Source: Pseudomonadota bacterium (lineage in GTDB: Bacteria > Bdellovibrionota > Bdellovibrionia > Bdellovibrionales > JACTMU01). From it: a DNA stretch of 64,000 nucleotides. Of the stretch, positions 1 through 64,000 are shown one piece after another. The stretch is from positions 1 to 64,000 of the forward strand of contig JACTMU010000080.1 of NCBI GenBank assembly GCA_014584465.1. Direction: 5' to 3'. The notes beneath the pieces are model-generated. The model saw only the letters and a list, made by a program, of their open reading frames with translations. It made no database searches and was not told the origin of the DNA. The position numbers and the translations under genes are program-made. Within the stretch, counting starts at the first letter, position 1. The number at the start of each line of letters is the position of its first letter.

Positions 1-42
1 ATGCAACATCCATGGGCTAACGAATTATTGGTAAGCCAGTGA
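1..42 (+). pseudogene. Possible C-terminal tail of a transposase-associated ORF cut by the window start
   Basis: Frame 1 is open from the first base to a TGA at 40-42 and encodes only about 13 residues. I list it because it ends directly before the IS21-like terminal repeats at 49-94, where the last gene of an IS21-type element (istB) would end. The peptide is too short to identify, so this rests on position only. Confidence 0.2.
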
Positions 43-48
43 ATAAAA

Positions 49-94
49 GGGTCAATTTTAGCGAGAACAGGTGGGTCAACTTTACTGAGAGACA
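49..94 (+). mobile_element. IS21-like element terminus with two tandem GGGTCAA repeats
   Basis: Two near-identical 17-base units, GGGTCAATTTTAGCGAG at 49-65 and GGGTCAACTTTACTGAG at 73-89, are spaced 24 bases apart. Multiple short tandem repeats of this GGGTCAA(T/C)TTTA type are typical of IS21-family ends, and those elements usually finish in CA; here CA falls at 93-94, immediately before the ATG of the next gene. The element body would lie to the left, outside the window. Family assignment is by motif recognition only. Confidence 0.5.
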
Positions 95-1036
95 ATGGTC
101 GTGCGCTTGACGGATTCAGATGAGTCATTTAGTTTTCGTTTCATGGGGAAAGTTGGTTCAAATCGTACGACTGAATGTGAAATCCAAAGGATCGACTATT
201 TTGATCTTTGCACGACACTAGAGATCAATACCCAGAACTACTTTGAAGATTCCTCTGCCGAACATGGAGGGCTTGAGATCTGTTGGGTGCTTGGTGAAAG
301 CGAGCACTATAGAGGGTTTCGCGGTTCTCTTGTGAGGGTTCACAGGGAGAATGTAATGATCATCAATGCCAACGAGCCTCATTCGGAGATCTGTTCAAGA
401 AGTCCTACAATTCCTCATCTGCGTTCTTTGATCCTTTCACCCAGATTTCTTGACGACCTATTGGAGGAACATTCGCTCAATAGCAAAGAGATGGCCTTTG
501 AAGGGGTCCACTTCCCTTTGGAGGGTAGATTCAAAGAGTGCCTTCATCAGCTTTTTCTCTTCAAAGAGATACCTGGCTGTTCGCGTTTTGCATTGGATAG
601 CCTTTTGACTGAGATTGGTCAAAGTGTGACCACACAGTTCAAGCACTCTCGCAGCGATAGGATCGCGAAGTTGCAGAGTCAGGGCCATTTTCCAGATGTG
701 TGTGTCCGGGCTAAAGGCATCATGAGTGAGAACCTACATGATCCAGCATTCAGTTTGGATGTGTTGGCGAAGAATGTGGGAATGAGTAAATTTCATCTTG
801 TGCGGATCTTTAAGAGGGAAGTTGGTCTTACTCCGCATGCCTATTACCGAATCCTAAGGGTTGAAAGGGTCAAAGAGAGGCTTTTGAACAGTCGTCAACC
901 GATCACCGAGATTGCCTATGGCGTTGGTTTTGATGATCTTTCTACGTTCAATAAGGCCTTCAAGATGGTGGCTGGCGTGACCCCAAGTGAATTTCGTCAA
1001 GTCCATGGCAAATGCGGTAATTCGAGACCAGATTGA
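95..1036 (+). CDS. AraC-family transcriptional regulator
   Basis: A 313-residue protein with a C-terminal AraC-type double helix-turn-helix from about residue 214. The first HTH lies near residues 223-244 (LAKNVGMSKFHL) and the second near 271-294, including the typical ITEIAYGVGFDD and FNKAF segments. The N-terminal 200 residues are probably an effector-binding or dimerisation domain but show no motif I can name. The ATG directly abuts the CA that may end an IS21-like element, and an in-frame TGA lies at 86-88. The original promoter and possibly the first codons may therefore have been replaced by the insertion. There is no good Shine-Dalgarno sequence upstream. The target is unknown; the flavin-type protein 130 bases downstream is the obvious candidate. 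Confidence 0.85.
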   Translation: MVVRLTDSDESFSFRFMGKVGSNRTTECEIQRIDYFDLCTTLEINTQNYFEDSSAEHGGLEICWVLGESEHYRGFRGSLVRVHRENVMIINANEPHSEICSRSPTIPHLRSLILSPRFLDDLLEEHSLNSKEMAFEGVHFPLEGRFKECLHQLFLFKEIPGCSRFALDSLLTEIGQSVTTQFKHSRSDRIAKLQSQGHFPDVCVRAKGIMSENLHDPAFSLDVLAKNVGMSKFHLVRIFKREVGLTPHAYYRILRVERVKERLLNSRQPITEIAYGVGFDDLSTFNKAFKMVAGVTPSEFRQVHGKCGNSRPD

Positions 1037-1125
1037 ATCGGGGTTTTAAGGTTCATTCATTCAAAAAGCGCAAGATTTTCCTGGTGCAACTGTGGCTGAG
1101 GGCTTAGATCAGAGCCTCAACAGCG

Positions 1126-1144
1126 CCCAGGCGTTGTGCCTGGG
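1126..1144 (+). promoter_or_regulatory. Stem-loop in the leader of the split-barrel protein gene
   Basis: CCCAGGC (1126-1132) and GCCTGGG (1138-1144) form a perfect 7-bp stem with a GTTGT loop, ending 21 bases before the start codon and just upstream of the AAGGAGG ribosome site. No U-run follows, so it is not an obvious terminator. It could modulate translation or mRNA stability. Confidence 0.35.
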
Positions 1145-1165
1145 ATGATCTTGTAAGGAGGTGCC

Positions 1166-1645
1166 ATGGACTCTTTGTTACGATTAAAGGATCAGCTTAC
1201 CAAGTTTAAGTACATCACATACTTTTCGACACTCAACCATACTGAGGAGTTTGGGATCGTTCCAGAGCTTCGGCCCCTGTCATTGATGATTTGGAACTGG
1301 CGATTTTTCATTGCGACCTCTGTGGAGGCTCGTAAAGCCAAAGAGATGCTGCGAGAGTCGATGGTCTCATTTCTTGTACCCCTGCAGAGAGGCGAGTTGA
1401 ATGGTTATTTGAGAGTTGTGGGACGAGCCTCAAGAGTTGTGGACCCTCGGGTCTGCGATGAAGTGGGAACGGCAACCGGTTACCCGTTGACGAAGTATTG
1501 GTCAGAGGGAGGTCAGGATCCGACACTCTTTTTTGCTGAGATTAAACCTGTGAGAGTGGAGTTTATGGAGCCAGGGGAGCATGAGGCCAGGGAGATCACC
1601 GCGGAATTTCTTGAACGGGAGCCCAAAATGGTCACCTCTCTGTAA
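1166..1645 (+). CDS. Pyridoxamine 5'-phosphate oxidase-like FMN-binding split-barrel protein
   Basis: A 159-residue protein of the general-stress/PNPOx-like split-barrel type: an N-terminal stretch reads like strand 1 (YFSTLN), a central segment WNWRFFIATS is followed by an amphipathic helix (EARKAKEMLRES), and a later GRASRVVD segment resembles the strand that follows. Such proteins bind FMN, haem or F420, and many have no known substrate; I cannot assign one here. The start is well supported by a strong AAGGAGG site 6-7 bases before the ATG. It follows the AraC regulator in the same direction, which may control it. The residues that would define an F420 or haem enzyme cannot be judged by eye. 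Confidence 0.55.
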   Translation: MDSLLRLKDQLTKFKYITYFSTLNHTEEFGIVPELRPLSLMIWNWRFFIATSVEARKAKEMLRESMVSFLVPLQRGELNGYLRVVGRASRVVDPRVCDEVGTATGYPLTKYWSEGGQDPTLFFAEIKPVRVEFMEPGEHEAREITAEFLEREPKMVTSL

Positions 1646-1697
1646 CAGTTTCAGAGTCAGACAGGGTTGTCGTTTTTACCATGAAAAAATGTTATAA

Positions 1698-2604
1698 CGC
1701 GTATCTGAAGTTAGAAATAGAGATCAAAGTGATCGCATTCTTCGAAGAGTGATTGATGAAGCCATAGCCTACGTTCAAGCTCATGGAGGAGAGATCAGCA
1801 CAGTGGAAGTTTTGGGGGTGAGCTACGGTGCCTTTCTGGGATTCGTGCTCGGTGCTATTGACAGTGAATCGAGTCATCCTATGATCAATGGTAGTGTGAC
1901 ACTGTTAAGCCCCGTCTTAAATCTTTCCACCACTCACAGGAAAAAGGATGAGTTGATGGATCGCCACCTGAAGGAAACTGGTGGTCTCAGTGAGCGACGT
2001 CTCTTGTTGTTTGCGACCGTCAACAATCTTCTTGGGGCGATCCCTATGAGTCCGATTGGAATGACAGAGAAGAACTCCCAAGTTTTGAAGTCGGTCATTG
2101 CTGAAGGATATTTTGAGATGCTGGACGAACTGATTGTCCATCTGGCCCGAGAACGAGAGAGATACTTTGAACTCGGTTCCATCACAAGGGACAATCTCGA
2201 GGCATTGGCTGAAGTTGCGGCCGAAAATTTTGTCGCGAGAAAAAAAGGCGTGGCGCAAGGAAGTACGATTTCTTAGAGGAATTGAGAGATTTACAACTCC
2301 AAATATGAGGCAGTACAGTTGCACATTTCCGTGGGAAAATCGGGCCAATCTTGGAGTGCAGGGGGATTGGAGAAATGATTCTTGTTCAGAGGATCTTCGA
2401 TTTTGGATACGATCCAATCGAAATCAAGGTCAGCTGCGCATTCTTACCTCATGTGATGATTTTCTCAACGACTGTTCTGATTGGAAGGCGCTTCAAGATG
2501 AGCAGTTACTCTCGACTGAGGCACTCATGATTTTGAAGCAGGGTGGTCATCTAGGTTACCTTGGATCACGCTGGTTCAAGAAATTCATTAAGGGTGAACT
2601 TTAG
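1698..2604 (+). pseudogene. Alpha/beta hydrolase remnant, 5'-truncated and frameshifted
   Basis: Two frames together read as one alpha/beta hydrolase. The first (open from 1698; a GTG at 1749 gives 175 residues) has the nucleophile elbow GVSYG. The second (ending at 2604) has the expected C-terminal part: a late Asp-containing strand (ILTSCDDFL) and the catalytic His in GGHLGYLG. The switch lies at a seven-A run near 2239-2245: removing one A joins ARKK to AWRKEVRFL without a break. The N-terminal strands before the elbow are missing; an in-frame TAA occurs at 1695 and no good start follows. This looks like a decaying gene. A sequencing indel or transcriptional slippage on the A-run could restore the two visible parts but not the missing N-terminus. 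Confidence 0.65.
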
Positions 2605-3342
2605 AACCCGGTTTCCCCCAATGTCAGGATAGATGTCGCCTCGAGATGAAATTGATCTGAAGGGGCAATTAAGCGTTCTGATATGGACATAGACCCCATA
2701 TTTTGAAAGTTTATTGCCGCGCGGATCTCCGGATTCGACAATCGATACTAGGGGCCGACCACTTGTCAATCTCTTCGAACCACTGTATTGAAGATCCACC
2801 CATCATTAGAAAGGCTCTATGTCATTTTAGGGCTTGAGCCTTATCCTCCATCCATTTGGTCAGCGCGTGGGCCACCCAACTGCATCGATGAAGATCCTCA
2901 GCAGTTTCTAGATTATGATTTTGCGTAGTGGGCTCTCGGATGCCCTGTCCATGGAGATCCACGTCTAAATTCAAGATGACCAACTCCACAAACACTTGAA
3001 AACTCAAAGATTGCTGTAAAATCACGCCATTCCCATCAAAATCTAGGACTCATACGAGGCGTGGCAAGATGTTTCGGGACTCACTTGGACCGCTTCATTA
3101 CCACCTTTCCCCCATTCCAGCCTATAAATGTGCTTTGAATGTCCTATCCCCTCCCCTATTGCCCACCTCAATGGCGAGCTGAGATGCGCGCCAATCTTTG
3201 ATCACAGATCCGAATCAGAAATGAAGATAGGAATCAACAGAGGCGCTGTCAGAGGTGATAAAGTGTCTATATTTGATACACCAACTGAAAACATTTCAAA
3301 ACCGTCCTTTCAGTTTGGTAATTTTCCGATCTTTTGGTAAGG
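2605..3342. other. Gene-poor stretch with two weak minus-strand ORFs
   Basis: No convincing gene. On the minus strand a 77-codon ORF (2799 to 2566, GTG start, running into the hydrolase remnant) and a 67-codon ORF (3025 to 2822, GTG start) have protein-like composition, but neither has a ribosome site or a recognisable family. They may be remnants. The only structured element is the 32-bp repeat at 3117-3148. Confidence 0.4.
3117..3148 (+). repeat. 32-bp direct repeat, copy 1 (piece of IS91-like transposase end)
   Basis: Exactly matches 6908-6939 over 32 bases (starts CCAGCCTATAAATG, ends GTCCTATC), with no similarity outside. The second copy lies inside the C-terminal coding part of an IS91-like transposase remnant, so this copy is a stray fragment of that element. 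Confidence 0.8.
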
Positions 3343-3371
3343 TTCATTACATCAAATAACCCCTGTACAAT
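3343..3371 (+). promoter_or_regulatory. Sigma-70-type promoter for the secreted protein gene
   Basis: A -10 hexamer TACAAT (3366-3371; 5 of 6 consensus) sits 17 bases after a weak -35 TTCATT (3343-3348). The predicted start, about 3378, gives a short leader holding the AAAGGAG site of the gene at 3401. Confidence 0.45.
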
Positions 3372-3400
3372 TAAGTACGTCGAATGAAAGGAGAACTAAA

Positions 3401-3874
3401 ATGAAAAAAGTAACAGTTATGATCGCTCTGAGTTTCGCCCTCGGCCCACTTCAAGGATTCACGCAATCGGCGGCAACAAAGGATGAGTTCGCTAGCCGCA
3501 AAGAAAAATATTCCAAGCTTGCCAAGAAGACTGAGGAAGAATTTCTCAATCAGCAAGGAGCAAAGGTAGCCGCTGATGCCAGTAAATGGGTGCAAGCGGC
3601 CGCAGAGGAAATCGGTGAGGAAGTTGGTACCGGCCTAATCCTCGATCAAGGCAGTGACCTTTTTCCGAAAATGCTCGATCGTTCAATGGGTGATTACGAA
3701 AATCGATTCATCTCTTTGAACAATGAACTACTGATTTGCCAACTCAATGGGTGGTTTCTGACATCTGGAATGTCGGACGCGACCCTCGAATGTTATGACG
3801 ACCACGGCAATAAGTATTCGAGATCTTCACGACACATGAGGCTTGATAACTTTGGTAAGAAAAAAGCCAAATAG
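3401..3874 (+). CDS. Secreted protein of unknown function
   Basis: A 157-residue protein. It starts with a clear Sec signal peptide (MKKVTVMIALSFALGPLQG, cleavage probably after FTQSA). The mature part is charged and helical at first (KEKYSKLAKKTEEEF), then has two cysteines (near residues 112 and 130) that could form a disulfide, and ends in a basic GKKKAK tail. I do not recognise the family. The start is supported by AAAGGAG 8 bases upstream and a promoter at 3343-3371. It forms its own transcription unit, closed by the strong hairpin at 3924-3980, and lies between the two 32-bp repeats, so it may be a passenger of the mobile segment. Confidence 0.6.
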   Translation: MKKVTVMIALSFALGPLQGFTQSAATKDEFASRKEKYSKLAKKTEEEFLNQQGAKVAADASKWVQAAAEEIGEEVGTGLILDQGSDLFPKMLDRSMGDYENRFISLNNELLICQLNGWFLTSGMSDATLECYDDHGNKYSRSSRHMRLDNFGKKKAK

Positions 3875-3923
3875 ATTTTTGCACACTGCGGGAGCTCGCG
3901 CTGAAATTACGACACCAAACGGA

Positions 3924-3980
3924 GGCAGCAGTGATCGAAGGTAATGCAGACAATGCTGGATCACTGCTGCCATTTTTTCT
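3924..3980 (+). terminator. Rho-independent terminator
   Basis: A perfect 13-bp stem, GGCAGCAGTGATC (3924-3936) pairing with GATCACTGCTGCC (3959-3971), with a 22-base loop and followed by ATTTTTTCT. It terminates the secreted protein gene ending at 3874. Its left arm is preceded by few A bases, so it is probably one-directional. Confidence 0.8.
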
Positions 3981-4030
3981 TCCGGAGCCCCCTCCAAGGA
4001 CCAATTTAAAGTGGACTGGACGCATCGTCA

Positions 4031-4852
4031 TCACGACTGGTCTGGATCCACCACCCGAAACCAATCCAAATTAAAGCAAAAAAGCCCCTCAGAGTCGGAA
4101 TTCTTGACGATACCACGCACTTCTTCAATAACGCTCACAAATTTGGCGCGAACATGCTCAAAGTCTTCAAGAGACATCGTACAGACACTTGAATGGTAGA
4201 GCTTAAGGGGATCACCTGAAGCGATATTTTCAACTGCGCGCAAACGCCAATTCATCTGGTTGACACGAGTCCAAGGGGACTCACCAGGAAGAAAAATGGA
4301 GCCCGATCCCCTCACGAGTCTGTGATCAACTTCTCGAATGAGATCAGCCCGTTGAAGAAACTGAATAACTCCATTGATCGTTTTTCTAGGTAACTTGAAT
4401 AGGTTTTCTAACGCCTCTCGGGAATCACAGCCCTTGATCTCTACAGCCAAAAATATGGCGGCGTAAAACCAGTCGGAATAGTACTGAGCCTTTTGTTCTT
4501 CAGTCAAAGTCATATCTGAAGCCAGCCTCGACGAAAGTTTCGTTGATCTTTCGAGAACCGCTCTTTTCTGTTGAATGAAAATCTTTTTAAGCGCAGCACT
4601 TGTCGATCGCTCAATTTGAATCAACAACAAGAAATATTCTGTCTGCAGAGGTAAGAACCCAAAATATTCGGCAACATGAACCGCCTGGTCTAAATTGAGA
4701 TGTTTTTTATTTTTGAACACCATGCTGATAAAGGTGTCACTGACTCCCAAGTATTTAGCAAGTTTTGCCAACTGACCACGCCCAGCTTTCGGAGACTCTT
4801 TGACTCTGAGTCTAAGTATTTCTCTGTAATCCTCAACCTCAAAGAAATCCAT
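4031..4852 (-). CDS. TIGR02147-family regulator
   Basis: A 273-residue protein from the ATG at 4852 (MDFFEVEDYREIL). A longer frame to 4951 adds 33 residues of poor, non-conserved character, so I chose the internal start. The N-terminus matches the family pattern: a short YREIL segment, then an XRE-like helix-turn-helix around residues 28-65 (GQLAKLAKYLGVSDTFISMV), then a helical C-terminal domain with LTEEQKAQYYSDWFYAAI and a final winged-helix-like part. This family is abundant in Bdellovibrio and Fibrobacter relatives and is probably regulatory; no targets are known to me. It is divergent from the secreted protein gene at 5108 and faces the one ending at 3874, so it may control either. Confidence 0.75.
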   Translation of the reverse strand: MDFFEVEDYREILRLRVKESPKAGRGQLAKLAKYLGVSDTFISMVFKNKKHLNLDQAVHVAEYFGFLPLQTEYFLLLIQIERSTSAALKKIFIQQKRAVLERSTKLSSRLASDMTLTEEQKAQYYSDWFYAAIFLAVEIKGCDSREALENLFKLPRKTINGVIQFLQRADLIREVDHRLVRGSGSIFLPGESPWTRVNQMNWRLRAVENIASGDPLKLYHSSVCTMSLEDFEHVRAKFVSVIEEVRGIVKNSDSEGLFCFNLDWFRVVDPDQS

Positions 4853-4995
4853 GAGTTTTCGCCTTCTATTGAACCCAGACCAAATTCCAGGAGTCAGACT
4901 GCAATTGATTTCAAAATTCTTTACGGTATGTAAGGAAAAAATCTGAACCAATCTTTTGGATTAGCCCATCCTTGCTCCTGTAAATCAATGACTTT

Positions 4996-5041
4996 ACCTC
5001 ATCGAACCTGAGGTTTATCGAATTTTTATCTCAAGTATGAT
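4996..5041 (+). promoter_or_regulatory. Promoter with adjacent dyad in the divergent intergenic region
   Basis: A dyad ACCTCA (4996-5001) / TGAGGT (5009-5014) is followed by a likely -10 hexamer TATGAT (5036-5041), with a weak -35 TTTATC about 16 bases upstream. This gives a leader of about 60 bases for the gene at 5108. The dyad overlaps the -35 region, where an operator, for example for the divergent TIGR02147 regulator, could sit. Confidence 0.35.
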
Positions 5042-5107
5042 CCCTTGCATTCCGAAACAACAAAAAGTTGTCTCCAATTGCAACGACGTGAACAGGGAGA
5101 GTTTCCT

Positions 5108-6379
5108 TTGAACTGTCTTTCAAGACACGCAAGATCCATAGCCTTGATTCTTTCTATTCTCCTTTGGTCCAGCGATCATTTTGCCATTAATCCACCAAAA
5201 TTAAGCTCAAACAATAAATTGAGCAGCTCCGATAATCTCACAAAGAATGACTCAGAGCCTAAGGGTGGAGATTCATCTAACACAGGACCTGCCCCTACCA
5301 ACGACCAGGGAAAACTTCCTGGGTCCAATTTGAATCCGACTGCCTCAAAAGATTCCATCAAGCAGATCTTATCCCCATTCCTCACGGATTTGGCACAAGA
5401 CCTACCTGAATATGCAGAAGACCTCCGGGCCAGATTTGAGGCGGCAAAGTGGTATATTCAAGAAGATGAGGCCTTTAAGAATACTTGCCAAGGATTCAAT
5501 AAGAGGGTCCCTAGTGAATACGTGATATCGGCTTGTGTAACAGGTGATAAAATCTGGGTCAAAAAGTCATTCATAGAATCCAACTCCAACGACTCAAACG
5601 CCAATTCTTCGCAACGATCTAAAATACCTGTTTTAGTTCACGAACTCAACAGGCTCATTGTGACCGAGGAACTATCCTACACCAAAGACAACACCGACGC
5701 ACAAGATCGCAAGGTCAATGTTGTCGATGGCGCATTTGAAGCCTACATAAAGATGAAGTATTCAACCACACCTTCGCCTGCATCGACTGCTACCGCAGCA
5801 CACGAACTCAAAACCACATTGAACGATGAATTTGCTGTCAAATATCGAACAATGAACGAGATTTATGAGCTGGTTGATTCGAAATTCTTTAGATTTGTAT
5901 CCCTCGTTTGTGACAGAAAATGGCCCACAGATGAAGAAATCAAAAATGTTAAGGTTGAGAATCCTTATTTGAAAGAATGGGACAACAAGAAGAAATCCTC
6001 CAGCTACACCCCTACAAAACGGGGTAAGAGTACCCGAAAATATAGGGTGAATGTGGAGAAGAGCACTCTAGTGCAATCCTTGGTCCTTTCTACGGCCGCT
6101 AGTCAGTTTTGCATTGAGATCACTAAAAAGAGGTTTCTCCTTCCAATCGAGCAAGATTTCAAAAAGGAAGTTTGTCTTTCTGATTGGTCAAAGAAATCAT
6201 CCGTCAATACTGTGGATTACTGGGGGACAACCAACTGGAATACCACCCATGCGTACAAGGAGGTCTTTGAGAGCCATTGCACTTGGCTCAGACAGCAAGA
6301 GCGGTTAGCGAAGCATCGCAAGCCCGATAAACCAGTTGCCCCCACAGATGATGCTGACAATAACAAAAAACTTAAGTAA
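5108..6379 (+). CDS. Large secreted protein of unknown function
   Basis: A 423-residue protein if started at TTG 5108, which has AGGGAGA about 8 bases upstream; the frame also opens earlier at TTG 5045 without a good ribosome site. The N-terminus is a signal peptide (ARSIALILSILLWSS). It is followed by a Ser/Asn/Pro-rich linker of about 60 residues (typical of exported flexible regions), then a mixed domain with cysteines, a VLVHELNRLIV helix and a later CDRKWPTDEEIK segment. The sequence HELN is reminiscent of a metal-binding helix but lacks a full HExxH. No family recognised. It lies inside the segment bounded by the 32-bp repeats and immediately upstream of a transposase remnant, which suggests acquisition by transfer. 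Confidence 0.55.
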   Translation: MNCLSRHARSIALILSILLWSSDHFAINPPKLSSNNKLSSSDNLTKNDSEPKGGDSSNTGPAPTNDQGKLPGSNLNPTASKDSIKQILSPFLTDLAQDLPEYAEDLRARFEAAKWYIQEDEAFKNTCQGFNKRVPSEYVISACVTGDKIWVKKSFIESNSNDSNANSSQRSKIPVLVHELNRLIVTEELSYTKDNTDAQDRKVNVVDGAFEAYIKMKYSTTPSPASTATAAHELKTTLNDEFAVKYRTMNEIYELVDSKFFRFVSLVCDRKWPTDEEIKNVKVENPYLKEWDNKKKSSSYTPTKRGKSTRKYRVNVEKSTLVQSLVLSTAASQFCIEITKKRFLLPIEQDFKKEVCLSDWSKKSSVNTVDYWGTTNWNTTHAYKEVFESHCTWLRQQERLAKHRKPDKPVAPTDDADNNKKLK

Positions 6380-6421
6380 CAAGTAACAAAGAAAAGTAAT
6401 TGGTCGTGAGTCGCGAAGCTG

Positions 6422-6955
6422 ATGAGACTGAACGGAAATCTGCAGATCCTGAGTTCAAGTCATAGCCCTCACTTCGGCATTGGGTCACAAGGCGGTGTGG
6501 GTATGGCAGCATCAGAAGGAAGCAAAGTCGAAAGACTCTGTCGCTACATTGCAAGGCCAGTGATCGTATTGGAGCGCTTGCCTCTGAATCACCGAGGCCA
6601 AGTGCTCTATAGACTCAAAAAGCCCTCCGATGATGTGACCACAGCCATCGTCATGTCACCCATGGAGCTCATGAAAAGGCTTGCAGCTTTAGTGCCTAGA
6701 CCAAGAGTGCATCTCACCAGGTTCTCTGGTGTCTTTGCACCTCACTACAAGTACAGGTCTCTGGTGGTCTCTAAGCCACACAAAGCTTACCCACTGAGCA
6801 ACGAAGATGAGCTGCGTCCCATCAAGACAAGGCTCCCCTGGGCCAGAGTCTTAAAACGAGTATTTACAATCGATGTTGAGAGTTGCCACTTGTGCGAGGC
6901 CAACCGCCCAGCCTATAAATGTGCTTTGAATGTCCTATCACCGGATCGTGATTGA
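6422..6955 (+). pseudogene. IS91-like (Y2) transposase, C-terminal remnant
   Basis: About 177 codons matching the C-terminal third of IS91-family transposases: a KVERLCRYIARPV segment, the VMSPMELMKRLAALVPRPR block, a VHLTRFSGVFAPHYKYR block, and the terminal LPWARVLKRVFTIDVESC with a cysteine pair (CHLC) that begins the zinc-binding tail. The N-terminal part with the catalytic tyrosines and HUH metal site is absent, and the tail after the cysteine pair diverges, so it cannot be active. No ribosome site precedes the nominal ATG. Full-length relatives are about 370-500 residues. Confidence 0.75.
6908..6939 (+). repeat. 32-bp direct repeat, copy 2
   Basis: Exact partner of 3117-3148, lying at the end of the transposase remnant. 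The two copies delimit about 3.8 kb carrying two secreted proteins and a TIGR02147 regulator. Confidence 0.8.
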
Positions 6956-7140
6956 GGACGAGAAGTTCCTTAGTCGTGCATATCAACTTTGTGGCATGGG
7001 CGTAATAACAGTTAAGCCAGTAAAGTTTGGCAATTTCGATGGTTTTGACCGCTGGTGAAGCGGCGAGTTTGACAAATCCAAACAGTTGAGTTACCTTTAA
7101 AAAATCAACAGGCATAAAATGCCATATCAAAGGAGGGCCT

Positions 7141-7194
7141 ATGAATGTAAATACACTCAATAGACGAATGGCTCTCCGTCTATTAAATTCATAA
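7141..7194 (+). CDS. Possible 17-residue leader peptide overlapping a stem-loop
   Basis: An ATG preceded by a strong AAAGGAGGGCCT site opens a 17-codon frame, MNVNTLNRRMALRLLNS. Its middle forms a hairpin: AATAGACG (7159-7166) with CGTCTATT (7177-7184), 8 bp with a 10-base loop. Downstream there is a run TTTTTT at 7200-7206. A good ribosome site, a very short peptide and a hairpin inside the coding part, 64 bases before rsgA, suggest a translation-coupled leader or attenuator. The DNA from 6956 to 7140 shows nothing else recognisable. Confidence 0.35.
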   Translation: MNVNTLNRRMALRLLNS

Positions 7195-7258
7195 ATTCTA
7201 TTTTTTGACCAAGCATTGAGAGCCTAGCTTGTTCGCATTTTTCTAAATGAGGCATATT

Positions 7259-8350
7259 ATGTTTAGCGATAGCTTGAAAAAGCTGTGGGGCTTTCATCCC
7301 ATGCAGGATGCGTATTTTCATGCGCTGCGAGAAGAAAATCCGTCCTTGGTCCCGGCTCGAATTACTTTTACGAGTCACGACCAGTATAAAACTTTGGTTC
7401 TTGCTTCAAAAGAAGAAAGGTCTGCAAAAGTACGGGGCCACTTCTATCACGGCGGCAGCGAGTTGCCCGTGGTGGGTGATTGGGTTGCCATTGAGTGGTC
7501 ATCTGGCGATCATCAAAGCTTGCCAATAGAGGCGGTGCTACCGAGGTTTTCAGAGCTGCGAAGGGTCGACAATCGCAGAGGGTATCAGACTCTGGTAGCC
7601 AATGTGGATTTCATTGGTTTGGTGACAAGTTTCAATCAAGATCTGAACGAGCGACGGCTTGAACGAGGCTTGGCCATGATCGAGGAAAGTAGGGCGAAAC
7701 CAATCATTATCATTAACAAAAATGATTTGATTGATGAACCTTCGGCCAACCAGCAGCTGCAAGTCTTGTCGGATCGATTCAAAAATGTGATGATCGTTTC
7801 TTGTTCTGCTCAATCCAAAAATGGAATCGACCGAGTCACTGCCCTTTTGGGTGATGGCCAGAGCGTGGCGTTTTTAGGCATGTCTGGAGTCGGTAAGTCT
7901 TCGCTCATCAATGTGATTTTGGACGAAGACCATCTTCAGACCAAAGAGATTCGATTGGAAGACAGTCGGGGCAGACACACGACAACCCATCGTGAACTTC
8001 TTCTTACAAAGCATGGTTTCTGGATCATTGATAATCCTGGAATTAGAGAGTTCTCTTTTGGAGGAGAAGAGGATTCTTTAAATCGGACCTTCGAAGATGT
8101 CTCTTTGCTGATGCTCAGTTGCCGTTTTAGTGACTGTGCCCACGACGGTGAACCTGGCTGCAAGATTAGTGAGGCTCTTGAAACTGGCGAGTTGTCTACT
8201 GATCGGTGGGAGAACTACCTGAAAATCATACGTGAAATGGACTTTCAAGCCAATAAGGGCAACAAAGCCTATCATAGCCAGAAGCGCAAAGTGTGGGCCA
8301 AGAGAAGTATGGATCTTCGTCAGCGGCTAAAGACGAAAGAACGGAGGTGA
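7259..8350 (+). CDS. rsgA: Ribosome small-subunit-dependent GTPase A
   Basis: A circularly permuted GTPase that helps mature the 30S subunit. The order seen is an N-terminal OB-fold-like part, then G4 NKND near residue 153, then the P-loop GMSGVGKSS near 207, the RHTT switch region, G3 DNPG, and a C-terminal zinc knuckle Cys-x5-Cys-x-His-x6-Cys near 287 (CRFSDCAHDGEPGC). I chose ATG 7259 because GAGG lies six bases before it; the in-frame ATG at 7247 has no ribosome site. 363 residues is normal for the longer members. The C-terminal tail is strongly basic, as expected for rRNA contact. Confidence 0.93.
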   Translation: MFSDSLKKLWGFHPMQDAYFHALREENPSLVPARITFTSHDQYKTLVLASKEERSAKVRGHFYHGGSELPVVGDWVAIEWSSGDHQSLPIEAVLPRFSELRRVDNRRGYQTLVANVDFIGLVTSFNQDLNERRLERGLAMIEESRAKPIIIINKNDLIDEPSANQQLQVLSDRFKNVMIVSCSAQSKNGIDRVTALLGDGQSVAFLGMSGVGKSSLINVILDEDHLQTKEIRLEDSRGRHTTTHRELLLTKHGFWIIDNPGIREFSFGGEEDSLNRTFEDVSLLMLSCRFSDCAHDGEPGCKISEALETGELSTDRWENYLKIIREMDFQANKGNKAYHSQKRKVWAKRSMDLRQRLKTKERR

Positions 8351-8352
8351 TC

Positions 8353-8565
8353 ATGAAAATGAACAAAGATGACAAAAGAGACTGCATCCAGTTTGTTCAC
8401 TCTGACAAACCCGACGACAGTCGTTTTGCGAAGGAGAGGTCAATGGCTGGTAGGCCACGGGGACTTCCCCTTCGCACACTCGGCAGTCCACCTAAACACC
8501 GGTTCATGGAGCGCCCAAAATCCAAGAATCCTTCAACGTCTCAAATCGTATATGATTTGTGTTAA
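8353..8565 (+). CDS. Small hypothetical protein coupled to rsgA
   Basis: A 70-codon frame starting with MKMNKDDKRDC, whose ATG follows an excellent GGAGGTGATC site that overlaps the rsgA stop codon (8348-8350). The arrangement looks like translational coupling. The product is basic, with a Pro/Arg-rich middle (AGRPRGLPLRTLGSPP), and has no recognisable domain. A minus-strand ORF overlaps it (8504-8671), so only one of the two is likely real; the ribosome site favours this one. Confidence 0.4.
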   Translation: MKMNKDDKRDCIQFVHSDKPDDSRFAKERSMAGRPRGLPLRTLGSPPKHRFMERPKSKNPSTSQIVYDLC

Positions 8566-8673
8566 TAGATGCTGTTAGCACACGTCGATCGTGTATACTC
8601 ATATCCAAATAGCACTTGCCTACAACCTCCTTGTACTCATGCCATGATACCGAATGTCCCATCTTTGCCATTG

Positions 8674-8690
8674 TGCTATCTCCGTGCCAG
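8674..8690 (-). promoter_or_regulatory. Sigma-54 (-24/-12) promoter-like motif, minus strand
   Basis: Read on the minus strand from 8690: CTGGCACGGAGATAGCA. It matches the consensus YTGGCACGNNNNTTGCW at every fixed position except one (A for T in the -12 block), and the GG-to-GC spacing is the required 10 bases. It lies just beyond the 3' end of folA and points into DNA with no minus-strand gene other than a weak 55-codon ORF (start ATG near 8671). Confidence 0.5.
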
Positions 8691-8705
8691 GTTTGAGTTT
8701 GAGGT

Positions 8706-9200
8706 TCAGGGTCTTCGTACAAAAGTCAAAAAAGAGTAGGAAGGGGAGCCTTCAAAATCAGATTGATCAACGAGGTCAAACTCCTTCGCATCAGGATGAG
8801 GATAAAAGGTGTCACCATCAATCTCGAGATGGACTCGCGTGAGGTAGATGCGATCGACTTGGTGGAGGGTTTGTCGATAGACTTGACCACCCCCAATGAT
8901 AAAGACTTCATCACCATACTGGACGGTGTGGCGAGAAGCCTCCGCCAGGGCCGCGGTCAGGTCCGATGAGATCAGGACTTCTCCATCGGGCTGGTAATCT
9001 TTTCTTTGTGTGATCACGATGTTGAGGCGGTCAGGAAGTGGCCGTCCCAGCGATTCAAAGGTTTTTCGTCCCATGATGACGATATGACCTTTTGTGCGTG
9101 CCTTAAATGCTTTGAGATCGGCAGAGATGTGCCAAGGGAGTTGGCCTTTGCGCCCGATCACGCCATTTTCTGAAGCCGCCACGATATGAGAGAGGATCAT
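8706..9200 (-). CDS. folA: Dihydrofolate reductase
   Basis: A 164-residue enzyme that reduces dihydrofolate to tetrahydrofolate with NADPH, regenerating the cofactor oxidised by thymidylate synthase. Visible family features: N-terminal [18 protein letters not shown] with the Met20-loop LPW, an acidic active-site residue in ISADLKAF, the NADPH-binding [13 protein letters not shown], and the C-terminal [10 protein letters not shown] and TRV segments. It starts inside the 3' end of thyA with an ATGA overlap (9197-9200), so the two are co-translated as the usual thyA-folA pair. Confidence 0.95.
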
Positions 9201-9994
9201 ACGGCAATGTCAGCTTGAATGGCAGGATGCGGGTCATATCCCACGAGTTCAAAGTCTTCGTACTGAAATTCAAAGAGATTCTTTATGGAAGGATTGAGCT
9301 TCATCAAGGGTGCCGACCTTGGTTCTCGAGTCAATTGAAGTTTGGCTTGCTCAATGTGATTTAAATAGAGGTGGACATCTCCAAGAGTGTGAATGAATTC
9401 ACCGGGTTTGAGGTGGCAGGCTTGGGCCACCATCATGGTGAGGAGTGAGTAGCTTGCGATATTAAAGGGAACACCTAAGAAGAGATCTGCGCTTCGTTGA
9501 TACATCTGGCATGAGAGCTTTTCATTAGCGACATAGAACTGAAAAAAAGCATGGCAGGGAGGCAGTGCCATTTGATCCAGCTCTCCAGGATTGAAGGAGA
9601 CCACAAGGTGGCGACGTGAGTTGGGATCTTTTTGAATCGACTGGACCACCTGAGCAATCTGATCGATCTCTCCCTTGCCGTCGGATCGTCGCCAAGAGCG
9701 CCACTGGGCTCCATAGATGCGGCCCAAATCCCCATTTTCATCAGCCCACTCATCCCAGATCGACACCTTGTTCTCCTTCAAATAGGAGATGTTGGTCTCT
9801 CCTCGCAAAAACCAGAGGAGTTCATAGATGATGGAGCGCAGGTGGCACTTCTTGGTGGTCACCAACGGAAATTGATCCTCAAGAGAGAATCTCATTTGAT
9901 GACCAAAGATACTTAGGGTTCCGACCCCTGTGCGGTCGCTGCGCTGAACACCCTCATCGAGGACTTTTCTAAGTAGATCGAGGTAAACCTTCAC
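9197..9994 (-). CDS. thyA: Thymidylate synthase
   Basis: A 265-residue ThyA-type synthase converting dUMP and methylene-tetrahydrofolate to dTMP and dihydrofolate. It shows [15 protein letters not shown] at the N-terminus, the catalytic cysteine at about residue 147 in [10 protein letters not shown], the RRHL arginines that bind phosphate, and [17 protein letters not shown]. Length matches the E. coli enzyme closely. The start is a GTG preceded by AAAGGGAGAG. First gene of the thyA-folA operon, transcribed away from the HD phosphohydrolase gene. Confidence 0.96.
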
Positions 9995-10060
9995 TGCTCA
10001 CTCTCCCTTTCCCTAAAATGCACCCCTTAACCTATTTTCGTCGAGGAATTAAGGCAAAGC

Positions 10061-10090
10061 TTGACAACATGCGCAAATGGACGTTATGAC
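10061..10090 (+). promoter_or_regulatory. Sigma-70-type promoter close to the start of the HD phosphohydrolase gene
   Basis: A perfect -35 TTGACA (10061-10066) is followed after 18 bases by TATGAC (10085-10090; 4 of 6). The predicted start, about 10097, falls essentially on the preferred ATG at 10098, so the transcript may be leaderless or nearly so. Confidence 0.45.
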
Positions 10091-10097
10091 TTTCTCT

Positions 10098-11414
10098 ATG
10101 GAAATTCGCGATCCAATTCATGGCTCTATGTCCATTGACCGTGCCGAAGTTGCTGTTCTTGATAGCGCAGCCTATCAACGATTGCGATCCATCAAGCAAT
10201 TGGGCTTTGCGGAGTTTAGTTTTCCAGGTGCGACCCACAATCGATACCTCCACTCTTTAGGAGCTTGCCATTTGGCCGGCAAGGCCTTTGATACAATCTT
10301 TGCACGATACCAGTTTGGTTCGCCGGAAACTCGTCATCGCCTTCGATCGGTCTTGAAATTGGCGGCTCTTCTTCATGATATAGGCCATGGCCCCTTAAGC
10401 CATAGCACTGAGGAGGTCATGCCAAAGTTGTCTGAGCTTAAGGTCAAGGCCTATCAGAGGCGTCGCACTGAAGGTCAATCGGAACTCTTAGTAGGTGACC
10501 TTGATCGACGAGCCAACCACGAAGACTACACAATCAAATACATCACGGACTCTCACCTCACAGAGACCATTGAGACCCACTATCCAGACCTTACCCCTTT
10601 TCATGTAGCATCCTTGATCGATGAGTCTCTTAAGGTTGATGATGATTTCTTTTTTGACCATGGTGTGGATTTTCGTATCTTACTCAGCCAGTTGGTGAGC
10701 TCTGAACTGGATGTGGATCGAATGGATTATCTTGAGAGAGACGCCTATTTTTGTGGTACCAATTATGGCAAGGTTGAACTCAATTGGTTGATCTCCAATC
10801 TGACCTTTCATGAGGTTCAAGATCGGGCGCATTTGGCGTTGAATCGAAGAGCGCTCTACACCTTTGAGGATTTTTTGCTCTCCCGTCACCATATGTACTT
10901 GATGGTCTACTTTCACCATAAGAGCATCATCTATGAGGAGATGCTTCACCGATATCTTCTCAGTCCAGATTGTCAGTTCTTCTTGCCCTCCGACATTGAG
11001 GAGTACACCAAGTTCACAGATTCCGCCTTGCATGAACATTTGGCTTCAGTGATGAATCCCTGGGCGATGGACATTGCCAAACGAAGACCCTTTCGTATGC
11101 TGATCGAACTTCACTCTGTGACCGACTCCATCCGCCTGACCCAGATCAAGAGAACTCTTGAAAACGAAGGAATCGAATCCATTTTGGCGAGTTCCAAGAC
11201 GAGACTCTCCAAATATCACGCCACCTCCACAGATCGCGCAAGCCTAGGAATCTATTTGGTGGACCAGTATGACAAGATGGCCAAGCCCTCTTTGATTGTG
11301 GACAGTGCGGAGATCTTTCGAAAATATGAAGACACTCGTGGCATCGAAAGGCTCTACGTGGCTCCGCAAAACTACAAGATCGCCGAAAAGATCATGGTGG
11401 ATCGAAAACTTTAG
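10098..11414 (+). CDS. HD-superfamily phosphohydrolase (dNTP triphosphohydrolase-like)
   Basis: A 438-residue protein of the large HD family related to dGTPase/SAMHD1. Starting at ATG 10098 gives the family-typical N-terminus MEIRDPIHGS; the frame opens seven codons earlier without a ribosome site. Metal ligands are visible: His in RYLHSLG (about residue 52), the paired HD in ALLHDIGHGPLSH (about 93-94), and Asp in SELDVDRMDYLERD. It may hydrolyse dNTPs or related nucleotides, but many members are uncharacterised. It is transcribed divergently from thyA-folA, an apt neighbourhood for a nucleotide-pool enzyme. The downstream DNA contains a broken nuclease-like reading frame. Confidence 0.85.
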   Translation: MEIRDPIHGSMSIDRAEVAVLDSAAYQRLRSIKQLGFAEFSFPGATHNRYLHSLGACHLAGKAFDTIFARYQFGSPETRHRLRSVLKLAALLHDIGHGPLSHSTEEVMPKLSELKVKAYQRRRTEGQSELLVGDLDRRANHEDYTIKYITDSHLTETIETHYPDLTPFHVASLIDESLKVDDDFFFDHGVDFRILLSQLVSSELDVDRMDYLERDAYFCGTNYGKVELNWLISNLTFHEVQDRAHLALNRRALYTFEDFLLSRHHMYLMVYFHHKSIIYEEMLHRYLLSPDCQFFLPSDIEEYTKFTDSALHEHLASVMNPWAMDIAKRRPFRMLIELHSVTDSIRLTQIKRTLENEGIESILASSKTRLSKYHATSTDRASLGIYLVDQYDKMAKPSLIVDSAEIFRKYEDTRGIERLYVAPQNYKIAEKIMVDRKL

Positions 11415-11447
11415 AGAATGCCCATTTCAATCCAGTTTGCTGAGTAG

Positions 11448-11654
11448 GGAAGTTTCCAAGATCGAATCATTGCGGTCGAAGTCAAGGCCTCTGAGCCTTC
11501 ACGAGACGAATTGACGAGTTTGACTAAAATCGATTCCTATTTTTCAGGAAAGAAGCTTGAAAAATTTATTGCTTGCCTCAAGGTATCTCCTAAGAGAGTT
11601 GGTAGGATCTCGATTCTGCCTTGGCAGGACGTCATTGCAGAAATTTTCGGATGA
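11448..11654 (+). pseudogene. C-terminal fragment of a nuclease-like (possibly DUF4143-type ATPase) protein
   Basis: The frame is open from just after a TAG at 11445-11447 to a TGA at 11652-11654 and has no start codon. It reads as a real protein end: an AVEVKASEPS segment resembling the E-x-K part of PD-(D/E)xK nuclease-like domains, then SRDELTSLTKIDSYFSG, LEKFIACLKVS and a final ILPWQDVIAEIFG. This pattern occurs at the C-terminus of AAA ATPases with a nuclease-like tail. The rest of the gene is absent, so this is a remnant left after a deletion behind the HD gene. Confidence 0.4.
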
Positions 11655-11767
11655 TTGGCAAACAGTCATCGATGACACTGCGAAAGCAGATTTCGCGCTA
11701 TGAACCTGTTTAGAGCTGTTGGAATACTGGAAACCCGAGTTATTTGGGGGAGTCTCGGACAAAATGT

Positions 11768-11797
11768 GAGGGTCCTTCTCACCAAAGAAGAACCCTC
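11768..11797. repeat. Inverted repeat (hairpin 1 of a cluster)
   Basis: GAGGGT-C-CTTCT (11768-11779) pairs with AGAAG-A-ACCCTC (11786-11797): 11 paired bases, one internal mismatch and a 6-base loop. Confidence 0.6.
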
Positions 11798-11812
11798 ATC
11801 TCATAATGAATC

Positions 11813-11850
11813 ACCACTCTGGTTATCTTGGGGGGGGGAACCAGAGTGGT
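11813..11850. repeat. Perfect 12-bp hairpin with a nine-G loop
   Basis: ACCACTCTGGTT (11813-11824) pairs perfectly with AACCAGAGTGGT (11839-11850). The 14-base loop holds nine consecutive G (11830-11838). A second G-tract, seven G then C then four G, follows at 11888-11899. No coding role is visible. Confidence 0.7.
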
Positions 11851-11903
11851 GTTCGTTGTTGTTGTTTCTTGCCTTTATAACGACGGTGGGGGGGCGGGGT
11901 TGC

Positions 11904-11936
11904 AAAAAAAATAGGGGCCTAATTAAGGACCCTCTA
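11904..11936 (-). terminator. Rho-independent terminator of glmS, overlapping its stop codon
   Basis: On the minus strand TAGAGGGTCC, loop TTAATTA, then GGCCCCTA forms a stem with two bulges, followed by an eight-U run (A-run at 11904-11911 on the plus strand). The glmS stop codon TAG (11936-11934) is the first part of the stem. Confidence 0.8.
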
Positions 11937-13769
11937 TTCGACTGTGACCGATTTGGCCAGATTGCGGGGTTGGTCCACGTCGTGTCCCATGGCCGAGGCA
12001 AGGTGGTAGGCCAGAAGTTGGAGGGGGATAATGGAAAGAAGAGGAGTTAAAGCCCAATGAACTTTGGGAAGCCCCAGGTAGTGAAGGCTCAGCTCTTGAA
12101 GTCGAGGGTCGATTTCGGTGCCAATGGAGATCACCTTAGCGCCACGGGCCCGTGCCTCTTCGAGATTGCTGAGGGTCTTTTCGTAAAGGGAGTCCTGAGG
12201 GGCGAGCATCACCACTGCCATCGATTCGTCGATAAGGGCTAGCGGTCCATGCTTCATTTCACCTGCTGCATAACCTTCTGCATGGACATAGGCGAGCTCC
12301 TTAAGTTTCAGAGCCCCTTCAAGGGCAATGGGATAACTTACTCCACGTCCCATATAGAGGAAACCACGATGATGACTCTTGAGCGCTTGTGAGGCCTCAG
12401 AAAAGTATTTGTTGTAACTTAAGACCTGGTCCATTTGGCTTGGGATGAGCAGCAGGGATTCAATGAGCTCCTTTTCAACTGTTTCATTCAAATGGCCCCT
12501 TCTTTTGGCAAAGTAGAGTGAAAGCAAAAAGACAATGCTTAAGGTGCAGGTAAATGCCTTGGTGCTGGCCACTCCAATTTCGCTACCGGCATTCATGTAG
12601 AGATGAAGCTTCGACTCACGGTCAATGGTGGAGCCCTTTACATTGCAAATGCTCAAAGTGAGCGCCCCTTTTTGATTGGCCTCACGAAGAACAGCCAGAG
12701 AGTCGGCGGTCTCACCACTTTGGGAGATGATCACCACAAGAGTTGATGCTCCCAAAACGGGATGACGGTAGCGATATTCGCTGGCGATGTCGATCTCTAC
12801 TGGGATCTGCGCAAAATTTTCAATCAGATAGTCCGCAACCATGGCCGCGTAATAACTTGTTCCGCAGGCAACAATGACCATTCTCTCGACGGAATCGAGA
12901 AGTTTATGATCCACGCCTGAAAGTTCCACGGTGTGGTGGTTGAGGTTGATGTGCGGGGTGATCGCCGCAGCTACAGCGCGGGGCTGTTCAAAGATCTCTT
13001 TAAGCATAAAGTGGGGGTAGCCCAATTTTTCAGACTCCTCCGCACTCCATTCAACCTCTTGGATCTCCTTTTGAATTTCTCTCCATTTTCCATCACACAG
13101 ACGAAAAAAGGTGAGATGGGTCCCCTGAGAGAGGACCATCTCGTGATCATCCAGATAATAGACTCGTTTGGTGTAGGGAATGATGGCCTGAATGTCACTG
13201 GCCATAATGATCTCATTGGATCCTACTCCCACAATCAATGGGGGCCCCATCTTAAAGGCCATGATGGAATCGGGTCTCTCTTGCCAAAGAGCAAGGACGG
13301 AATAGGCGCCTCGCAACTTTCCGATCACAGACTGGACCGCTTGAGCGGGACTCTTTTCAGATTCCAAAGCCTGACTCAGAAGATGGGCGACCAGTTCGCT
13401 GTCTGTGTCAGATTCTAGGACAACTCCTTGGCCTTTGAGCTCTTGGCGAATCTCACTGTAATTTTCGATGATTCCATTATGAATCAGTGAGACCTCTTTT
13501 GAGTTGTGGGGATGGGCATTTCGCTCTGAAGGCACTCCATGGGTGGCCCAGCGTGTGTGCCCTATTCCAAGGGATCCTTGAAAAGATTCATCTTTGAGTT
13601 TTTCTACAAGGTTGCACAGTTTACCTGAGGCGCGCACACGCTTGATAGTTTTGCCATCAAAAATGGAAACGCCGGCGCTGTCATACCCTCGGTATTCCAA
13701 CTTTCTCAATCCGTTCAACAAGACCTCTTTAGGATCTTTAGGGCCGTAGTAACCGACAATTCCACACAT
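11934..13769 (-). CDS. glmS: Glutamine--fructose-6-phosphate aminotransferase (isomerizing)
   Basis: A 611-residue enzyme that makes glucosamine-6-phosphate from fructose-6-phosphate and glutamine, the first step towards UDP-GlcNAc for peptidoglycan and LPS. It has the N-terminal nucleophile Cys2 (MCGIVGYYG), glutaminase motifs (HTRWATHG, HNGIIENY, SDTDSE), two SIS sugar-isomerase domains (ACGTSYYA; ISQSGETADSLA; GRGVSYPIALEGALKLKE) and the canonical C-terminal DQPRNLAKSVTVE. It lies 50 bases downstream of glmU in the same direction. I see no glmS ribozyme in that gap; it is too short. The stop codon is built into the terminator. Confidence 0.97.
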   Translation of the reverse strand: MCGIVGYYGPKDPKEVLLNGLRKLEYRGYDSAGVSIFDGKTIKRVRASGKLCNLVEKLKDESFQGSLGIGHTRWATHGVPSERNAHPHNSKEVSLIHNGIIENYSEIRQELKGQGVVLESDTDSELVAHLLSQALESEKSPAQAVQSVIGKLRGAYSVLALWQERPDSIMAFKMGPPLIVGVGSNEIIMASDIQAIIPYTKRVYYLDDHEMVLSQGTHLTFFRLCDGKWREIQKEIQEVEWSAEESEKLGYPHFMLKEIFEQPRAVAAAITPHINLNHHTVELSGVDHKLLDSVERMVIVACGTSYYAAMVADYLIENFAQIPVEIDIASEYRYRHPVLGASTLVVIISQSGETADSLAVLREANQKGALTLSICNVKGSTIDRESKLHLYMNAGSEIGVASTKAFTCTLSIVFLLSLYFAKRRGHLNETVEKELIESLLLIPSQMDQVLSYNKYFSEASQALKSHHRGFLYMGRGVSYPIALEGALKLKELAYVHAEGYAAGEMKHGPLALIDESMAVVMLAPQDSLYEKTLSNLEEARARGAKVISIGTEIDPRLQELSLHYLGLPKVHWALTPLLSIIPLQLLAYHLASAMGHDVDQPRNLAKSVTVE

Positions 13770-13819
13770 AGAAACTCCTTCAATCTAAGCCACTTGGCTT
13801 GGTCGCGCACCCATGACTC

Positions 13820-15220
13820 TTAGGAGGAGGAGGGCTCTTTTTCAGATAGAGTGCGATATTTTCGAGCATAACCCTCTTTAATGACCTGTCGACCGCGAGA
13901 GAGGGCCAACGCATGGTCTGGGACGTTGCTGGTGATGGTCGAACCTGATGCGATGATGGAGCCATCGCCCACCTCAACAGGCGCAATGAACTGAGTGTCA
14001 CTTCCCACAAACACATTGCTTCCAATCTTCGTGCGATACTTCTTGCGATTTGCTTGATAGTTGCACGTAATGGTTCCACAGCCGATGTTGGTCTCTGAGC
14101 CAATATCAACGTCTCCCAAATAGGTCAGATGGGATGCTTTGCTCTTTTTTCCAATTTGAGCGTTCTTACACTCTACGAAATTACCGATCTGGACCTCTTC
14201 GGCAAGGACGGTTCCAGGTCGAAGTCTTGCATAGGGGCCGATCACACAACGACTGTCAATGCTTGCATCTTCAATGTAGGAGCCAGCACGTATCTGAACG
14301 CTTTCGCCAACCTTGGCATTTGAGATGTGGCAGTGTGGCTCCACCACACAAAAGGGTCCCATCGTCGTTTCGCCACGTAGATAGGTGCCCGGGTAGATCA
14401 CCGAGGAGGGGCCAACCATCACACTCTCTTCAATGTAGGTGTGGGCTGGGTCAATCACGACAACTCCCTGCTCCATCAACTCATAGCACTTTTTTCGAAA
14501 AAGGATCTTTGAGGCCAGAGCAAGTTCTCTTTGTGTGTTGACTCCCATCGCAAGTCGTTTGGGCCCCAGAATGGCGCTCATCCCCACGTGCTCTGATTGT
14601 GCCACTTCCACCAAATCGGTCAGATAGTACTCACCTTTGCGATTGTGATCTTCTATTTTGGGTAATAGACGCGTGAGCACCTCAGCTTGGGCAAGGTAGA
14701 TGCCCGTGTTGATCTCCTGAATCTTCAGAGTCTCTGGAGTGGCCTCATGGGCCTCAACAATTGCCTTCAGGGTGCCACCTGAACGAATGATGCGACCATA
14801 AGAGCCGGGCTTTTTGAGGGTGGCTGAAACCACAGCCAGTGGATCTTTCAAACCCTCAAACTGAGTGCGAAGATCTGAAAGATCCTCGCTTTGAAGAAAG
14901 GGGTGGTCACCATTTACGATGATCACAAAGCCATGAAGTGTCTCTGGATGTGCACACTGAACGGCATGGGCGGTGCCTCGCTGTTCGTTCTGAGGAAAGC
15001 AAATCGCTCCCAGTGGTTCGACCACTTGGCGAACGAGAGTCTCACCGTACCCCACCACAACACGAATCTCTTGGACACCACTTTTTCGAAGTTGTCCAAT
15101 GACTCTTTTGATCATCGGAACACCACCAACAGGGTGAAGAACCTTCGGTAGAGGTGATCTCATTCGAGTGCCTTGACCCGCAGCAAGTACAATTGCTGAA
15201 AATTTCTTTTGCCCCATCAT
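13820..15220 (-). CDS. glmU: Bifunctional UDP-GlcNAc pyrophosphorylase / glucosamine-1-phosphate acetyltransferase
   Basis: A 466-residue enzyme catalysing the last two steps to UDP-GlcNAc. The N-terminal uridyltransferase shows LAAGQGTRMRSPLPKVLHPVGG, QRGTAHAVQ and NGDHP. The C-terminal half is a left-handed beta-helix with hexapeptide repeats (GPSSVIYPGTYL, IGNFVECKNAQIG, KASHLTYLGDVDIGSETNIGCGTITCNYQ). Length is typical. First gene of a glmU-glmS pair covering consecutive UDP-GlcNAc steps (GlmM is not here). The start region is divergent from the M14 peptidase gene. Confidence 0.96.
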   Translation of the reverse strand: MMGQKKFSAIVLAAGQGTRMRSPLPKVLHPVGGVPMIKRVIGQLRKSGVQEIRVVVGYGETLVRQVVEPLGAICFPQNEQRGTAHAVQCAHPETLHGFVIIVNGDHPFLQSEDLSDLRTQFEGLKDPLAVVSATLKKPGSYGRIIRSGGTLKAIVEAHEATPETLKIQEINTGIYLAQAEVLTRLLPKIEDHNRKGEYYLTDLVEVAQSEHVGMSAILGPKRLAMGVNTQRELALASKILFRKKCYELMEQGVVVIDPAHTYIEESVMVGPSSVIYPGTYLRGETTMGPFCVVEPHCHISNAKVGESVQIRAGSYIEDASIDSRCVIGPYARLRPGTVLAEEVQIGNFVECKNAQIGKKSKASHLTYLGDVDIGSETNIGCGTITCNYQANRKKYRTKIGSNVFVGSDTQFIAPVEVGDGSIIASGSTITSNVPDHALALSRGRQVIKEGYARKYRTLSEKEPSSS

Positions 15221-15325
15221 TTTGGTATACGTAGACTCAGGAGAAAGGTCAATATCTCGATCTTACGGATGTGTGGGTGTGGACAGATCGCAACACTCGA
15301 TGGATTCAAACGGGGCAAAAAGATT

Positions 15326-16015
15326 ATGGGTGAAGGGACTCGCTGGGCAAGCTCGTTGCAGGGGAGAGAGATCCGACTCTACACCTCCTCGGCCTTTCTC
15401 TTTGGAAGCGGACAGAGACCTCTACTCTTTATTGGGGGAGTGCATGGGGATGAGCCTGAGGGAGTTCTACTGGCGGAGGCGACCTTGAGTTGGCTCTTGG
15501 AGGAGTACAAGGGGGAGCTTCCGTGGCTCTTGATCCCCTGCCTAAATCCCGACGGGTTTGCCCTTGGAACGCGGGGCAATGGACGCGGGGTGGATCTTAA
15601 TCGCAACTACCCCTCAAGGGGTTGGTCTCAGGAGGCTCAATCGAAGCGCTACGATCCTGGAGAGAGTCCAGCCAGTGAGCCTGAAGTGTCGGCTCTGGTT
15701 CAACTGATTCTCAGTGAAAGACCTCGTCTGATCATCCATGCTCACTCCTGGGAGCCATGCATTGTTTTTACTGGAGATCGTGCCCGGAGGGATGGGCAGA
15801 GGTTGGCTCAATCTTCGGGATATGAGTTGAAATCATCAATTGGTTACCCCACGCCTGGAAGTCTAAGTCAATTTGGGTGGCACGATCATCAAATTCCGAT
15901 CATTTGCATTGAAGAGAGGGCCGGGGAGCATCGATCGAAAATTTGGCCCCATTTTGCTCGAGGAATTCAAGAGATCTTCGAAGATGAGAGTTTAAGGGAT
16001 GGTGAAGATTCATGA
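15326..16015 (+). CDS. M14-family zinc carboxypeptidase, MpaA-like
   Basis: A 229-residue metallopeptidase. Zinc ligands are visible as H40 and E43 in GGVHGDEPEG, and a later His around 138-140 (IIHAHSW). Substrate-binding NPDG and RGVDLNRNYP (about 76-96) and a catalytic Glu near 196 (ICIEER) are present. Small cytoplasmic M14 enzymes of this type (MpaA) cut the gamma-D-Glu-diaminopimelate bond of murein peptides; no signal peptide is seen, which fits. I chose ATG 15326 because the upstream 39 codons (opening at 15209) overlap the divergent glmU start and look non-coding. It overlaps the HAD gene by ATGA and so begins a coupled operon. Confidence 0.78.
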   Translation: MGEGTRWASSLQGREIRLYTSSAFLFGSGQRPLLFIGGVHGDEPEGVLLAEATLSWLLEEYKGELPWLLIPCLNPDGFALGTRGNGRGVDLNRNYPSRGWSQEAQSKRYDPGESPASEPEVSALVQLILSERPRLIIHAHSWEPCIVFTGDRARRDGQRLAQSSGYELKSSIGYPTPGSLSQFGWHDHQIPIICIEERAGEHRSKIWPHFARGIQEIFEDESLRDGEDS

Positions 16016-16743
16016 AGTCTGAAGGTCCAGAGTCACTTCTTTTGATTTTTGATCTTGATGACACTTTGGTTTCAACTTCGACTCTTCTGGTGCCAGAGGC
16101 ATTAAAGAGAGCCATTGAGATTATGGCTGGTGAGAGCAATTTGTGTGAAAAACCGCTTACTGCAAAATTGTGGAGTGAAGCCAAGTCCCTCTTTGATCAT
16201 GGATTCCCGGTGAGGGAGATTTTTCATCAAATTGCGAGCCAATTGGAAGGGTTGAGTTCGCAATTCAACACAGAGGATCTCGTGGCTCATGCTCTTCGAA
16301 GTTATCGAAGGCCCCAAATTCCAGAAAAACTTCCCTTGCTTGAGGGTGTGGCTGAGACACTTGATTTTTTGGGAAAGCGACACAAGCTGGCTCTGATCAC
16401 TCGAGGAGTTCCTGGTGTACAGCAGAAGAAGATTGAAGCTTTGGGTGTGGCGTCCCATTTTTGCCAGATCGTGTTGGTTGATACCGAAAGGGACGAACGC
16501 AAAGAGCACGGCTTTAGGAGCGTGTTGAATGCATTGGGTTTTGATTCTTCTCGAACGCTGGTGGTGGGAGATGACCCATGGGATGAACTTGCACAGGGCA
16601 AGGCACTGGGTTGTTGGACCTGCAGGACCGTTCAATCCCGATTCTTAAACGCGCCAACATCGGATCGTGTTTGCGACTTTCAGATTCAAAAGATGATGGA
16701 ACTTTTTGAAGTGGTCCAGGTGTTGGAAGATAGGATGAGGTGA
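16012..16743 (+). CDS. HAD-family hydrolase (phosphoglycolate-phosphatase-like)
   Basis: A 243-residue HAD phosphatase. Motif I is FDLDDTLVS with nucleophile D14 and general acid D16; a helical cap follows (residues about 30-100). Motif II is ALITRG, motif III a lysine in QQKKIEALG, and motif IV VVGDDPWDE. The cap type suggests small phosphorylated metabolites. It overlaps both neighbours by four bases (ATGA at 16012 and 16740), so all three are translationally coupled. The substrate is unknown; the M14 neighbour hints at cell-wall-derived compounds. Confidence 0.85.
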   Translation: MKSEGPESLLLIFDLDDTLVSTSTLLVPEALKRAIEIMAGESNLCEKPLTAKLWSEAKSLFDHGFPVREIFHQIASQLEGLSSQFNTEDLVAHALRSYRRPQIPEKLPLLEGVAETLDFLGKRHKLALITRGVPGVQQKKIEALGVASHFCQIVLVDTERDERKEHGFRSVLNALGFDSSRTLVVGDDPWDELAQGKALGCWTCRTVQSRFLNAPTSDRVCDFQIQKMMELFEVVQVLEDRMR

Positions 16744-18626
16744 TGTCTCAATTGCATTCAAGTGTTCTTATCATTGGTCACCCTGATCCGAGCCTCATCT
16801 CGTTTGGAGCTGACTTTGCCTCTTCGATGGAGGAGGCAACTTCGATGAACCTCCTCGAGAAGAGCTATTCACTGATCGCGTTTGAGATGGACGGCAAAGA
16901 TCATTTGCGCCAGATCCATTTTCTAAGGCAAGTTCAGGAGTCAAGCCCCCGCACACGGTTCATTCTTGTTGTGGGTGATGCACAAAGGGATCTCGTCAGT
17001 GAGCTCAGTTGCCACGGATCTCTTTTTAAGGTTCTCCCATCTTTTTTGAGTCACGAGTTTGAAGAGTCCATTCGCAAGGGACTGGAGCAAGAGGCTCTCT
17101 TTCAACAAAACAGAGAGCTCCTTCACCTCATTGTGGATCGCAATCGCACCCTTGAGGAAAATGCAATCAAGTTGCAAAGGCGCATTGACAAGCGTTCGAC
17201 CTACTTGGCTAAGGCAACGGATCGTCTACTCAGAACCAATCAGCAAATGGAACATCTGCATCAGGCCCTCATGGCCATTCATGAGGCTGGATCCACGTCG
17301 GAAGTTGAAAGCTCCATCTACAAGGTCCTTGGTAGAACCTTTGATCTTGCATGGATTCGTATTCTTAGAGGTGTGCATCCGGAGATGGAAAGTGAAATGA
17401 GGGGTGACCTCAAATCGAAGACGGTCTTCAGTGCCCCTCTTCTGGGTGAGTCCCGAAAGGGTAAAGAGCAGGTTGGACAGATCTATTTTGCCCGCGAAAA
17501 GCCCATGGAATTTACTCAAGAAGAGGATCACTTTTTTCTGCAAATCAGTGAGGCAGTGGCTCTTGCGGTTGATCGAATCGAGAAACTTGCCATGGTGGAA
17601 AGACTTAAACATCAATGGGAGGCGACCTTTGATGCAATTTCAAGACCTGTCAGTTTGGTCTCATCAGATTACATTTTAATCCGTACCAATCGGGCATTTG
17701 CTCAAAGAGTGGGAAGGTCCGCGCGAGAGATTATTGGTAAACATTGTTACAATGTCTTTTTAGGTCGATCGGATCCCTGTGTGGGGTGCCATTTGGGAAA
17801 GAACTTTCAGTTGAATGTGGCTGCAGAGGGCGAGTCGGATTCTTTGGTCTTTGAGGTTCTAAGTCATCGTGTGGATCAGGGTGAGAAGAAGCAAAAGACC
17901 TATGTCCACCTTTATGAGGATGTTACATTGAAAAGAGAGCTTGAGGCGCAGATGATCGATTCTGCCAAGATGGGCGAGCTTGGAGTCATTGGAAGCAGCA
18001 TTGCCCATGAACTCAACAATCCTTTAGGAGGAATGATTGCATTTCTTCACTTGGTGCGTGGAGATGTCTCATCGGACAGCCCACTACTAAAGGAAATTTC
18101 AGAGCTTGAACATGGAGCGCGTCGTTGTAAGGAGATCATTGAAGATCTCTTAGGTTTCAGTCGAGTTTCCACTGGAAAGCAACTTGATATGGTCGAAATT
18201 GGGCACGCCCTTGACCGAGCCGTGAGAATTGTTGAACTGCAAACTCGTGCAAGGGGCATTGTCATCGATGTGGAGCGATTGGAAGATGAAGTGTTTGTTG
18301 CCGCAACTGCAAATCTCCTTTCTCAGCTCTTTTATCACGTTTTAGACTTGATGGTGTCTCTCATTGAGGATCCTCCGGTGCTCCATGTGTCACTTCGTTT
18401 TGAGGAATCCTTGGTGACGGTTGATTTTGTTGTACGGACAGGATCTGAGGATTCGATCTCCATCCACCTCCCTGAAACACTCGTAGAGATGGTTGAATTT
18501 CTTGGAGGGCAGATTGAGTCTCAAGCAAGTCCATTCAAAGAGAATCGTTCATCCATTTGCAAGTCTCAAGTGGGGGTGTCAGTTCGTTTGCCCCTTGCTC
18601 CACGTTGGTCCGAAGAAGGGACTTGA
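16740..18626 (+). CDS. Sensor histidine kinase-like protein with degenerate ATPase domain
   Basis: A 628-residue soluble protein. The N-terminal 120 residues resemble a receiver, but the phospho-acceptor Asp is replaced in SLIAFEMDG. A helical region follows, then a GAF-like part (about 165-280) and a PAS domain (about 285-400) with three cysteines (CYNVF near 335, then DPCVGC near 348-351) that could bind metal or sense redox. The dimerisation H-box is intact (SSIAHELNNPLGG, His near 423). The C-terminal catalytic part has lost the N-box asparagine (FYHVLDLMVSL), and DxGxG and GTGLGL are missing, although the late VEFLGGQIES segment remains. It is probably not an ATP-using kinase. It is coupled to the HAD gene upstream and a small gene downstream. 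Confidence 0.8.
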   Translation: MMSQLHSSVLIIGHPDPSLISFGADFASSMEEATSMNLLEKSYSLIAFEMDGKDHLRQIHFLRQVQESSPRTRFILVVGDAQRDLVSELSCHGSLFKVLPSFLSHEFEESIRKGLEQEALFQQNRELLHLIVDRNRTLEENAIKLQRRIDKRSTYLAKATDRLLRTNQQMEHLHQALMAIHEAGSTSEVESSIYKVLGRTFDLAWIRILRGVHPEMESEMRGDLKSKTVFSAPLLGESRKGKEQVGQIYFAREKPMEFTQEEDHFFLQISEAVALAVDRIEKLAMVERLKHQWEATFDAISRPVSLVSSDYILIRTNRAFAQRVGRSAREIIGKHCYNVFLGRSDPCVGCHLGKNFQLNVAAEGESDSLVFEVLSHRVDQGEKKQKTYVHLYEDVTLKRELEAQMIDSAKMGELGVIGSSIAHELNNPLGGMIAFLHLVRGDVSSDSPLLKEISELEHGARRCKEIIEDLLGFSRVSTGKQLDMVEIGHALDRAVRIVELQTRARGIVIDVERLEDEVFVAATANLLSQLFYHVLDLMVSLIEDPPVLHVSLRFEESLVTVDFVVRTGSEDSISIHLPETLVEMVEFLGGQIESQASPFKENRSSICKSQVGVSVRLPLAPRWSEEGT

Positions 18627-18628
18627 TT

Positions 18629-18850
18629 GTGTTGAAACAACTTCTGGTCTTTTGTCAACAGACCGGACTGTCCGTGTGGCGAGGGAGTGTGAAGTGCTCT
18701 GCTCCCAACCAAGCCAAGCAGTGGGCTTCAAGCGTGATGTGTGTCCAGTTTTTGCAGGATCGACAGGGATTTGACGTTGCCATTTTTGACAGCGACAAAA
18801 AAAGACCCTACGATAAAAGAAGTGTTCTCAGAGCCTTTTCGGATTCATGA
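18629..18850 (+). CDS. Small protein resembling half a receiver domain
   Basis: A 73-residue protein from GTG 18629, with GAAGGGA seven bases upstream; a TTG at 18623 overlapping the kinase stop codon is an alternative. The layout LKQLLVFCQQTG ... VQFLQDRQGFDVAIFDSDKKRP resembles the first half of a receiver (strand 1 to the acceptor-Asp strand), but it ends soon after and lacks the acidic pair and the later Thr/Lys. It sits between the degenerate kinase and the NtrC-type regulator. The product was not recognised with certainty. Confidence 0.5.
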   Translation: MLKQLLVFCQQTGLSVWRGSVKCSAPNQAKQWASSVMCVQFLQDRQGFDVAIFDSDKKRPYDKRSVLRAFSDS

Positions 18851-18883
18851 AGAATTCGAAGTACCACCTAGGAAGGGGCCATC

Positions 18884-20281
18884 GTGCAATACTGTCGCAT
18901 CTTATTGATCGAGGATGATTCAGAACTAAGAAGTGCGCTCTTTCGTGTTTTGGAGCGTCGGGGCTATGAGGTCTTGCTGGCAAGTTCGTGTGGAGAAGCA
19001 CTGAGCATCGTCAAGTCAGAAAGAGCGATCGATCTTGTCCTGGTGGATCTTCGGTTGCCCGATGGTTCAGGAACCGATCTGATAGGACAAATCAAGGCAT
19101 CTCAGTCCGATGCCAGATTCATCGTCATTTCGGGATTTGCCACAATTGACGAAGCTGTTGTCGCAACTCAAAAGGGCGCCTCCCACTTCATCACCAAACC
19201 GATTGACATTGATCAACTCTTAAGTCGTGTTGAGAGCATACTTACTTTAAAGTCTATGAACGAGTCCAAAGTTCCTCGCCATCAAAAATATAAGAAGTTT
19301 GAGTTTGACAACATCATAGGGCAGAGCCCCGCTCTTTTGAAGGTTTTAGATTTGATAGAAAGGGTCGCAGATTCTGACTCGACCGTGCTGATTGTGGGAG
19401 AGAGTGGAACTGGAAAAGAGCTGGTGGCACGAGCCATTCACTACAACTCATTAAGGATGGAAAAGGCCTTTGTTCCAGTGAACTGTTGTGCGATCCCTCG
19501 GGATCTTTTAGAGAGCGAGCTCTTTGGCCACGTAAAAGGCTCATTCACCGGGGCACTTACCAATCGAATGGGTCGTTTTGAGCTCGCTCATGGTGGAACG
19601 CTCTTTCTTGACGAGATTGGAGACATGGAGCCAAATCTTCAGATCAAGCTGCTTCGTGTGTTGCAAGAGAAGAGATTTGAGCCGGTTGGAAGCACTCGAT
19701 CCGTTGAGAGCAACGCAAGGATCATCGCTGCAACCAATGTCGATCTGGAAAAGGCAGTTGCACAGGGAAAATTCAGAGAGGACCTCTTTTATCGACTCAA
19801 TGTCATTCCGATCAAAGTTCCGTCGCTTCGGGAACGGGTCACGGACATTCCTCTTCTTCTTCGGTACTACGTCAACTACTTCAACCAAAGCAAGAATCGA
19901 AAGATCAGTGGATTTTCGGACGAAGCCCTTCGAGCTCTCATCAGCTATCGATGGCCAGGCAACATTCGGGAGCTTGAAAATTTCGTAGAGCGCGTGGCCA
20001 TCATCAAAGGTGAAGGTGAGATTCAGATCACCGATCTGTGTGATCGCATGAGAGGAGGAAACCACGATCTCCCTCAAATGGAATCGGTGGCGGACATCCC
20101 GGAGATGGGTCTTGATTTCAATTCAGCTGTGGATGCCTACGAAAATGCACTTATCTCGAGCGCACTCAAACGCACCGGATGGAATCGCAATCGTGCTGCG
20201 ACTCTTCTCGGACTCAATCGAACCACTCTTGTGGAAAAGATTAAAAAGAAGGGACTCAAACCCCCCGAAGCCGGTGCATAA
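18884..20281 (+). CDS. NtrC-family sigma-54-dependent response regulator
   Basis: A 465-residue regulator with three domains: a receiver (LLIEDDSE; acceptor Asp in LVLVDLRLPDG), a sigma-54 AAA+ domain (Walker A GESGTGKE near 172, GSFTGA variant of GAFTGA, Walker B GGTLFLDEIGD, RPGN-type WPGNIRELEN), and a C-terminal Fis-type HTH (GWNRNRAATLLGLNRTTLVEKIKKKG). GTG start with GGAAGGGG upstream. Serine in GSFTGA is a tolerated variant in some family members, though it can change sigma-54 contact. It is the probable output of the coupled degenerate kinase and small protein. Confidence 0.93.
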   Translation: MQYCRILLIEDDSELRSALFRVLERRGYEVLLASSCGEALSIVKSERAIDLVLVDLRLPDGSGTDLIGQIKASQSDARFIVISGFATIDEAVVATQKGASHFITKPIDIDQLLSRVESILTLKSMNESKVPRHQKYKKFEFDNIIGQSPALLKVLDLIERVADSDSTVLIVGESGTGKELVARAIHYNSLRMEKAFVPVNCCAIPRDLLESELFGHVKGSFTGALTNRMGRFELAHGGTLFLDEIGDMEPNLQIKLLRVLQEKRFEPVGSTRSVESNARIIAATNVDLEKAVAQGKFREDLFYRLNVIPIKVPSLRERVTDIPLLLRYYVNYFNQSKNRKISGFSDEALRALISYRWPGNIRELENFVERVAIIKGEGEIQITDLCDRMRGGNHDLPQMESVADIPEMGLDFNSAVDAYENALISSALKRTGWNRNRAATLLGLNRTTLVEKIKKKGLKPPEAGA

Positions 20282-20422
20282 TATCCAGATCTGGTTTCGG
20301 CTCATTAAATTTCCTATACATTTGGTGGAGTTCGTTGTCGGAGGCATCCTTGCGCGTTAAGATAGAAGAAAATTAAGCAAGTTTCGCATCAAGCATTAAG
20401 CACATTCTGGTGAGGTGATTTT

Positions 20423-20698
20423 ATGTTAAGTCAGGTAAAAATCCGTTATGAAGGGAAAAGTTATGAATTCTCGTGCAGTGACAAGGTAACTATTTTGGAT
20501 GCAGCGATGGATGCGGGGGTGGACTTGCCGTCCTCTTGTCACTCAGGAACCTGCGGAGCATGTCAGGCACGATTGATTTCAGGGAAGGTTACAATGGAGG
20601 ATCAGAGTTTTCTCAATGATGAGGACATCAAATCGGGTCTCATTCTAGCATGCAGTGCTCAATGCGAGAGCGAAGAGGTCATGGTGGAGTTTGAGTAG
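20423..20698 (+). CDS. Plant-type [2Fe-2S] ferredoxin
   Basis: A 91-residue single-domain ferredoxin. Cluster ligands are C39, C44 and C47 (CHSGTCGAC) and C77 (ILACSAQC), the exact plant-type spacing. It carries electrons in the cytoplasm; the partner is not evident here. The start is supported by GGTGAGGTG upstream. The 141-base gap after the NtrC gene shows no terminator, so it may be the last gene of that operon or have its own promoter. Confidence 0.9.
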   Translation: MLSQVKIRYEGKSYEFSCSDKVTILDAAMDAGVDLPSSCHSGTCGACQARLISGKVTMEDQSFLNDEDIKSGLILACSAQCESEEVMVEFE

Positions 20699-20719
20699 AT
20701 CCGGGTTTCAATCTTCGTC

Positions 20720-20732
20720 CTTGACAGTCAAG
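20720..20732 (+). promoter_or_regulatory. Perfect dyad overlapping a TTGACA -35 element
   Basis: CTTGACAGTCAAG is a 13-base palindrome with one central base and contains a consensus -35 TTGACA (20721-20726). A weak -10 AAGACT follows 17 bases later. This may be promoter plus operator for the membrane protein gene at 20757. Confidence 0.3.
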
Positions 20733-20756
20733 GGAACGGTCGAAAGACTTTAAGTC

Positions 20757-21221
20757 ATGGTCTATCTTCGTAAATGGTTGATCCCGACGTTGGTCTGGGG
20801 AATGATCAGTTGGTCTCACTCTCTTCATGCTGAGCCGATGAGGGAGTTCATTCGTGCCTGTACCTATGGCGTTTTAGCCGGCACTCTAGTGGGCGCAGCG
20901 AGCTTGGCTTTCACAAGCAAGCCTGGGGATAACCTTAAGAACATTGCGCGTGGAGCATCCTTAGGGCTTTATGCGGGCATGGCGTTGGGGGCCTATGTGA
21001 TCTACTTCGTTCCGCCGGCAGGACAGATTCCAATGGACATTGAGGGCCCTCTTCCAGGTGATACTCCTATTGAGGATCAAATACCTGAGGAGTATGAAGA
21101 GGGAAGTTCAATCAATACTTTAGATCGCAGTCAAAATATCAGTTGGGTGCTTGAACCACTTTGGAACGAACTGGGTCGAGTGGATGGATTGTCACTGAAC
21201 GTTGCGATTTGGCAATTTTGA
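20757..21221 (+). CDS. Small exported membrane protein of unknown function
   Basis: A 154-residue protein. It has an N-terminal signal or membrane segment (WLIPTLVWGMISWSHSLHA), then two glycine-rich hydrophobic helices (YGVLAGTLVGAASLAF and GASLGLYAGMALGAYVIYFV, about residues 38-82) joined by a short polar loop (TSKPGDNLKNIARG), then an acidic Pro-rich tail. The GxxxG patterns suggest helix packing. The family is not recognised. Its 3' end overlaps the convergent gene (21192-21557) by 30 bases. Confidence 0.6.
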   Translation: MVYLRKWLIPTLVWGMISWSHSLHAEPMREFIRACTYGVLAGTLVGAASLAFTSKPGDNLKNIARGASLGLYAGMALGAYVIYFVPPAGQIPMDIEGPLPGDTPIEDQIPEEYEEGSSINTLDRSQNISWVLEPLWNELGRVDGLSLNVAIWQF

Positions 21222-21557
21222 GAGTCTTTGAAGTTCAAGTCGGCTCTTTTTAATCTTCTCCCTGAGAAACGCTTGCAGGGCAACTCGATTGGGTTGAGTC
21301 GCTTTCTGATCGTGGTCAACTTCAAAGGGCTCTGCAAGATAGAGCTCCTCGAGCTCTCGCTCATAATTTGACAAGAGATCTTGAATCCTCTGTTGCCTTT
21401 GGATTTGTTGCTTGTGATTCGGCCGCTCCTCTTGGGCCTCTGCATGGGATTGGTCTTGAGGTTCAAGGGGGTTGGAAGATGGAGTTCGACTCCCCAACGA
21501 GATCGCCGGTAGCGTCAAAAAAAGAATGACAAAACCAGATGTAATAACGGAGCTCAT
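21192..21557 (-). CDS. Small secreted coiled protein, unknown function
   Basis: A 121-residue protein with a signal peptide (VILFLTLPAISLGS) followed by a very polar Gln/Glu/Arg-rich body (QQIQRQQRIQDLLSNYERELEEL and a C-terminal LREKIKKSRLELQRLSK) that should be helical or coiled-coil. No family recognised. It lies 91 bases downstream of the adenylate cyclase gene on the same strand and could be the last gene of that operon; its 3' end overlaps the convergent membrane protein gene. Confidence 0.5.
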   Translation of the reverse strand: MSSVITSGFVILFLTLPAISLGSRTPSSNPLEPQDQSHAEAQEERPNHKQQIQRQQRIQDLLSNYERELEELYLAEPFEVDHDQKATQPNRVALQAFLREKIKKSRLELQRLSKLPNRNVQ

Positions 21558-21648
21558 TTCAAAAAGTGTATCAACGTTTCAAGGAGGTTCAAGTTGAGCT
21601 GATCAAACGAGCCTTAGTGCCAGGTTCCAAATGCTGGACGCACTCAGA

Positions 21649-23505
21649 CTAGGCGATCTTTGATTTTTCGCTGATCTCAGGAGGAAAATCCGAGTAGGAA
21701 GTTCGGACCTCTAGCTCCTTTCCCGCCTTGATGTAGCCGAGAACTTTGAAGAGCTCAAGAGGCTTTGACTTTCCTTTAACTTCGGCAAAACCAGCAGAGT
21801 GGGTCATAAAACGACTGCCTATGGTTTGTGCAGTTTCTTCACTGATGAGAAGATCAGTCCCAAAGGCCTTGGTGGAGGCCTCGATGCGTGATGTGAGGTT
21901 GACGTTGTCGCCGATCACTGTGTACTCCATTCGTTCGTCAGAACCGACCGTTCCGGCAATCACTTCTCCCGTGTGAAGGGCCATTCCCATTCGAATGGCG
22001 GGCTCACCGCGAGCCATTCGACGCTCATTGAGGTCGGCAAGAGCCGTTCGCATCTCAAGACAGGATTTGGCTGCAAGAAAGGGATCCTCTTGACTGGATT
22101 TTGGGGCTCCCCAAATGGCCATGATGGCATCACCGATGAATTTGTTAACAAAACCTCCGTTTCGGTTGATGATGGCGACCATGACTTCAAAGTATTCATT
22201 GAGCATCTGTACAACCTCTTCGGGTGTACGGCTTTCGCTAAATTTGGTGAAGTCACGGATGTCACTAAAGAAAACGGTCACATTTCTTCGTGTTCCACCC
22301 AGGTTGATCTTGGAACCCCTAAGTAGATCTTCTGCAACTGTGGAGCCATGAAATTTATTGATGAGATTTTTCATCTTGTCACGCTCGCGAAGACCACTTG
22401 TCATATCATCAAAGGCTTCGGCAAGTTCTCCCACTTCATCTCGTGATTTTACAATTGACGTTGCTCGAATCTCAAAATCTCCTTGGGCTACCTTCCGGGT
22501 GATTTCAAAAAGTTTTTCAATGGGCGAGGTCAACGTGATCGAAAAGAGAAAAACAAGAAATATCGATGCTGAAAAGGCAATTCCTGAAATGTAGATCGTC
22601 TGTCTGCGAACATCTTTGGCAGGCTCAAGGATGATCTCCTCCTTCACTTGGGAGATGAGAACTAGGCCGAGAGAGGTCCGCGTGTAGGCACCGACATACT
22701 TCTCTCCATCAAAGGGGTCTAAGTAAGGAGGAACTTGTCCTTGGCGAACCTTGGATTTGAGTGCTTCTTGCACGATTTCTAGATGGGCAAAACTCTGCGC
22801 CTTGGATGTGAAGGAATCATTCGGATGGGCAAGAATTTTTCCATCGGTGGTGATCAGAAACGATGTGCGTTCACTGGCAGAGGAAAAGGATTTTTGAAGA
22901 TGATCCAAGCGAATGTCCGCCATGGCAACATGGGTGATCGCACCATAGGAATCTTTGACAAAGGGGAATGAGATTGTAAACAGAGGAGGAGAGTCCTTTC
23001 CCATCGATGCGTTGCGAATGTCCATCATTCCGGAAAATGGCGAGTTGAGCTGCGAAGGAAAGGATCTTCGCAGAAGATCGATGTAGGATGAGTTTTGATT
23101 GTACTGTCGAAGATACTCTTCGTTGATGAGCGTCTTAAGTAATGTTCGTCGGTGTCCATCATAAGCCCATACAGAGAGTGCGACAAGATCTCGATCTTGG
23201 TGAAAGGTTAAATTGAGAAGATCCCCCTTGTCATCAGTTTGCAAAGAGTTTAGGAGGAGTCGAGCTGCAATTTCGGTTCGATTCAAGTAGTTTTGAAAGA
23301 GTGTTTCGATCTCCACCGCTTTGGCAAGTGATTGATCAAGATTGGTGGACTCCTCTCTTTTTCGGGATGCATTTTCAAAATATTGAGAGGTTGAAAATGC
23401 AAGTAGGACCGCAACGGTGGCAAGAAGACAGAGAGTCATCGCAATCAGCTTGACTGCTATGGGAAAACGTCCTTTTTTTCTCTTCAATTTCTTAGAACGT
23501 TTCAT
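21649..23505 (-). CDS. Membrane adenylate cyclase with periplasmic Cache-type sensor and HAMP domain
   Basis: A 618-residue class III cyclase making cAMP from ATP. Order: transmembrane helix (about 20-40), a large periplasmic sensor of Cache type (about 45-290), a second transmembrane helix (YISGIAFSASIFLVFLFSITL), HAMP (about 330-385), then the catalytic domain from about 409. All key residues are visible: metal Asp in FFSDIRDFTKF (D415) and in NKFIGDAIMAIWG (D459), adenine-selecting Lys in that NKFIGD, and the transition-state Asn/Arg in GDNVNLTSRIE. I chose the ATG at 23505, which overlaps the upstream stop as TGATG; an in-frame ATG lies 12 bases earlier. It is co-translated with the barrel protein gene. 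Confidence 0.9.
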   Translation of the reverse strand: MKRSKKLKRKKGRFPIAVKLIAMTLCLLATVAVLLAFSTSQYFENASRKREESTNLDQSLAKAVEIETLFQNYLNRTEIAARLLLNSLQTDDKGDLLNLTFHQDRDLVALSVWAYDGHRRTLLKTLINEEYLRQYNQNSSYIDLLRRSFPSQLNSPFSGMMDIRNASMGKDSPPLFTISFPFVKDSYGAITHVAMADIRLDHLQKSFSSASERTSFLITTDGKILAHPNDSFTSKAQSFAHLEIVQEALKSKVRQGQVPPYLDPFDGEKYVGAYTRTSLGLVLISQVKEEIILEPAKDVRRQTIYISGIAFSASIFLVFLFSITLTSPIEKLFEITRKVAQGDFEIRATSIVKSRDEVGELAEAFDDMTSGLRERDKMKNLINKFHGSTVAEDLLRGSKINLGGTRRNVTVFFSDIRDFTKFSESRTPEEVVQMLNEYFEVMVAIINRNGGFVNKFIGDAIMAIWGAPKSSQEDPFLAAKSCLEMRTALADLNERRMARGEPAIRMGMALHTGEVIAGTVGSDERMEYTVIGDNVNLTSRIEASTKAFGTDLLISEETAQTIGSRFMTHSAGFAEVKGKSKPLELFKVLGYIKAGKELEVRTSYSDFPPEISEKSKIA

Positions 23506-25202
23506 CAGAACCCCCATTCCAAGCGAAGATTGATGTAGTGGCCATCGATCTTGACGCGATTTTGGCTCTCAGACGCTATGGCCTTCGAGGATGAAGCTTC
23601 CCCCTGTGTTGTGGAATAGTAAGCTGCCTGATCGAGTCGATAGGCATATCCAAGGAGTCCGTTGACGGTTGGCCCCAGTTTCATGGTCCCCATCACCCCC
23701 AATTGATAACTGTTGGAAGGAAGAAGGTCTTTGTTGTTTGGGGTGGAGACCTTTGTGGTGGTTTGATAGATGCGACCATTGAGTTGCATTCCCAGACGTT
23801 GAGTGAAGGGCCACCAATATTCAATACCAAAATGGACTCCAGCCGAAGAGATGCGAGCAAGGGGCGCCTCGCCTCCTTCAATCCCTTGTACTTCAGGAAG
23901 TTCTTTCAAGTAGGGTCCACCGCTGATACGAAGTTGATTGGCATAACCTAGGAATTTTTTCCAAATGAGATGAAGTTCGGATGCAAAGAAGGTCACCGAT
24001 GTATTGTTGTAGAGGAATCCGCTCAGATCCACAAGTCCATAGTAGCCCCATGACCCACGGTAGGGAAAATGGGCAAGGCCCAAACGACCAGTGCCTCCAA
24101 GTGATCCAAATGAGGCTGTACTGCCGGTTTCAGGGTACTCGCCTCTGTAGTTCATTTGTGTCAGTAGATAGGTTGCAAAGAAGTAATAGGTCGTTTGGAG
24201 GTCGATGACGGATTTGAGCACCGCCTGCTGCTCGGCTGCGGGACTTCGATCCGCGTGGGCAGTGAACGCTATTTGCCTCCAAGGAGAGCTCTTTCTTAGG
24301 GGAGCCACTGCTTTGATCTTGAGACGATAGGAACCCTCGGGATAGGATTTATCAAAGAAGATGGAGGTCTTTTTGAGCCCACGCTTTCGTTCGAGAGTTT
24401 TCCAACGTTTGCCGTTGATGTTGTTATTGAGGAGTACTTGAAGAGTGTAACTGTAGCTTTGGGCACTAGGGACTTCGTTCCAAGAAATTTTGCGCACAAA
24501 TCCATTTTCGATGGGAGTAAGCTGAGGGGAGGCAAGGGGGCCTCCGAAGATGACGAATTGTCTTGCGGTTTGTGTTTTTTCCCCAGCTTCATCATTGGAC
24601 ATGATGGATTGAACCTTCCAAGTATATCTTCGTCCCACTGGGAGAGGAACTTCGATTGAGGTGTTTTGGGTTAACTCACGATGGATCTCCTTACCGTTTT
24701 CATCATCGACTTGAATCTCATACTGTGCAGCTCCAATTGAGGATTTCCATTGAAAGATGGTAGAGTGAGTCTCACTTTCAGTTGACCGCAAGATCTCATG
24801 CTCCTCGGGTCGAACGAGCTCCGGCGGAAGGGACTTGATCACAAACGAAGTCAAAGCACCCCATGGACCGGGAACACTTCGGGAGTCAAAGGAACGAAGT
24901 CTCATTCGATACTCTCCAAAAGTAAGCTCGCTCACCCAAGAGGGATCTTTCGTTTTGGCTGAGATGGGCGGGATTTCATCGGAGTCTTCTGGTGAGTTTG
25001 GATCAACGGGGCGAATCTCAACTTCGTAGAGAGTGGCACCCTCAATGGGCTCCCAACCTAAGGTGACGGTTCGCTTTAGACGCGCCTCGGGTGGAGATGG
25101 TTGCGCCTGGGTCACGCTGCCAAAGAGATTTAAGATGACAAGCCCTAATACCCACTGAAACGATTGAAGAGCAAGGTTTGGTGAGAGGCTTTGTCGTTTC
25201 AT
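23505..25202 (-). CDS. Fn3-repeat protein with C-terminal outer-membrane beta-barrel
   Basis: A 565-residue exported protein. The start at ATG 25202 gives a signal peptide (FQWVLGLVILNLFGSVTQAQ); the frame runs further upstream but there it overlaps the previous gene. The N-terminal part holds about three fibronectin-III-like units marked by LGWEPIEGATLYEVEI, FQWKSSIGAAQYEIQVD and ISWNEVPSAQSYSYTLQV. The C-terminal 230 residues alternate aromatic and small residues in amphipathic strands (YYFFATYLLTQMNY; GYYGLVDLSGFLYNN; YWWPFTQRLGMQLNGRIY) and end in Phe (LRLEWGF), the outer-membrane barrel signature. It begins four bases after the FecR gene stop and overlaps the cyclase start. Confidence 0.8.
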   Translation of the reverse strand: MKRQSLSPNLALQSFQWVLGLVILNLFGSVTQAQPSPPEARLKRTVTLGWEPIEGATLYEVEIRPVDPNSPEDSDEIPPISAKTKDPSWVSELTFGEYRMRLRSFDSRSVPGPWGALTSFVIKSLPPELVRPEEHEILRSTESETHSTIFQWKSSIGAAQYEIQVDDENGKEIHRELTQNTSIEVPLPVGRRYTWKVQSIMSNDEAGEKTQTARQFVIFGGPLASPQLTPIENGFVRKISWNEVPSAQSYSYTLQVLLNNNINGKRWKTLERKRGLKKTSIFFDKSYPEGSYRLKIKAVAPLRKSSPWRQIAFTAHADRSPAAEQQAVLKSVIDLQTTYYFFATYLLTQMNYRGEYPETGSTASFGSLGGTGRLGLAHFPYRGSWGYYGLVDLSGFLYNNTSVTFFASELHLIWKKFLGYANQLRISGGPYLKELPEVQGIEGGEAPLARISSAGVHFGIEYWWPFTQRLGMQLNGRIYQTTTKVSTPNNKDLLPSNSYQLGVMGTMKLGPTVNGLLGYAYRLDQAAYYSTTQGEASSSKAIASESQNRVKIDGHYINLRLEWGF

Positions 25203-25206
25203 AAGG

Positions 25207-27330
25207 CTATTTGATCTCCAACTTTTTGAGCGCTGGAGCACGGAGATGACTTGCATTAGGAACAACAATGGTGACCCTCTCACTTTCAGGTCCAACTCTG
25301 CCGAACCGGTCCATCGATTGAACCGTGAGCGTGTACTCACCCGGGTAGAGGTTCGAGAAGAGCTGTGTTGTTTCATTTGTTTTTGAGAGTTTGGGCGGCG
25401 AGTTTTTCGACATCAAAGTGAGCTGGTAGTTGAGGGCGCCCTGAACAGGTTGCCATTCAATTCGCGCCAGACCACTGTTGCTCGCTTTGATGGGGAGTTC
25501 ATCCTTTTGTGTGAATTCGGGTGCGGGTAAAAGAGGGAGGGGGGCAATGTCCATGATGCGTGCAGGGCTTCTTGCAACAACTTGATCTTGAGAGTTGAGT
25601 GCCTCAAGAACGAAGGTGAAGGTGCCATCGGAACTGAGGTGCTGTGTCGTGGAAGGTGTGGAGTTGAGGTTGATCCAAGTAGTCTTATCGAGATGGTCAT
25701 CTTGAGATGCCCACTTCAAGCGATATTTTGTTGCAGATGCGATTGGAGTCCACTTCAGTTCAACCGTGGGTCGTTCTGTGAGGTAGTTGAAAGTGGTGGT
25801 GGGGTCTATCCATGAGATCGTTTGGGTTGGTGCAATGAGAAAGTCGAGTGTTTCTGAAGGTTGAGAGGGCTCTTGATCGTGAAATGCGGTGACCGACCAC
25901 AGATAGCGACCGGGTTGAAGTTTGTGGTGAACATGTTTTGGCTTGTGAACGTTGATGACTTGGCGTTTGTTGTTATTTCCCATCTGCTTCCAGACAAGCA
26001 CAAGGGAGTAAGATGTGGCACTAGGAATGGGACTCCAGCTGAACTCAATGCCGTGGTCCTGACTTTCGAGTTGAGTGATGAGTTGTTTTGGTTGCGGGGA
26101 GAGAGGTATTGGAGTGGGAATCTTTTTCGAAGATGCAACGATGAACCATTGAGGGCCACTTTGTAGGGTTCGATCCAATTTCTTCAAATTTCCACTTACA
26201 CCCCAATAGTAGGTTCCTGGTTGAAGCAAGAGGTTTTCTTGATCTCCTGAAACCTCTTTGGCCCAGAGAGGCTTTTTAAGCTGCGGATCAGTTGAAACGA
26301 CAAGGTGCAAGCGTTCCAGGAGTCCTGGATTGGTCCAGCGAAATTGCACACCCGATTCGTTTGATTCGAGAGAAATTGTTTGCCCTTGACTTGGAGAGAG
26401 CAAACTGACTGGAGAAAGGGGTAAGATCTTTGTTTTTTGAATTTGACTTGTTAGGCGGGGTCTTCCCTGGTTGCTGGTCGCAATCAACCGCCAGTAGACA
26501 ATGCCTGGGGCAAGGGGCAGAGAGATCCTGCCAGATTCACCATGAGAGACGGCTCCACGGACTTCGTTGAGTCTTGATCGGGACTCACCCTTTTCGAAGA
26601 AGACCGTGTAGTCTGACCCCAAAGGTTGAAACTGGATTGAGAGTAGCTCTCTTTGCTTGGGATCAACGTAGAGATCGCTACCTTTCTTTGGAGAGAGAAT
26701 GTGGATGGAGTGATGGATCGTCTGAAGGCGATCATTCATAATGACTCCTGAGTTCCCCTCTTTGACACTGATCACCTTTCCACTGGACTCAATGTCCGCA
26801 CTTCCTGACAGGATGTCGACATTGAGATTTCGGTTTTGTTGCTTTCCTAGTGAGAGTTCAGTCTGGTGCAGAGATATCTGATGTGCTCCGGATTTGAGTG
26901 TAAGGGCTTCGTCCGGGATTGTGGTGCTCTTGGCACGCACAAAGAGGTTTCCTTCAATGAAGTTTAAGGCAACTTTTCCAGAGACCTCTTCAAGCACAAT
27001 CAGAGAGTTCGGCTCAAGATCGACGACGGTTTGAGATCGGAGAAACACAATCGAAGCGTGTGTCCCCTCATTTGTACGAAGCGTCTCTCCAGCGTAGAGA
27101 TCCTCATCAGCCTGAACGCTTTGCCAAATGATTCGGTCCACGGGCTTTCGTTGCACTTCATGGGTGAGATTTACAAGCTTGGCCAAAGGTTCTTGTGGGT
27201 TCTTAAACGCTCGTAACTCAGATTGTTTGAGTTGAGCGTGATTCCATGCAAAGGTGACCGCCATGGAGGTGAGCGATGCTGCGAGCGCAAAGGAAAGTCT
27301 CTTAAAGTTCTTTGACAAGCTCTTTGACAC
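25207..27330 (-). CDS. FecR-domain protein with Fn3-like repeats
   Basis: A 707-residue exported protein. The GTG start follows AGGAGG closely. After a signal peptide or anchor (FALAASLTSMAVTFAW) comes a FecR-like domain (about 65-200: IIWQSVQADEDLYAGETLRTNEGTHASIVF, LEEVSGKVALNFIEGNLFVRA), which in other systems senses or transmits envelope signals. Then come several Fn3-type units (RWTNPGLLERLHLVVS; FSWSPIPSATSYSLVLVW; LKWTPIASATKYRLKWAS; IEWQPVQGALNYQLTLMS), each with the W.P...A..Y pattern. First gene of a three-gene operon with the barrel protein and the adenylate cyclase. Confidence 0.8.
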   Translation of the reverse strand: MSKSLSKNFKRLSFALAASLTSMAVTFAWNHAQLKQSELRAFKNPQEPLAKLVNLTHEVQRKPVDRIIWQSVQADEDLYAGETLRTNEGTHASIVFLRSQTVVDLEPNSLIVLEEVSGKVALNFIEGNLFVRAKSTTIPDEALTLKSGAHQISLHQTELSLGKQQNRNLNVDILSGSADIESSGKVISVKEGNSGVIMNDRLQTIHHSIHILSPKKGSDLYVDPKQRELLSIQFQPLGSDYTVFFEKGESRSRLNEVRGAVSHGESGRISLPLAPGIVYWRLIATSNQGRPRLTSQIQKTKILPLSPVSLLSPSQGQTISLESNESGVQFRWTNPGLLERLHLVVSTDPQLKKPLWAKEVSGDQENLLLQPGTYYWGVSGNLKKLDRTLQSGPQWFIVASSKKIPTPIPLSPQPKQLITQLESQDHGIEFSWSPIPSATSYSLVLVWKQMGNNNKRQVINVHKPKHVHHKLQPGRYLWSVTAFHDQEPSQPSETLDFLIAPTQTISWIDPTTTFNYLTERPTVELKWTPIASATKYRLKWASQDDHLDKTTWINLNSTPSTTQHLSSDGTFTFVLEALNSQDQVVARSPARIMDIAPLPLLPAPEFTQKDELPIKASNSGLARIEWQPVQGALNYQLTLMSKNSPPKLSKTNETTQLFSNLYPGEYTLTVQSMDRFGRVGPESERVTIVVPNASHLRAPALKKLEIK

Positions 27331-27441
27331 GAACCCTCCTGATGTGTCATGGACAAGGACTTATCGGTTTATCTATGTCTATGTCGAAGTGGATCTAAGT
27401 CTAATCGGTGCCTGGCGCGAAACCTCATTTCGGCGAATTCA

Positions 27442-27497
27442 CCATAAGTTTTCCTTATACCTTCGTTCAGCCCCCTTGAGTTAGGGCCTCTGGCGAG
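27442..27497 (-). repeat. Fragment of the dispersed inverted-repeat family
   Basis: The plus-strand sequence from ATAAGTTTTCCTTATA through CTTCGTTCAGCC to TTAGGGCCTCTGGCGAG is about 85% identical, by eye, to the reverse complement of 54243-54300 in the full element. It contains the inner arm plus part of the centre but not the terminal GGGGCTGTCC arm. It lies in the 370-base gap between the FecR and metalloprotease genes, about 110 bases upstream of fecR. The rest of that gap shows only A/T-rich DNA. Confidence 0.65.
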
Positions 27498-27702
27498 TCC
27501 ATAAAGAAATCTTTAAGGCGCTTTCTCGAAAACAATTTTTTTTTCGTTACAGGTTCTTCTTTTGTTGAATTTTGGTGACAAAAAAGGACTTCTCTTTCTG
27601 AAACGTTTTCAATAGGTCTCACTTTCTAAAAACCAGGTTTGACTTTGATGGGACGTTGGCCTAGTTCTTTTGGAGGAACGTCTTTTTTGGGAGGAAGATC
27701 AA

Positions 27703-30294
27703 ATGTTTAGAGGAAAACAAGGGATATCATGGGATTCAAAAGGGCTGTTCACTCTTTTGGGGTTTGTTTTGGTATTAGGTGGATTGAGCGGGTGCTCTGA
27801 TCGGTACAAGAGTGAAGGCGATGGCAACCGCTATCATAAGGGGGTGGCCGCACCCAAAGATGTTTCCGCCTCTTTTGAGATTGTGTCTGCCAAAGATGCT
27901 CCAGAACTGCGCAAGATTGGAATAACATCTGGAGATTACCTTTCGATTAAGAAGAGTTCTTTAGATAAGGAGTTTTTACTTTCAGTCTCAATGATACCTC
28001 AACGAGTCCTACCCACAAGTGAAGGTCTTCAGGGTCGTATTGTGGCGTTCAAGCTCTATCATGGAAATCTTTTCTTGATGGAGGCCTCGCAAGGCCATGT
28101 GGTTACGAGTGATCTTCCTTCGAATCTCATTTTGGCGGAAATTCCGGTGTTGAGCGACGAACCTGATCGACTCGTGGTGGAGTTCAATCGAGGGATGAAT
28201 CGTATTTTTGTTGCATCTAATTGGAATACAGAGAGTGGTTACACCAACGAGGAACAAGTCAAGACTTTGAAAATCGTGGCGAGTTTCATAAAAAAGATGG
28301 AGATCGTTGAAGATCGACTGATTCTCAACCAGATTGCTCAAGTCGAGGATGGTGAAAAGGTTCCAAGTTTTGAAGCTCGATATGTCATTGTTCCCTATAG
28401 CGCCAACGAAAAATATCAGGCCAAACTCACTTCGGATTTCAAAAGAGTTGGTTTTTTTGAAGTGGCCACCCAGATTGAAGATGGCACTGGACGATATTTG
28501 AAGTACATCTCCAAATGGGATGATTCAAAGCCGATCGTCTATCACGTCAGTGCCAACACCCCCAAGGAGTACATCGATGCGATCAAGGAGGGAATTCTTT
28601 ATTGGAATGCAGCGTTTGGTCGTGAGATCGTAAAGGCTGAAGTGGCTCCAGAGGGGGTTACGGCACCGGATGCAAAGTACAACATTGTTCAATGGGTTCC
28701 TTGGGAAGAGGCGGGCTACGCCTACGCCGATGCTTTGATGGATCCTCGAAGTGGAGAGATTCTCCATGCTCAGGTCTATTTGACGAGTGTCTTTGCTCTG
28801 GGTGCGAAGATACGTGCGCGAGCTTTGCTACGTCGTCTTGATGACCATGATCACGGTCTGAAGTCTTCCATAGGACTTCGCGGTTTTTCATCATCACGAC
28901 TCTGCTCTTTAGATTTGGCCAGAAAGTGGGATCGTGCACTGAGTGCATTGATTGAATCCAATGCCTCGGAGGAGCAGATTCTTCGAGTTGCTCAAGATAC
29001 GCTTCGGATTGTGACGGCTCACGAAGTCGGTCACACGTTAGGACTTCGACACAATTTTGCGGGATCGCTCGCAGCAAGCGTCTCTTTGGAGACCCGCGAT
29101 GAGCAGATGAAAGAGTACATGGTTCACGGAACGATTCCAGATCCAGGAGTCAATATTTATAGCAATTCTGTGATGGAATATGCTTCGTTTGAGGATGATA
29201 CGCTCATGGCGGCACAGATGAAGGCTTCCAAAGCGCTCTTCTCCTATGATCAAGCGGCAATTCGTTGGGGATACAAGGGGGTTGAGGTTCAGCCGGAGGC
29301 ATCGTTGATCTTTTGCACTGATCAGCACACTGAAGTTTATAAAGACTGTCGTCGTTTTGATGAGGGTTCTGATGCCTTTACCTACTCCAAGTACATTATG
29401 AACAAATGGTTGGATTTGCTTCCTTATGAGATTGTAGAACTCTATGTGCGGGCAAAGTCTCCCTTTGATCCTCGTGACAAGAAGAATCTTGGTGAGGTGG
29501 TCCTTGGTTTGGATCGCACTTTGAATCGTGAGAAGGGCGAAGTTGCTCAGCTCTTGAGCTGGTTCAAAAAAGAGGCACGAGCCTGGACCGTCGAGAGTCA
29601 CTACCCCTATATTGGTCCCGTCCATCAGGAGCAGATTGAGAAGGAGAAGTTTTCGTGGCTTCACCAAGAGATTTTGAAAGAGGGGGGTGCGGACCAGGGG
29701 CTCTTCTGGTATCTTCCCTCAGAGTATGGTGGTTATGAGGGAGTGGCTGAAGCGGGCGTTAAGAGGTTGAAGGAGTATCTTGCAAAACCTAACGTCGTAA
29801 AAGGCATTGGCTACGGTGGAGAAACCTATGAGTTTTCGTCGGATGAGATTGCATTCATTGAAAAAGAGGGAGCTCGTTTCTTTGAAGTTCTTGAGTCCAA
29901 GTTGATCGATCTTTTCCTAAGTGAAGTAGGAAGTGCTCGTTTTGACCACGAAGCGATTGCGGAAGAGGTTGAAAAGTCTCTGAAGGGTGTTTCCAAAGAG
30001 ATCATTTTGAAAGTTAAGGAAGAGGTCCCCGACGGTGAGGTGCCTACCTATAAGCACTCTGCGGAACTTCGTTTGAAGGCTGCAAAGGTGCTTGATGTGA
30101 GTTTGGGTCCTGTCGTGGACTGGGGCTGGAGTGCTCGAGATGAGATTGCGAAAGCTTTGAAAGCGCACATGGAGAAGGCGACCAACAAGAAATACAAGGA
30201 CGTCGACATTGATGAGCTTCCATTGGATAAGAAACGATGGTGGATCGAGCAGATGGGCATCCTTCGCCAACTTGATCGAGGCTCGCCGCTCTAA
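27703..30294 (+). CDS. Large zinc metalloprotease lipoprotein
   Basis: An 863-residue protein. I start at ATG 27703, which has GGGAGGAAG before it; the frame opens at a TTG 33 bases earlier. A lipoprotein signal is clear: hydrophobic segment and lipobox (VLGGLSGC, Cys near residue 30). The catalytic helix is HEVGHTLGLRHNF (about residues 440-452), an HExxHxxGxxH zincin motif with the third ligand in the same block. A downstream Met-containing segment SVMEYASFEDD resembles the Met-turn. Related bacterial proteins (DUF5117/DUF4953 type) are of this size. It would sit in the outer membrane or periplasm; the substrate is unknown. It is monocistronic, with its own terminator. Confidence 0.85.
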   Translation: MFRGKQGISWDSKGLFTLLGFVLVLGGLSGCSDRYKSEGDGNRYHKGVAAPKDVSASFEIVSAKDAPELRKIGITSGDYLSIKKSSLDKEFLLSVSMIPQRVLPTSEGLQGRIVAFKLYHGNLFLMEASQGHVVTSDLPSNLILAEIPVLSDEPDRLVVEFNRGMNRIFVASNWNTESGYTNEEQVKTLKIVASFIKKMEIVEDRLILNQIAQVEDGEKVPSFEARYVIVPYSANEKYQAKLTSDFKRVGFFEVATQIEDGTGRYLKYISKWDDSKPIVYHVSANTPKEYIDAIKEGILYWNAAFGREIVKAEVAPEGVTAPDAKYNIVQWVPWEEAGYAYADALMDPRSGEILHAQVYLTSVFALGAKIRARALLRRLDDHDHGLKSSIGLRGFSSSRLCSLDLARKWDRALSALIESNASEEQILRVAQDTLRIVTAHEVGHTLGLRHNFAGSLAASVSLETRDEQMKEYMVHGTIPDPGVNIYSNSVMEYASFEDDTLMAAQMKASKALFSYDQAAIRWGYKGVEVQPEASLIFCTDQHTEVYKDCRRFDEGSDAFTYSKYIMNKWLDLLPYEIVELYVRAKSPFDPRDKKNLGEVVLGLDRTLNREKGEVAQLLSWFKKEARAWTVESHYPYIGPVHQEQIEKEKFSWLHQEILKEGGADQGLFWYLPSEYGGYEGVAEAGVKRLKEYLAKPNVVKGIGYGGETYEFSSDEIAFIEKEGARFFEVLESKLIDLFLSEVGSARFDHEAIAEEVEKSLKGVSKEIILKVKEEVPDGEVPTYKHSAELRLKAAKVLDVSLGPVVDWGWSARDEIAKALKAHMEKATNKKYKDVDIDELPLDKKRWWIEQMGILRQLDRGSPL

Positions 30295-30322
30295 GGGTCA
30301 TTTGCAGTGCTGAGTTTGTTTT

Positions 30323-30350
30323 GGGGGGCCAATGGTTCCCCATTTTTTTG
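30323..30350 (+). terminator. Rho-independent terminator of the metalloprotease gene
   Basis: GGGGGGCC (30323-30330), loop AAT, GGTTCCCC (30334-30341), forming 8 pairs with two G-U wobbles, then ATTTTTTTG. It lies 28 bases after the stop codon. Confidence 0.75.
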
Positions 30351-30376
30351 TATTCCTTTCTGGATTCGACGCTCTT

Positions 30377-30424
30377 TAGAAAACTTATAGAAATCGGCAA
30401 AAATGGAATTACCGGACAGCCCCT
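30377..30424 (-). repeat. Half copy of the dispersed inverted-repeat family, supplying the mgtE stop
   Basis: From AGAAAACTTAT through AATCGGCAAAAATGGAATT to CCGGACAGCCCCT it matches the right arm of the full element (54289-54336) with only a few differences. The left arm is missing. On the minus strand the element end reads AGGGGCTGTCCGG, and its first bases complete the TAG that stops mgtE at 30425-30423. Confidence 0.75.
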
Positions 30425-31895
30425 ACATATAGCCGACAAATTTAAGTCCGAGCGAAGCGATCCCTAAGAATGAAAAAAAGCCGAAGATGTCGGTGACCAC
30501 TGTGGCGAGAACTCCGCTTCCCACAGCGGGGTCCCATTTGAGGCGATTGAGAAGGAGCGGAATGACAACTCCGACAAGGGATGCAACGAGTGAGTTAAGA
30601 ACCATGGAGACGCAGATGACACCTGCAACCAAAATGGACCCCTTCCAAAGGTAGACAAGGATTGCAGCAAAAACACCTGTGAGTAGACCAAGACCAACTC
30701 CCACGGAGACCTCTTTCAAAAGAGCCTTTCTTTCGGTGATAAAATTGAAATCTCCTGTGGCAAGCCCTCGAGTGACCACCGTGAGGGTTTGAATGGCGGT
30801 GTTGCCCCCAATCCCGGCGACAATGTTCTTCAGACTTGCCAGAATGATCAACTGGCTCATGGTGTTTTCAAAGAGACTCACCACGGAGCTTGCAAGTCCA
30901 GAAAGAAAGAGATTGAGGACCATCCACGGAAGTCGATTGCGAAAACTCTTGCTTGCACGTGTGAAGATGCGATCATCCTCAGAAAGACCGGCGCGAGCAT
31001 AGAGGTCCGCCGTCACTTGCTCTTGGACAATGTCGACCACATCATCGACCGTGATGATTCCAAGCAAGTGGCGCTGATCGTCAGTTACAGGTAGTGCAAT
31101 AAAGTCATAATGACTCACCAGTTTGGCCACATCTTCTTCAGGAGTGTCGGCGGAGACCGAAATGACGTCCTCCTTCATGAGCTCTTCGAGGGGCTTGGTG
31201 GCAGGGGCAATGGCGAGAGTTCGAAGAGATAGGACGCCGCACAAACGACACTCTGAGTCAACACAATAGATATAGTGAATGGACATCTCTTGGGCATGGG
31301 CTCGAAGTCGATCAATCGCCTCATTGGCAGTCAGTGTTCGAGGAAGAGCAAAAAATTGGGTGTGCATGATTCGACCTGCTGAGTTCTCTGGATAGTTGAG
31401 AATCTGCAGTAGGCGGTTGCGGAGTCCCTCATCAAGCTGTTCGAGAAAATGGGTTCGAGGCTCTAGTTCCAGCAGGGAGACAAAGTAGGCGGCCTGCTCC
31501 TCGGGCGATTCAGTGATGAGTCGTTTCAACAGAGGAGGATCAAGTTTTGTAAGAAGCAAAACCAATGGCTCTTCGGGCATCTCGATCAAGGCGCCAGCTG
31601 CCTTGCCCATGGAGAGTAGGACCTCCAAAAGGAGCCTCTTTTCTCGCTGTCCCACACTGCCAAGAAGGGAGGCCATATCGACCGAGTTGAGACGGTGGAG
31701 TATGCCGCGCAGAGGTTTGCTATTGCGTCCTTGAAGGAGTCGTTTAATAATGGAGATGTTGGTTGGATTCAGTCGCATCTTCAACAGATCTCGCAGGGTG
31801 ATTTGAAGCTGTTGATGGTAAAGTTTGTCTCGGTCATGAATGCAAATTCGCGACAGCGACCAATAGATGGTCTCTTTTTTTCTTGATTGCGTCAA
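30423..31895 (-). CDS. mgtE: MgtE-family magnesium transporter
   Basis: An inner-membrane Mg2+ channel. It has the N-terminal superhelical MgtE_N domain (HRLNSVDMASLLGSVGQREKRLLLEVL), a CBS pair (about 185-300, including IHYIYCVDSECRLCGVLSL and VTDDQRHLLGIITVDDVVDIVQEQ), and a five-helix transmembrane domain (LPWMVLNLFLSGLASSVV; GIGGNTAIQTLTVVTRGLATG; GVVIPLLLNRLKWDPAVGSGVLATVVTDIFGFF) with the pore Asp in TDIFGFF. 490 codons is slightly long; an ATG at 31778 (MRLNPTNIS) may be the true start. The stop codon comes from the repeat element, so the last residues (VGYM) may have been changed. Divergent from greA. Confidence 0.9.
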   Translation of the reverse strand: MTQSRKKETIYWSLSRICIHDRDKLYHQQLQITLRDLLKMRLNPTNISIIKRLLQGRNSKPLRGILHRLNSVDMASLLGSVGQREKRLLLEVLLSMGKAAGALIEMPEEPLVLLLTKLDPPLLKRLITESPEEQAAYFVSLLELEPRTHFLEQLDEGLRNRLLQILNYPENSAGRIMHTQFFALPRTLTANEAIDRLRAHAQEMSIHYIYCVDSECRLCGVLSLRTLAIAPATKPLEELMKEDVISVSADTPEEDVAKLVSHYDFIALPVTDDQRHLLGIITVDDVVDIVQEQVTADLYARAGLSEDDRIFTRASKSFRNRLPWMVLNLFLSGLASSVVSLFENTMSQLIILASLKNIVAGIGGNTAIQTLTVVTRGLATGDFNFITERKALLKEVSVGVGLGLLTGVFAAILVYLWKGSILVAGVICVSMVLNSLVASLVGVVIPLLLNRLKWDPAVGSGVLATVVTDIFGFFSFLGIASLGLKFVGYM

Positions 31896-31936
31896 AGGAT
31901 TTAGGTAAAAATAGTGTTTTTGCTCCGTGAGGATTT

Positions 31937-32413
31937 ATGAATAACAAGATTCCGATGACCCTTCGTGGGAAGGAACGACTCGATTCCGAACTCAAGGATT
32001 TGATTCAAGTCCAACGTCCTGCAGTGATCAAAGCCATTGAGGAGGCAAGAAGCCACGGGGACTTGAGTGAAAACGCCGATTACGATGCGGCTAAGGAGCG
32101 ACAGGGCTTTATTGAGGCTCGCATTGGTGAGATCCAACACAAACTCGCAATGGCCGAGGTGATCGACCCGTCCAAGCTTCAGTCAGATCGTGTGGTCTTT
32201 GGTGCTACGGTTCTTCTTGAAGATTGCGAATTGGGTAAAGAGATCCAATATCAGATTGTGGGGGCAGATGAATCCGATGTGAAGAAGGGACTTTTGTCTG
32301 TGATGTCCCCGTTGGCACGTGGCCTTATAGGTAAACGCAAGGGTGATGTCGTGGAAGTGGTGAGCCCCAGTGGTGCCAAAGGGTATGAGATAATAGATTT
32401 CCACTTCAAGTAG
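31937..32413 (+). CDS. greA: Transcription elongation factor GreA
   Basis: A 158-residue factor that rescues backtracked RNA polymerase by stimulating transcript cleavage. The N-terminal coiled coil carries the acidic tip region (RSHGDLSENADYDAAKERQ), which contains the catalytic acidic pair, and the C-terminal FKBP-like domain ends in SPLARGLIGKRKGDVVEV. Typical length. Ribosome site GTGAGGA upstream. The next gene follows after six bases, so both are probably co-transcribed. Confidence 0.95.
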   Translation: MNNKIPMTLRGKERLDSELKDLIQVQRPAVIKAIEEARSHGDLSENADYDAAKERQGFIEARIGEIQHKLAMAEVIDPSKLQSDRVVFGATVLLEDCELGKEIQYQIVGADESDVKKGLLSVMSPLARGLIGKRKGDVVEVVSPSGAKGYEIIDFHFK

Positions 32414-32419
32414 TGGGTC

Positions 32420-34606
32420 GTGAAATTGATTTCCGAAAAAGACGAATCTTCAAGAGTTGATTTTCAGCCAGGGTTTTCGATTTTAGTCTCTTGCCTGGTG
32501 GTCTCCCTGATTTTAGGAGTAGGAGTTCGCATTTTCTTCTCCGAGGATCGTCTTCGGAAATGGGCGCTTTCGGCAGTTGAGCCAATTCAAGACAAGTTTG
32601 ATATTGAGCTCGGAGCTGTTCGTTTGAGTCTGGCGGACTATTGGTTGCCTCGTATCTCTGTGGAGTTGGAGTCCTTGCGCGTTGAAAGTGTGGGTTGCGG
32701 GCCCAGACATCACATTTCACTTGGCACCGTTCGGGCACCTCTTGATTTCGGGAGCCTTCTTCAGGGAAAGATTCAGTTTAAGACCATCGAGATCTCTGAT
32801 GGGCAGTGGATTGAGGGAGAGCCGGATCCATGTGAAGATGGCGAGCTCGCTCAGAAGGTTCCTCCCAAGAAAAGTGAAACCAAAGATCGTGAGACCACCT
32901 CCAGTGAACCGAAGGGTGGTGCTTCTGGGATCCTTTCTTACTGGAAGAGCATTTCACCGCTTTCGTCTTACTTGAAATCGATACGGATTCAAGAGTTTGT
33001 GTTTGTACCTCTGAATTTTGGAGGCATGAAGATTCAGACTCAGGATCTTCGTTTGTCAGGCATTGAACGTACGGAGGGCCCGATCCTACTTAAAACCAAT
33101 CTTCAGCTTCGAGACGTCAATGGTGAGGCTGAGGCGAGTCCACTTCCAGCGGTGGCCTTGAGTTCAGAACTCTTTCCATCTGAGATTAAGGGAGAGATTC
33201 GAGGCCGATGGAGAGAGGGTGAGTTGAAAATTGACCACTCTTACAGAGTTTCTGAAGGTGTTGAAATGGTTGGGATTCAGTTTGATTTTCAAAATATCCC
33301 GCTCACGGCGATTCAACAGGCGTTAAAGAGATCTGGTTGGGCAGGTGATTATCCATTTCCCAAACAGTTTTGGGTCTCATTTAAGGGTGATGTCGCTGGG
33401 CCGGTTCACGATCTGGCAACTTTGCCTGTTCGATTTGAACATTGCAAGTTTACAGGTGATTTAGGTGAGATTGAATCTCACGGTTTCAGTTACCATCCTC
33501 ATCATCAGGAACCATTTTCCGCAATGCAGGTCGAGATGAGAAAGGTGGATCTTAAAGCCCTTTTGGAGATCATCTCCGTTGAGACTCCGGTGGATCAATA
33601 CGGAGCCTTTGGACGGCTGAACGGGAAACTTGACTATGTTTCGGCGCAGGCCATGCAGTTTCAAGGAGTTCTTGAGGGTCTTGAGCTCATTTTTTCAAAC
33701 GGTGGAATTCGTCGATCACAGATTTTTCATCAAATTCAGGGGGCATTGGAGGTTAAGGATCAACGTTTTTCTGCTCTGATAGGAGAAGCCTCCTTGGCAG
33801 AGGGAAGTTTCAAAGGGGTCCTCTCATTCAACTTTGGCCATAATTTTTCAGAAGGACTTGCTCAAATTCGAGTTGATGAGCTTAGTTTTTCGCCCACAGT
33901 TCAGAAATTGATGGTCGGAGGCAAAATCTCCCCGTTTGCGGTTTATGGCCAAATTCAGTGGGAGAATGGTGAAATTGCCATGTGGAGAGGTGACTTGGCA
34001 GCTGGTGACATCGATGGTGGAGATTGGCAGCTGCGTGGAACAAAGGTGGGGGGACTTTTCCAAAAGAATCAGGCAGAAATCAAATTGCAAGCTGAGGGTG
34101 TTTCCATACGTAAGGGGTCACAGATTTTTGGTTTCCTTCAGCCCCTCTTCTTAGATCAAGAATTTGAGGGTGATTTCTTGAACATGGTTCGATTCTCAAC
34201 CAAGATTCTTCGCACTGGAAACTCCCTTCAGTGGCAGCGAGCTACAGCCTTTGTTCCCGAGGGGCGAATTACGCTCTCATCCGAAGGAGGTTGGGATGAG
34301 AACGATCAGATTTCGGGTTGGATCAGCAGCGATTTTCCTGAGTTGAAGCTCCTTAAGTGGACGCTCGGCGGAAATCGCCAAAACCCAAGAATCTTGCCCC
34401 ACACAAAGTGGCTCAAAGAGTTGGCTCGAAAAAAACAGGAGAGACCAAAGACGAAGACACTCACGGTCACAACTCCACCAAAGGTTGAAAGTGAGGGGCT
34501 TGAAAAGATAGGCAAGGCAGTGATTCAAGGAGCCAAAGAGCTCTTAGGGGATTCTACACCACCTGAGTCGACGAAGGAAAATCCTGCCGATCAACCTCAA
34601 CGATGA
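32420..34606 (+). CDS. AsmA/TamB-like envelope protein
   Basis: A 728-residue protein from GTG 32420. A single N-terminal anchor (FSILVSCLVVSLILGVGVRIFF, about residues 18-39) is followed by a long beta-rich periplasmic region. The pattern after the anchor (LRKWALSAVEPIQDKFDIELGAVRLSLADYWLPRISVELESLRV) is that of AsmA-type proteins, which bridge the periplasm and may move phospholipids. A charged linker (KKSETKDRETTSSEPK) and a basic, Pro-rich C-terminus (RKKQERPKTKTLTV) flank the repeats. No specific member can be named; a GspN-like role is another possibility. It overlaps the convergent radical SAM gene by 10 bases. Confidence 0.6.
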   Translation: MKLISEKDESSRVDFQPGFSILVSCLVVSLILGVGVRIFFSEDRLRKWALSAVEPIQDKFDIELGAVRLSLADYWLPRISVELESLRVESVGCGPRHHISLGTVRAPLDFGSLLQGKIQFKTIEISDGQWIEGEPDPCEDGELAQKVPPKKSETKDRETTSSEPKGGASGILSYWKSISPLSSYLKSIRIQEFVFVPLNFGGMKIQTQDLRLSGIERTEGPILLKTNLQLRDVNGEAEASPLPAVALSSELFPSEIKGEIRGRWREGELKIDHSYRVSEGVEMVGIQFDFQNIPLTAIQQALKRSGWAGDYPFPKQFWVSFKGDVAGPVHDLATLPVRFEHCKFTGDLGEIESHGFSYHPHHQEPFSAMQVEMRKVDLKALLEIISVETPVDQYGAFGRLNGKLDYVSAQAMQFQGVLEGLELIFSNGGIRRSQIFHQIQGALEVKDQRFSALIGEASLAEGSFKGVLSFNFGHNFSEGLAQIRVDELSFSPTVQKLMVGGKISPFAVYGQIQWENGEIAMWRGDLAAGDIDGGDWQLRGTKVGGLFQKNQAEIKLQAEGVSIRKGSQIFGFLQPLFLDQEFEGDFLNMVRFSTKILRTGNSLQWQRATAFVPEGRITLSSEGGWDENDQISGWISSDFPELKLLKWTLGGNRQNPRILPHTKWLKELARKKQERPKTKTLTVTTPPKVESEGLEKIGKAVIQGAKELLGDSTPPESTKENPADQPQR

Positions 34607-35715
34607 GCGGGTTGGGAGGGTTGAAAGAAGGGGCGGAGCTCAGGTATGCGAGCAGGCATCTCATGGTAATTTTGTTTCCAAGCCTGGATTGTCTCCATAC
34701 ATAGGGAGATGGTCCATCCAGAGCATCGAGCCTTAAACTCACTCAAAACAAAATGGTAGAGCTCTTTTCGTAAATGAGAATCATATCGCAATTTGCCTGT
34801 GACACATGGAAGAAGCTCTGAGCTTGTAACGTAGCTTTCCATCCCAAAACGTTCCCGCATCAAATGGCGCTGTTCGGGTTGAATGCGAAGTGCACCCATT
34901 GCGAGCTGGACCACCTCATGCGGTTCAAAGGTGGTCGTGACCTGTTCAATCAGCTGTCGATAATGATCTTTCCAATTTTCATGCCAGATCAAGGGGTCGA
35001 GATAAAATGCGACAGGAAATCCTCGATCTGCGCAGAGACGCGCAGAATTCAAGCGCTCTTGAAGCGAGGCGGTGAGGTGTTCTTCGTGGTCGATGACCTC
35101 TTGAGGATTGAGAGACCAACTGAAGATCACATTTCGTCTGTGAGGGAGGTCCAAGAGATGGTCGACATAATTGGTTTTCGTTTTGAATTCCAGATACCAC
35201 TTTGGGTGATCAAAAAAGAACTCCATGAGTCTTGCGTTGTGAAGAGAGATGGAATCAAGTGCGAGACTGTCCATAGTTTCTCCAGTCCCTATACGAAGTT
35301 GACTCAAAGGGTTTTCATTGAACATGGTATGAAGTTCGTCGATCGCAGAATCAATATTGGAATAGAGTGTTGTGGTCGGAGTGTTGTGATAGCTCTGAAG
35401 ATAACAGTAGGAGCAATCCATGGGGCATTGGAGCCCCAGGTTCAGGACATAGTAGTTGCAGCAGGCAAGTCCCTTCTTAAAACCAGGGCATCTTTTAAAG
35501 AAGTTTCCTGGAAAAGGGAGGATGCAGAGTGTGCGTTTGCTCTTGGAGTACTGATCCGCCGAAAGCTCTCCGAGCTGAGCCGAGGATTTCAATTGAGGAA
35601 GTTGCCACGAAATGACCTCTTTGGGAAAGAGCCATTCCACTCTCTGGCCCAGTGGTGTGCCCTGAAGTTCTGGGGAGACCATCACCTTTTCGAAACGGGA
35701 GATCAATTGGACCAT
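34597..35715 (-). CDS. SPL-type radical SAM protein (spore photoproduct lyase-like)
   Basis: A 372-residue radical SAM protein. The [4Fe-4S] cysteines are in LQCPMDCSYCYLQSY (C-x3-C-x2-C) near residue 96-103, preceded by a FKKGLACCNYYVLN segment typical of spore-photoproduct-lyase relatives. Later segments include RIGTGETMDSLALD, LEFKTKTNYVDHLL, FSWSLNPQEVIDHEEHLTAS and FYLDPLIWHENW. True spore photoproduct lyase repairs thymine dimers, but this lineage does not sporulate and the group is widespread in non-sporeformers with unknown function, so DNA repair is only a possibility. It overlaps the upstream gene by 13 bases and forms a pair with it. Confidence 0.85.
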   Translation of the reverse strand: MVQLISRFEKVMVSPELQGTPLGQRVEWLFPKEVISWQLPQLKSSAQLGELSADQYSKSKRTLCILPFPGNFFKRCPGFKKGLACCNYYVLNLGLQCPMDCSYCYLQSYHNTPTTTLYSNIDSAIDELHTMFNENPLSQLRIGTGETMDSLALDSISLHNARLMEFFFDHPKWYLEFKTKTNYVDHLLDLPHRRNVIFSWSLNPQEVIDHEEHLTASLQERLNSARLCADRGFPVAFYLDPLIWHENWKDHYRQLIEQVTTTFEPHEVVQLAMGALRIQPEQRHLMRERFGMESYVTSSELLPCVTGKLRYDSHLRKELYHFVLSEFKARCSGWTISLCMETIQAWKQNYHEMPARIPELRPFFQPSQPAHR

Positions 35716-36518
35716 GGAGAGTTCTTTCTTAAGGTCTCAGAGACCTTTTGAAGACCATGAAGGGTCTGTTCAAAGGCCTCCATGGATTCGATCTGAAACC
35801 GTACTTCGATGGTTCCTTGATCTCCATGACGAGCCCATCTGGATGTAAGTTGGCGAGGCCAGGGAAGTTTTTGAATGGTTGCGGCCATGGTCTCATCGTA
35901 CTTGGTCGTTTTAGGAAATCTCAATCTTTCAAGGTGTGAGATCCATCTCTGGTCACAAAAAATCTCTTTGAAGCTGTGTCCCATGAGGCGCAGTTCACAT
36001 GCGAGTTCGAGGGCGCGCACTCCCTCGGATTTTGAGAGCTGCAAGTCTGGGATCTTGAGGAAGATGGGAGCATATTCCTCAAGACGAGGAAGTGAATTTA
36101 AGATCGAGATATCGCGAAAGCCAACTCGCTTTTCGTTGGCCCACGATTGAAAGGTCAAGGGCGTCTGAATCAATCTCTCCAAGATCCTGCGATGGGACTC
36201 ACTGTCCCGGATCTTCTTGAGGGCACAAAGTTGGGACCAACTCTCATCAAATAAATTCGTCCTTTGCAGGCAGACATAAAGACGTCCAAGCTCAACCAAT
36301 CCTAAGTCGGGGTGGCACTCATGGAGGCTCTCTGCAAGTGAAAGAGCCCTCTCTTCACAACGGTTCTGGGTGATCTCAAAGAGCGGAGCATCTTCATGGG
36401 ATGCTCGATCAAAGCCAGCCACAACCAAGCCGTTCCAAGTCACCACCGGAAGTGATCTTGGCCAAGGGACGACTGGGTGAAAGTTGAGATCCAGAGAAGC
36501 ATGTGTTAACTTTTTCAT
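35703..36518 (-). CDS. Hypothetical partner of the SPL-type protein
   Basis: A 271-residue protein, taking ATG 36518 (MKKLTHASLDLNFHPVVPWP). The frame extends 85 codons further but there it overlaps the divergent gene at 36591, so that start is unlikely. Segments such as VVTWNGLVVAGFDRASHED, LGLVELGRLYVCLQRTNLF, ESHRRILERLIQTPLTFQSW and GVRALELACELRLMGHSFKEI suggest a helical protein, somewhat like ParB/RepB-type helices, but I cannot assign a family. Its 3' end overlaps the radical SAM start by 13 bases, a constant-looking coupling that suggests joint function. Confidence 0.55.
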   Translation of the reverse strand: MKKLTHASLDLNFHPVVPWPRSLPVVTWNGLVVAGFDRASHEDAPLFEITQNRCEERALSLAESLHECHPDLGLVELGRLYVCLQRTNLFDESWSQLCALKKIRDSESHRRILERLIQTPLTFQSWANEKRVGFRDISILNSLPRLEEYAPIFLKIPDLQLSKSEGVRALELACELRLMGHSFKEIFCDQRWISHLERLRFPKTTKYDETMAATIQKLPWPRQLTSRWARHGDQGTIEVRFQIESMEAFEQTLHGLQKVSETLRKNSPWSN

Positions 36519-36590
36519 CGAGCCTAAGTAGCATGAGGAGGCAACCCTGTCCATTTCGAACCGGTTTAGGGAAGGTTTTTTGGGAGATCC

Positions 36591-37667
36591 ATGGCAGATT
36601 GGAGAAGTCGCGCAGAAATTGTGCATGATGTAGTCTATTTTGAGTACGTGTCGGCCGAGGTCGTCCGCACCAGTGAAGAGGTCTTTGTTTGGGATCTTGA
36701 TAAGACCTACCTTGACACCAAATGGGGAACGCTCAAGGAGCTTTTCGAAACGGCCTTTGAGAAGGCCTTTCAAAAGAGAAACGTACCAGGTACAGGTTCA
36801 CTTGTGCGTGGCTTGAGTGCAAGTTGGCAGGAGGTCACCGGGCAGAAGGTCTTTCCCATCTATTTTATTACAGCGTCCCCCCCACAGATTGAAGAGAAGA
36901 TTGTGGAGAAGCTGATTCTTGATGGAATCCAGCCGCTTGGAATCTTTTTTAAAGATAACCTGAAAAACTTAAAACCAAAACGGTTGTGGCGCCTGACCCA
37001 ACAGGTTGGATTTAAGCTTCAAGCGCTCCTTCAGTTGAGGATGAGACTTCATGAACATGTCCGGCAGGTGATGTGGGGTGATGACAGCGAGTCAGATGCG
37101 ATCATCTACTCACTCTATTCTGACATTTGTGCGCGACGACTCACGGAAAGGGAGCTTCGAGAGATCTTACGGGGTTTGCGCGTGATTGGCGAGCAAACGG
37201 AAATCATCCTTCGATTGCAGGGGCGAGTGCCGGAGAGGGATCCCGTTGAGAAGATCTACATCAACCTTGCTGTGGACACAGACCCCGATTACTACCTTAA
37301 ATTTGGACGAAGAGTGGTCCCGACCGACAACACCTTCCAGGCAGCCCTTGATCTTTACCAGGATCGAAGGATCAATTTTGAACAGGTAACTCGCGTCGCT
37401 CAGGATATGATCATGAACTATGGTTTTACGATCGAGGAGCTTGAAAGGAGTTTGAACAATCTCATTCGACGACAAACATTGGGGGCGCCGTGCGCGACGG
37501 AGTTGATCGATCGTCTTAAGGAGGAGGAACTTCTTACAATCCACTTTGCGCCGTCGATGGAACCTGCCGCAGTCAAAGATCAAGTTGGCCATCGCGTCTT
37601 TGAGCTTGAAGGAGAGCATGAGCCGTGGGTTCCCGAGAGGATTGATTATCTTCATGACTACCGCTGA
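36591..37667 (+). CDS. APP1-type (DUF2183) phosphatase domain protein
   Basis: A 358-residue protein with an N-terminal HAD-like catalytic pattern: VFVWDLDKTYLDTKWG (motif I D-x-D-x-T, about residues 33-39), then FPIYFITASPP (motif II with Thr/Ser), a lysine-rich segment (FKDNLKNLKPKRLWRL) and VMWGDDSESD (motif IV). This matches the phosphatidate-phosphatase APP1 catalytic domain, also found in Bdellovibrio-type bacteria. The C-terminal 160 residues are helical and acidic. Possible substrate phosphatidate, but untested. It is divergent from the SPL pair, with a 72-base gap. Confidence 0.7.
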   Translation: MADWRSRAEIVHDVVYFEYVSAEVVRTSEEVFVWDLDKTYLDTKWGTLKELFETAFEKAFQKRNVPGTGSLVRGLSASWQEVTGQKVFPIYFITASPPQIEEKIVEKLILDGIQPLGIFFKDNLKNLKPKRLWRLTQQVGFKLQALLQLRMRLHEHVRQVMWGDDSESDAIIYSLYSDICARRLTERELREILRGLRVIGEQTEIILRLQGRVPERDPVEKIYINLAVDTDPDYYLKFGRRVVPTDNTFQAALDLYQDRRINFEQVTRVAQDMIMNYGFTIEELERSLNNLIRRQTLGAPCATELIDRLKEEELLTIHFAPSMEPAAVKDQVGHRVFELEGEHEPWVPERIDYLHDYR

Positions 37668-37676
37668 GAGTCACCA

Positions 37677-38555
37677 CTATTCGAAGGTCAATGGGTATTG
37701 AGCAATAATGGGATCAGATTTAAAGCTCTTGAATCGAGCCCGGCTGAGGACTCTCTGAACACAGCGTTTGAGGGTTTCATCGGGGATGGAGCTCTCCATC
37801 ACTTCCGTCTCTGAGACCTCACCGGAGGGTTGGATGGTGAAGGAAAGCCTCATGGTTCCCTGACTTCGTGGGTCTTTCTTGATGTGTTGAAGGTAGCAAC
37901 GTTTAAAAAGGCTCCGTTGTCCCTGAATGATGCTGAAGATGTAGGAGTCTGACAAAGTGTCAGAGTTCTTTGTGGCTCGAATGGTCTCTTTGAGAGGGGT
38001 CTCTCTTGGTTTTGCAACGATTTGAGGAGATGGTTGTGGAGAGGTGGAGGTTTCAACTGGTTGGGGCAAGAGGGAAGAGGAGATGGTCAGAAGTTGGTTG
38101 GAACTTTGGAAGCCCATTTGGTCAAGTTCCTGATCTACGATTTCAATAATGCTGTTTTGGGGTGATTGAACGGATGAGGCTCGACCCCGAACCAGATGGA
38201 TCAGGATGCTTGTTCGATTGCCCTCCCATTCGGGTCTCTCCAAAACCACTTCTGTATCTTCTTCAAGAAAGACTCGATCTCCAGAGGTAAAAACAATGTG
38301 AGTCGTCCCTTGCGAAGCAGTTCTGATGCGAAAGAAGTTTCCAAGAGGAGTTTTGGCTTTGCCAATCTCAAACTGAGTAGAGTTGGGTCGTTTGATGTAG
38401 ACATTTTCTGAAATGGGTTCCAATGTCCCTAATGTTTCGTTTGTCGATAGGGATTGGGAGAAAAGTGGGCGAGCCCACTTCCAAAGTGGACGTCCCGCTA
38501 CAAGGAGCAAAATTCCCATAACAAGTGACATAGAGACCAGTAGGGCCTGCTTCAT
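37677..38555 (-). CDS. FecR-like / AgmX-PglI C-terminal-domain protein
   Basis: A 292-residue protein. It has an N-terminal membrane anchor (LLVSMSLVMGILLLVAG), a FecR-like middle (about 55-140; FFRIRTASQGTTHIVFTSGDRVFLEEDTEVV), a Ser/Pro-rich linker, and a C-terminal TonB-like domain of the AgmX/PglI type (about 205-292; FSIIQGQRSLFKRCYLQHIKKDP, MRLSFTIQPSGEVSETEVMES, CVQRVLSRARFKSF). The two cysteines near 223 and 270 are the pair typical of this domain. AgmX/PglI proteins are linked to gliding in Myxococcus, but the domain is widespread. It is convergent with the APP1-like gene and 59 bases downstream of secG. Confidence 0.7.
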   Translation of the reverse strand: MKQALLVSMSLVMGILLLVAGRPLWKWARPLFSQSLSTNETLGTLEPISENVYIKRPNSTQFEIGKAKTPLGNFFRIRTASQGTTHIVFTSGDRVFLEEDTEVVLERPEWEGNRTSILIHLVRGRASSVQSPQNSIIEIVDQELDQMGFQSSNQLLTISSSLLPQPVETSTSPQPSPQIVAKPRETPLKETIRATKNSDTLSDSYIFSIIQGQRSLFKRCYLQHIKKDPRSQGTMRLSFTIQPSGEVSETEVMESSIPDETLKRCVQRVLSRARFKSFKSDPIIAQYPLTFE

Positions 38556-38614
38556 ACTACCAGGATAGGGAAAGTCAGGAGGCCTTACAAGTCCCGGAGT
38601 TCTAGACCCGCGGA

Positions 38615-38992
38615 CTACTCTTGAGGATTAGGACTTTGGTCTTCTGGCGATGAGGGCGCTGGAGCCTCGGACGGAGTTGCTGCAGGCGCTTCCGGAGTCG
38701 TTGGCGGCGGAACTACGGCGGCGGGTCCTGCCGGAGCAAAGTCTTCGACCACACTGGTCATGTTGCGTGTCGAAAGGACTGTGAGGACCACACAAGTGAC
38801 CGCAAAGAGGATCGCTGCAAAACGGGTGATCTTCACCAAGAGGTTGACCCCCCCCGTTGCCCCCAGAACCGAATTAGATCCTCCACCACCGAAGGCACCT
38901 CCGATGGCTCCACCTTTGGAGTCTTGAAGAAGAACAAGTGCTATAAGTAGCAATGCTACGATCACATGAATGATGGCAATAAATGTGGTCAC
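38615..38992 (-). CDS. secG: Preprotein translocase subunit SecG
   Basis: A 125-residue small inner-membrane component of the Sec translocon. The first helix (IIHVIVALLLIALVLLQ) is followed by the family hallmark DSKGGAIGGAFGGG, then a second helix (FAAILFAVTCVVLTVLS). The last 45 residues form an Ala/Pro/Glu-rich extension of low complexity, a common variation. In many genomes secG follows tpiA; here it is separate, divergent from tmk. Confidence 0.93.
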   Translation of the reverse strand: MTTFIAIIHVIVALLLIALVLLQDSKGGAIGGAFGGGGSNSVLGATGGVNLLVKITRFAAILFAVTCVVLTVLSTRNMTSVVEDFAPAGPAAVVPPPTTPEAPAATPSEAPAPSSPEDQSPNPQE

Positions 38993-39157
38993 TTTGGAAA
39001 TCCCCCGCTTTTAAAGGAGCGACTATACAAGAGGAGTTGGGGAGCGTCCACTAGTATGGAGATATCAATTGGCTTTGCGTCATTGCCGGGGACTTGTCCA
39101 GAGACCAGAGAAGGATTGGACATTGACTTCGTGGTCGCTTCTCGTCAAAAGTTCGTT

Positions 39158-39796
39158 ATGGCATTTTTAGTGTTTGAGGGGCTGGATGGGTCGGGGAAGT
39201 CGACTCTGATCAACATGGTTGCAAAACTCTTAGAAGATAAGGGAATCGCCTTTGTTCAAACACGAGAGCCGGGTGGTACCCCTTTAGGTGAAGAGTTGCG
39301 CCAGGTTCTTTTGCGCAGGGAGGGGGATCCTCCTTGTCCACGGGCTGAGCTTCTTTTGTATGAAGCCATTCGGGCCCAACATGTCGACAGGGTCATCAGA
39401 CCCTCTTTAGATTCCGGGAAGTGGGTTTTGTGTGATCGCTTTACGGCGAGCACCTTAGCCTTTCAAGCCAAGGGGCGAGGTGTTGAGCGTCGTTCGATTG
39501 AGTGGCTCAATGGCTTTGCAAGTGGAGGTCTTCTTCCAGATTTGAATGTGCTCGTCCATGTTTCGGTGGCCACAAGCCTCCAGAGATTGAACCGGCGAGA
39601 GAGTGGCGCGGGGCAAGGGCTGGATCGTTTTGAGTCTGAGAGGCGCGACTTTCACGAGCGCGTTCGAGAGGGTTACCTTGAAGAGTATCAAAGAGATCCC
39701 AAGAGTTGGCTTCTCCTTGATGGGGAGAAGTCACCTGCGGAGCTCCTTTCTGAGTTGATCGAGGCGTTTAAGGAGCGAAGATGGCTCGCATCGTAG
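39158..39796 (+). CDS. tmk: Thymidylate kinase
   Basis: A 212-residue kinase phosphorylating dTMP to dTDP. P-loop FEGLDGSGKST (about residues 7-16), the TREPGGTPLGEELR segment, and DRFTASTLAFQAKGRG with the substrate-binding DR pair are all present. The frame extends 64 codons upstream to 38966, but that part overlaps secG and has no family similarity, so ATG 39158 is chosen. Its last 16 bases overlap holB: tmk, holB, ricT and tatD form one operon. Confidence 0.95.
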   Translation: MAFLVFEGLDGSGKSTLINMVAKLLEDKGIAFVQTREPGGTPLGEELRQVLLRREGDPPCPRAELLLYEAIRAQHVDRVIRPSLDSGKWVLCDRFTASTLAFQAKGRGVERRSIEWLNGFASGGLLPDLNVLVHVSVATSLQRLNRRESGAGQGLDRFESERRDFHERVREGYLEEYQRDPKSWLLLDGEKSPAELLSELIEAFKERRWLAS

Positions 39797-40746
39797 ATCA
39801 GATCAAAGGTCATGGTCAGCGTCTTCAAGCGCTGATTCGATGTGCACAGGAGGGGAGTCTTGGTTCTTCACTTCTTTTGTGTGGGCCATCGGGGGTGGGT
39901 AAGCGTCAGGTGGCTTTAGGTCTTGCTCAGATCCTGATTTGTGAAGGGGAGGGACTTGGCTGCGGAGTCTGTCCCGCCTGTCTTCGGGTCGAGAAACGCC
40001 AAAGTGAGAGCCTTTTGATGATTGAGGGGCAAGAGACCATCAAGATCGATGAGGTGCGAGAGGTGATCAAAGCGCTTTCGCTGGTGAAGTGGGGGCGGGC
40101 TCGAGTGGTTCTGATCGACGATGCGCATCTTATGACGGCTCAGGCCTGCAATGCTTTACTGAAAGTTCTCGAAGAGCCACCGAAAGATAGCTACTTTTTT
40201 TTGGTAACCCACCAAGAGAGGTCCCTTTTGTCGACGATTCGATCGCGTTGTGAGACCCTTCGATTTGGATACTTAAGCAGAGATGTGGTCGAAGAGGTCT
40301 GTGGTGTTTCGGGGTGGCTTGCCTCTCAGGGCAGTGTGGAGATGGCTCAGAAATTGGCAGACAGTGATTGGGAGCAGGCGCGCTCGAAATTGAACTCCTT
40401 TTTTTTCACGTTGCTTGAAGGAGATCGCTCCAAGGGGTTTGAGTTGGCTCGAGAATTGGCTCGGGATCGAACTCAGCTCACCTTTTTTTGTCGAGAAGGG
40501 CAAGCTCTGATGAGAGATGTTCGAATGAATCAAGAGGAGATTGCAATTTCGATGTTTGAAGATCAGCGTGAACTCATCCAGAGGTTGAACTCTCTTTCAG
40601 GTAATGCCATCTTAGAGGTGGGACAGTCGTTGATTCAGATGGAGAGAGATGCGTTCACCAACGTGGACCGCACGCTTCTTCTTGAGAATTTTTGGTTGGC
40701 CTCCAAAGAGATTTTCTCAGTCTCCTCGAATGAAGGAGGATTGTGA
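39781..40746 (+). CDS. holB: DNA polymerase III subunit delta'
   Basis: A 321-residue clamp-loader subunit. AAA+ features: GHGQRLQALIRC, P-loop GPSGVGKRQVALGLA (about 37-51), a zinc-binding set (GCGVCPACLRVE), the Walker-B-like VVLIDDAHLMTAQACNALLKVLEEPP and the STIRSRC sensor. It works with the gamma/tau and delta subunits to load the sliding clamp. It begins within tmk and ends on the start of ricT (TGATG), the conserved tmk-holB-ricT order seen in many bacteria. Confidence 0.93.
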   Translation: MARIVDQIKGHGQRLQALIRCAQEGSLGSSLLLCGPSGVGKRQVALGLAQILICEGEGLGCGVCPACLRVEKRQSESLLMIEGQETIKIDEVREVIKALSLVKWGRARVVLIDDAHLMTAQACNALLKVLEEPPKDSYFFLVTHQERSLLSTIRSRCETLRFGYLSRDVVEEVCGVSGWLASQGSVEMAQKLADSDWEQARSKLNSFFFTLLEGDRSKGFELARELARDRTQLTFFCREGQALMRDVRMNQEEIAISMFEDQRELIQRLNSLSGNAILEVGQSLIQMERDAFTNVDRTLLLENFWLASKEIFSVSSNEGGL

Positions 40747-41762
40747 TGATGACAACAGATATAAAGAAAGGAACTCCCTTGGATCTTTCCGGCATGCCGG
40801 CAAGTGTCCTTGAAGAGAGTGAGACCAACAGTTGGTTGCGGGTCGTCGGCGTTCGGTTTTCCGAAACGGGGCGGCTGGTCGATTTTGACGCTAAGGAGTT
40901 GAGCCTGAAACTCAATGATCCTGTCGTGGTGGATGACCCGGTTAAGGGGCTGCGATTGGGCTGGGTGGCAAAGCCGCCGATTCGTTTTGACAATGATCAA
41001 CTGAAGTTGAGACTGCGTCGAATCCTTCGAAGTGCCAACAATCAAGATCTGGAGAACTACCGGCAAATCGAGGAGCGTGAACGAAGAGGAATCGAGACCA
41101 CACAAAGGGCGGTCAACCGAATGGAACTTCCCATGAAGATCTTGCGAGTTGAGAGCACTTTGGATCGGCGAAAAACGACCGTCTACTTTGCCAGTGAAAG
41201 TCGAGTTGATTTTCGGGAGCTCCTCAAGGAGCTCGTTCACGATTTGAAGTCCAAGGTTGAATTGCGGCAGATTGGGGTGCGCGATGAGACCAAGAGAACG
41301 GGAGCTATTGGCATTTGTGGAGAGGAGCTTTGTTGCAGTCGTTTTCTCAACAGGTTTCACGGGGTGAGCATCAAGATGGCCAAGTATCAGGGGCTCTCAT
41401 TGAAACCGACCAAAGTGACTGGAATGTGCGGTCGCTTGAAGTGCTGTTTGGCCTACGAGAATGATCTCTACAAGGATGCCTCTCGAGGAGTTCCTCCTGT
41501 GGGAAGCTGTGTTCGCTGCAGTTCAGGTGTTTGTGGTGTCATTCAAAGCACCGATGTTTTGCGTCGACTTGTGACCGTAGAGATGGAGGATGGGACCATC
41601 AAGATCGAACCCCTAGACCATATCCTTGAAGTTCAGACAATGAAGGGCCAGGGTGGTCGTAGGGAATCCTCTTGGGACGAAGAGGTGAGCGAAGAGGTGG
41701 CTTCGCTCGACGAAGAGGAGGTTTCCGAAGGGGTCGTCGAAGAGATGGAGAGCGAGGAGTGA
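40746..41762 (+). CDS. ricT: PSP1-domain protein RicT
   Basis: A protein of about 338 residues with the PSP1 domain (WLRVVGVRFSETGRLVDFDA; VYFASESRVDFRELLKELV; RQIGVRDETKRTGAIGICGEELCCSRFL). The cysteine clusters in GICGEELCC and GMCGRLKCC match the family, in which such residues bind iron-sulfur clusters in Bacillus RicT. An acidic C-terminal tail (from about 300) is extra. The ATG at 40746, overlapping the holB stop as TGATG and six bases after AGGAGG, is preferred to GTG 40743. It ends on tatD with a GTGA overlap. Confidence 0.88.
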   Translation: MMTTDIKKGTPLDLSGMPASVLEESETNSWLRVVGVRFSETGRLVDFDAKELSLKLNDPVVVDDPVKGLRLGWVAKPPIRFDNDQLKLRLRRILRSANNQDLENYRQIEERERRGIETTQRAVNRMELPMKILRVESTLDRRKTTVYFASESRVDFRELLKELVHDLKSKVELRQIGVRDETKRTGAIGICGEELCCSRFLNRFHGVSIKMAKYQGLSLKPTKVTGMCGRLKCCLAYENDLYKDASRGVPPVGSCVRCSSGVCGVIQSTDVLRRLVTVEMEDGTIKIEPLDHILEVQTMKGQGGRRESSWDEEVSEEVASLDEEEVSEGVVEEMESEE

Positions 41763-42535
41763 ATCGTTCAGGCTTGATCGACATTCACTGTCATTTGGAG
41801 ATGATCAAAAAAGAGACAGGAGATGTGTTGAAGAGGGCTTTGGATGCAGGAGTGGATCGCTGCATCACCATTGGGACTCATCCCAAGGAGTTCTCCCAGG
41901 TGCTCCAGATTTCAGAGCGATGGAAGGTGCCGTGCACTTTGGGAGTTCATCCCCATGAGGCCTCTTTTTTTACTCAAGAGGTTGAAGAAGATCTCAGAGA
42001 GAAGTTGTTGAATCAGAGAGTTGTGGCAATGGGAGAGATGGGACTTGACTACCACTACAACCACTCTGAGCCCTCCATTCAGCGCAGAGCATTCGTCCGC
42101 CAATTGGAACTTGCCTGTGAATATGGATTTCCTGTTCAGATCCACACCAGGGAGGCCGAGGAGGATACGAGGTCCATTTTGCGTGATTTTTCTGGAAAGG
42201 TGACGGGCGTGTTCCACTGTTTTACAGGTACGATGGAGCTTGCAGAGTTTGCACTTGAAACGGGGTTTGACCTCTCGTTCAGTGGGATCGTGACCTTTAA
42301 GGGGGCGAAAGCGCTGCAGGAGGTTGCAAAGCGGGTCCCGTTGGATCGCATTCATGTCGAAACCGATGCTCCGTTCTTAGCGCCAGTTCCCTTGCGAGGT
42401 CAGGAGTGTGAACCATTTATGGTCACTCACACAGCCCAATTTTTGGCAAATCTTCGAGGGATCTCCACGGAGGAGTTGTCCCGAGAAACCTCCAAAAACT
42501 CATTGAGACTTTTTCCACGACTTAAGGATCTGTAA
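41759..42535 (+). CDS. tatD: TatD-family deoxyribonuclease / metal-dependent hydrolase
   Basis: A 258-residue TIM-barrel metal hydrolase, from GTG 41759, which overlaps the ricT stop (GTGA). Metal ligands are visible: DIHCHL (HxH) near residue 8, GEMGLDYHYN (Glu), QIHTREAEED (His), VFHCFTGT (His) and ETDAPFLAP (Asp). TatD-type enzymes have 3'-5' exonuclease or D-aminoacyl-tRNA deacylase-like activities. Last gene of the tmk-holB-ricT-tatD operon. Its stop codon lies inside a long hairpin (42525-42583). Confidence 0.92.
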   Translation: MNRSGLIDIHCHLEMIKKETGDVLKRALDAGVDRCITIGTHPKEFSQVLQISERWKVPCTLGVHPHEASFFTQEVEEDLREKLLNQRVVAMGEMGLDYHYNHSEPSIQRRAFVRQLELACEYGFPVQIHTREAEEDTRSILRDFSGKVTGVFHCFTGTMELAEFALETGFDLSFSGIVTFKGAKALQEVAKRVPLDRIHVETDAPFLAPVPLRGQECEPFMVTHTAQFLANLRGISTEELSRETSKNSLRLFPRLKDL

Positions 42536-42583
42536 CAAAACAACCTAGACATTTTACGCCTAGGTTGTTTTGTCACAGATCCT
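42525..42583 (+). terminator. 24-bp near-perfect inverted repeat across the tatD stop codon
   Basis: AGGATCTGTAACAAAACAACCTAG (42525-42548; given here as arms of 20 or fewer bases: AGGATCTGTAAC then AAAACAACCTAG) pairs with 42560-42583 with one mismatch in 24, around an 11-base loop. The tatD stop is in the left arm. The right arm contains TTGTTTTG but no U-run follows the hairpin, so it may act as a terminator on either strand or as a processing or stability element. Confidence 0.6.
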
Positions 42584-42781
42584 AACGACGCAGTGTGAAC
42601 TCTCCCTGGTGCATCGGCGCGGGGGTCGATGTGGAATCGCATTTTTCTTCGATTCGACGGAAGCTTGCCTTTTTCACAGCTCAATGTAAATGTACACGCA
42701 CGGATTGCATCTGTTTTGCAACGAGAAGCTGTCTTAAAAGCAGTGGTTAGGGACAGCGACGGACTGTGAGGAGGTCTTACT

Positions 42782-43786
42782 ATGGAGAAACTTCGGGTTG
42801 GTATTAATGGCTTTGGTCGAATCGGTCGCATCTTTTTTCGTGCGGGGTTTGATCGATTGGACATTGTGGGGATCAACGATCTTGGCGACGCTCAAACTTC
42901 GGCTCATCTTCTGAAATATGATAGCAGCCACGGTCGGTACAACCAGGAGATCTCCTATGACCAAGGTCACCTCGTGGTGGGTGGTAAGAAGATTCATCTG
43001 AGCAGCCAAAAAGATCCAGCACAAATTCCCTGGAAAGATTGGGAGGTCGATGTGGTGCTGGAGTGTACAGGAGTGTTTACCAAAAAAGAGGCCATTGAAG
43101 CCCATTTCAAAGGGGGATCCAAATTTGTTCTCGTGTCCGCACCGGCGACGGGGGTAGATCTCACGGTCGTCTATGGCATCAATCACAAAGAGTTTGATTT
43201 TTCAAAACATAAAATGGTGAGCAATGCCTCTTGCACCACCAACTGTTTGGCCCCAGTGGCAAAGACCCTTCACGACCGCTTCGGAATTGAAAAGGGGGTC
43301 ATGACCACCGTGCACTCATACACGAACGATCAAAAGGTGCTCGATATGGCTCATAAGGATTTGCGGCGAGCACGGTCGGCTGCACTTTCCATGATTCCTA
43401 CGACCACGGGTGCAGCAAAGGCTGTGGGTCTGGTGCTTCCGGAGCTCAAGGGAAAACTTGATGGGATGGCCATTCGAGTGCCCACACCCAATGTGAGTCT
43501 GGTGGATCTGACTGTGCGGACACAGAAGAAGACAAGTGTGGACGAGGTCAACAATGCACTCAAGGAGGCGGCGGCAGGTCCTCTTAAAGGTGTTATGAAA
43601 TGTGAATCGGCACCTCTTGTGAGTGTCGATTTTATGGGATGTCCCGAAAGTTCTACCGTGGATCTGCTCAGTACAATGGTGGTCGATGGTGACATGGTGA
43701 AGGTTCTATCTTGGTATGACAACGAGATGGGGTTTTCTCATCGCATGGTGGATTTTGTTGAGTATGTTCAGAAAAAGGGGTTGTAA
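42782..43786 (+). CDS. gap: Glyceraldehyde-3-phosphate dehydrogenase
   Basis: A 334-residue glycolytic dehydrogenase oxidising glyceraldehyde-3-phosphate to 1,3-bisphosphoglycerate with NAD(P). NAD-binding VGINGFGRIGR at the N-terminus, catalytic Cys151 in SNASCTTNCLAP, and the final SWYDNEMGFSHRM are canonical. GGAGG lies 10 bases before the start. First of the gap-pgk-tpiA operon; pgk starts directly after its stop codon. The 200 bases upstream hold a partial dyad TTGCATCTGTTTTGCAA, possibly an operator, but no clear promoter. Confidence 0.97.
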   Translation: MEKLRVGINGFGRIGRIFFRAGFDRLDIVGINDLGDAQTSAHLLKYDSSHGRYNQEISYDQGHLVVGGKKIHLSSQKDPAQIPWKDWEVDVVLECTGVFTKKEAIEAHFKGGSKFVLVSAPATGVDLTVVYGINHKEFDFSKHKMVSNASCTTNCLAPVAKTLHDRFGIEKGVMTTVHSYTNDQKVLDMAHKDLRRARSAALSMIPTTTGAAKAVGLVLPELKGKLDGMAIRVPTPNVSLVDLTVRTQKKTSVDEVNNALKEAAAGPLKGVMKCESAPLVSVDFMGCPESSTVDLLSTMVVDGDMVKVLSWYDNEMGFSHRMVDFVEYVQKKGL

Positions 43787-45010
43787 ATGGCACGTGGTCT
43801 TAAGGGGATTCGATCCATTGAGGATTTTGAGCTTAAGGATCAACGGGTCTTTATTCGTGTCGATTTCAATGTTCCAATGGACGGCGGTAAGATCAGCGAT
43901 GACTTTCGAATTCGTCAGGCGCTGCCAACCATTCAGTACGCTCTTGATCATGGGGCCAAGGTGATCCTTGCTTCCCACTTTGGTCGACCCAAGGGGGGAG
44001 GAGCTGAGGATCGTGAGAAGTACTCTCTCGCCCCAGTAGCAGAGAGGTTGCAAGATCTGTCAGGTTGGGAAGTCTTTTTGATTGATGAGCCCTCTCGGGG
44101 AGATGCTCCAAAGAACTTGCTTCAAAATCTAAGGGCCAATCAGGTCCTGTTGCTTGAGAATGTGCGTTTTGAATCGGGCGAGACCCAAAACAGTCCGGAC
44201 CTTGCTCGTCGGTGGTACGGCCTTACCGACATCTACATCAACGATGCTTTTGGAGCCTCCCACCGTGCCCATGCCTCGATTGATGCACTTCCTCGAATGG
44301 TTCCTCAGAGAGGACTTGGCTTTCTCCTGAAACGAGAGATCGAGATGCTGGAATCTCTCATTTCCAAACCCGACCATCCCTACGGAGCTCTTTTAGGAGG
44401 GTCGAAGGTGAGTGATAAGATTGGGGTGATCGAAAAGCTGTTGGATTTCGTCGATCTCTTTGTGATCGGTGGTGCGATGGCCTACACCTTCTTAAAGGCT
44501 CGGGGTGTGGATGTCGGAAGTTCGTTGGTTGAAAGGGAGAAGATTGCATTTGCCTCTGAGATGGTTCAAAGGCTTGAGACGAGAGGTAAGGCAATTCTCT
44601 TACCTGTGGATCACGTCATTTCGAAATCCATCGAGGGAGAAGGGGGTGTTCGAACAACAGATGGGGTGGAGATTCCTGAAGGATGGATGGGGTTTGACAT
44701 TGGCCCCAAGACGCAAGCTCTCTATTGTGAAAAGTTAAAGATGTGCAAGACCCTCTTTTGGAACGGACCCATGGGAGTTTTTGAAGACCCTCGTTTTTCT
44801 AAAGGAACCTTTGCCGTGGCCGAAGTGCTCGCCCACTCAGGGGCAAAAACGATTGTCGGAGGTGGTGATTCTGCGGCTGCAGCAAAATCATCGGGCCTTT
44901 TTGATCGGTTTACCCACGTTTCCACGGGCGGTGGCGCAAGTCTTGAGTACCTGCAAGGTGACATGCTGCCAGGGATTGAGGCTTTACGACAGAAGGAGAG
45001 GTTGGTTTGA
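43787..45010 (+). CDS. pgk: Phosphoglycerate kinase
   Basis: A 407-residue kinase making ATP and 3-phosphoglycerate from 1,3-bisphosphoglycerate. N-terminal VFIRVDFNVPMDGG, HFGRPKGG, the substrate residues in LLENVRFESGE, GGSKVSDKIGVIEKL, and the C-terminal nucleotide site FWNGPMGVFEDPRFSKGT and GGGDSAAAAK are all present. Length typical. It starts immediately after the gap stop and overlaps tpiA by one base (TGATG). Confidence 0.97.
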   Translation: MARGLKGIRSIEDFELKDQRVFIRVDFNVPMDGGKISDDFRIRQALPTIQYALDHGAKVILASHFGRPKGGGAEDREKYSLAPVAERLQDLSGWEVFLIDEPSRGDAPKNLLQNLRANQVLLLENVRFESGETQNSPDLARRWYGLTDIYINDAFGASHRAHASIDALPRMVPQRGLGFLLKREIEMLESLISKPDHPYGALLGGSKVSDKIGVIEKLLDFVDLFVIGGAMAYTFLKARGVDVGSSLVEREKIAFASEMVQRLETRGKAILLPVDHVISKSIEGEGGVRTTDGVEIPEGWMGFDIGPKTQALYCEKLKMCKTLFWNGPMGVFEDPRFSKGTFAVAEVLAHSGAKTIVGGGDSAAAAKSSGLFDRFTHVSTGGGASLEYLQGDMLPGIEALRQKERLV

Positions 45011-45777
45011 TGAGAAGATTTGTTGTTGCTGCAAACTGGAAGATGAATAAGGGCCCAAATGAGGCTCGATCTTTTCTCAATGAGTTTCTTTCCCAAGTAA
45101 AACTGCCTGAGGGAAGAGAGGTCTACATCTTTCCTCCAGCGATCGACAGCGCTGTTGTATCCGAGATGTTGGCCGTCGCCGGTTCGGGTGACCGAGCGAA
45201 GTCATCGGTTAAGTGGGGTGGTCAGAACATCTATCCCGAGAAGACAGGGGCCTTTACAGGAGAAAACTCTCCCCAGACTCTTCGAGAGATGGGAGCAAGT
45301 TCCATACTTGTGGGGCACAGTGAACGACGAACTCTCTTTGGCGAGAGTGACGAGTTCACTGCAAAGAAGTGCAAAGTGATTCATGAGCTTGGGATGCAAC
45401 CCATGTTGTGTGTCGGCGAATCTCTGAAAGAGAGAGAGGCCGGCAAAACTCATGAAGTCATTGTGAGGCAGCTCACCAAGGGATTGGAACTCTTGGATCA
45501 AGCCGCCAAGGTCATGATTGCCTATGAACCAGTTTGGGCTATTGGTACCGGACGAGTGGCAACCCCCGAGATTGCCCAAGAGGCGCACGACGTTTTACGA
45601 AAGAGCCTGATCACCATCGGGGGAGAATCCTGGGCCAATCAGGTGCCCATCCTTTATGGCGGAAGCGTGAATCAAGACAACGCAGCTCAGATTGCAAAGG
45701 GTGACGACATCGATGGTTTCCTCGTGGGAGGGGCCTCACTCAATGTCACCTCATTCCTGAACATCTGCAACGTCTGA
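45010..45777 (+). CDS. tpiA: Triosephosphate isomerase
   Basis: A 255-residue TIM-barrel enzyme interconverting dihydroxyacetone phosphate and glyceraldehyde-3-phosphate. Catalytic Lys11 in AANWKMN, His in VGHSERR, Glu in AYEPVWAIGTG and the phosphate-binding LYGGSVNQDN are visible. I use ATG 45010, overlapping the pgk stop; the codon before is an in-frame TTG. Third gene of the glycolytic operon. Confidence 0.97.
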   Translation: MRRFVVAANWKMNKGPNEARSFLNEFLSQVKLPEGREVYIFPPAIDSAVVSEMLAVAGSGDRAKSSVKWGGQNIYPEKTGAFTGENSPQTLREMGASSILVGHSERRTLFGESDEFTAKKCKVIHELGMQPMLCVGESLKEREAGKTHEVIVRQLTKGLELLDQAAKVMIAYEPVWAIGTGRVATPEIAQEAHDVLRKSLITIGGESWANQVPILYGGSVNQDNAAQIAKGDDIDGFLVGGASLNVTSFLNICNV

Positions 45778-45815
45778 AGATGTACAAGTTGTGTCGTAGC
45801 ATTTTCCGAATGGAC

Positions 45816-45821
45816 TATAAT
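45816..45821 (+). promoter_or_regulatory. Consensus -10 TATAAT upstream of mscS
   Basis: A perfect TATAAT lies 73 bases before the mscS start, in the 116-base gap after tpiA. No good -35 is found at 17 bases (GTCGTA), so the promoter is plausible rather than certain. Confidence 0.4.
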
Positions 45822-45893
45822 ATCCAAAATAAGAAATTGAATCTTTGGATCGGCCCAGGGTTGCCGTTTCTTTGAGATCGTGAAACGATAGAA

Positions 45894-46757
45894 ATGATGG
45901 ATGCATTGACCGAGCAATTCCGAGAAATATGGCGTTTGCTTTCAAACCCTCTCTTTGAGTTGGGGAGCCACTCAGTTTCGATCTTTTCGCTGCTTATGGC
46001 GATCGCCCTTTTCTGTTTGGCTCTTTATGGATCGAGAGTTGTTGAGCGCCTGACCAGAGAGTTTCTGAAAGACAAGGACATGGATTCAGGGATCAAGGGA
46101 TCTCTTGAGCGATTTGCTCGGTATCTCGTGGTGATCCTAGGTTTACTCATTTCGTTGGACACTCTTGGAATCAGTTTGAGCTCATTGGCCGCTCTGGGCG
46201 CGGTGTTGATGGTGGGAATCGGTTTTGGACTTCAAAACATCGCTCAGAATTTCATTTCGGGTTTGATCATCCTTCTTGAACGTCCCATCAAGCATGGCGA
46301 CCTTATTCAGGTAGGCTCGACCACGGGACGAGTCGTTGACATACGAGGGCGGTCCACTTTGATCCAGACTCGTGATGACATTTCGATCATCGTTCCCAAT
46401 TCGGAGTTCATTGCCCAACAAGTTGTGAATTCCAGTTTTTCAGGGGATAAGATCCGTCTTCATGTGCGAGTTGGGGTGGCCTATGGTTCCGACGTCGATT
46501 TGGTACGTACCGTGTTGCTTCGGGTTGCAAGTGAAAATCCGAATGTCCTCAACGACCCCCTACCTCAAGTCATCTTTGAGAACTTTGGTGAGTCTTCATT
46601 GGACTTTGACCTTCGAGTGTGGGTCACGGACCTGTGGGCCAATGATGTGATCTTATCCGACCTACGTTTTGTGATTGATCGAGAGTTTCGAAAATCAGGG
46701 ATCACCATTCCCTTTCCGCAGAGAGATCTTCATCTCCACAATATGGATGCTCATTGA
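45894..46757 (+). CDS. Small-conductance mechanosensitive channel (MscS family)
   Basis: A 287-residue inner-membrane channel that opens under hypo-osmotic membrane tension. Three hydrophobic helices (SIFSLLMAIALFCLALYG; LVVILGLLISLDTLGI; SSLAALGAVLMVGIGFGLQNIAQNFISGLIIL) end with the pore-lining TM3 pattern; the beta domain follows (GDLIQVGSTTGRVVDIRGRSTLIQTRDDISIIVPNSEF). Length matches E. coli MscS. An ATG at 45897 is an equal start choice. Confidence 0.93.
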   Translation: MMDALTEQFREIWRLLSNPLFELGSHSVSIFSLLMAIALFCLALYGSRVVERLTREFLKDKDMDSGIKGSLERFARYLVVILGLLISLDTLGISLSSLAALGAVLMVGIGFGLQNIAQNFISGLIILLERPIKHGDLIQVGSTTGRVVDIRGRSTLIQTRDDISIIVPNSEFIAQQVVNSSFSGDKIRLHVRVGVAYGSDVDLVRTVLLRVASENPNVLNDPLPQVIFENFGESSLDFDLRVWVTDLWANDVILSDLRFVIDREFRKSGITIPFPQRDLHLHNMDAH

Positions 46758-46933
46758 AGACAGTCTTAATAAGTGGGGCCTCTCTAACAGAGACCAATTT
46801 CCCCTATGCTTCAACATTTTGTTTCGGGATTCATGGCCTACGAGGTTTTCATTGTCTTATGCTCTGGCCGCCCGTTGCTACTGGAACTATCGGAAAAATC
46901 CGCTCAAGGGAGCAGGGTGATTTCACTCAAGCA

Positions 46934-47803
46934 TCATCCTGCTTTTGTTTTGTAAAGAGAGCGATCTAGAAAAACTTTGTAGTTGTGAAGAAGGTCTCTT
47001 TTTTCAAAATGCAAGAAATGACCAACACCAGATATAATTTGCAGTTCCGATTTTGGTATGCTCAGTGCAAGTTCTCGAGCAGAATCGACGCTCACGATTG
47101 GATCGGCATCACCACAAATGACCAGTGTTTCTGCTGAAATCTTATCAAGTTCGACCACTTCATAAATGTGATTTCGCGAAAGAAAGTACTCAATGTGATG
47201 AACCAGGATTTCAAGATCTTCTTCTCGGAGCTTCTGAAACTGACAAGCGATCTTACTCTGGTAGGTCGAGGAAAGAGTAAACCCAAAACTCTCAACGAGA
47301 TAACGTCCAGCTTTCTCGATTTCCCCATCTTCCAAAAGCTTCCGACCGACTTTCACCACTTCGATGATCTTTCCACTTGCAAAGGCTCCAAATCCACCGA
47401 TGAGAAGAGCCTTCACCTTCTCTCTATAGAGAGAGGAGTAGCATAGGCTAGGTGCGCCTCCCCACGAGGAGGAGACGATTCCAACCTGTTCTCTAGGGGC
47501 CACCTCATTGACAACTGATTGCAAAACCATGACTTGTTCTTCTAACGTCAGCTGAGCCGATCCATATTCGATGGAGGCGCGCAACTGTCCGGGGAAATCA
47601 AAAGTTAGAACTCGATAATTGGGAAGAAGCACTTCAATGACTGCTCGCCAATTGCTCATGGTCTGCATGCTTCCATTGACACAAACAATGAGTGGACCAT
47701 CATCACCATAGACCTTAAAGGGCACGGTGAATCGTCCGAGAAAGAGTTTGCCATCTTCAATTTTACGCTTAGTTTCCTTATGCACTTCATTAGACAAATT
47801 CAT
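46934..47803 (-). CDS. RhlA-like alpha/beta hydrolase (possible 3-hydroxyacyl-3-hydroxyacid synthase)
   Basis: A 289-residue alpha/beta hydrolase from ATG 47803, which has ATATGGAG upstream; the frame begins 18 codons earlier without one. The pattern differs from ordinary hydrolases and resembles RhlA: VCVNGSMQTMSNW in the oxyanion-loop position (RhlA has VNGSLATTASF-like), a VSSSWGG nucleophile elbow (S-x-S-W-G instead of G-x-S-x-G), a ALLIGGFGAF segment after it, CGDADPIVS (acid) and GVGHFLHF (His). RhlA joins two 3-hydroxyacyl chains to make surfactant precursors. Function here is inferred. Monocistronic; a sigma-54-type motif lies just upstream but on the other strand. Confidence 0.65.
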   Translation of the reverse strand: MNLSNEVHKETKRKIEDGKLFLGRFTVPFKVYGDDGPLIVCVNGSMQTMSNWRAVIEVLLPNYRVLTFDFPGQLRASIEYGSAQLTLEEQVMVLQSVVNEVAPREQVGIVSSSWGGAPSLCYSSLYREKVKALLIGGFGAFASGKIIEVVKVGRKLLEDGEIEKAGRYLVESFGFTLSSTYQSKIACQFQKLREEDLEILVHHIEYFLSRNHIYEVVELDKISAETLVICGDADPIVSVDSARELALSIPKSELQIISGVGHFLHFEKRDLLHNYKVFLDRSLYKTKAG

Positions 47804-47839
47804 TTTATTGCTCCATATTTCAATCATTAAAATATTTTC

Positions 47840-47856
47840 TTGGCACAGTCCTTGCA
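47840..47856 (+). promoter_or_regulatory. Sigma-54 (-24/-12) promoter, plus strand
   Basis: TTGGCACAGTCCTTGCA matches the consensus YTGGCACGNNNNTTGCW at all fixed positions except one (A for G at the seventh of the core). GG (47842-47843) and GC (47854-47855) are 10 bases apart as required. It points rightward into 47870-48160, where no plus-strand gene is found. Confidence 0.65.
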
Positions 47857-48162
47857 TTTACCCTTGAAAGAACGTATCCCTGCCATCTCTAATTTCAGAT
47901 CTGCGTTCGAACGTAGCAACAAGAAAAAAGATATGTCATATTAGCATTTGGTGAGTTTCAGAAGTCAACACGATCTTTTGAACCTAGACTCAATTGGATC
48001 GTTCCCGGCAGAGGTTGTAGAATGTTCTTAGAATTCTTTGACGACGCGGCTCCCCCAGTTTAGGCAAGATAGATCCATTTGAAAAGCAAGGATTGAATGG
48101 CTGTCGAAGAAGATCCTGCGATTGCGTGAATTTTTGAATTAGGTTGAATTTGGATCCGGACT
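47857..48162 (+). other. Gene-free stretch downstream of a sigma-54 motif, candidate small RNA
   Basis: About 300 bases without a plus-strand ORF of useful length; neighbours on both sides are minus-strand genes. Two very short frames occur: a 13-codon one with GAGG upstream (ATG near 48020, MFLEFFDDAAPPV) and a 10-codon one near 48097. No clear terminator hairpin is seen. If the sigma-54 promoter at 47840 works, this is the transcribed DNA. Confidence 0.3.
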
Positions 48163-48807
48163 TCAACGAGTCTCTTCGGAGAGGCCGTGTTTGACAACGT
48201 AGCTGATGAGTTGGGCATTGTTCTTCATTCTCATCTTTTGGAGAATCTTGGAGCGATGAGTGCTGACGGTCGGTACGCTGATGTTCAAGCGTTTTGCGAT
48301 TTCAGAGACGGCGAGACCTGAGCCTAACAGAGAAAGAATTTGAAACTCGCGATGCGAGAGTGCTTCGTGAGGCAGTTGATCAATGGGTTCATCGAGGTGA
48401 AGAGCCATCGTGGAGGCCAGTTCTTGGCTGATGTACTTCTCTCCAGAGGCGACCTTTTGCACAGCTCGAACCAAGAGTTCATCTGCGCTTGACTTGTTGA
48501 GGTACCCTGCAGCTCCTGCCTTGATGAGGCGTAGCGCGTAGCGATCCTCTGGGTACATGCTCAGGATGAGAATCGGAATGCGTTTGTTGTAGGCGCGGAT
48601 GTCCTTTAGAATTTCAAGTCCATTTCTACCAGGCATGGAGATGTCAAGGAGAATCACATCGGGGTTGAGTTGTGGGAGTACTTTGAGAAGCTCGTCTCCT
48701 GAAGCAACTTCACCTGCGATCGTCATTCCAGCCTCGGTCAGAATGAGTTTGACGCCGGCCCTGACGACACTGTGATCATCGGCAATGAGAACTCTTAAAG
48801 ATTGCAT
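48163..48807 (-). CDS. NarL/FixJ-type response regulator
   Basis: A 214-residue regulator: receiver (LIADDHS; acceptor D55 in VILLDISMPGRNG; ILSMYPED; KSS lysine) and LuxR-type HTH (about 150-205; LSHREFQILSLLGSGLAVSEIAKRLNISVPTVSTHRSKI). It overlaps the upstream kinase gene by 13 bases and is the output of that NarX/DegS-type kinase. Last gene of a five-gene minus-strand signalling cluster. Confidence 0.94.
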   Translation of the reverse strand: MQSLRVLIADDHSVVRAGVKLILTEAGMTIAGEVASGDELLKVLPQLNPDVILLDISMPGRNGLEILKDIRAYNKRIPILILSMYPEDRYALRLIKAGAAGYLNKSSADELLVRAVQKVASGEKYISQELASTMALHLDEPIDQLPHEALSHREFQILSLLGSGLAVSEIAKRLNISVPTVSTHRSKILQKMRMKNNAQLISYVVKHGLSEETR

Positions 48808-49925
48808 AGATTCTTGCCCTGTTCCTGTGCGATTAAGGGGATCTTGATGTGGACAGAAGTTTTTCTGGAGGTTTCAGAAGAGATCTTCATCGTGCCACCA
48901 AGAATTTCTAGACGTTCCCGGATGCCCATGAGTCCCATGGAAGATACATCTTGAATCTGCTTTTGCGTGATTCCTACACCGTTGTCGTTAACATTCAGGT
49001 AAAAGAAGCGTCCATCCATATCCAAGACGATGTCAACGTGAGTGGCTTCAGAATGTCTTGCGACATTGGTCAAAAGTTCTTGAAATATACGAAATGCAGC
49101 GACCGAGATCTCACCGTTGAACTTGTACTCCTCCACAGAGTCGTTGCTTTGGATGGAACAGCCAATCTCGGATCTCTTTTCGAACTCGCTCGATTGCCAC
49201 TTGATCGCCTCAATAAGTCCTAAAACATCCAATATTTCGGGACGTAGTGATTCTACAATTTTTTGAATCGTTTCAACCGACTGATCGAGCAGTCCAAAGA
49301 TGGAGTCAATGCGAGAACGATATTTTTCCTTATACTCATCAGATGCTTTGCCAACCAGCCATCGAACTTCCATCTTGATGCCAGTGAGAAGTTGGCCCAG
49401 CTCATCGTGGACTTCACGTGCCAATGAAGAGCGTTCATCTTCACGAATATTTTGAATCCTATTGTTCAGATTCTTGAGCTCGAAGGCTTGATCTTTTAGG
49501 AGCTCTTCTCTTAGATAGGATGCCGTCACATCGACAATGTCAATCAGGCAGAAAGGCATGGTTTCATTGATGTAGAGGGGTTGAATGAGTATGTTTTGAG
49601 ACATCCGTTGGCGATGGGTTCCGGGTAGATAAAGTGGGAATGGGTTTTGAGAAAAACTGTGAGACAGCAATGAGCTGTTTCGAAGCTCTAAAGCTTCAGC
49701 GATGGAGGCATAGACTCTTGGATTGGAGAGATCTGGAAAGACCTCTGGGAACCATTTGCCAAGAACCTCTTCACTTTTATGGCCACTTGCACGTTCCATC
49801 CAGGGGTTCCAAAAGACAATTCTCTGCTCTTGATCAAGTATGATGATTCCATTTTTGAGTTTTTCTAAGGCCTTAACAGAAAGAAGAGGGTCAATGGACA
49901 ACGGCATCGTCTTCGCCACTGACAA
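48795..49925 (-). CDS. Cytoplasmic PAS-HisKA_3 sensor histidine kinase
   Basis: A 376-residue kinase. PAS domain at about 20-135 (GIIILDQEQRIVFWNPWMERASG), a linker coiled-coil, then a HisKA_3 dimerisation domain (AREVHDELGQLLTGIKMEV, H173) and an intact ATPase domain (ELLTNVARHSEATHVDI with N-box; NDNGVGI; MGLMGIRERLEILGG). No transmembrane helix, so it senses an intracellular signal. It overlaps the CheC-like gene upstream by 35 bases and the NarL regulator downstream by 13. Confidence 0.93.
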   Translation of the reverse strand: MSVAKTMPLSIDPLLSVKALEKLKNGIIILDQEQRIVFWNPWMERASGHKSEEVLGKWFPEVFPDLSNPRVYASIAEALELRNSSLLSHSFSQNPFPLYLPGTHRQRMSQNILIQPLYINETMPFCLIDIVDVTASYLREELLKDQAFELKNLNNRIQNIREDERSSLAREVHDELGQLLTGIKMEVRWLVGKASDEYKEKYRSRIDSIFGLLDQSVETIQKIVESLRPEILDVLGLIEAIKWQSSEFEKRSEIGCSIQSNDSVEEYKFNGEISVAAFRIFQELLTNVARHSEATHVDIVLDMDGRFFYLNVNDNGVGITQKQIQDVSSMGLMGIRERLEILGGTMKISSETSRKTSVHIKIPLIAQEQGKNLCNL

Positions 49926-50529
49926 TTCGCTGGTGGTAGGCGTCTAAGCATCTAAACAGAGCATCGAGTTTCTCCGAAGCCAAAAGAAGGGTGACAAAGC
50001 CGGAGATCTCTTTTGCGTGAATTTCAAATCCCATCTTCAAGTAGAGAACCTTTTGGGCCTTGACTTGATTGAGTTCGTGGCTCAAGACTTCACGTGTTCT
50101 ACCTTTTCGAATCTCTGGCATCGATGTTTCAATGTCGACTTTGAAGAGAGAAGCCATTGTGGCAAGAGAGGCGTTGAGGACGATGTTGCCCACCTCACAG
50201 AGCGCATCGGTTTCAAGTTCCGTAAGTCGATCAAAGGGCACAATATGTCCCAGCATCATACGCACAAGCTGAAGACCTGCAATTTGAGAATAGAGAAGGA
50301 CGGCCACGCCTTCAAAGGGCCCTTTGTAGTCCTGCTTGATCATTGAAACATCATCCCCGACGTTGTGAGTTGCCTCGTCCAGGAGTTGGTTGAGATCCAA
50401 TATCAAAAGCTGTGGAACTGAGAGATGAACTTGGTCTTGGTCTTCATTGAGTCTTGAAAGAGCTGCGGCGGCCTTTCCTACACCGATGTTGAAGATTTCT
50501 GAAAGAAGGGAATAGTGAAGGTCGGTCAT
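49891..50529 (-). CDS. CheC-like chemotaxis phosphatase
   Basis: A 212-residue protein with two CheC active-site repeats: LLSEIFNIGVGKAAAALS (about 8-25) and ETDALCEVGNIVLNASL (about 102-118), each with the E-x3-N pattern that removes phosphate from CheY-type receivers. Between and after are the expected beta strands. It overlaps the upstream CheY-like gene by four bases and the kinase gene downstream. Likely targets are the two single-domain receivers of the same cluster. Confidence 0.85.
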   Translation of the reverse strand: MTDLHYSLLSEIFNIGVGKAAAALSRLNEDQDQVHLSVPQLLILDLNQLLDEATHNVGDDVSMIKQDYKGPFEGVAVLLYSQIAGLQLVRMMLGHIVPFDRLTELETDALCEVGNIVLNASLATMASLFKVDIETSMPEIRKGRTREVLSHELNQVKAQKVLYLKMGFEIHAKEISGFVTLLLASEKLDALFRCLDAYHQRIVSGEDDAVVH

Positions 50530-50915
50530 AGGATGTTTTGCTCTTTAAGGAGGTTTTGAAAAATCTTTTTGGTCATTGGTTTAGGAATGACTTTGAGTTG
50601 AATTTTTTCAGCGGCCTCTAAGATTCGATCTTGAATGTTTGCAGTCAAGAGGATAAACGACGAGGGGTCGTAGTCCATTTTAAGTTTTTCGATCACTTCG
50701 ATTCCATTCATACCACCCATGTTGTAGTCGATGATAAAGAGTCGAATGTCCAGATTGGTCTCTTTGAGTTCTCTCAGTCCCTCTTCGCCATTGGCAACGG
50801 AAATGACTTTGAAATTTGGGGCATATTCTTTTGCGAAATATTCAAGTTGAACTCGCGTGGAGACACTGTCATCCATAATGACTAAGCCAATCTCTTTTGT
50901 GACGTTGAGTTTCAT
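50526..50915 (-). CDS. CheY-like single-domain response regulator (2)
   Basis: A 129-residue receiver: VIMDDSVSTR (acidic pair), acceptor Asp in RLFIIDYNMGGMNG, ILLTAN with Thr, and IPKPMTKKI with Lys. The linker shows no output domain, so it acts by protein binding or as a phosphate sink. It overlaps the CheC-like gene by ATGA-type four bases. Confidence 0.92.
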   Translation of the reverse strand: MKLNVTKEIGLVIMDDSVSTRVQLEYFAKEYAPNFKVISVANGEEGLRELKETNLDIRLFIIDYNMGGMNGIEVIEKLKMDYDPSSFILLTANIQDRILEAAEKIQLKVIPKPMTKKIFQNLLKEQNIL

Positions 50916-50953
50916 GTTGTACCTATATCCTGTAAGGTTTTCATTGGAATTTT

Positions 50954-50966
50954 GGTGCCAGGCACC
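50954..50966. repeat. Palindrome GGTGCCAGGCACC
   Basis: A perfect 6-1-6 palindrome in the 114-base gap between the two receiver genes. Related sites occur at 27407-27418 (GGTGCCTGGCGC) and 56049-56059 (GCGCCTGGCAC), both also between genes. Confidence 0.5.
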
Positions 50967-51029
50967 ATTTGATCATAGCGTTCCGTCAGGCGATGAGGTA
51001 TCACTCTCTTTTGAATTCACGACCTTTGG

Positions 51030-51410
51030 TCATGAATAGTCTGGCTCCATCATGATAAAATCTTGCAAATCCTCGACCTTCAGTGGTTTTGTGAGGTATC
51101 TTGCTCCAAGCTTCTTCGTTTTGGTGATGATGTCGGAATTGGTTTCGCTGGTCAACAGGGCCATTTTAGAATAGGGGATCTCCGAGGAGAGGCGTTTCAT
51201 CACCTCGTGGCCGTTGAGTTCATTCATGTGGTAGTCTATGAGAGCACAGACAAAGTTGTTGTGGCCCCTTTCAATCATTTCTATGGCCTGACGACCTGAA
51301 AAGGCGATGATCGTTTCAAGTTGGGGAAATGAATTGTTGATCATTGCTTTGGTGAGCATGACCGAGCTCATGCTGTCATCAATGATCATGATGGCATCTC
51401 TTTGTTCCAT
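51030..51410 (-). CDS. CheY-like single-domain response regulator (1)
   Basis: A 126-residue receiver: MIIDDSMSSV acidic pair, acceptor Asp in VCALIDYHMNELNG, ALLTSET with Thr, YLTKPLKVEDL with Lys. It is similar in layout to the next receiver and probably a paralogue. First gene of the minus-strand cluster; a 330-base region separates it from the divergent NtrC-type regulator. Confidence 0.92.
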   Translation of the reverse strand: MEQRDAIMIIDDSMSSVMLTKAMINNSFPQLETIIAFSGRQAIEMIERGHNNFVCALIDYHMNELNGHEVMKRLSSEIPYSKMALLTSETNSDIITKTKKLGARYLTKPLKVEDLQDFIMMEPDYS

Positions 51411-51625
51411 ATTTTTACCTCCCTCCCTCTAGGGCCTTCGTGATCCGACTTTGTTCTTTCACTTTAACCATCATCGTCGATTTTTGCTGTAGGAGAAATC
51501 GTCATCTGTAGGATGAGCTTGCCGACGAACCCACGATTTTCTCCTCATAGTTTGTTCGAGTGTCCGGAGAGTGTCTCAATGTGAAGCTGGAATTCGATCA
51601 GAATACAACGCTCCGCATTTTTATC

Positions 51626-51642
51626 TTGGTACGTATTGTGCT
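51626..51642 (+). promoter_or_regulatory. Sigma-54-type promoter upstream of the NtrC-type gene
   Basis: TTGGTACGTATTGTGCT matches YTGGCACGNNNNTTGCW with two mismatches (T for C, G for T) and correct 10-base GG-to-GC spacing. It lies 98 bases before the start codon at 51740 in the right direction. The rest of the 51411-51739 gap shows nothing else clear. Confidence 0.45.
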
Positions 51643-51739
51643 TACTTCCTCTCCTATGGGCGTTTGAGATGAGAAGTGAGATAAAATTGGACAATTCATC
51701 TTTATGATGAGACATTGTGCCCCATTTTGAGGAGAGGGA

Positions 51740-53173
51740 ATGACAGGAGCAAAGGATCGAAGCGGGCGGATCATTGTGGTGGACGACGATGTGGACATGG
51801 GCTCACTCCTTGAGGACTTCCTGAGCAATGTTGGGTACGACGTCAGTGTCTTTAAAGTTCCGAGTCAGGCTCTTCAGGCGGTTCAAGAAGAGGGTGAGGC
51901 GATCGATTTGGTGATCACTGACCTTAGAATGCCAGAGATGAATGGCATTGAGATGATCGAGCGAGTTCTTGCGCTTCAGCCGAAGATCCCCGTGATCCTG
52001 GTCACGGCATTCGGCAGTGTTGAGACCGCGGTGAAGGCGATTCGAAATGGCGCCTACGATTACATCGTCAAACCATTTAAGCTAGGCGAAATCAGCATTG
52101 TGGTGGATCGAGCTGTCAATTACCGATTGCTCCAAAAGGAGAATCGCGTTTTGCGAAATGAGGTTCAGAGAAATTGGAGTCTCGGCAACATCATTGGGAA
52201 GAGCCGTTCGATGCAGCAGGTTCTTGATCTTGTGAAGAGGATCTCACGAGCAACAGCAAATGTGCTTATTACAGGTGAAAGTGGGACCGGCAAAGAGGTG
52301 ATTGCCAGGGCCATCCATGAAAATGGGCCACGTGCGGATAAGAATTTTGTTGCAGTCAATTGTGCTGCAATTCCTGAGGCCCTTCTTGAATCAGAGCTTT
52401 TTGGACATGCTCGTGGAGCCTTCACCGGTGCAATCGCAAAGAAGCGAGGACTCTTTGAGGAGGCCGATGGAGGGACCATTTTTCTTGATGAGATCGGTGA
52501 TCTTGACCTTGCACTGCAGGCGAAACTCCTTCGCGTGATTCAGGAGCGAACCATTCGACCTGTGGGTGAAACAGTCTCTCGGGCGATTGATGTTCGCATC
52601 ATTGCAGCTACTCATAGGGATTTGAAGGATTTGATCAGCCAAAATCGCTTTCGAGAGGATCTTTACTATAGGCTGAGTGTCATACCCATTGCATTGCCAC
52701 CTCTTCGTGAGCGCAGTGAGGACATCCCACTCTTGGCCAACTATTTTTTGGCAAAATATGCAAGTGGCAATGGTTCGTTGGCAAAGGGATTCACCAAGGC
52801 TGCACTTGCTCGTCTTATGCAGATGAAATGGGAAGGAAATGTTCGAGAACTTGAAAATGTGATTGAACGAGCGGTGGTTCTTTCGACCGAATCTTTGATT
52901 GATGTGGAGGATCTGCCTTCACCAGAGCTGATCAGCAGCGAGACCTTTTTTCAGCAAGCTACGGCGGATCTTCCGACCATCGCGGAGCTTGAGCATCGTT
53001 ACATCAAGTGGATTTTGGATAAGACCGGCGGAAGAAAAGAGAAGGCTTCGCACATTCTTGGCATCAATCGACGCACTCTCTATCGAAAGGAGCGGGAGGC
53101 GGGTTGGGTTCATGCGTCGTCTGAGTTTGATTCTTTTGATGAGCACGAATTGCCCGCTGGGATGAGTCACTAG
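51740..53173 (+). CDS. NtrC-family sigma-54-dependent response regulator
   Basis: A 477-residue regulator: receiver (IIVVDDDVD; acceptor Asp in DLVITDLRMPEMNG), AAA+ domain (GESGTGKE, intact GAFTGA in HARGAFTGAIAKKRG, GGTIFLDEIGD, MKWEGNVRELENVIERA), and a Fis-type HTH (KTGGRKEKASHILGINRRTLYRKERE). Strong GAGAGGGA site upstream. No kinase is adjacent; the NarX-type cluster is divergent. Its own upstream sigma-54 motif suggests autoregulation. Confidence 0.95.
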   Translation: MTGAKDRSGRIIVVDDDVDMGSLLEDFLSNVGYDVSVFKVPSQALQAVQEEGEAIDLVITDLRMPEMNGIEMIERVLALQPKIPVILVTAFGSVETAVKAIRNGAYDYIVKPFKLGEISIVVDRAVNYRLLQKENRVLRNEVQRNWSLGNIIGKSRSMQQVLDLVKRISRATANVLITGESGTGKEVIARAIHENGPRADKNFVAVNCAAIPEALLESELFGHARGAFTGAIAKKRGLFEEADGGTIFLDEIGDLDLALQAKLLRVIQERTIRPVGETVSRAIDVRIIAATHRDLKDLISQNRFREDLYYRLSVIPIALPPLRERSEDIPLLANYFLAKYASGNGSLAKGFTKAALARLMQMKWEGNVRELENVIERAVVLSTESLIDVEDLPSPELISSETFFQQATADLPTIAELEHRYIKWILDKTGGRKEKASHILGINRRTLYRKEREAGWVHASSEFDSFDEHELPAGMSH

Positions 53174-53302
53174 GTCTGGGACTGTTCGGCCCGGCCTTCC
53201 GTCGAGAAGACCTTGTCATTGATCTTAAAGGGACCTATCCTTGGAAAGAATGTAGACTTAGGGGAAGTCTACCGACGGGTGGATCATCGAAAGGAAGTGG
53301 TG

Positions 53303-54169
53303 ATGAGATTGGCAACGTGGTTAGCAGGATGGGTCGCGCTCTTTCTTTTGGTATTGGGGCAGGCTCAGGGTTCGGAAAGTAGTGAGAGCGGCGGTTCTGA
53401 TTCGAAGTCTGACAAGATGGAGATTCGTCTTCAACCACAATCCAAAAAGCGTAAGGTGGCAGATCCTGAGGAAGATGCTGAGGATAAGGAGATCGAAGCG
53501 TCAACGCAGCCGATCCACTCCAGACCAGTGGCTGTGAAGGAATTGGCCACGGAGTCGGCCAAGGAGCCTGAGATCGTTCCTGCTGAAAAGGCGTTGGGCT
53601 GGTTGAAAAATGGAAACGTTCGTTATGTTCGTAATCGACTGAGAAACGACGGTCAGGGAGCAAAGGAGAGGTTGAAGTTGGTGCAGGGGCAACGGCCCCA
53701 TACGATCATCTTGGCGTGCGCCGACTCTCGAGTTCCTCCTGAGGTTATTTTTGATCAGAAGCTGGGTGAGATCTTTGTGGTTCGCACAGCGGGTGAAGCA
53801 CTCGATCTTGTGACCATTGCAAGTATTGAGTATGCGGTAACCCACCTCCATTCACGGCTGCTTCTAGTTCTAGGCCATACTCAATGTGGAGCGGTGACAA
53901 CAGCCTTGGCCGTTCCAAAGGGGGGGAAGGCCGGGAGTGCGGCTCTCGATGCATTGGTTGCAGATATTCAGCCTCGCCTCAAAGGTCTGGGAGAGAACTC
54001 TCCGAGAAGTCCGAACTTGATCCAAGAGGCCTCACTGAACGCAGAGGGGGTTGCAGGCGATCTCGTAGAGCGCTCTTTCATTGTACGCAGTGCAGTTGAA
54101 AAGGGTGAACTGACCATCCAGACGGCTTTGTATCATTTGAATTCAGGGCAGGTGGTGTTCCAAAGATAG
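53303..54169 (+). CDS. Secreted beta-class carbonic anhydrase
   Basis: A 289-residue protein starting at ATG 53303 (AAGGAAGTGG upstream; the frame opens 30 codons earlier). A signal peptide (WLAGWVALFLLVLGQAQG) and a Lys/Glu/Ser-rich linker of about 90 residues precede the enzyme domain. Zinc ligands: Cys and the Asp-Arg dyad in CADSRVPPE (about 138), His and Cys in GHTQCGAV (about 192-195). It hydrates CO2 in the periplasm. Most beta-class enzymes are cytoplasmic, so the export signal is notable. The repeat element begins three bases after its stop codon. Confidence 0.88.
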   Translation: MRLATWLAGWVALFLLVLGQAQGSESSESGGSDSKSDKMEIRLQPQSKKRKVADPEEDAEDKEIEASTQPIHSRPVAVKELATESAKEPEIVPAEKALGWLKNGNVRYVRNRLRNDGQGAKERLKLVQGQRPHTIILACADSRVPPEVIFDQKLGEIFVVRTAGEALDLVTIASIEYAVTHLHSRLLLVLGHTQCGAVTTALAVPKGGKAGSAALDALVADIQPRLKGLGENSPRSPNLIQEASLNAEGVAGDLVERSFIVRSAVEKGELTIQTALYHLNSGQVVFQR

Positions 54170-54171
54170 TT

Positions 54172-54336
54172 AGGGGCTGTCCGGTAATTCGCTTTTTGAT
54201 CGATTTTGATAAGTTTTTCTTATACCGAGGCGGGCCGACGAAGGGCTAGCCAGAGGCGCTAACTCCGAGGAGGCTCAACGAAGATATAAGGAAAACTTAT
54301 CAAAATCGGCAAAAATGGAATTGCCGGACAGCCCCT
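54172..54336. mobile_element. MITE-like inverted-repeat element, full copy
   Basis: 165 bases with long imperfect terminal inverted repeats: left AGGGGCTGTCCGGTAATTC, right its complement GAATTGCCGGACAGCCCCT (18 of 19). The pairing continues inward (GATTTTGATAAGTTTTTCTTATA against the opposite arm) for about 54 bases each side. The centre (54227-54282) is GC-richer and non-coding. Fragments occur at 27442-27497 and 30377-30424. No transposase is encoded. Confidence 0.75.
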
Positions 54337-54387
54337 GTTATAAGGGTGAATCAAGGGTGGTTCACTTGAGATTGAGACAACAGATCG

Positions 54388-54414
54388 CCCAGACCATTGT
54401 AGATCTGGGTATTT
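54388..54414 (+). promoter_or_regulatory. Hairpin before the outer-membrane protein gene
   Basis: CCCAGA (54388-54393) pairs with TCTGGG (54404-54409), followed by TATTTT, just before the TATGGAGG ribosome site. A second small dyad, GTGAA/TTCAC, is at 54346-54365. This could be a weak attenuator or the end of an upstream transcript. Confidence 0.3.
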
Positions 54415-54429
54415 TATGGAGGCGAAGTC

Positions 54430-55137
54430 ATGCTCATCCGTCATTTGAAACTGGGTTTATCTAAAGTTTTGTCGTTGGGAATCTTGGTCCGAGTTCCAAC
54501 CTTTCTACTGATTTTGCTTCTTGGGACCATCGGTACAGGAGTGAAGCCGGCCCATGCGTTCCTGGAGATTAGGGGGACCTATGGAATGAATGTGGTGAAG
54601 CCCACAGATATCGAATCGGGTGCCACCTCCTACTTTCCTGTGCTCACCGACATTCGTGGATTGGGAGCTGATCTTATAGTTTCATTGCCGGCCTTTCCAA
54701 TTGGATTTGGTGTGAGGTATGAGAAGCTTGATTCAAGCAAATCGGCCACTGTTGGCGGCTATACTTCAAGCCTCACAGCTGAATTGAGTCGAGTTGCTCT
54801 GCTCGTCAACTTTCGAATCATCGATACAGGGATCTATTTGGGAGCATTGGGGACCTACGGATTGAGCCATACCACTGGACTTTCAATCGAAACGGATCTG
54901 CCTCTGAGCTCCAATTATCCCAACCTCAAGGCGAGTTCCGTTTCTACGATGACTGTGGGTGTAGAGGGTGGCGTTCACATCATGAGTCTGGTTTTGGGTG
55001 GAGACTTGGGCTATATGATTGGAAAGGCCAACACCTTTATGGATAACGGAACCATCATTCAGACTGCCGATGGAAGCAACCTTGATGTCGATCTGGGTGG
55101 ATTGTTCGCTAAAGTTCATGTTGGTTACATGTTCTAG
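54430..55137 (+). CDS. Outer-membrane beta-barrel protein of unknown function
   Basis: A 235-residue exported protein. The signal peptide is long (LGILVRVPTFLLILLLGTIGTGVKPAHA, cleaved after AHA). The mature part consists of amphipathic strands rich in Gly, Tyr and Ser (FLEIRGTYGMNV; GFGVRYEKLDSS; GIYLGALGTYGLSH) and ends in Phe (KVHVGYMF), typical of an 8-10-stranded barrel. Strong GGAGG ribosome site. Family not recognised. The HIT gene follows after 59 bases. Confidence 0.7.
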   Translation: MLIRHLKLGLSKVLSLGILVRVPTFLLILLLGTIGTGVKPAHAFLEIRGTYGMNVVKPTDIESGATSYFPVLTDIRGLGADLIVSLPAFPIGFGVRYEKLDSSKSATVGGYTSSLTAELSRVALLVNFRIIDTGIYLGALGTYGLSHTTGLSIETDLPLSSNYPNLKASSVSTMTVGVEGGVHIMSLVLGGDLGYMIGKANTFMDNGTIIQTADGSNLDVDLGGLFAKVHVGYMF

Positions 55138-55196
55138 AAGTGGAAGGATCGCGAGATGTGTAAAAGACCGGTGCATTGGGCCTTCATGGAGGCGAA

Positions 55197-55526
55197 GTGA
55201 CGATTTTTACAAAAATCATTCGAAGAGAGATTCCTGCCGACATTGTCTATGAGGATGAACTGTGCATTGCATTTAGAGACATTCATCCTCAAGCTCCTGT
55301 GCATGTTTTGCTCGTACCTAAAAAGGAGATCTCTTCAATGAAGGAGGTCTCTCCCGAAGACGCGGGAATACTTGGCCATTTGATGGTCAAGGCTGCGCAG
55401 ATTGCGAAAGAGCAACGAATAGGAGACGGTTTTAGGCTTATGGTGAATTCGGGTGAGAGTGTGGGCCAAACCGTTTTTCACCTTCACATCCACATTTTAG
55501 GTGGGGCGGTGTTGAGTGGGAGGTAG
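55197..55526 (+). CDS. HIT-family nucleotide hydrolase (HinT-like)
   Basis: A 109-residue protein from GTG 55197, with ATGGAGG eight bases upstream. The N-terminal TIFTKIIRREIPADIVYEDE and C-terminal HLHIHILGG histidine triad (H-x-H-x-H) are diagnostic. HinT-type proteins hydrolyse nucleoside phosphoramidates. It is followed after seven bases by the STAS-like gene, so they share a transcript. Confidence 0.93.
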   Translation: MTIFTKIIRREIPADIVYEDELCIAFRDIHPQAPVHVLLVPKKEISSMKEVSPEDAGILGHLMVKAAQIAKEQRIGDGFRLMVNSGESVGQTVFHLHIHILGGAVLSGR

Positions 55527-55533
55527 CGGCAGA

Positions 55534-56049
55534 ATGGGTGAGATGAAGGTGAATGTCAAAGAAGATGGAGAGATACTCTATCTAACCTTAGAGGGTGCGA
55601 TGGATGAATTTGCCGTCTTTGCAAATCTTGATCTTGGTCCTTTTAAGAAAATCGAGGTGGACTTTGGTGGCGTGACTTCAGTCAACTCCATCGGCATTCG
55701 GGAGTGGACTTCGTTGTTGACGACCTTTTCTGGCGGATCGAGAATGACGCTTCTGAGGTGCCCTCGTTGCATCATCGATCAAATCAACGTTCTGGCCGGA
55801 TTTGTTCCGCCAGCGTCCGTGGTGGAATCGTTTTATGTCCCTTACTTTTGCGAACAGTGCCAAAGTGAGCAGCCGATTCTTTTTCGCAGGGGGAAGCAAT
55901 TTCATTTGGGACACGGAGTCACTCCTGGCAAAATCATGTTTCTTCACGATGTTCCTTGCTCCCTTTGCGACGGAGTTTTACAACTGGATGTGATTGAGTC
56001 CAAGTATTTTCGTTTTGTTTTGGATCCTTCCTTGCTCGGGATCAGTTAG
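55534..56049 (+). CDS. STAS-like protein with zinc-ribbon-type cysteines
   Basis: A 171-residue protein from ATG 55534 (GGGAGG upstream; ATG 55543 is an alternative). The first 95 residues follow the STAS/anti-sigma-antagonist layout: LYLTLEGAMDEFAVF, the strand KKIEVDFGGVTSVNSIGIREW, then LLTTFSGGSRMTLLRCP, IIDQINVL. A C-terminal part has two CxxC pairs (FCEQC and CSLC, plus CPRC before), suggesting one bound zinc. The usual phosphorylated Ser of anti-sigma antagonists is in the VNSIG position. It could be part of a regulatory switch; no partner kinase is adjacent. Confidence 0.55.
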   Translation: MGEMKVNVKEDGEILYLTLEGAMDEFAVFANLDLGPFKKIEVDFGGVTSVNSIGIREWTSLLTTFSGGSRMTLLRCPRCIIDQINVLAGFVPPASVVESFYVPYFCEQCQSEQPILFRRGKQFHLGHGVTPGKIMFLHDVPCSLCDGVLQLDVIESKYFRFVLDPSLLGIS

Positions 56050-56163
56050 CGCCTGGCACTAGTAACAGGTGAGTTTTGAATTGAATGGCAAGATTTGACA
56101 GCATCGAAGTACAACGTAGATTTTGAAGCCCGGATCTGGAATAAGAAATGGAGATTTGAGTTT

Positions 56164-56562
56164 ATGAACAGGGTCAGTTTGAGTTTGGTGTTGGCGATGT
56201 TGTGGGGCTGTTGGGCGCAAGCCCAAGTTGTGGATACCTCAGCACGACAGGATCTGGTGATTCTTAAAAATGCGCCTCAGCTCTTTAAGGTTGAACTTGT
56301 TCCCGGGCGGGGGGAAGTCCGGTTTCTCCTTACAGAACTTGAAGTGGGTCGTTTCGATCTCTCCCATGTGACCTTGAAGGCGACTCTTCGAGAGCAGCTT
56401 CAAGAGAAGCAGATCAAAGATCTGAACATTAAGAAAGATGTCAATGGCTACTACATTATTTCGGGTCCTTTGAATTTTGATGACCAGAAGGAGATCCATG
56501 TTGAGGCGACCAGTGGCAGTAAGAGCGATAAATTTGTGCTGAAGAAGGGACAGTTGCCTTGA
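56164..56562 (+). CDS. Small secreted protein, unknown function
   Basis: A 132-residue protein from ATG 56164 (frame opens at 56095). Signal peptide SLSLVLAMLWGCWAQAQ; a Cys in WGCWA is not a convincing lipobox. The mature part is beta-rich with alternating charged residues (VELVPGRGEVRFLLTELEVG; DLSHVTLKATLREQL) and may be an Ig-like or cupredoxin-like domain, but I cannot assign it. The phospholipase D gene starts one base after its stop codon. Confidence 0.5.
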   Translation: MNRVSLSLVLAMLWGCWAQAQVVDTSARQDLVILKNAPQLFKVELVPGRGEVRFLLTELEVGRFDLSHVTLKATLREQLQEKQIKDLNIKKDVNGYYIISGPLNFDDQKEIHVEATSGSKSDKFVLKKGQLP

Positions 56563-56563
56563 A

Positions 56564-57670
56564 ATGGCCGAGCTATCTTGGAGCGAAGAGAGGCTCTATT
56601 TTGATCCAGCCCAATATTTTGACGAACTCTTTGCAGCCATTGAGGCTGCCAAACGCCAAGTCATCATTGAAGCCTACATTGTAGCGGACGACGAGATCGG
56701 CAATCGGTTGGTGGAACGACTGATCGCTGCAAGAGCTCGAGGAGTTGAGGTCTTCATGTTGGTCGACGGTGTAGGATCTCTCAACTGGATTGAAGAGTGT
56801 TTTGATGCGGTGGTGGAATGTGGCGTGAATGTGAGAGTCTATCACCCACTGCCTTGGCCCCTCTCGAACTTCTTTTTAGGGCAGAAAGAGAGATACTCCT
56901 TTTTAAAACTCCTTTTGGGAGCCAATTCACGTGACCATCGAAAGGTGACTTTGATCGATGGGTGTCAACTTTGGGTGGGCAGTCGCAATTTCACAGAGAG
57001 TCATCTCAATTGGAGAGATCTCTCGATATGTGTTGAGGGGTCGCAGGTTCAGGAGATGGAGAGATCATTTCGGCGTGTTTGGAAAGCTCACTTTGTTCCA
57101 CGTTTTTTGAGCCAAGAGGTCACATTTGTTTCGCACACTCTGGTTCGAATCAATGAAACGGTGAGGTTGCGTCGAGCTCTCCTTAAAGATCTCAACCACC
57201 GTATTGAGAACGGAAGAGAGGTATGGATCTCGAACCCCTACTTTATACCTGTGCGTTCCTTCATTCAAACGCTTTGCAAGAGCGCTCGAAAGGGGTGCGA
57301 GATTCTCCTTCTCTTTCCGTCGAAGAGTGATGTCCCTATGGTCAAATGGATCACCCAACTCTACTATCAACCTCTCCTGGAGGCGGGCATCCGAATATTT
57401 GAGTATCAACCCAGGATCTTGCACTCCAAAACGATCATCATTGACGAGTGGGCCATTGTGGGCACAAGCAATTTGAATCATCGAAGTTTTTTGTCCGATC
57501 TTGAGGTTGATGTGGTCGTAACTCATAGAAGCAATTTGGAGTTGATGAGAGCTCAATTCTCGCTCGATCTTAGAGATTCCAAGGAGATTCGAGTCGAGAA
57601 CCTCAATCGCCTTCCATTTTGGCAGTTGCTCTTGGGGAAAATCTTTTACTTTTTTCGGGGGTGGTTTTGA
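56564..57670 (+). CDS. Phospholipase D-family protein, ClsB-like cardiolipin synthase
   Basis: A 368-residue PLD-superfamily protein. Two HKD motifs: RDHRKVTLIDGCQLWVGSRNF (about 127) and ILHSKTIIIDEWAIVGTSNLNHRSF (about 286). Length and motif layout resemble E. coli ClsB (YbhO), which makes cardiolipin at the membrane without an N-terminal anchor. A C-terminal hydrophobic segment (WQLLLGKIFYFFRGWF) may attach it to the membrane. The adjacent EEP-family gene overlaps its stop codon, as ybhP and ybhO are neighbours in E. coli. Confidence 0.82.
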   Translation: MAELSWSEERLYFDPAQYFDELFAAIEAAKRQVIIEAYIVADDEIGNRLVERLIAARARGVEVFMLVDGVGSLNWIEECFDAVVECGVNVRVYHPLPWPLSNFFLGQKERYSFLKLLLGANSRDHRKVTLIDGCQLWVGSRNFTESHLNWRDLSICVEGSQVQEMERSFRRVWKAHFVPRFLSQEVTFVSHTLVRINETVRLRRALLKDLNHRIENGREVWISNPYFIPVRSFIQTLCKSARKGCEILLLFPSKSDVPMVKWITQLYYQPLLEAGIRIFEYQPRILHSKTIIIDEWAIVGTSNLNHRSFLSDLEVDVVVTHRSNLELMRAQFSLDLRDSKEIRVENLNRLPFWQLLLGKIFYFFRGWF

Positions 57671-58422
57671 TGAGGCCTTCCATCTCCGTTCTCTCCTTCA
57701 ACATCCATAAGGGCTTTGGATACCGTCGAAGGCATTTCACTCTCTATGACATTCGGGACCAGATCCAAAAGTTGGGGTCAACCATCGTTTTTCTTCAAGA
57801 AGTTGTGGGAGAAAATGGAAGGCATCGAAAGAATCTTGAGAATTGGCCAGACGCATCGCAATTTGAGTTTTTGGCCGATGTGATTTGGCCCCACTATGCC
57901 TACGGAAAAAATGCGATCTACACACAGGGACACCATGGCAATGCCATTTTGAGTCGCTATCCATTTCGATCTTGGGAGAACATCGATGTCTCGACCAACC
58001 GGTTTGAGAGGCGTGGGATTCTTCACGGGGTGGTCGAGGTGCCAGGTTCTGACAGGGAGCTTCATCTCATCTGCCTCCATTTTGATCTCTTTGCTTCGGG
58101 ACGAAGAAAGCAGGTGGATCGTCTCATCTCAAGGGTGCGTTCGCATGTTCCTTCGCAAGCACCATTGATAGTTGCCGGGGACTTTAATGACTGGCCCCAG
58201 AGAATCAGCCGTCAGCTTGAGCTTGAATTGGAGGTTGTGGAGGTCTTTGAGGAGCTGACAGGAAGGCACGCTGCGAGCTTTCCGAGTTGGTTTCCGTTGA
58301 TTTGTCTTGATCGAATCTATGTGCGCGGATTAAGAATTGATACAGTTGAGGTTTTGAAGGATTCGCCGTGGACCAAACTCTCGGATCATATTCCCATCAT
58401 GGCCACGCTGAAAATAGAGTGA
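57670..58422 (+). CDS. Endonuclease/exonuclease/phosphatase-family protein, YbhP-like
   Basis: A 250-residue EEP-fold protein from ATG 57670, which overlaps the PLD gene stop (TGATG). Visible active-site residues: Asn in LSFNIHKG, Glu in FLQEVVGE, His and Asp in VAGDFNDWP, and the terminal DH in KLSDHIPIM. The fold serves nucleases, sphingomyelinases and inositol phosphatases; the YbhP context suggests a lipid or phosphodiester substrate. No signal peptide. Confidence 0.82.
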   Translation: MRPSISVLSFNIHKGFGYRRRHFTLYDIRDQIQKLGSTIVFLQEVVGENGRHRKNLENWPDASQFEFLADVIWPHYAYGKNAIYTQGHHGNAILSRYPFRSWENIDVSTNRFERRGILHGVVEVPGSDRELHLICLHFDLFASGRRKQVDRLISRVRSHVPSQAPLIVAGDFNDWPQRISRQLELELEVVEVFEELTGRHAASFPSWFPLICLDRIYVRGLRIDTVEVLKDSPWTKLSDHIPIMATLKIE

Positions 58423-58431
58423 GGTGGAGTT

Positions 58432-59025
58432 TTGAGTTTTTTTAATCGCATCTTTTTGAAGGGACTGATCACCATTCTTCCTCTCTTTTTGACCATCTAC
58501 CTTCTTATTTGGATGATCACTGTGATTGAGTCGAGTTTGAGTCGGGCCTTCACGGCACTTTTCCCAGTGGAGATCTACATTCCAGGGCTTGGAATTGTCT
58601 GCACGATCTTGATCATTGTGGCTGTCGGACTCTTAGTCGATACCTATTTGGCCCAAAAGGCCTTCGCCAAGATGGGGGGGATGCTGGATCGTGTTCCCTT
58701 CATCAAGGTGATCTATCGACCTCTTCGCGATGTTATGAACCTCTTTTCAACCAAACTTGGGGGAGACTCCAAGAGAGTTGTCTTCGTCACACTTCCTGGA
58801 TCTGCGCACCGTTGCATAGGTCTTGTGACACGGGAGAGTTTTGATGATCTTCCGAAAGGTTTGAACCCGGCAGGCTCTGTGGCCGTTTACATTCCACTCA
58901 GTTATGCCATGGGCGGCATCACCATCATTGCCGATCGCTCGGATCTGATACCCGTAGATCTCAAGGTTGATCAGGCCATGAAACTTGCGATCACGGGTTG
59001 GGTGAAGGCCTCTCCTCGAAGCTGA
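58432..59025 (+). CDS. DUF502-family membrane protein
   Basis: A 197-residue protein of the DUF502 family: two transmembrane helices (FLKGLITILPLFLTIYLLIWMITVI and GLGIVCTILIIVAVGLLVDTYL), followed by a conserved domain with MLDRVPFIKVIYRPLRDVMN, the signature of the family. Function unknown, inner membrane. Start TTG with GGTGGAG. Last gene of the run HIT, STAS, secreted protein, PLD, EEP, DUF502. Confidence 0.85.
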   Translation: MSFFNRIFLKGLITILPLFLTIYLLIWMITVIESSLSRAFTALFPVEIYIPGLGIVCTILIIVAVGLLVDTYLAQKAFAKMGGMLDRVPFIKVIYRPLRDVMNLFSTKLGGDSKRVVFVTLPGSAHRCIGLVTRESFDDLPKGLNPAGSVAVYIPLSYAMGGITIIADRSDLIPVDLKVDQAMKLAITGWVKASPRS

Positions 59026-59227
59026 TTTCAGGCCCGGATCCGAAATTAGAAATGGAGTTTAAAGTTACCGAAGGGGTAGCTGGACGTTTGGCTGTCTTAG
59101 AATGCTCAAATTCGATCACGAGGGTCTTGTTACTTGTGAGCATGGCAACTGGAGCAAGCTTGTACTTTGGGCTGGGGGGGGGTGGTTTTTCCTGCCGCTA
59201 AACTCTTATTATTGCTAGTATTTATTC
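59026..59227 (+). other. Leader region before gspC
   Basis: No gene. It holds the short repeat GCCCGGATCCGAAATTAG at 59032, similar to GCCCGGATCTGGAATAAG at 56128, an eight-G run near 59174, and A/T-rich DNA (TCTTATTATTGC, TAGTATTTATTC) just before the gspC start that could be a promoter. Confidence 0.35.
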
Positions 59228-60166
59228 ATGGCAGCAGATGCTTCAAAGGGTTTTAAGAAGACAAAGGTCGTACGACCACCGCTTGAACGTTGGTACATTT
59301 ACGTTTTGATGACCTTCATTGGGCTCATGTGTGCGGACCTCATTCAACTTCAACTGCGTTCCTACATGATACCAACAAGTGCCCCTCCGGTAAAACCAAA
59401 GAGCATCAAAAAGCCAACGACCCCAGGTAGTGAAACATTGGGAGTGATTGCAGGTCGCAACATCTTTCACTCTGATGGTGTGATTCCCGTCTCTCTCAAA
59501 GATCAAGAGGGCGGTGGCGGCAAGGAGAAGGAGGATAACAAACCCGTTCCTTCTCAGCTTCCCCTTGTGCTTGTTGGGACACTTGTTCATCTGAATCCTG
59601 CACGGTCCATTGCAAGTTTCAACCTCAAGGGGAGAAACAAAATTCTTCCCTTTATGCCCGGTGATGACATTGACGGGATGGCCAAACTTGTAAAGGTTGA
59701 GCGTCTTCGAGTCATCTTTCGAAACACCAACAATGGCCGTCTGGAGTTCGTAGAGCTTAAGATTGAAGATAAGATCTCTTTTGGTACGAAAATGGCTCCA
59801 GCGATTTCCGATGGATCAGACATCCGTCGTGAGGGGAATAAGTTCACCCTTAAGCGCTCCGTTCTCAACAGTTATCTTTCCAATTTGGATGACCTTCTCA
59901 CAAAGGCACGCGCCGTTCCCTACAGCTCACCTGGTTCCGGCGGAAAGATTGAGGGGTTTCGGATCCTCAGCATTTCACCTGGGAGCGTCTTTGAGGCACT
60001 TGGAATTGAACGATTGGATGTGATCAAAAGCGTCAACGGTGAGCCGGTGAACAGCCCGGCCAAAGCGATGGAGATCTACAATGCACTTAAAAACTCGAAC
60101 TCCATTGCTTTAGGTGTAGAGCGCAATGGACAGGAGACAACATTCAACTACACGATTACGGAGTGA
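59228..60166 (+). CDS. gspC: Type II secretion system protein GspC
   Basis: A 312-residue inner-membrane protein linking the secretin to the inner platform. One N-terminal transmembrane helix (WYIYVLMTFIGLMCADLIQ), a linker, the homology region (VIAGRNIFHSDGV; LPLVLVGTLVHLNPARSIASFNLK) and a C-terminal PDZ domain (about 225-312; GFRILSISPGSVFEALGIERLDVIKSVNGEPV). A longer Gly/Lys insert precedes the HR strand. First gene of gspC-gspD-gspE; gspD follows after six bases. Confidence 0.88.
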   Translation: MAADASKGFKKTKVVRPPLERWYIYVLMTFIGLMCADLIQLQLRSYMIPTSAPPVKPKSIKKPTTPGSETLGVIAGRNIFHSDGVIPVSLKDQEGGGGKEKEDNKPVPSQLPLVLVGTLVHLNPARSIASFNLKGRNKILPFMPGDDIDGMAKLVKVERLRVIFRNTNNGRLEFVELKIEDKISFGTKMAPAISDGSDIRREGNKFTLKRSVLNSYLSNLDDLLTKARAVPYSSPGSGGKIEGFRILSISPGSVFEALGIERLDVIKSVNGEPVNSPAKAMEIYNALKNSNSIALGVERNGQETTFNYTITE

Positions 60167-60172
60167 GGAGAG

Positions 60173-62413
60173 ATGAGGAAGATTTTTAAAAGAACCTTAG
60201 TCTATTTGGGAGTCTTATATCTAGGTGTGTTTCAACCTCTCCGTTTGAATGCCCAGAACGACACCGCAGTTAAGAAAGATGCAGGTGACAAACCCAAAGT
60301 CTCCTTTGCCGACGCTCAACCCGAGGACATCACGGATGAAAATTTTCCAGATATGATCGAAAGTTTCGACTATCCCGATGCCGACATCATGGATGTGGTC
60401 AAGGCGATCAGCAAGCTGACGGGTAAGAACTTCATCATCGATCAAGGGGTGCGTGGAAAGATCTCAATTGTGGCCCCAAGCCCCATTTCAAAGGCCGAGG
60501 CCTATCGGGCCTTTCTTTCAGCACTTGCAATCAATGGCATGACCATTGTGCCAAGTGGAAAGTTTCTCAAGATTCGTCCTGCCAAGAGTGCCATTCGAGA
60601 CAGCATCGAAACTTATGGAGGAGCCTACTATCCCAACGCGGATCAATTGATCACTCGAATCATTCACCTTAAATACATCTCCGCCGATGAGGTGAACAAG
60701 AATCTCAGGATGTTGGCCTCTCGAGAGGGAGAGATCACAGCTTACCCTCAGACCAACTCGATCATCATCTCGGATTACGGTTCGAATGTGGAGCGTGTGA
60801 TGAAGATTTTGACTCTACTGGATGTTCCTACCTTTGAAGAGCAGATGGAGGTCATTCACATCAAACACGCTCGCGCCAAAGACATTGCCGAGTTGATTGA
60901 TCAAATTGTGAATAAGGGAGAGAAGCCATCGCAGCAGAGGAGTCGCTTCTCCTCGTCGATCTCTCGGTCGCGCCGGGGCCGAGAGGAGAAGAATGAATCC
61001 TTCTTTGTCATCCCCGATGATCGCACCAATGCCTTGATCATTGTTGGAAATAAGCAGGGCATCCAAAAAGTTGTGGCGCTCGTCAAAAGATTGGATTATA
61101 AATTGAGTGCCGAAGAGTCGGCGCACGTTCACGTCTATTACGTGAGGCATGGTGATGCTGAGACCATTGCAGGCACCCTTTCAGGGATTGCCAAGGAGGC
61201 CACCACTCAGCAGAAAGATCTAGACAAGGGTGGAGGTGCCGCTGGTGGGTTGAAGCGAATCGGAGATGTGGCACCTGTTGAACCCGTCTTTGGTGGAGAC
61301 GTTAAGGTTACAGCCGATAAGGTCAACAACAGTCTGATCATCACCGCAAGTCTCCAAGATTTCAACCAGGTGAAGGCGATCTTGGAAAAGATCGATGTGC
61401 CTCGCGATCAGGTCTATGTCGAGACGATCATCATGGAGATGACGGCAAGTCAAAATGAGGCGATTGGGATCAACTACTATAGGTTTGGTGAGGGGGGTGT
61501 AGGGCGCGTGGGTTTTCGTGGTGGCCCAATTGCTTTGGATCCTATGAGTGATTCGGGTGCGATTTTAGGCTTTGCATCCGGTGACGAGGTGAAGGTGACC
61601 TTTGGAGGGCAAGAGGCGACAGTGAAGACCCTCACCGGGTTCATCAATTTTTTGAAGAGCCAAACTCAGACCAACATCCTCTCAACCCCTCAGGTGATGG
61701 CTCTCGACAATGAGGATGCAGAGATTGAGGTTGGGGACAACATTCCTGTTGCGGCTGAGACGACCAACACGGCTGCCGGATCTCAGACCTCCATCAAGAT
61801 GCAGAAGGCCACCATCAAGTTGGCCATCAAGCCCTTCATCAGCCCTGAGAGCGATGTGGTCCGCCTTAAGATTGATCAGAGCATCATACAGTTAGCAAAA
61901 AAGGCCGTTGAAGCCAAACAGCTGGCCGACGCAGCTGTGGTCACCACCGATCGATCTCTCAAGACCAACATTGTTTTGAGAAGTGGTGACACGGCCGTTC
62001 TTGGGGGATTGATGAGTGACCGCTCGACCGACGAGGTGACCAAGGTTCCACTTCTTGGTGACATTCCCGTATTGGGGTGGCTCTTCAAATCGACTCACAC
62101 GGCAATGGAGAAGGTCAACCTTTTGATCTTCATCACTCCCAAGATCATTCGAAATCGCCATCACAATGCGGCTCTACTTAGTAAGAAGCTCAATGAGCGA
62201 GTTGAGTTCATCAAAGATGGGATGGACGGGCGTGATGTTCATGGAAAGACCTTTGATGCTCTCTATCAAAAGGCCGAAGCTGCGATTTCACGTCAACGAG
62301 CTCATGACGAGAGTGAGGGTGACGATGGAGATGATTCGATTGAGGAGGGTGTTGAGAGTCCGGGAAGTGCGCTTCCCGATTTGGACAAGGGCAGTGACAG
62401 CGAGAACTTTTAG
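60173..62413 (+). CDS. gspD: Type II secretion system secretin GspD
   Basis: A 746-residue outer-membrane secretin. Signal peptide (LVYLGVLYLGVFQPLRLNAQ), then N0 (FDYPDADIMDVVKAISKLTGKNFIIDQGVRGKI), N1-N3 (IIHLKYISADEVNKNLRML; IKHARAKDIAELIDQIV; VYYVRHGDAETIAGTLSGI), and the secretin core (QVYVETIIMEMT; STPQVMALDNEDAEIEVGDNIP; LGGLMSDRSTDEVTKVPLLGDIPVLGWLF; LLIFITPKII). An acidic C-terminal tail (ESEGDDGDDSIEEG) is extra. GAGGAG upstream of the ATG. Confidence 0.95.
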   Translation: MRKIFKRTLVYLGVLYLGVFQPLRLNAQNDTAVKKDAGDKPKVSFADAQPEDITDENFPDMIESFDYPDADIMDVVKAISKLTGKNFIIDQGVRGKISIVAPSPISKAEAYRAFLSALAINGMTIVPSGKFLKIRPAKSAIRDSIETYGGAYYPNADQLITRIIHLKYISADEVNKNLRMLASREGEITAYPQTNSIIISDYGSNVERVMKILTLLDVPTFEEQMEVIHIKHARAKDIAELIDQIVNKGEKPSQQRSRFSSSISRSRRGREEKNESFFVIPDDRTNALIIVGNKQGIQKVVALVKRLDYKLSAEESAHVHVYYVRHGDAETIAGTLSGIAKEATTQQKDLDKGGGAAGGLKRIGDVAPVEPVFGGDVKVTADKVNNSLIITASLQDFNQVKAILEKIDVPRDQVYVETIIMEMTASQNEAIGINYYRFGEGGVGRVGFRGGPIALDPMSDSGAILGFASGDEVKVTFGGQEATVKTLTGFINFLKSQTQTNILSTPQVMALDNEDAEIEVGDNIPVAAETTNTAAGSQTSIKMQKATIKLAIKPFISPESDVVRLKIDQSIIQLAKKAVEAKQLADAAVVTTDRSLKTNIVLRSGDTAVLGGLMSDRSTDEVTKVPLLGDIPVLGWLFKSTHTAMEKVNLLIFITPKIIRNRHHNAALLSKKLNERVEFIKDGMDGRDVHGKTFDALYQKAEAAISRQRAHDESEGDDGDDSIEEGVESPGSALPDLDKGSDSENF

Positions 62414-62415
62414 AG

Positions 62416-64000
62416 ATGGAACAGAGTCAGAACATTGGGGGGCTCCTCCTTAAGAATTCCAGTTTTACCGAGGATCAGGTGACGCTCCTCTTTGCCATGC
62501 CCATGTCCGATGGGGTCACCTTTGCAGAGGCCGCCTCCAAGATGGTTGCTCCTACAATCCATGATGTTTTGGAGCTTGTGGCAAGAACTCTTGGGATTCA
62601 GTTTATGAAGGAGATTGCTTACAATGACATACCTGTCGATTTGGTAAGAAATCTTCCCATCAACTACTCCAAACACTTTGAGATCTTACCGTTTAAAGAT
62701 GAGGACCTTGAGGTTTTTGTCCTCACGACCAACCCCTTTCGATTGGATGCCTTTGATGATTTGAAGGTGGTCTTTGGAAAGAAGGTCACCCCGATCCTCA
62801 CCACATCGGTTCGTCTGGATGAGGCGATCAATAAGGTCTATGAGAAGAGCACGGCAGCCCTTGAAGGACTTGATGAGATTGAGGGTGAAGAGTACGATCT
62901 TGATGAGCCGACCGTGGATCTCTTAGAGGCTGGAGACGATGAGGCTCCGGTGATCAAGCTGATCAACTCTCTTATTTTTCGAGCGGTGAAGGAGAAGGCC
63001 TCAGACATCCACATTGAGCCTTATGAGCGCAACATGGTGGTTCGCTATCGAGTCGATGGAATCCTATTTGATAAACTTAAGCCTCCCAAGAAACTTCAAA
63101 ATGCGATCACCTCGCGTATCAAAGTCATGGGCAATCTCAACATTGCGGAGAAGCGGCTTCCGCAAGATGGTCGTATTCCCATTAAAATTGGGGGAAAAGA
63201 TATCGACATTCGTCTCAACACAGTTCCTACCTCTCATGGTGAGAGGATCTGTATGCGTCTTCAGGATCGGTCCAATGTGATTTTGGACATTGTCCAATTG
63301 GGTTTTTCTGAAGACAGCCTCAAGAAAATTGAAAAGCTTTTGGAAAAGACCTATGGGATCGTCTTGGTGACAGGTCCTACTGGAAGTGGAAAATCGACGA
63401 CTCTCTATTCGTGTCTTGCTCGGATCAACACGATCGACAAGAACATCATCACCGTGGAAGATCCGGTGGAGCAGAGGATTCAGGGAATCGGGCAGATCCA
63501 AGTCAACTCGAAGATTGGATTGACCTTTGCCAGTGGACTTCGAGCCATCCTTCGTCAAGACCCCAATGTGATCATGATCGGAGAGATTCGAGACCTTGAG
63601 ACGGCGGAGATTGCAATCAACGCCTCACTTACAGGTCACCTTGTCTTTTCAACTCTTCACACCAACGATTCAGCTGGGGTCTTTCCTCGAATGACCGACA
63701 TGGGATGTGAACCATTTCTTCTTGCAACCTCCCTTTTGGGAATCGTGGCTCAACGATTGGTGCGGGTGCTCTGTCCGCACTGCAAAGAGCCCTACACTCC
63801 CAATGATGCTGAGATTGCAAGCCTTGAGATCACTCGCGAACAAGCAGCAACTGGGACTATTTTTCGTGCGGTGGGCTGCAATCAGTGCAATCAAAAGGGA
63901 TATATGGGGCGAACGATCATTCAAGAGCTTTTGATGATCACCGATGAGATACGTACATTGATCATGAAGAGGGTGGATGGCGGAACGATCAAGAAGCGGG
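62416..64000 (+). CDS. gspE: Type II secretion ATPase GspE (cut by the window end)
   Basis: The frame opens at ATG 62416, two bases after the gspD stop, and is open to the end of the window (528 codons seen). N-terminal domain (GGLLLKNSSFTEDQ), then DIHIEPYE and RVDGILFDKL, Walker A GPTGSGKST (about 320), Asp box DPVEQRIQGIGQIQV, Walker B MIGEIRDLETAEIAI, His box LVFSTLHTNDSAG, and a four-cysteine zinc finger (CPHC ... CNQC). It powers the pseudopilus. The C-terminal end lies outside the window. Confidence 0.95.
   Translation, partial: MEQSQNIGGLLLKNSSFTEDQVTLLFAMPMSDGVTFAEAASKMVAPTIHDVLELVARTLGIQFMKEIAYNDIPVDLVRNLPINYSKHFEILPFKDEDLEVFVLTTNPFRLDAFDDLKVVFGKKVTPILTTSVRLDEAINKVYEKSTAALEGLDEIEGEEYDLDEPTVDLLEAGDDEAPVIKLINSLIFRAVKEKASDIHIEPYERNMVVRYRVDGILFDKLKPPKKLQNAITSRIKVMGNLNIAEKRLPQDGRIPIKIGGKDIDIRLNTVPTSHGERICMRLQDRSNVILDIVQLGFSEDSLKKIEKLLEKTYGIVLVTGPTGSGKSTTLYSCLARINTIDKNIITVEDPVEQRIQGIGQIQVNSKIGLTFASGLRAILRQDPNVIMIGEIRDLETAEIAINASLTGHLVFSTLHTNDSAGVFPRMTDMGCEPFLLATSLLGIVAQRLVRVLCPHCKEPYTPNDAEIASLEITREQAATGTIFRAVGCNQCNQKGYMGRTIIQELLMITDEIRTLIMKRVDGGTIKKR

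Follow-up and report, generated by a model that had tools for sequence, protein, structure and literature searches.

Three adjacent genes on the minus strand of a 64,000-nucleotide stretch of Bdellovibrionales DNA (the window) raise the question of whether an outer-membrane barrel, a FecR-domain protein and a membrane-bound cyclase work together as one signalling unit. Read directly from the window, the genes lie in the order FecR/Fn3 protein, Fn3-barrel protein, cyclase (Table 1). The first two are separated by four bases (cctt), and the ATG of the cyclase gene overlaps the stop codon of the barrel gene in TGATG. The gene coordinates, both junctions and the three domain assignments, all proposed in a first-pass annotation, were confirmed by direct reading together with Pfam and AlphaFold2 (AF2). 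That annotation had further counted a small secreted coiled protein, whose ORF begins 91 bases beyond the cyclase gene, as a member of the unit. The ORF is an orphan, with no relative in the 143 other genomes of the class or in the fetched operons, and was ruled out as a fourth component; it has a weak RseA_C match, below the cut-off. Promoter and terminator scans near the operon remained at about chance level. A metzincin-type protease gene (DUF4953; window 27670-30294, plus strand) is divergent from the operon, with 339 bases between them.

Table 1 Features of the three-gene unit, in window coordinates.
Feature	Position	Strand	Basis or remark
FecR/Fn3 bridge protein	25207..27330	-	707 aa, GTG start; orthologues; AF2 model
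N-terminal transmembrane anchor (residues 9-30)	27241..27306	-	AF2 helix 3-43
FecR domain region (residues 49-207)	26710..27186	-	Pfam FecR in 28/43 orthologues
Five Ig/Fn3-like domains (residues 211-690)	25261..26700	-	AF2, Foldseek, domain occupancy
Conserved C-terminal tail, ends NASHLRAPALKKLEIK	25210..25260	-	Proposed docking element for barrel protein
Fn3-barrel outer-membrane protein	23505..25202	-	565 aa, C-terminal Phe; AF2 pLDDT 89.3
Three Fn3 domains (residues 44-315), predicted periplasmic	24258..25073	-	AF2, Foldseek
Conserved helix between Fn3 and barrel (residues 319-336)	24195..24248	-	AF2, conservation
10-strand beta barrel (residues 339-565)	23508..24188	-	AF2, Foldseek match to OpcA
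Membrane cyclase, TM-dCache-TM-HAMP-class III catalytic domain	21649..23505	-	618 aa; Pfam
Periplasmic Cache sensor (residues 39-302)	22600..23391	-	dCache_1 in 36/40 orthologues
HAMP domain	22372..22530	-	40/40 orthologues
Class III (IIIb-like) adenylate cyclase domain	21751..22299	-	Pfam, invariant residues
Small ORF, judged outside the unit	21192..21557	-	121 aa; without relatives

The barrel protein has no Pfam match. Its AlphaFold2 model, built on 47 orthologues, places a helix between three Fn3 domains and ten long strands (mean pLDDT 89, mostly above 90 in the strands), bearing out the barrel that had been postulated for this product. The hallmarks of an outer-membrane barrel are present: ten antiparallel strands, a family most of whose members end in Phe, and an N-terminal hydrophobic segment. 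The barrel part is structurally similar to OpcA of Neisseria meningitidis (PDB entry 1k24; Foldseek E-value of 1.1e-6, TM-score of 0.63 on the target, 10% identity), and the Fn3 part to fibronectin-type chains. OpcA, an outer-membrane protein of the same barrel fold with 10 strands, is however an adhesin without Fn3 domains. A scan of named genomes with the barrel protein singly gave no confirmed match. The helix at residues 319-336 is the most conserved part of the protein, and polar or charged residues are conserved in alternation along the barrel strands (R373, D392, E434, D524 and E562).

In the model, the Fn3 domains most likely lie in the periplasm, because they are N-terminal to the barrel, which has an even number of strands and closes with the terminal Phe as its last residue. 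The barrel turns on the Fn3 side are nearly fixed in length (2-7 residues), consistent with a periplasmic placement, and two loops on the other side vary in length, up to 25 residues. The first-pass annotation had considered that the Fn3 repeats might contact a surface ligand, which their predicted periplasmic placement and the short predicted surface loops (2-17 residues) speak against.

The AF2 model of the FecR/Fn3 protein (pLDDT 91) begins with a transmembrane helix and continues through a FecR domain and five Ig/Fn3-like domains to a loosely ordered tail. Pfam FecR covers residues 83-178 of the window member with an E-value of 1.9e-4, just under the curated cut-off, and reaches 1.5e-9 in the best of the 28 matching orthologues. 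The Fn3-like domains match fibronectin chains in Foldseek; their number varies within the family, and the third Ig/Fn3-like domain is missing from most relatives. The anchor helix matches the FecR domain in conservation, which peaks in the C-terminal 17 residues of the protein: this tail scores 0.52, against 0.27-0.38 for the FecR domain and for the Fn3 domains of good occupancy. A conserved membrane anchor at one end and a conserved tail at the other point to a bridge.

In the cyclase, Pfam identifies Guanylate_cyc (E-value of 1e-27; 97 bits against a cut-off of 21.9), HAMP (2.5e-8) and dCache_1 (6e-8), and the first of these is matched in 40/40 orthologues. The residues D415 and D459, K455 and T529, and N536 and R540, which we take to be the metal-binding, adenine-binding and transition-state residues of class III cyclases, respectively, are invariant in the 40 orthologues. 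The protein is therefore assigned, as the first-pass annotation had it, to the class III adenylate cyclases with a Cache sensor; the catalytic residues are intact, and cAMP is its predicted product. A CHASE2 sensor was found in none of the orthologues, and 36 of the 40 have dCache_1. The genome from which the window derives encodes three class III cyclases in total, and its 13 cNMP-binding domains are possible receivers of cAMP. In Bdellovibrio bacteriovorus strain HD100, bd1116 is listed as an annotated cyclase (PMC6717892); from the position of the barrel gene at 1.05 Mb in genome G073, we infer that bd1116 is the cyclase of the operon.

With somewhat better than even confidence, we read the unit as a three-part trans-envelope receptor running from the barrel through the FecR/Fn3 bridge to the Cache-HAMP cyclase. 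The barrel protein would span the outer membrane, its three Fn3 domains extending into the periplasm. The FecR/Fn3 protein would be held in the inner membrane by its single helix, with the FecR domain close to that membrane. From there four or five Fn3 domains would reach outward as a stalk, ending in the conserved tail of about 16 residues, which would dock on the barrel protein at its periplasmic side. An event at the barrel, be it a ligand, prey contact or membrane stress, would pass through tail and stalk to the FecR domain and on to the periplasmic Cache domain of the cyclase, and the HAMP domain would relay it to the catalytic domain, changing cAMP. An outer-membrane-to-cAMP relay, as suggested in the first-pass annotation, is the best reading. 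What the data show is the conserved linkage, the predicted barrel, the anchor, the intact catalytic residues and the partition of tail and FecR domain by partner described below; the physical contacts, the direction of the signal, its ligand and its sense (activation or inhibition) are inferred.

The short extracellular loops are unusual for a receptor of large ligands, which counts against this reading; the barrel may report the state of the membrane and not a large ligand. It is conceivable, though we judge it unlikely, that the barrel serves only as an outer-membrane anchor and that the unit gauges envelope spacing or tension with no extracellular ligand: membranes moving apart, through prey entry or through osmotic or wall stress, would pull or loosen the bridge and so set the activity of the cyclase. 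A long stalk of variable domain number, a tail resembling a fixed tether point and the shortness of the loops would all suit such a device, whereas the alternating conserved polar positions in the barrel suggest a role in a pocket or lumen beyond anchoring, and the Cache domain suggests a small-molecule input.

In profile searches for the cyclase sensor, the barrel and the FecR protein, run on one common set of 144 genomes of the class, 68 genomes had all three genes and 64 had none. These counts rest on score thresholds and hand-transcribed lists, and they come from related, hence non-independent, genomes, so that Fisher values for them cannot be read as probabilities. Presence is all-or-none even inside genus g2 (all three genes in G162, G107 and G253; none in G005, G089, G203 and others), and every sampled genome of genus g8, home of B. 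bacteriovorus (strain kdesi, L115), has the three. The usual order is FecR-barrel-cyclase and recurs in dozens of genomes, which is more than chance would give; the single conserved operon and the co-occurrence among relatives that the first-pass annotation proposed are thereby upheld. In a sample chosen by barrel, a FecR gene lies directly upstream of 49 of the 59 strong barrels, mostly with a 4-base overlap, and a cyclase gene directly downstream of 38. The cyclase gene is convergent beside the barrel gene within 0.2-2.3 kb in several families (L048, L053-L055, L059 and L083) and divergent from the FecR gene in L074 and L075, so the association outlives rearrangement; in G259 and G273 the barrel gene has been relocated in the genome and the FecR and cyclase genes are still adjacent. 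A second sample, of named genomes chosen by alignment to the cyclase sensor and not by barrel, has FecR and/or barrel nearby in 50 of 55 loci (both in 44), the remaining five being mostly contig ends. Judged by title in two search patterns, full-length relatives of the sensor are almost solely of Bdellovibrionota type (Bdellovibrionales, Bacteriovoracaceae, Halobacteriovoraceae and Oligoflexales). One locus, L149 (CALQIT020000073.1), is titled Streptomyces griseus and carries the operon; the same content occurs in G269:C73, of the Bdellovibrio order, and the record is probably mislabelled.

Two observations from these searches count against the receptor: G220 has a tailed FecR protein and a cyclase with no barrel orthologue found, and solo barrel paralogues without a FecR neighbour occur in L041, L050, L065, L091, L094 and L096. 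The solo barrels of one genus (L041, L091, L094 and L096) adjoin a very large secreted protein, with Calx-beta repeats in L094, the sole one scanned, and in three of these four loci a Cache histidine kinase stands beside the barrel (L094 scanned). Solo barrels beside a Cache histidine kinase and a Calx-beta lipoprotein were not counted as evidence for a kinase pairing, no FecR protein being adjacent. The solo barrel of L065 adjoins an RCC1-repeat lipoprotein, and that of L050 a NIT-domain hybrid kinase.

The distribution of the bridge tail, defined as the motif AP-x-hydrophobic about ten residues from the end, separates the family by partner. It is present in 54 of 55 members with a barrel partner and in 0 of 23 without, against a background of 8 in 1769 other ORFs. 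Those that carry it include 42 of 43 operon FecR proteins, all nine diverged FecR proteins accompanied by a diverged cyclase (at loci that also carry a diverged barrel, except the contig-truncated L177) and all three of a set of short proteins (178-198 aa) consisting of a membrane anchor, one Fn3 domain and the tail. The single Fn3 domain of the short proteins is homologous to the last domain of the FecR proteins, and their genes directly precede a third class of Fn3-barrel gene; they are without a FecR domain and no HAMP transducer is adjacent. The 23 tail-less proteins are a second FecR/Fn3 protein, read in the window's own genome and 22 others, with no barrel neighbour. In 21 of these 23 loci, the own genome included (L178, L179 (own genome, G000:C25), L188, L189-L204, L206 and L208), the gene is head-to-head with that of a HAMP-SpoIIE protein; Pfam on three such proteins confirmed SpoIIE and HAMP, with a weak dCache in two. 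Proteins with both the FecR domain and the tail have both partners, and the two distributions together link the tail to the barrel and the FecR domain to the HAMP transducer. The Fisher p of 7e-19 overstates this partition, because the operon, paralogue-plus-barrel and SpoIIE-linked FecR proteins each form one clade, and about one evolutionary event, a gain or a loss, may lie behind it rather than dozens. FecR proteins whose barrel gene is elsewhere (L183, L185, L111 and L112) or about 6 kb away (L119 and L120) keep the tail. Its persistence without an adjoining barrel gene ruled out the tail as a by-product of the ribosome-binding site of the next gene.

These patterns bear on the proposal, which we regard as improbable, that the three genes form one regulon without mutual signalling, the cyclase sensing through its own Cache domain while the barrel and the FecR protein perform an unrelated envelope job. 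Cache domains usually bind small ligands themselves, and some barrels have no adjacent FecR or cyclase gene, as such a regulon would allow. Against it stand the all-or-none presence over the 144 genomes, the association retained after rearrangement and the recurrence of FecR/Fn3 proteins as partners of HAMP transducers with differing outputs. Classical FecR-type signalling, in which the FecR protein would act as anti-sigma factor on a sigma factor whose gene lies elsewhere, has the homology of the FecR domain in its favour and is nonetheless hardly credible here: the cytoplasmic end of the protein, with fewer than 10 residues and these unconserved, leaves no room for an anti-sigma domain, the barrel with its 10 strands and no plug is not a TonB-dependent receptor, and in none of the ten neighbouring genes (16740-31895) did Pfam find a sigma factor domain. 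The unit resembles FecI-FecR-FecA in having an outer-membrane barrel and an inner-membrane FecR protein that would communicate across the periplasm, with the FecR periplasmic domain present; it differs in lacking the sigma factor output, the anti-sigma N-terminus and the TonB-dependent 22-strand receptor, in line with the distinction drawn in the first-pass annotation.

Two features go beyond that annotation, the conserved bridge tail and the exchange of the output domain. The FecR/Fn3 paralogue and its HAMP-SpoIIE phosphatase probably make up a second system for envelope signalling in the class. More tentatively, at slightly below even confidence, we propose that barrels are plugged into Cache-HAMP transducers by adaptors of a single family, built of anchor, FecR domain, Fn3 stalk and tail, with the output swapped between a cAMP cyclase and a SpoIIE phosphatase and the adaptor kept. 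No report of such a modular architecture with exchangeable output appeared in the literature searched. Histidine-kinase outputs had been expected in the paralogous modules, but most of these are cyclases too, and the swap found is to SpoIIE. The diverged cyclases of the paralogous modules (L169 and L174; 836-1038 aa) carry a GYF_2 domain at the end of a long C-terminal extension.

The statement in the first-pass annotation that no receptor with this architecture was familiar has to be tempered by comparison with characterized systems. In Sinorhizobium meliloti, the outer-membrane barrel NsrA is needed for the inner-membrane class III cyclases CyaK, CyaD1 and CyaD2 to raise cAMP, with experimental support (PMC7529298, PMC13001267). 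The likeness, drawn from described roles, lies in the combination of an outer-membrane barrel with an inner-membrane class III cyclase; the cyclases of that system have CHASE2 and not Cache sensors, and the two papers describe no FecR bridge with an Fn3 stalk in one operon (PMC7529298, PMC13001267). Outer-membrane-to-cAMP relays are thus already known, and the present unit is, by analogy, a variant that would do the same job as NsrA-CyaK/CyaD (PMC7529298). FecR genes also cluster with CHASE2 cyclases: Campylobacterota have a cluster of a CHASE2 cyclase, a phosphodiesterase, a FecR-domain outer-membrane protein and a TPR protein, for which the authors propose one pathway (PMC9239204). It shares with our unit a conserved FecR-domain gene beside a membrane adenylate cyclase; the CHASE2 sensor, TPR protein and phosphodiesterase are peculiar to it, and no separate Fn3 barrel is described. 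In Myxococcus xanthus, a FecR lipoprotein and a LysM/Fn3 protein are encoded beside PmxA, of c-di-GMP/cGAMP metabolism (PMC8844925), again giving a cyclic-nucleotide enzyme FecR and Fn3 neighbours, though in a different architecture. No description of the operon in Bdellovibrio was found in the literature searched.

A cAMP-controlled c-di-GMP phosphodiesterase, Bd1971, is known in Bdellovibrio, where production of cAMP is believed to occur in various phases of the life cycle (PMC6717892). The operon offers a concrete and genetically testable surface-to-cAMP route in Bdellovibrio-like predators; if it is wired as proposed, surface events could be reported inside the cell. The tail/barrel partition offers a precise candidate docking site for mutation, and the paralogues linked to SpoIIE suggest a broader set of envelope receptors built on one common adaptor.

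The third class of Fn3 barrel (L076, L077 and L078), with the short anchor-Fn3-tail protein before it, is flanked by glycine-rich proteins. Next door in L077 is an S74-peptidase fibre that resembles the MAT prey-recognition fibres (PMC10769870), and fibres of this kind could dock on the third-class barrel at the outer membrane. Elsewhere in the window's own genome (L180:6420-9065; G000:C73), a Ser/Thr protein kinase is fused to Fn3-like repeats resembling those of the FecR and barrel proteins.
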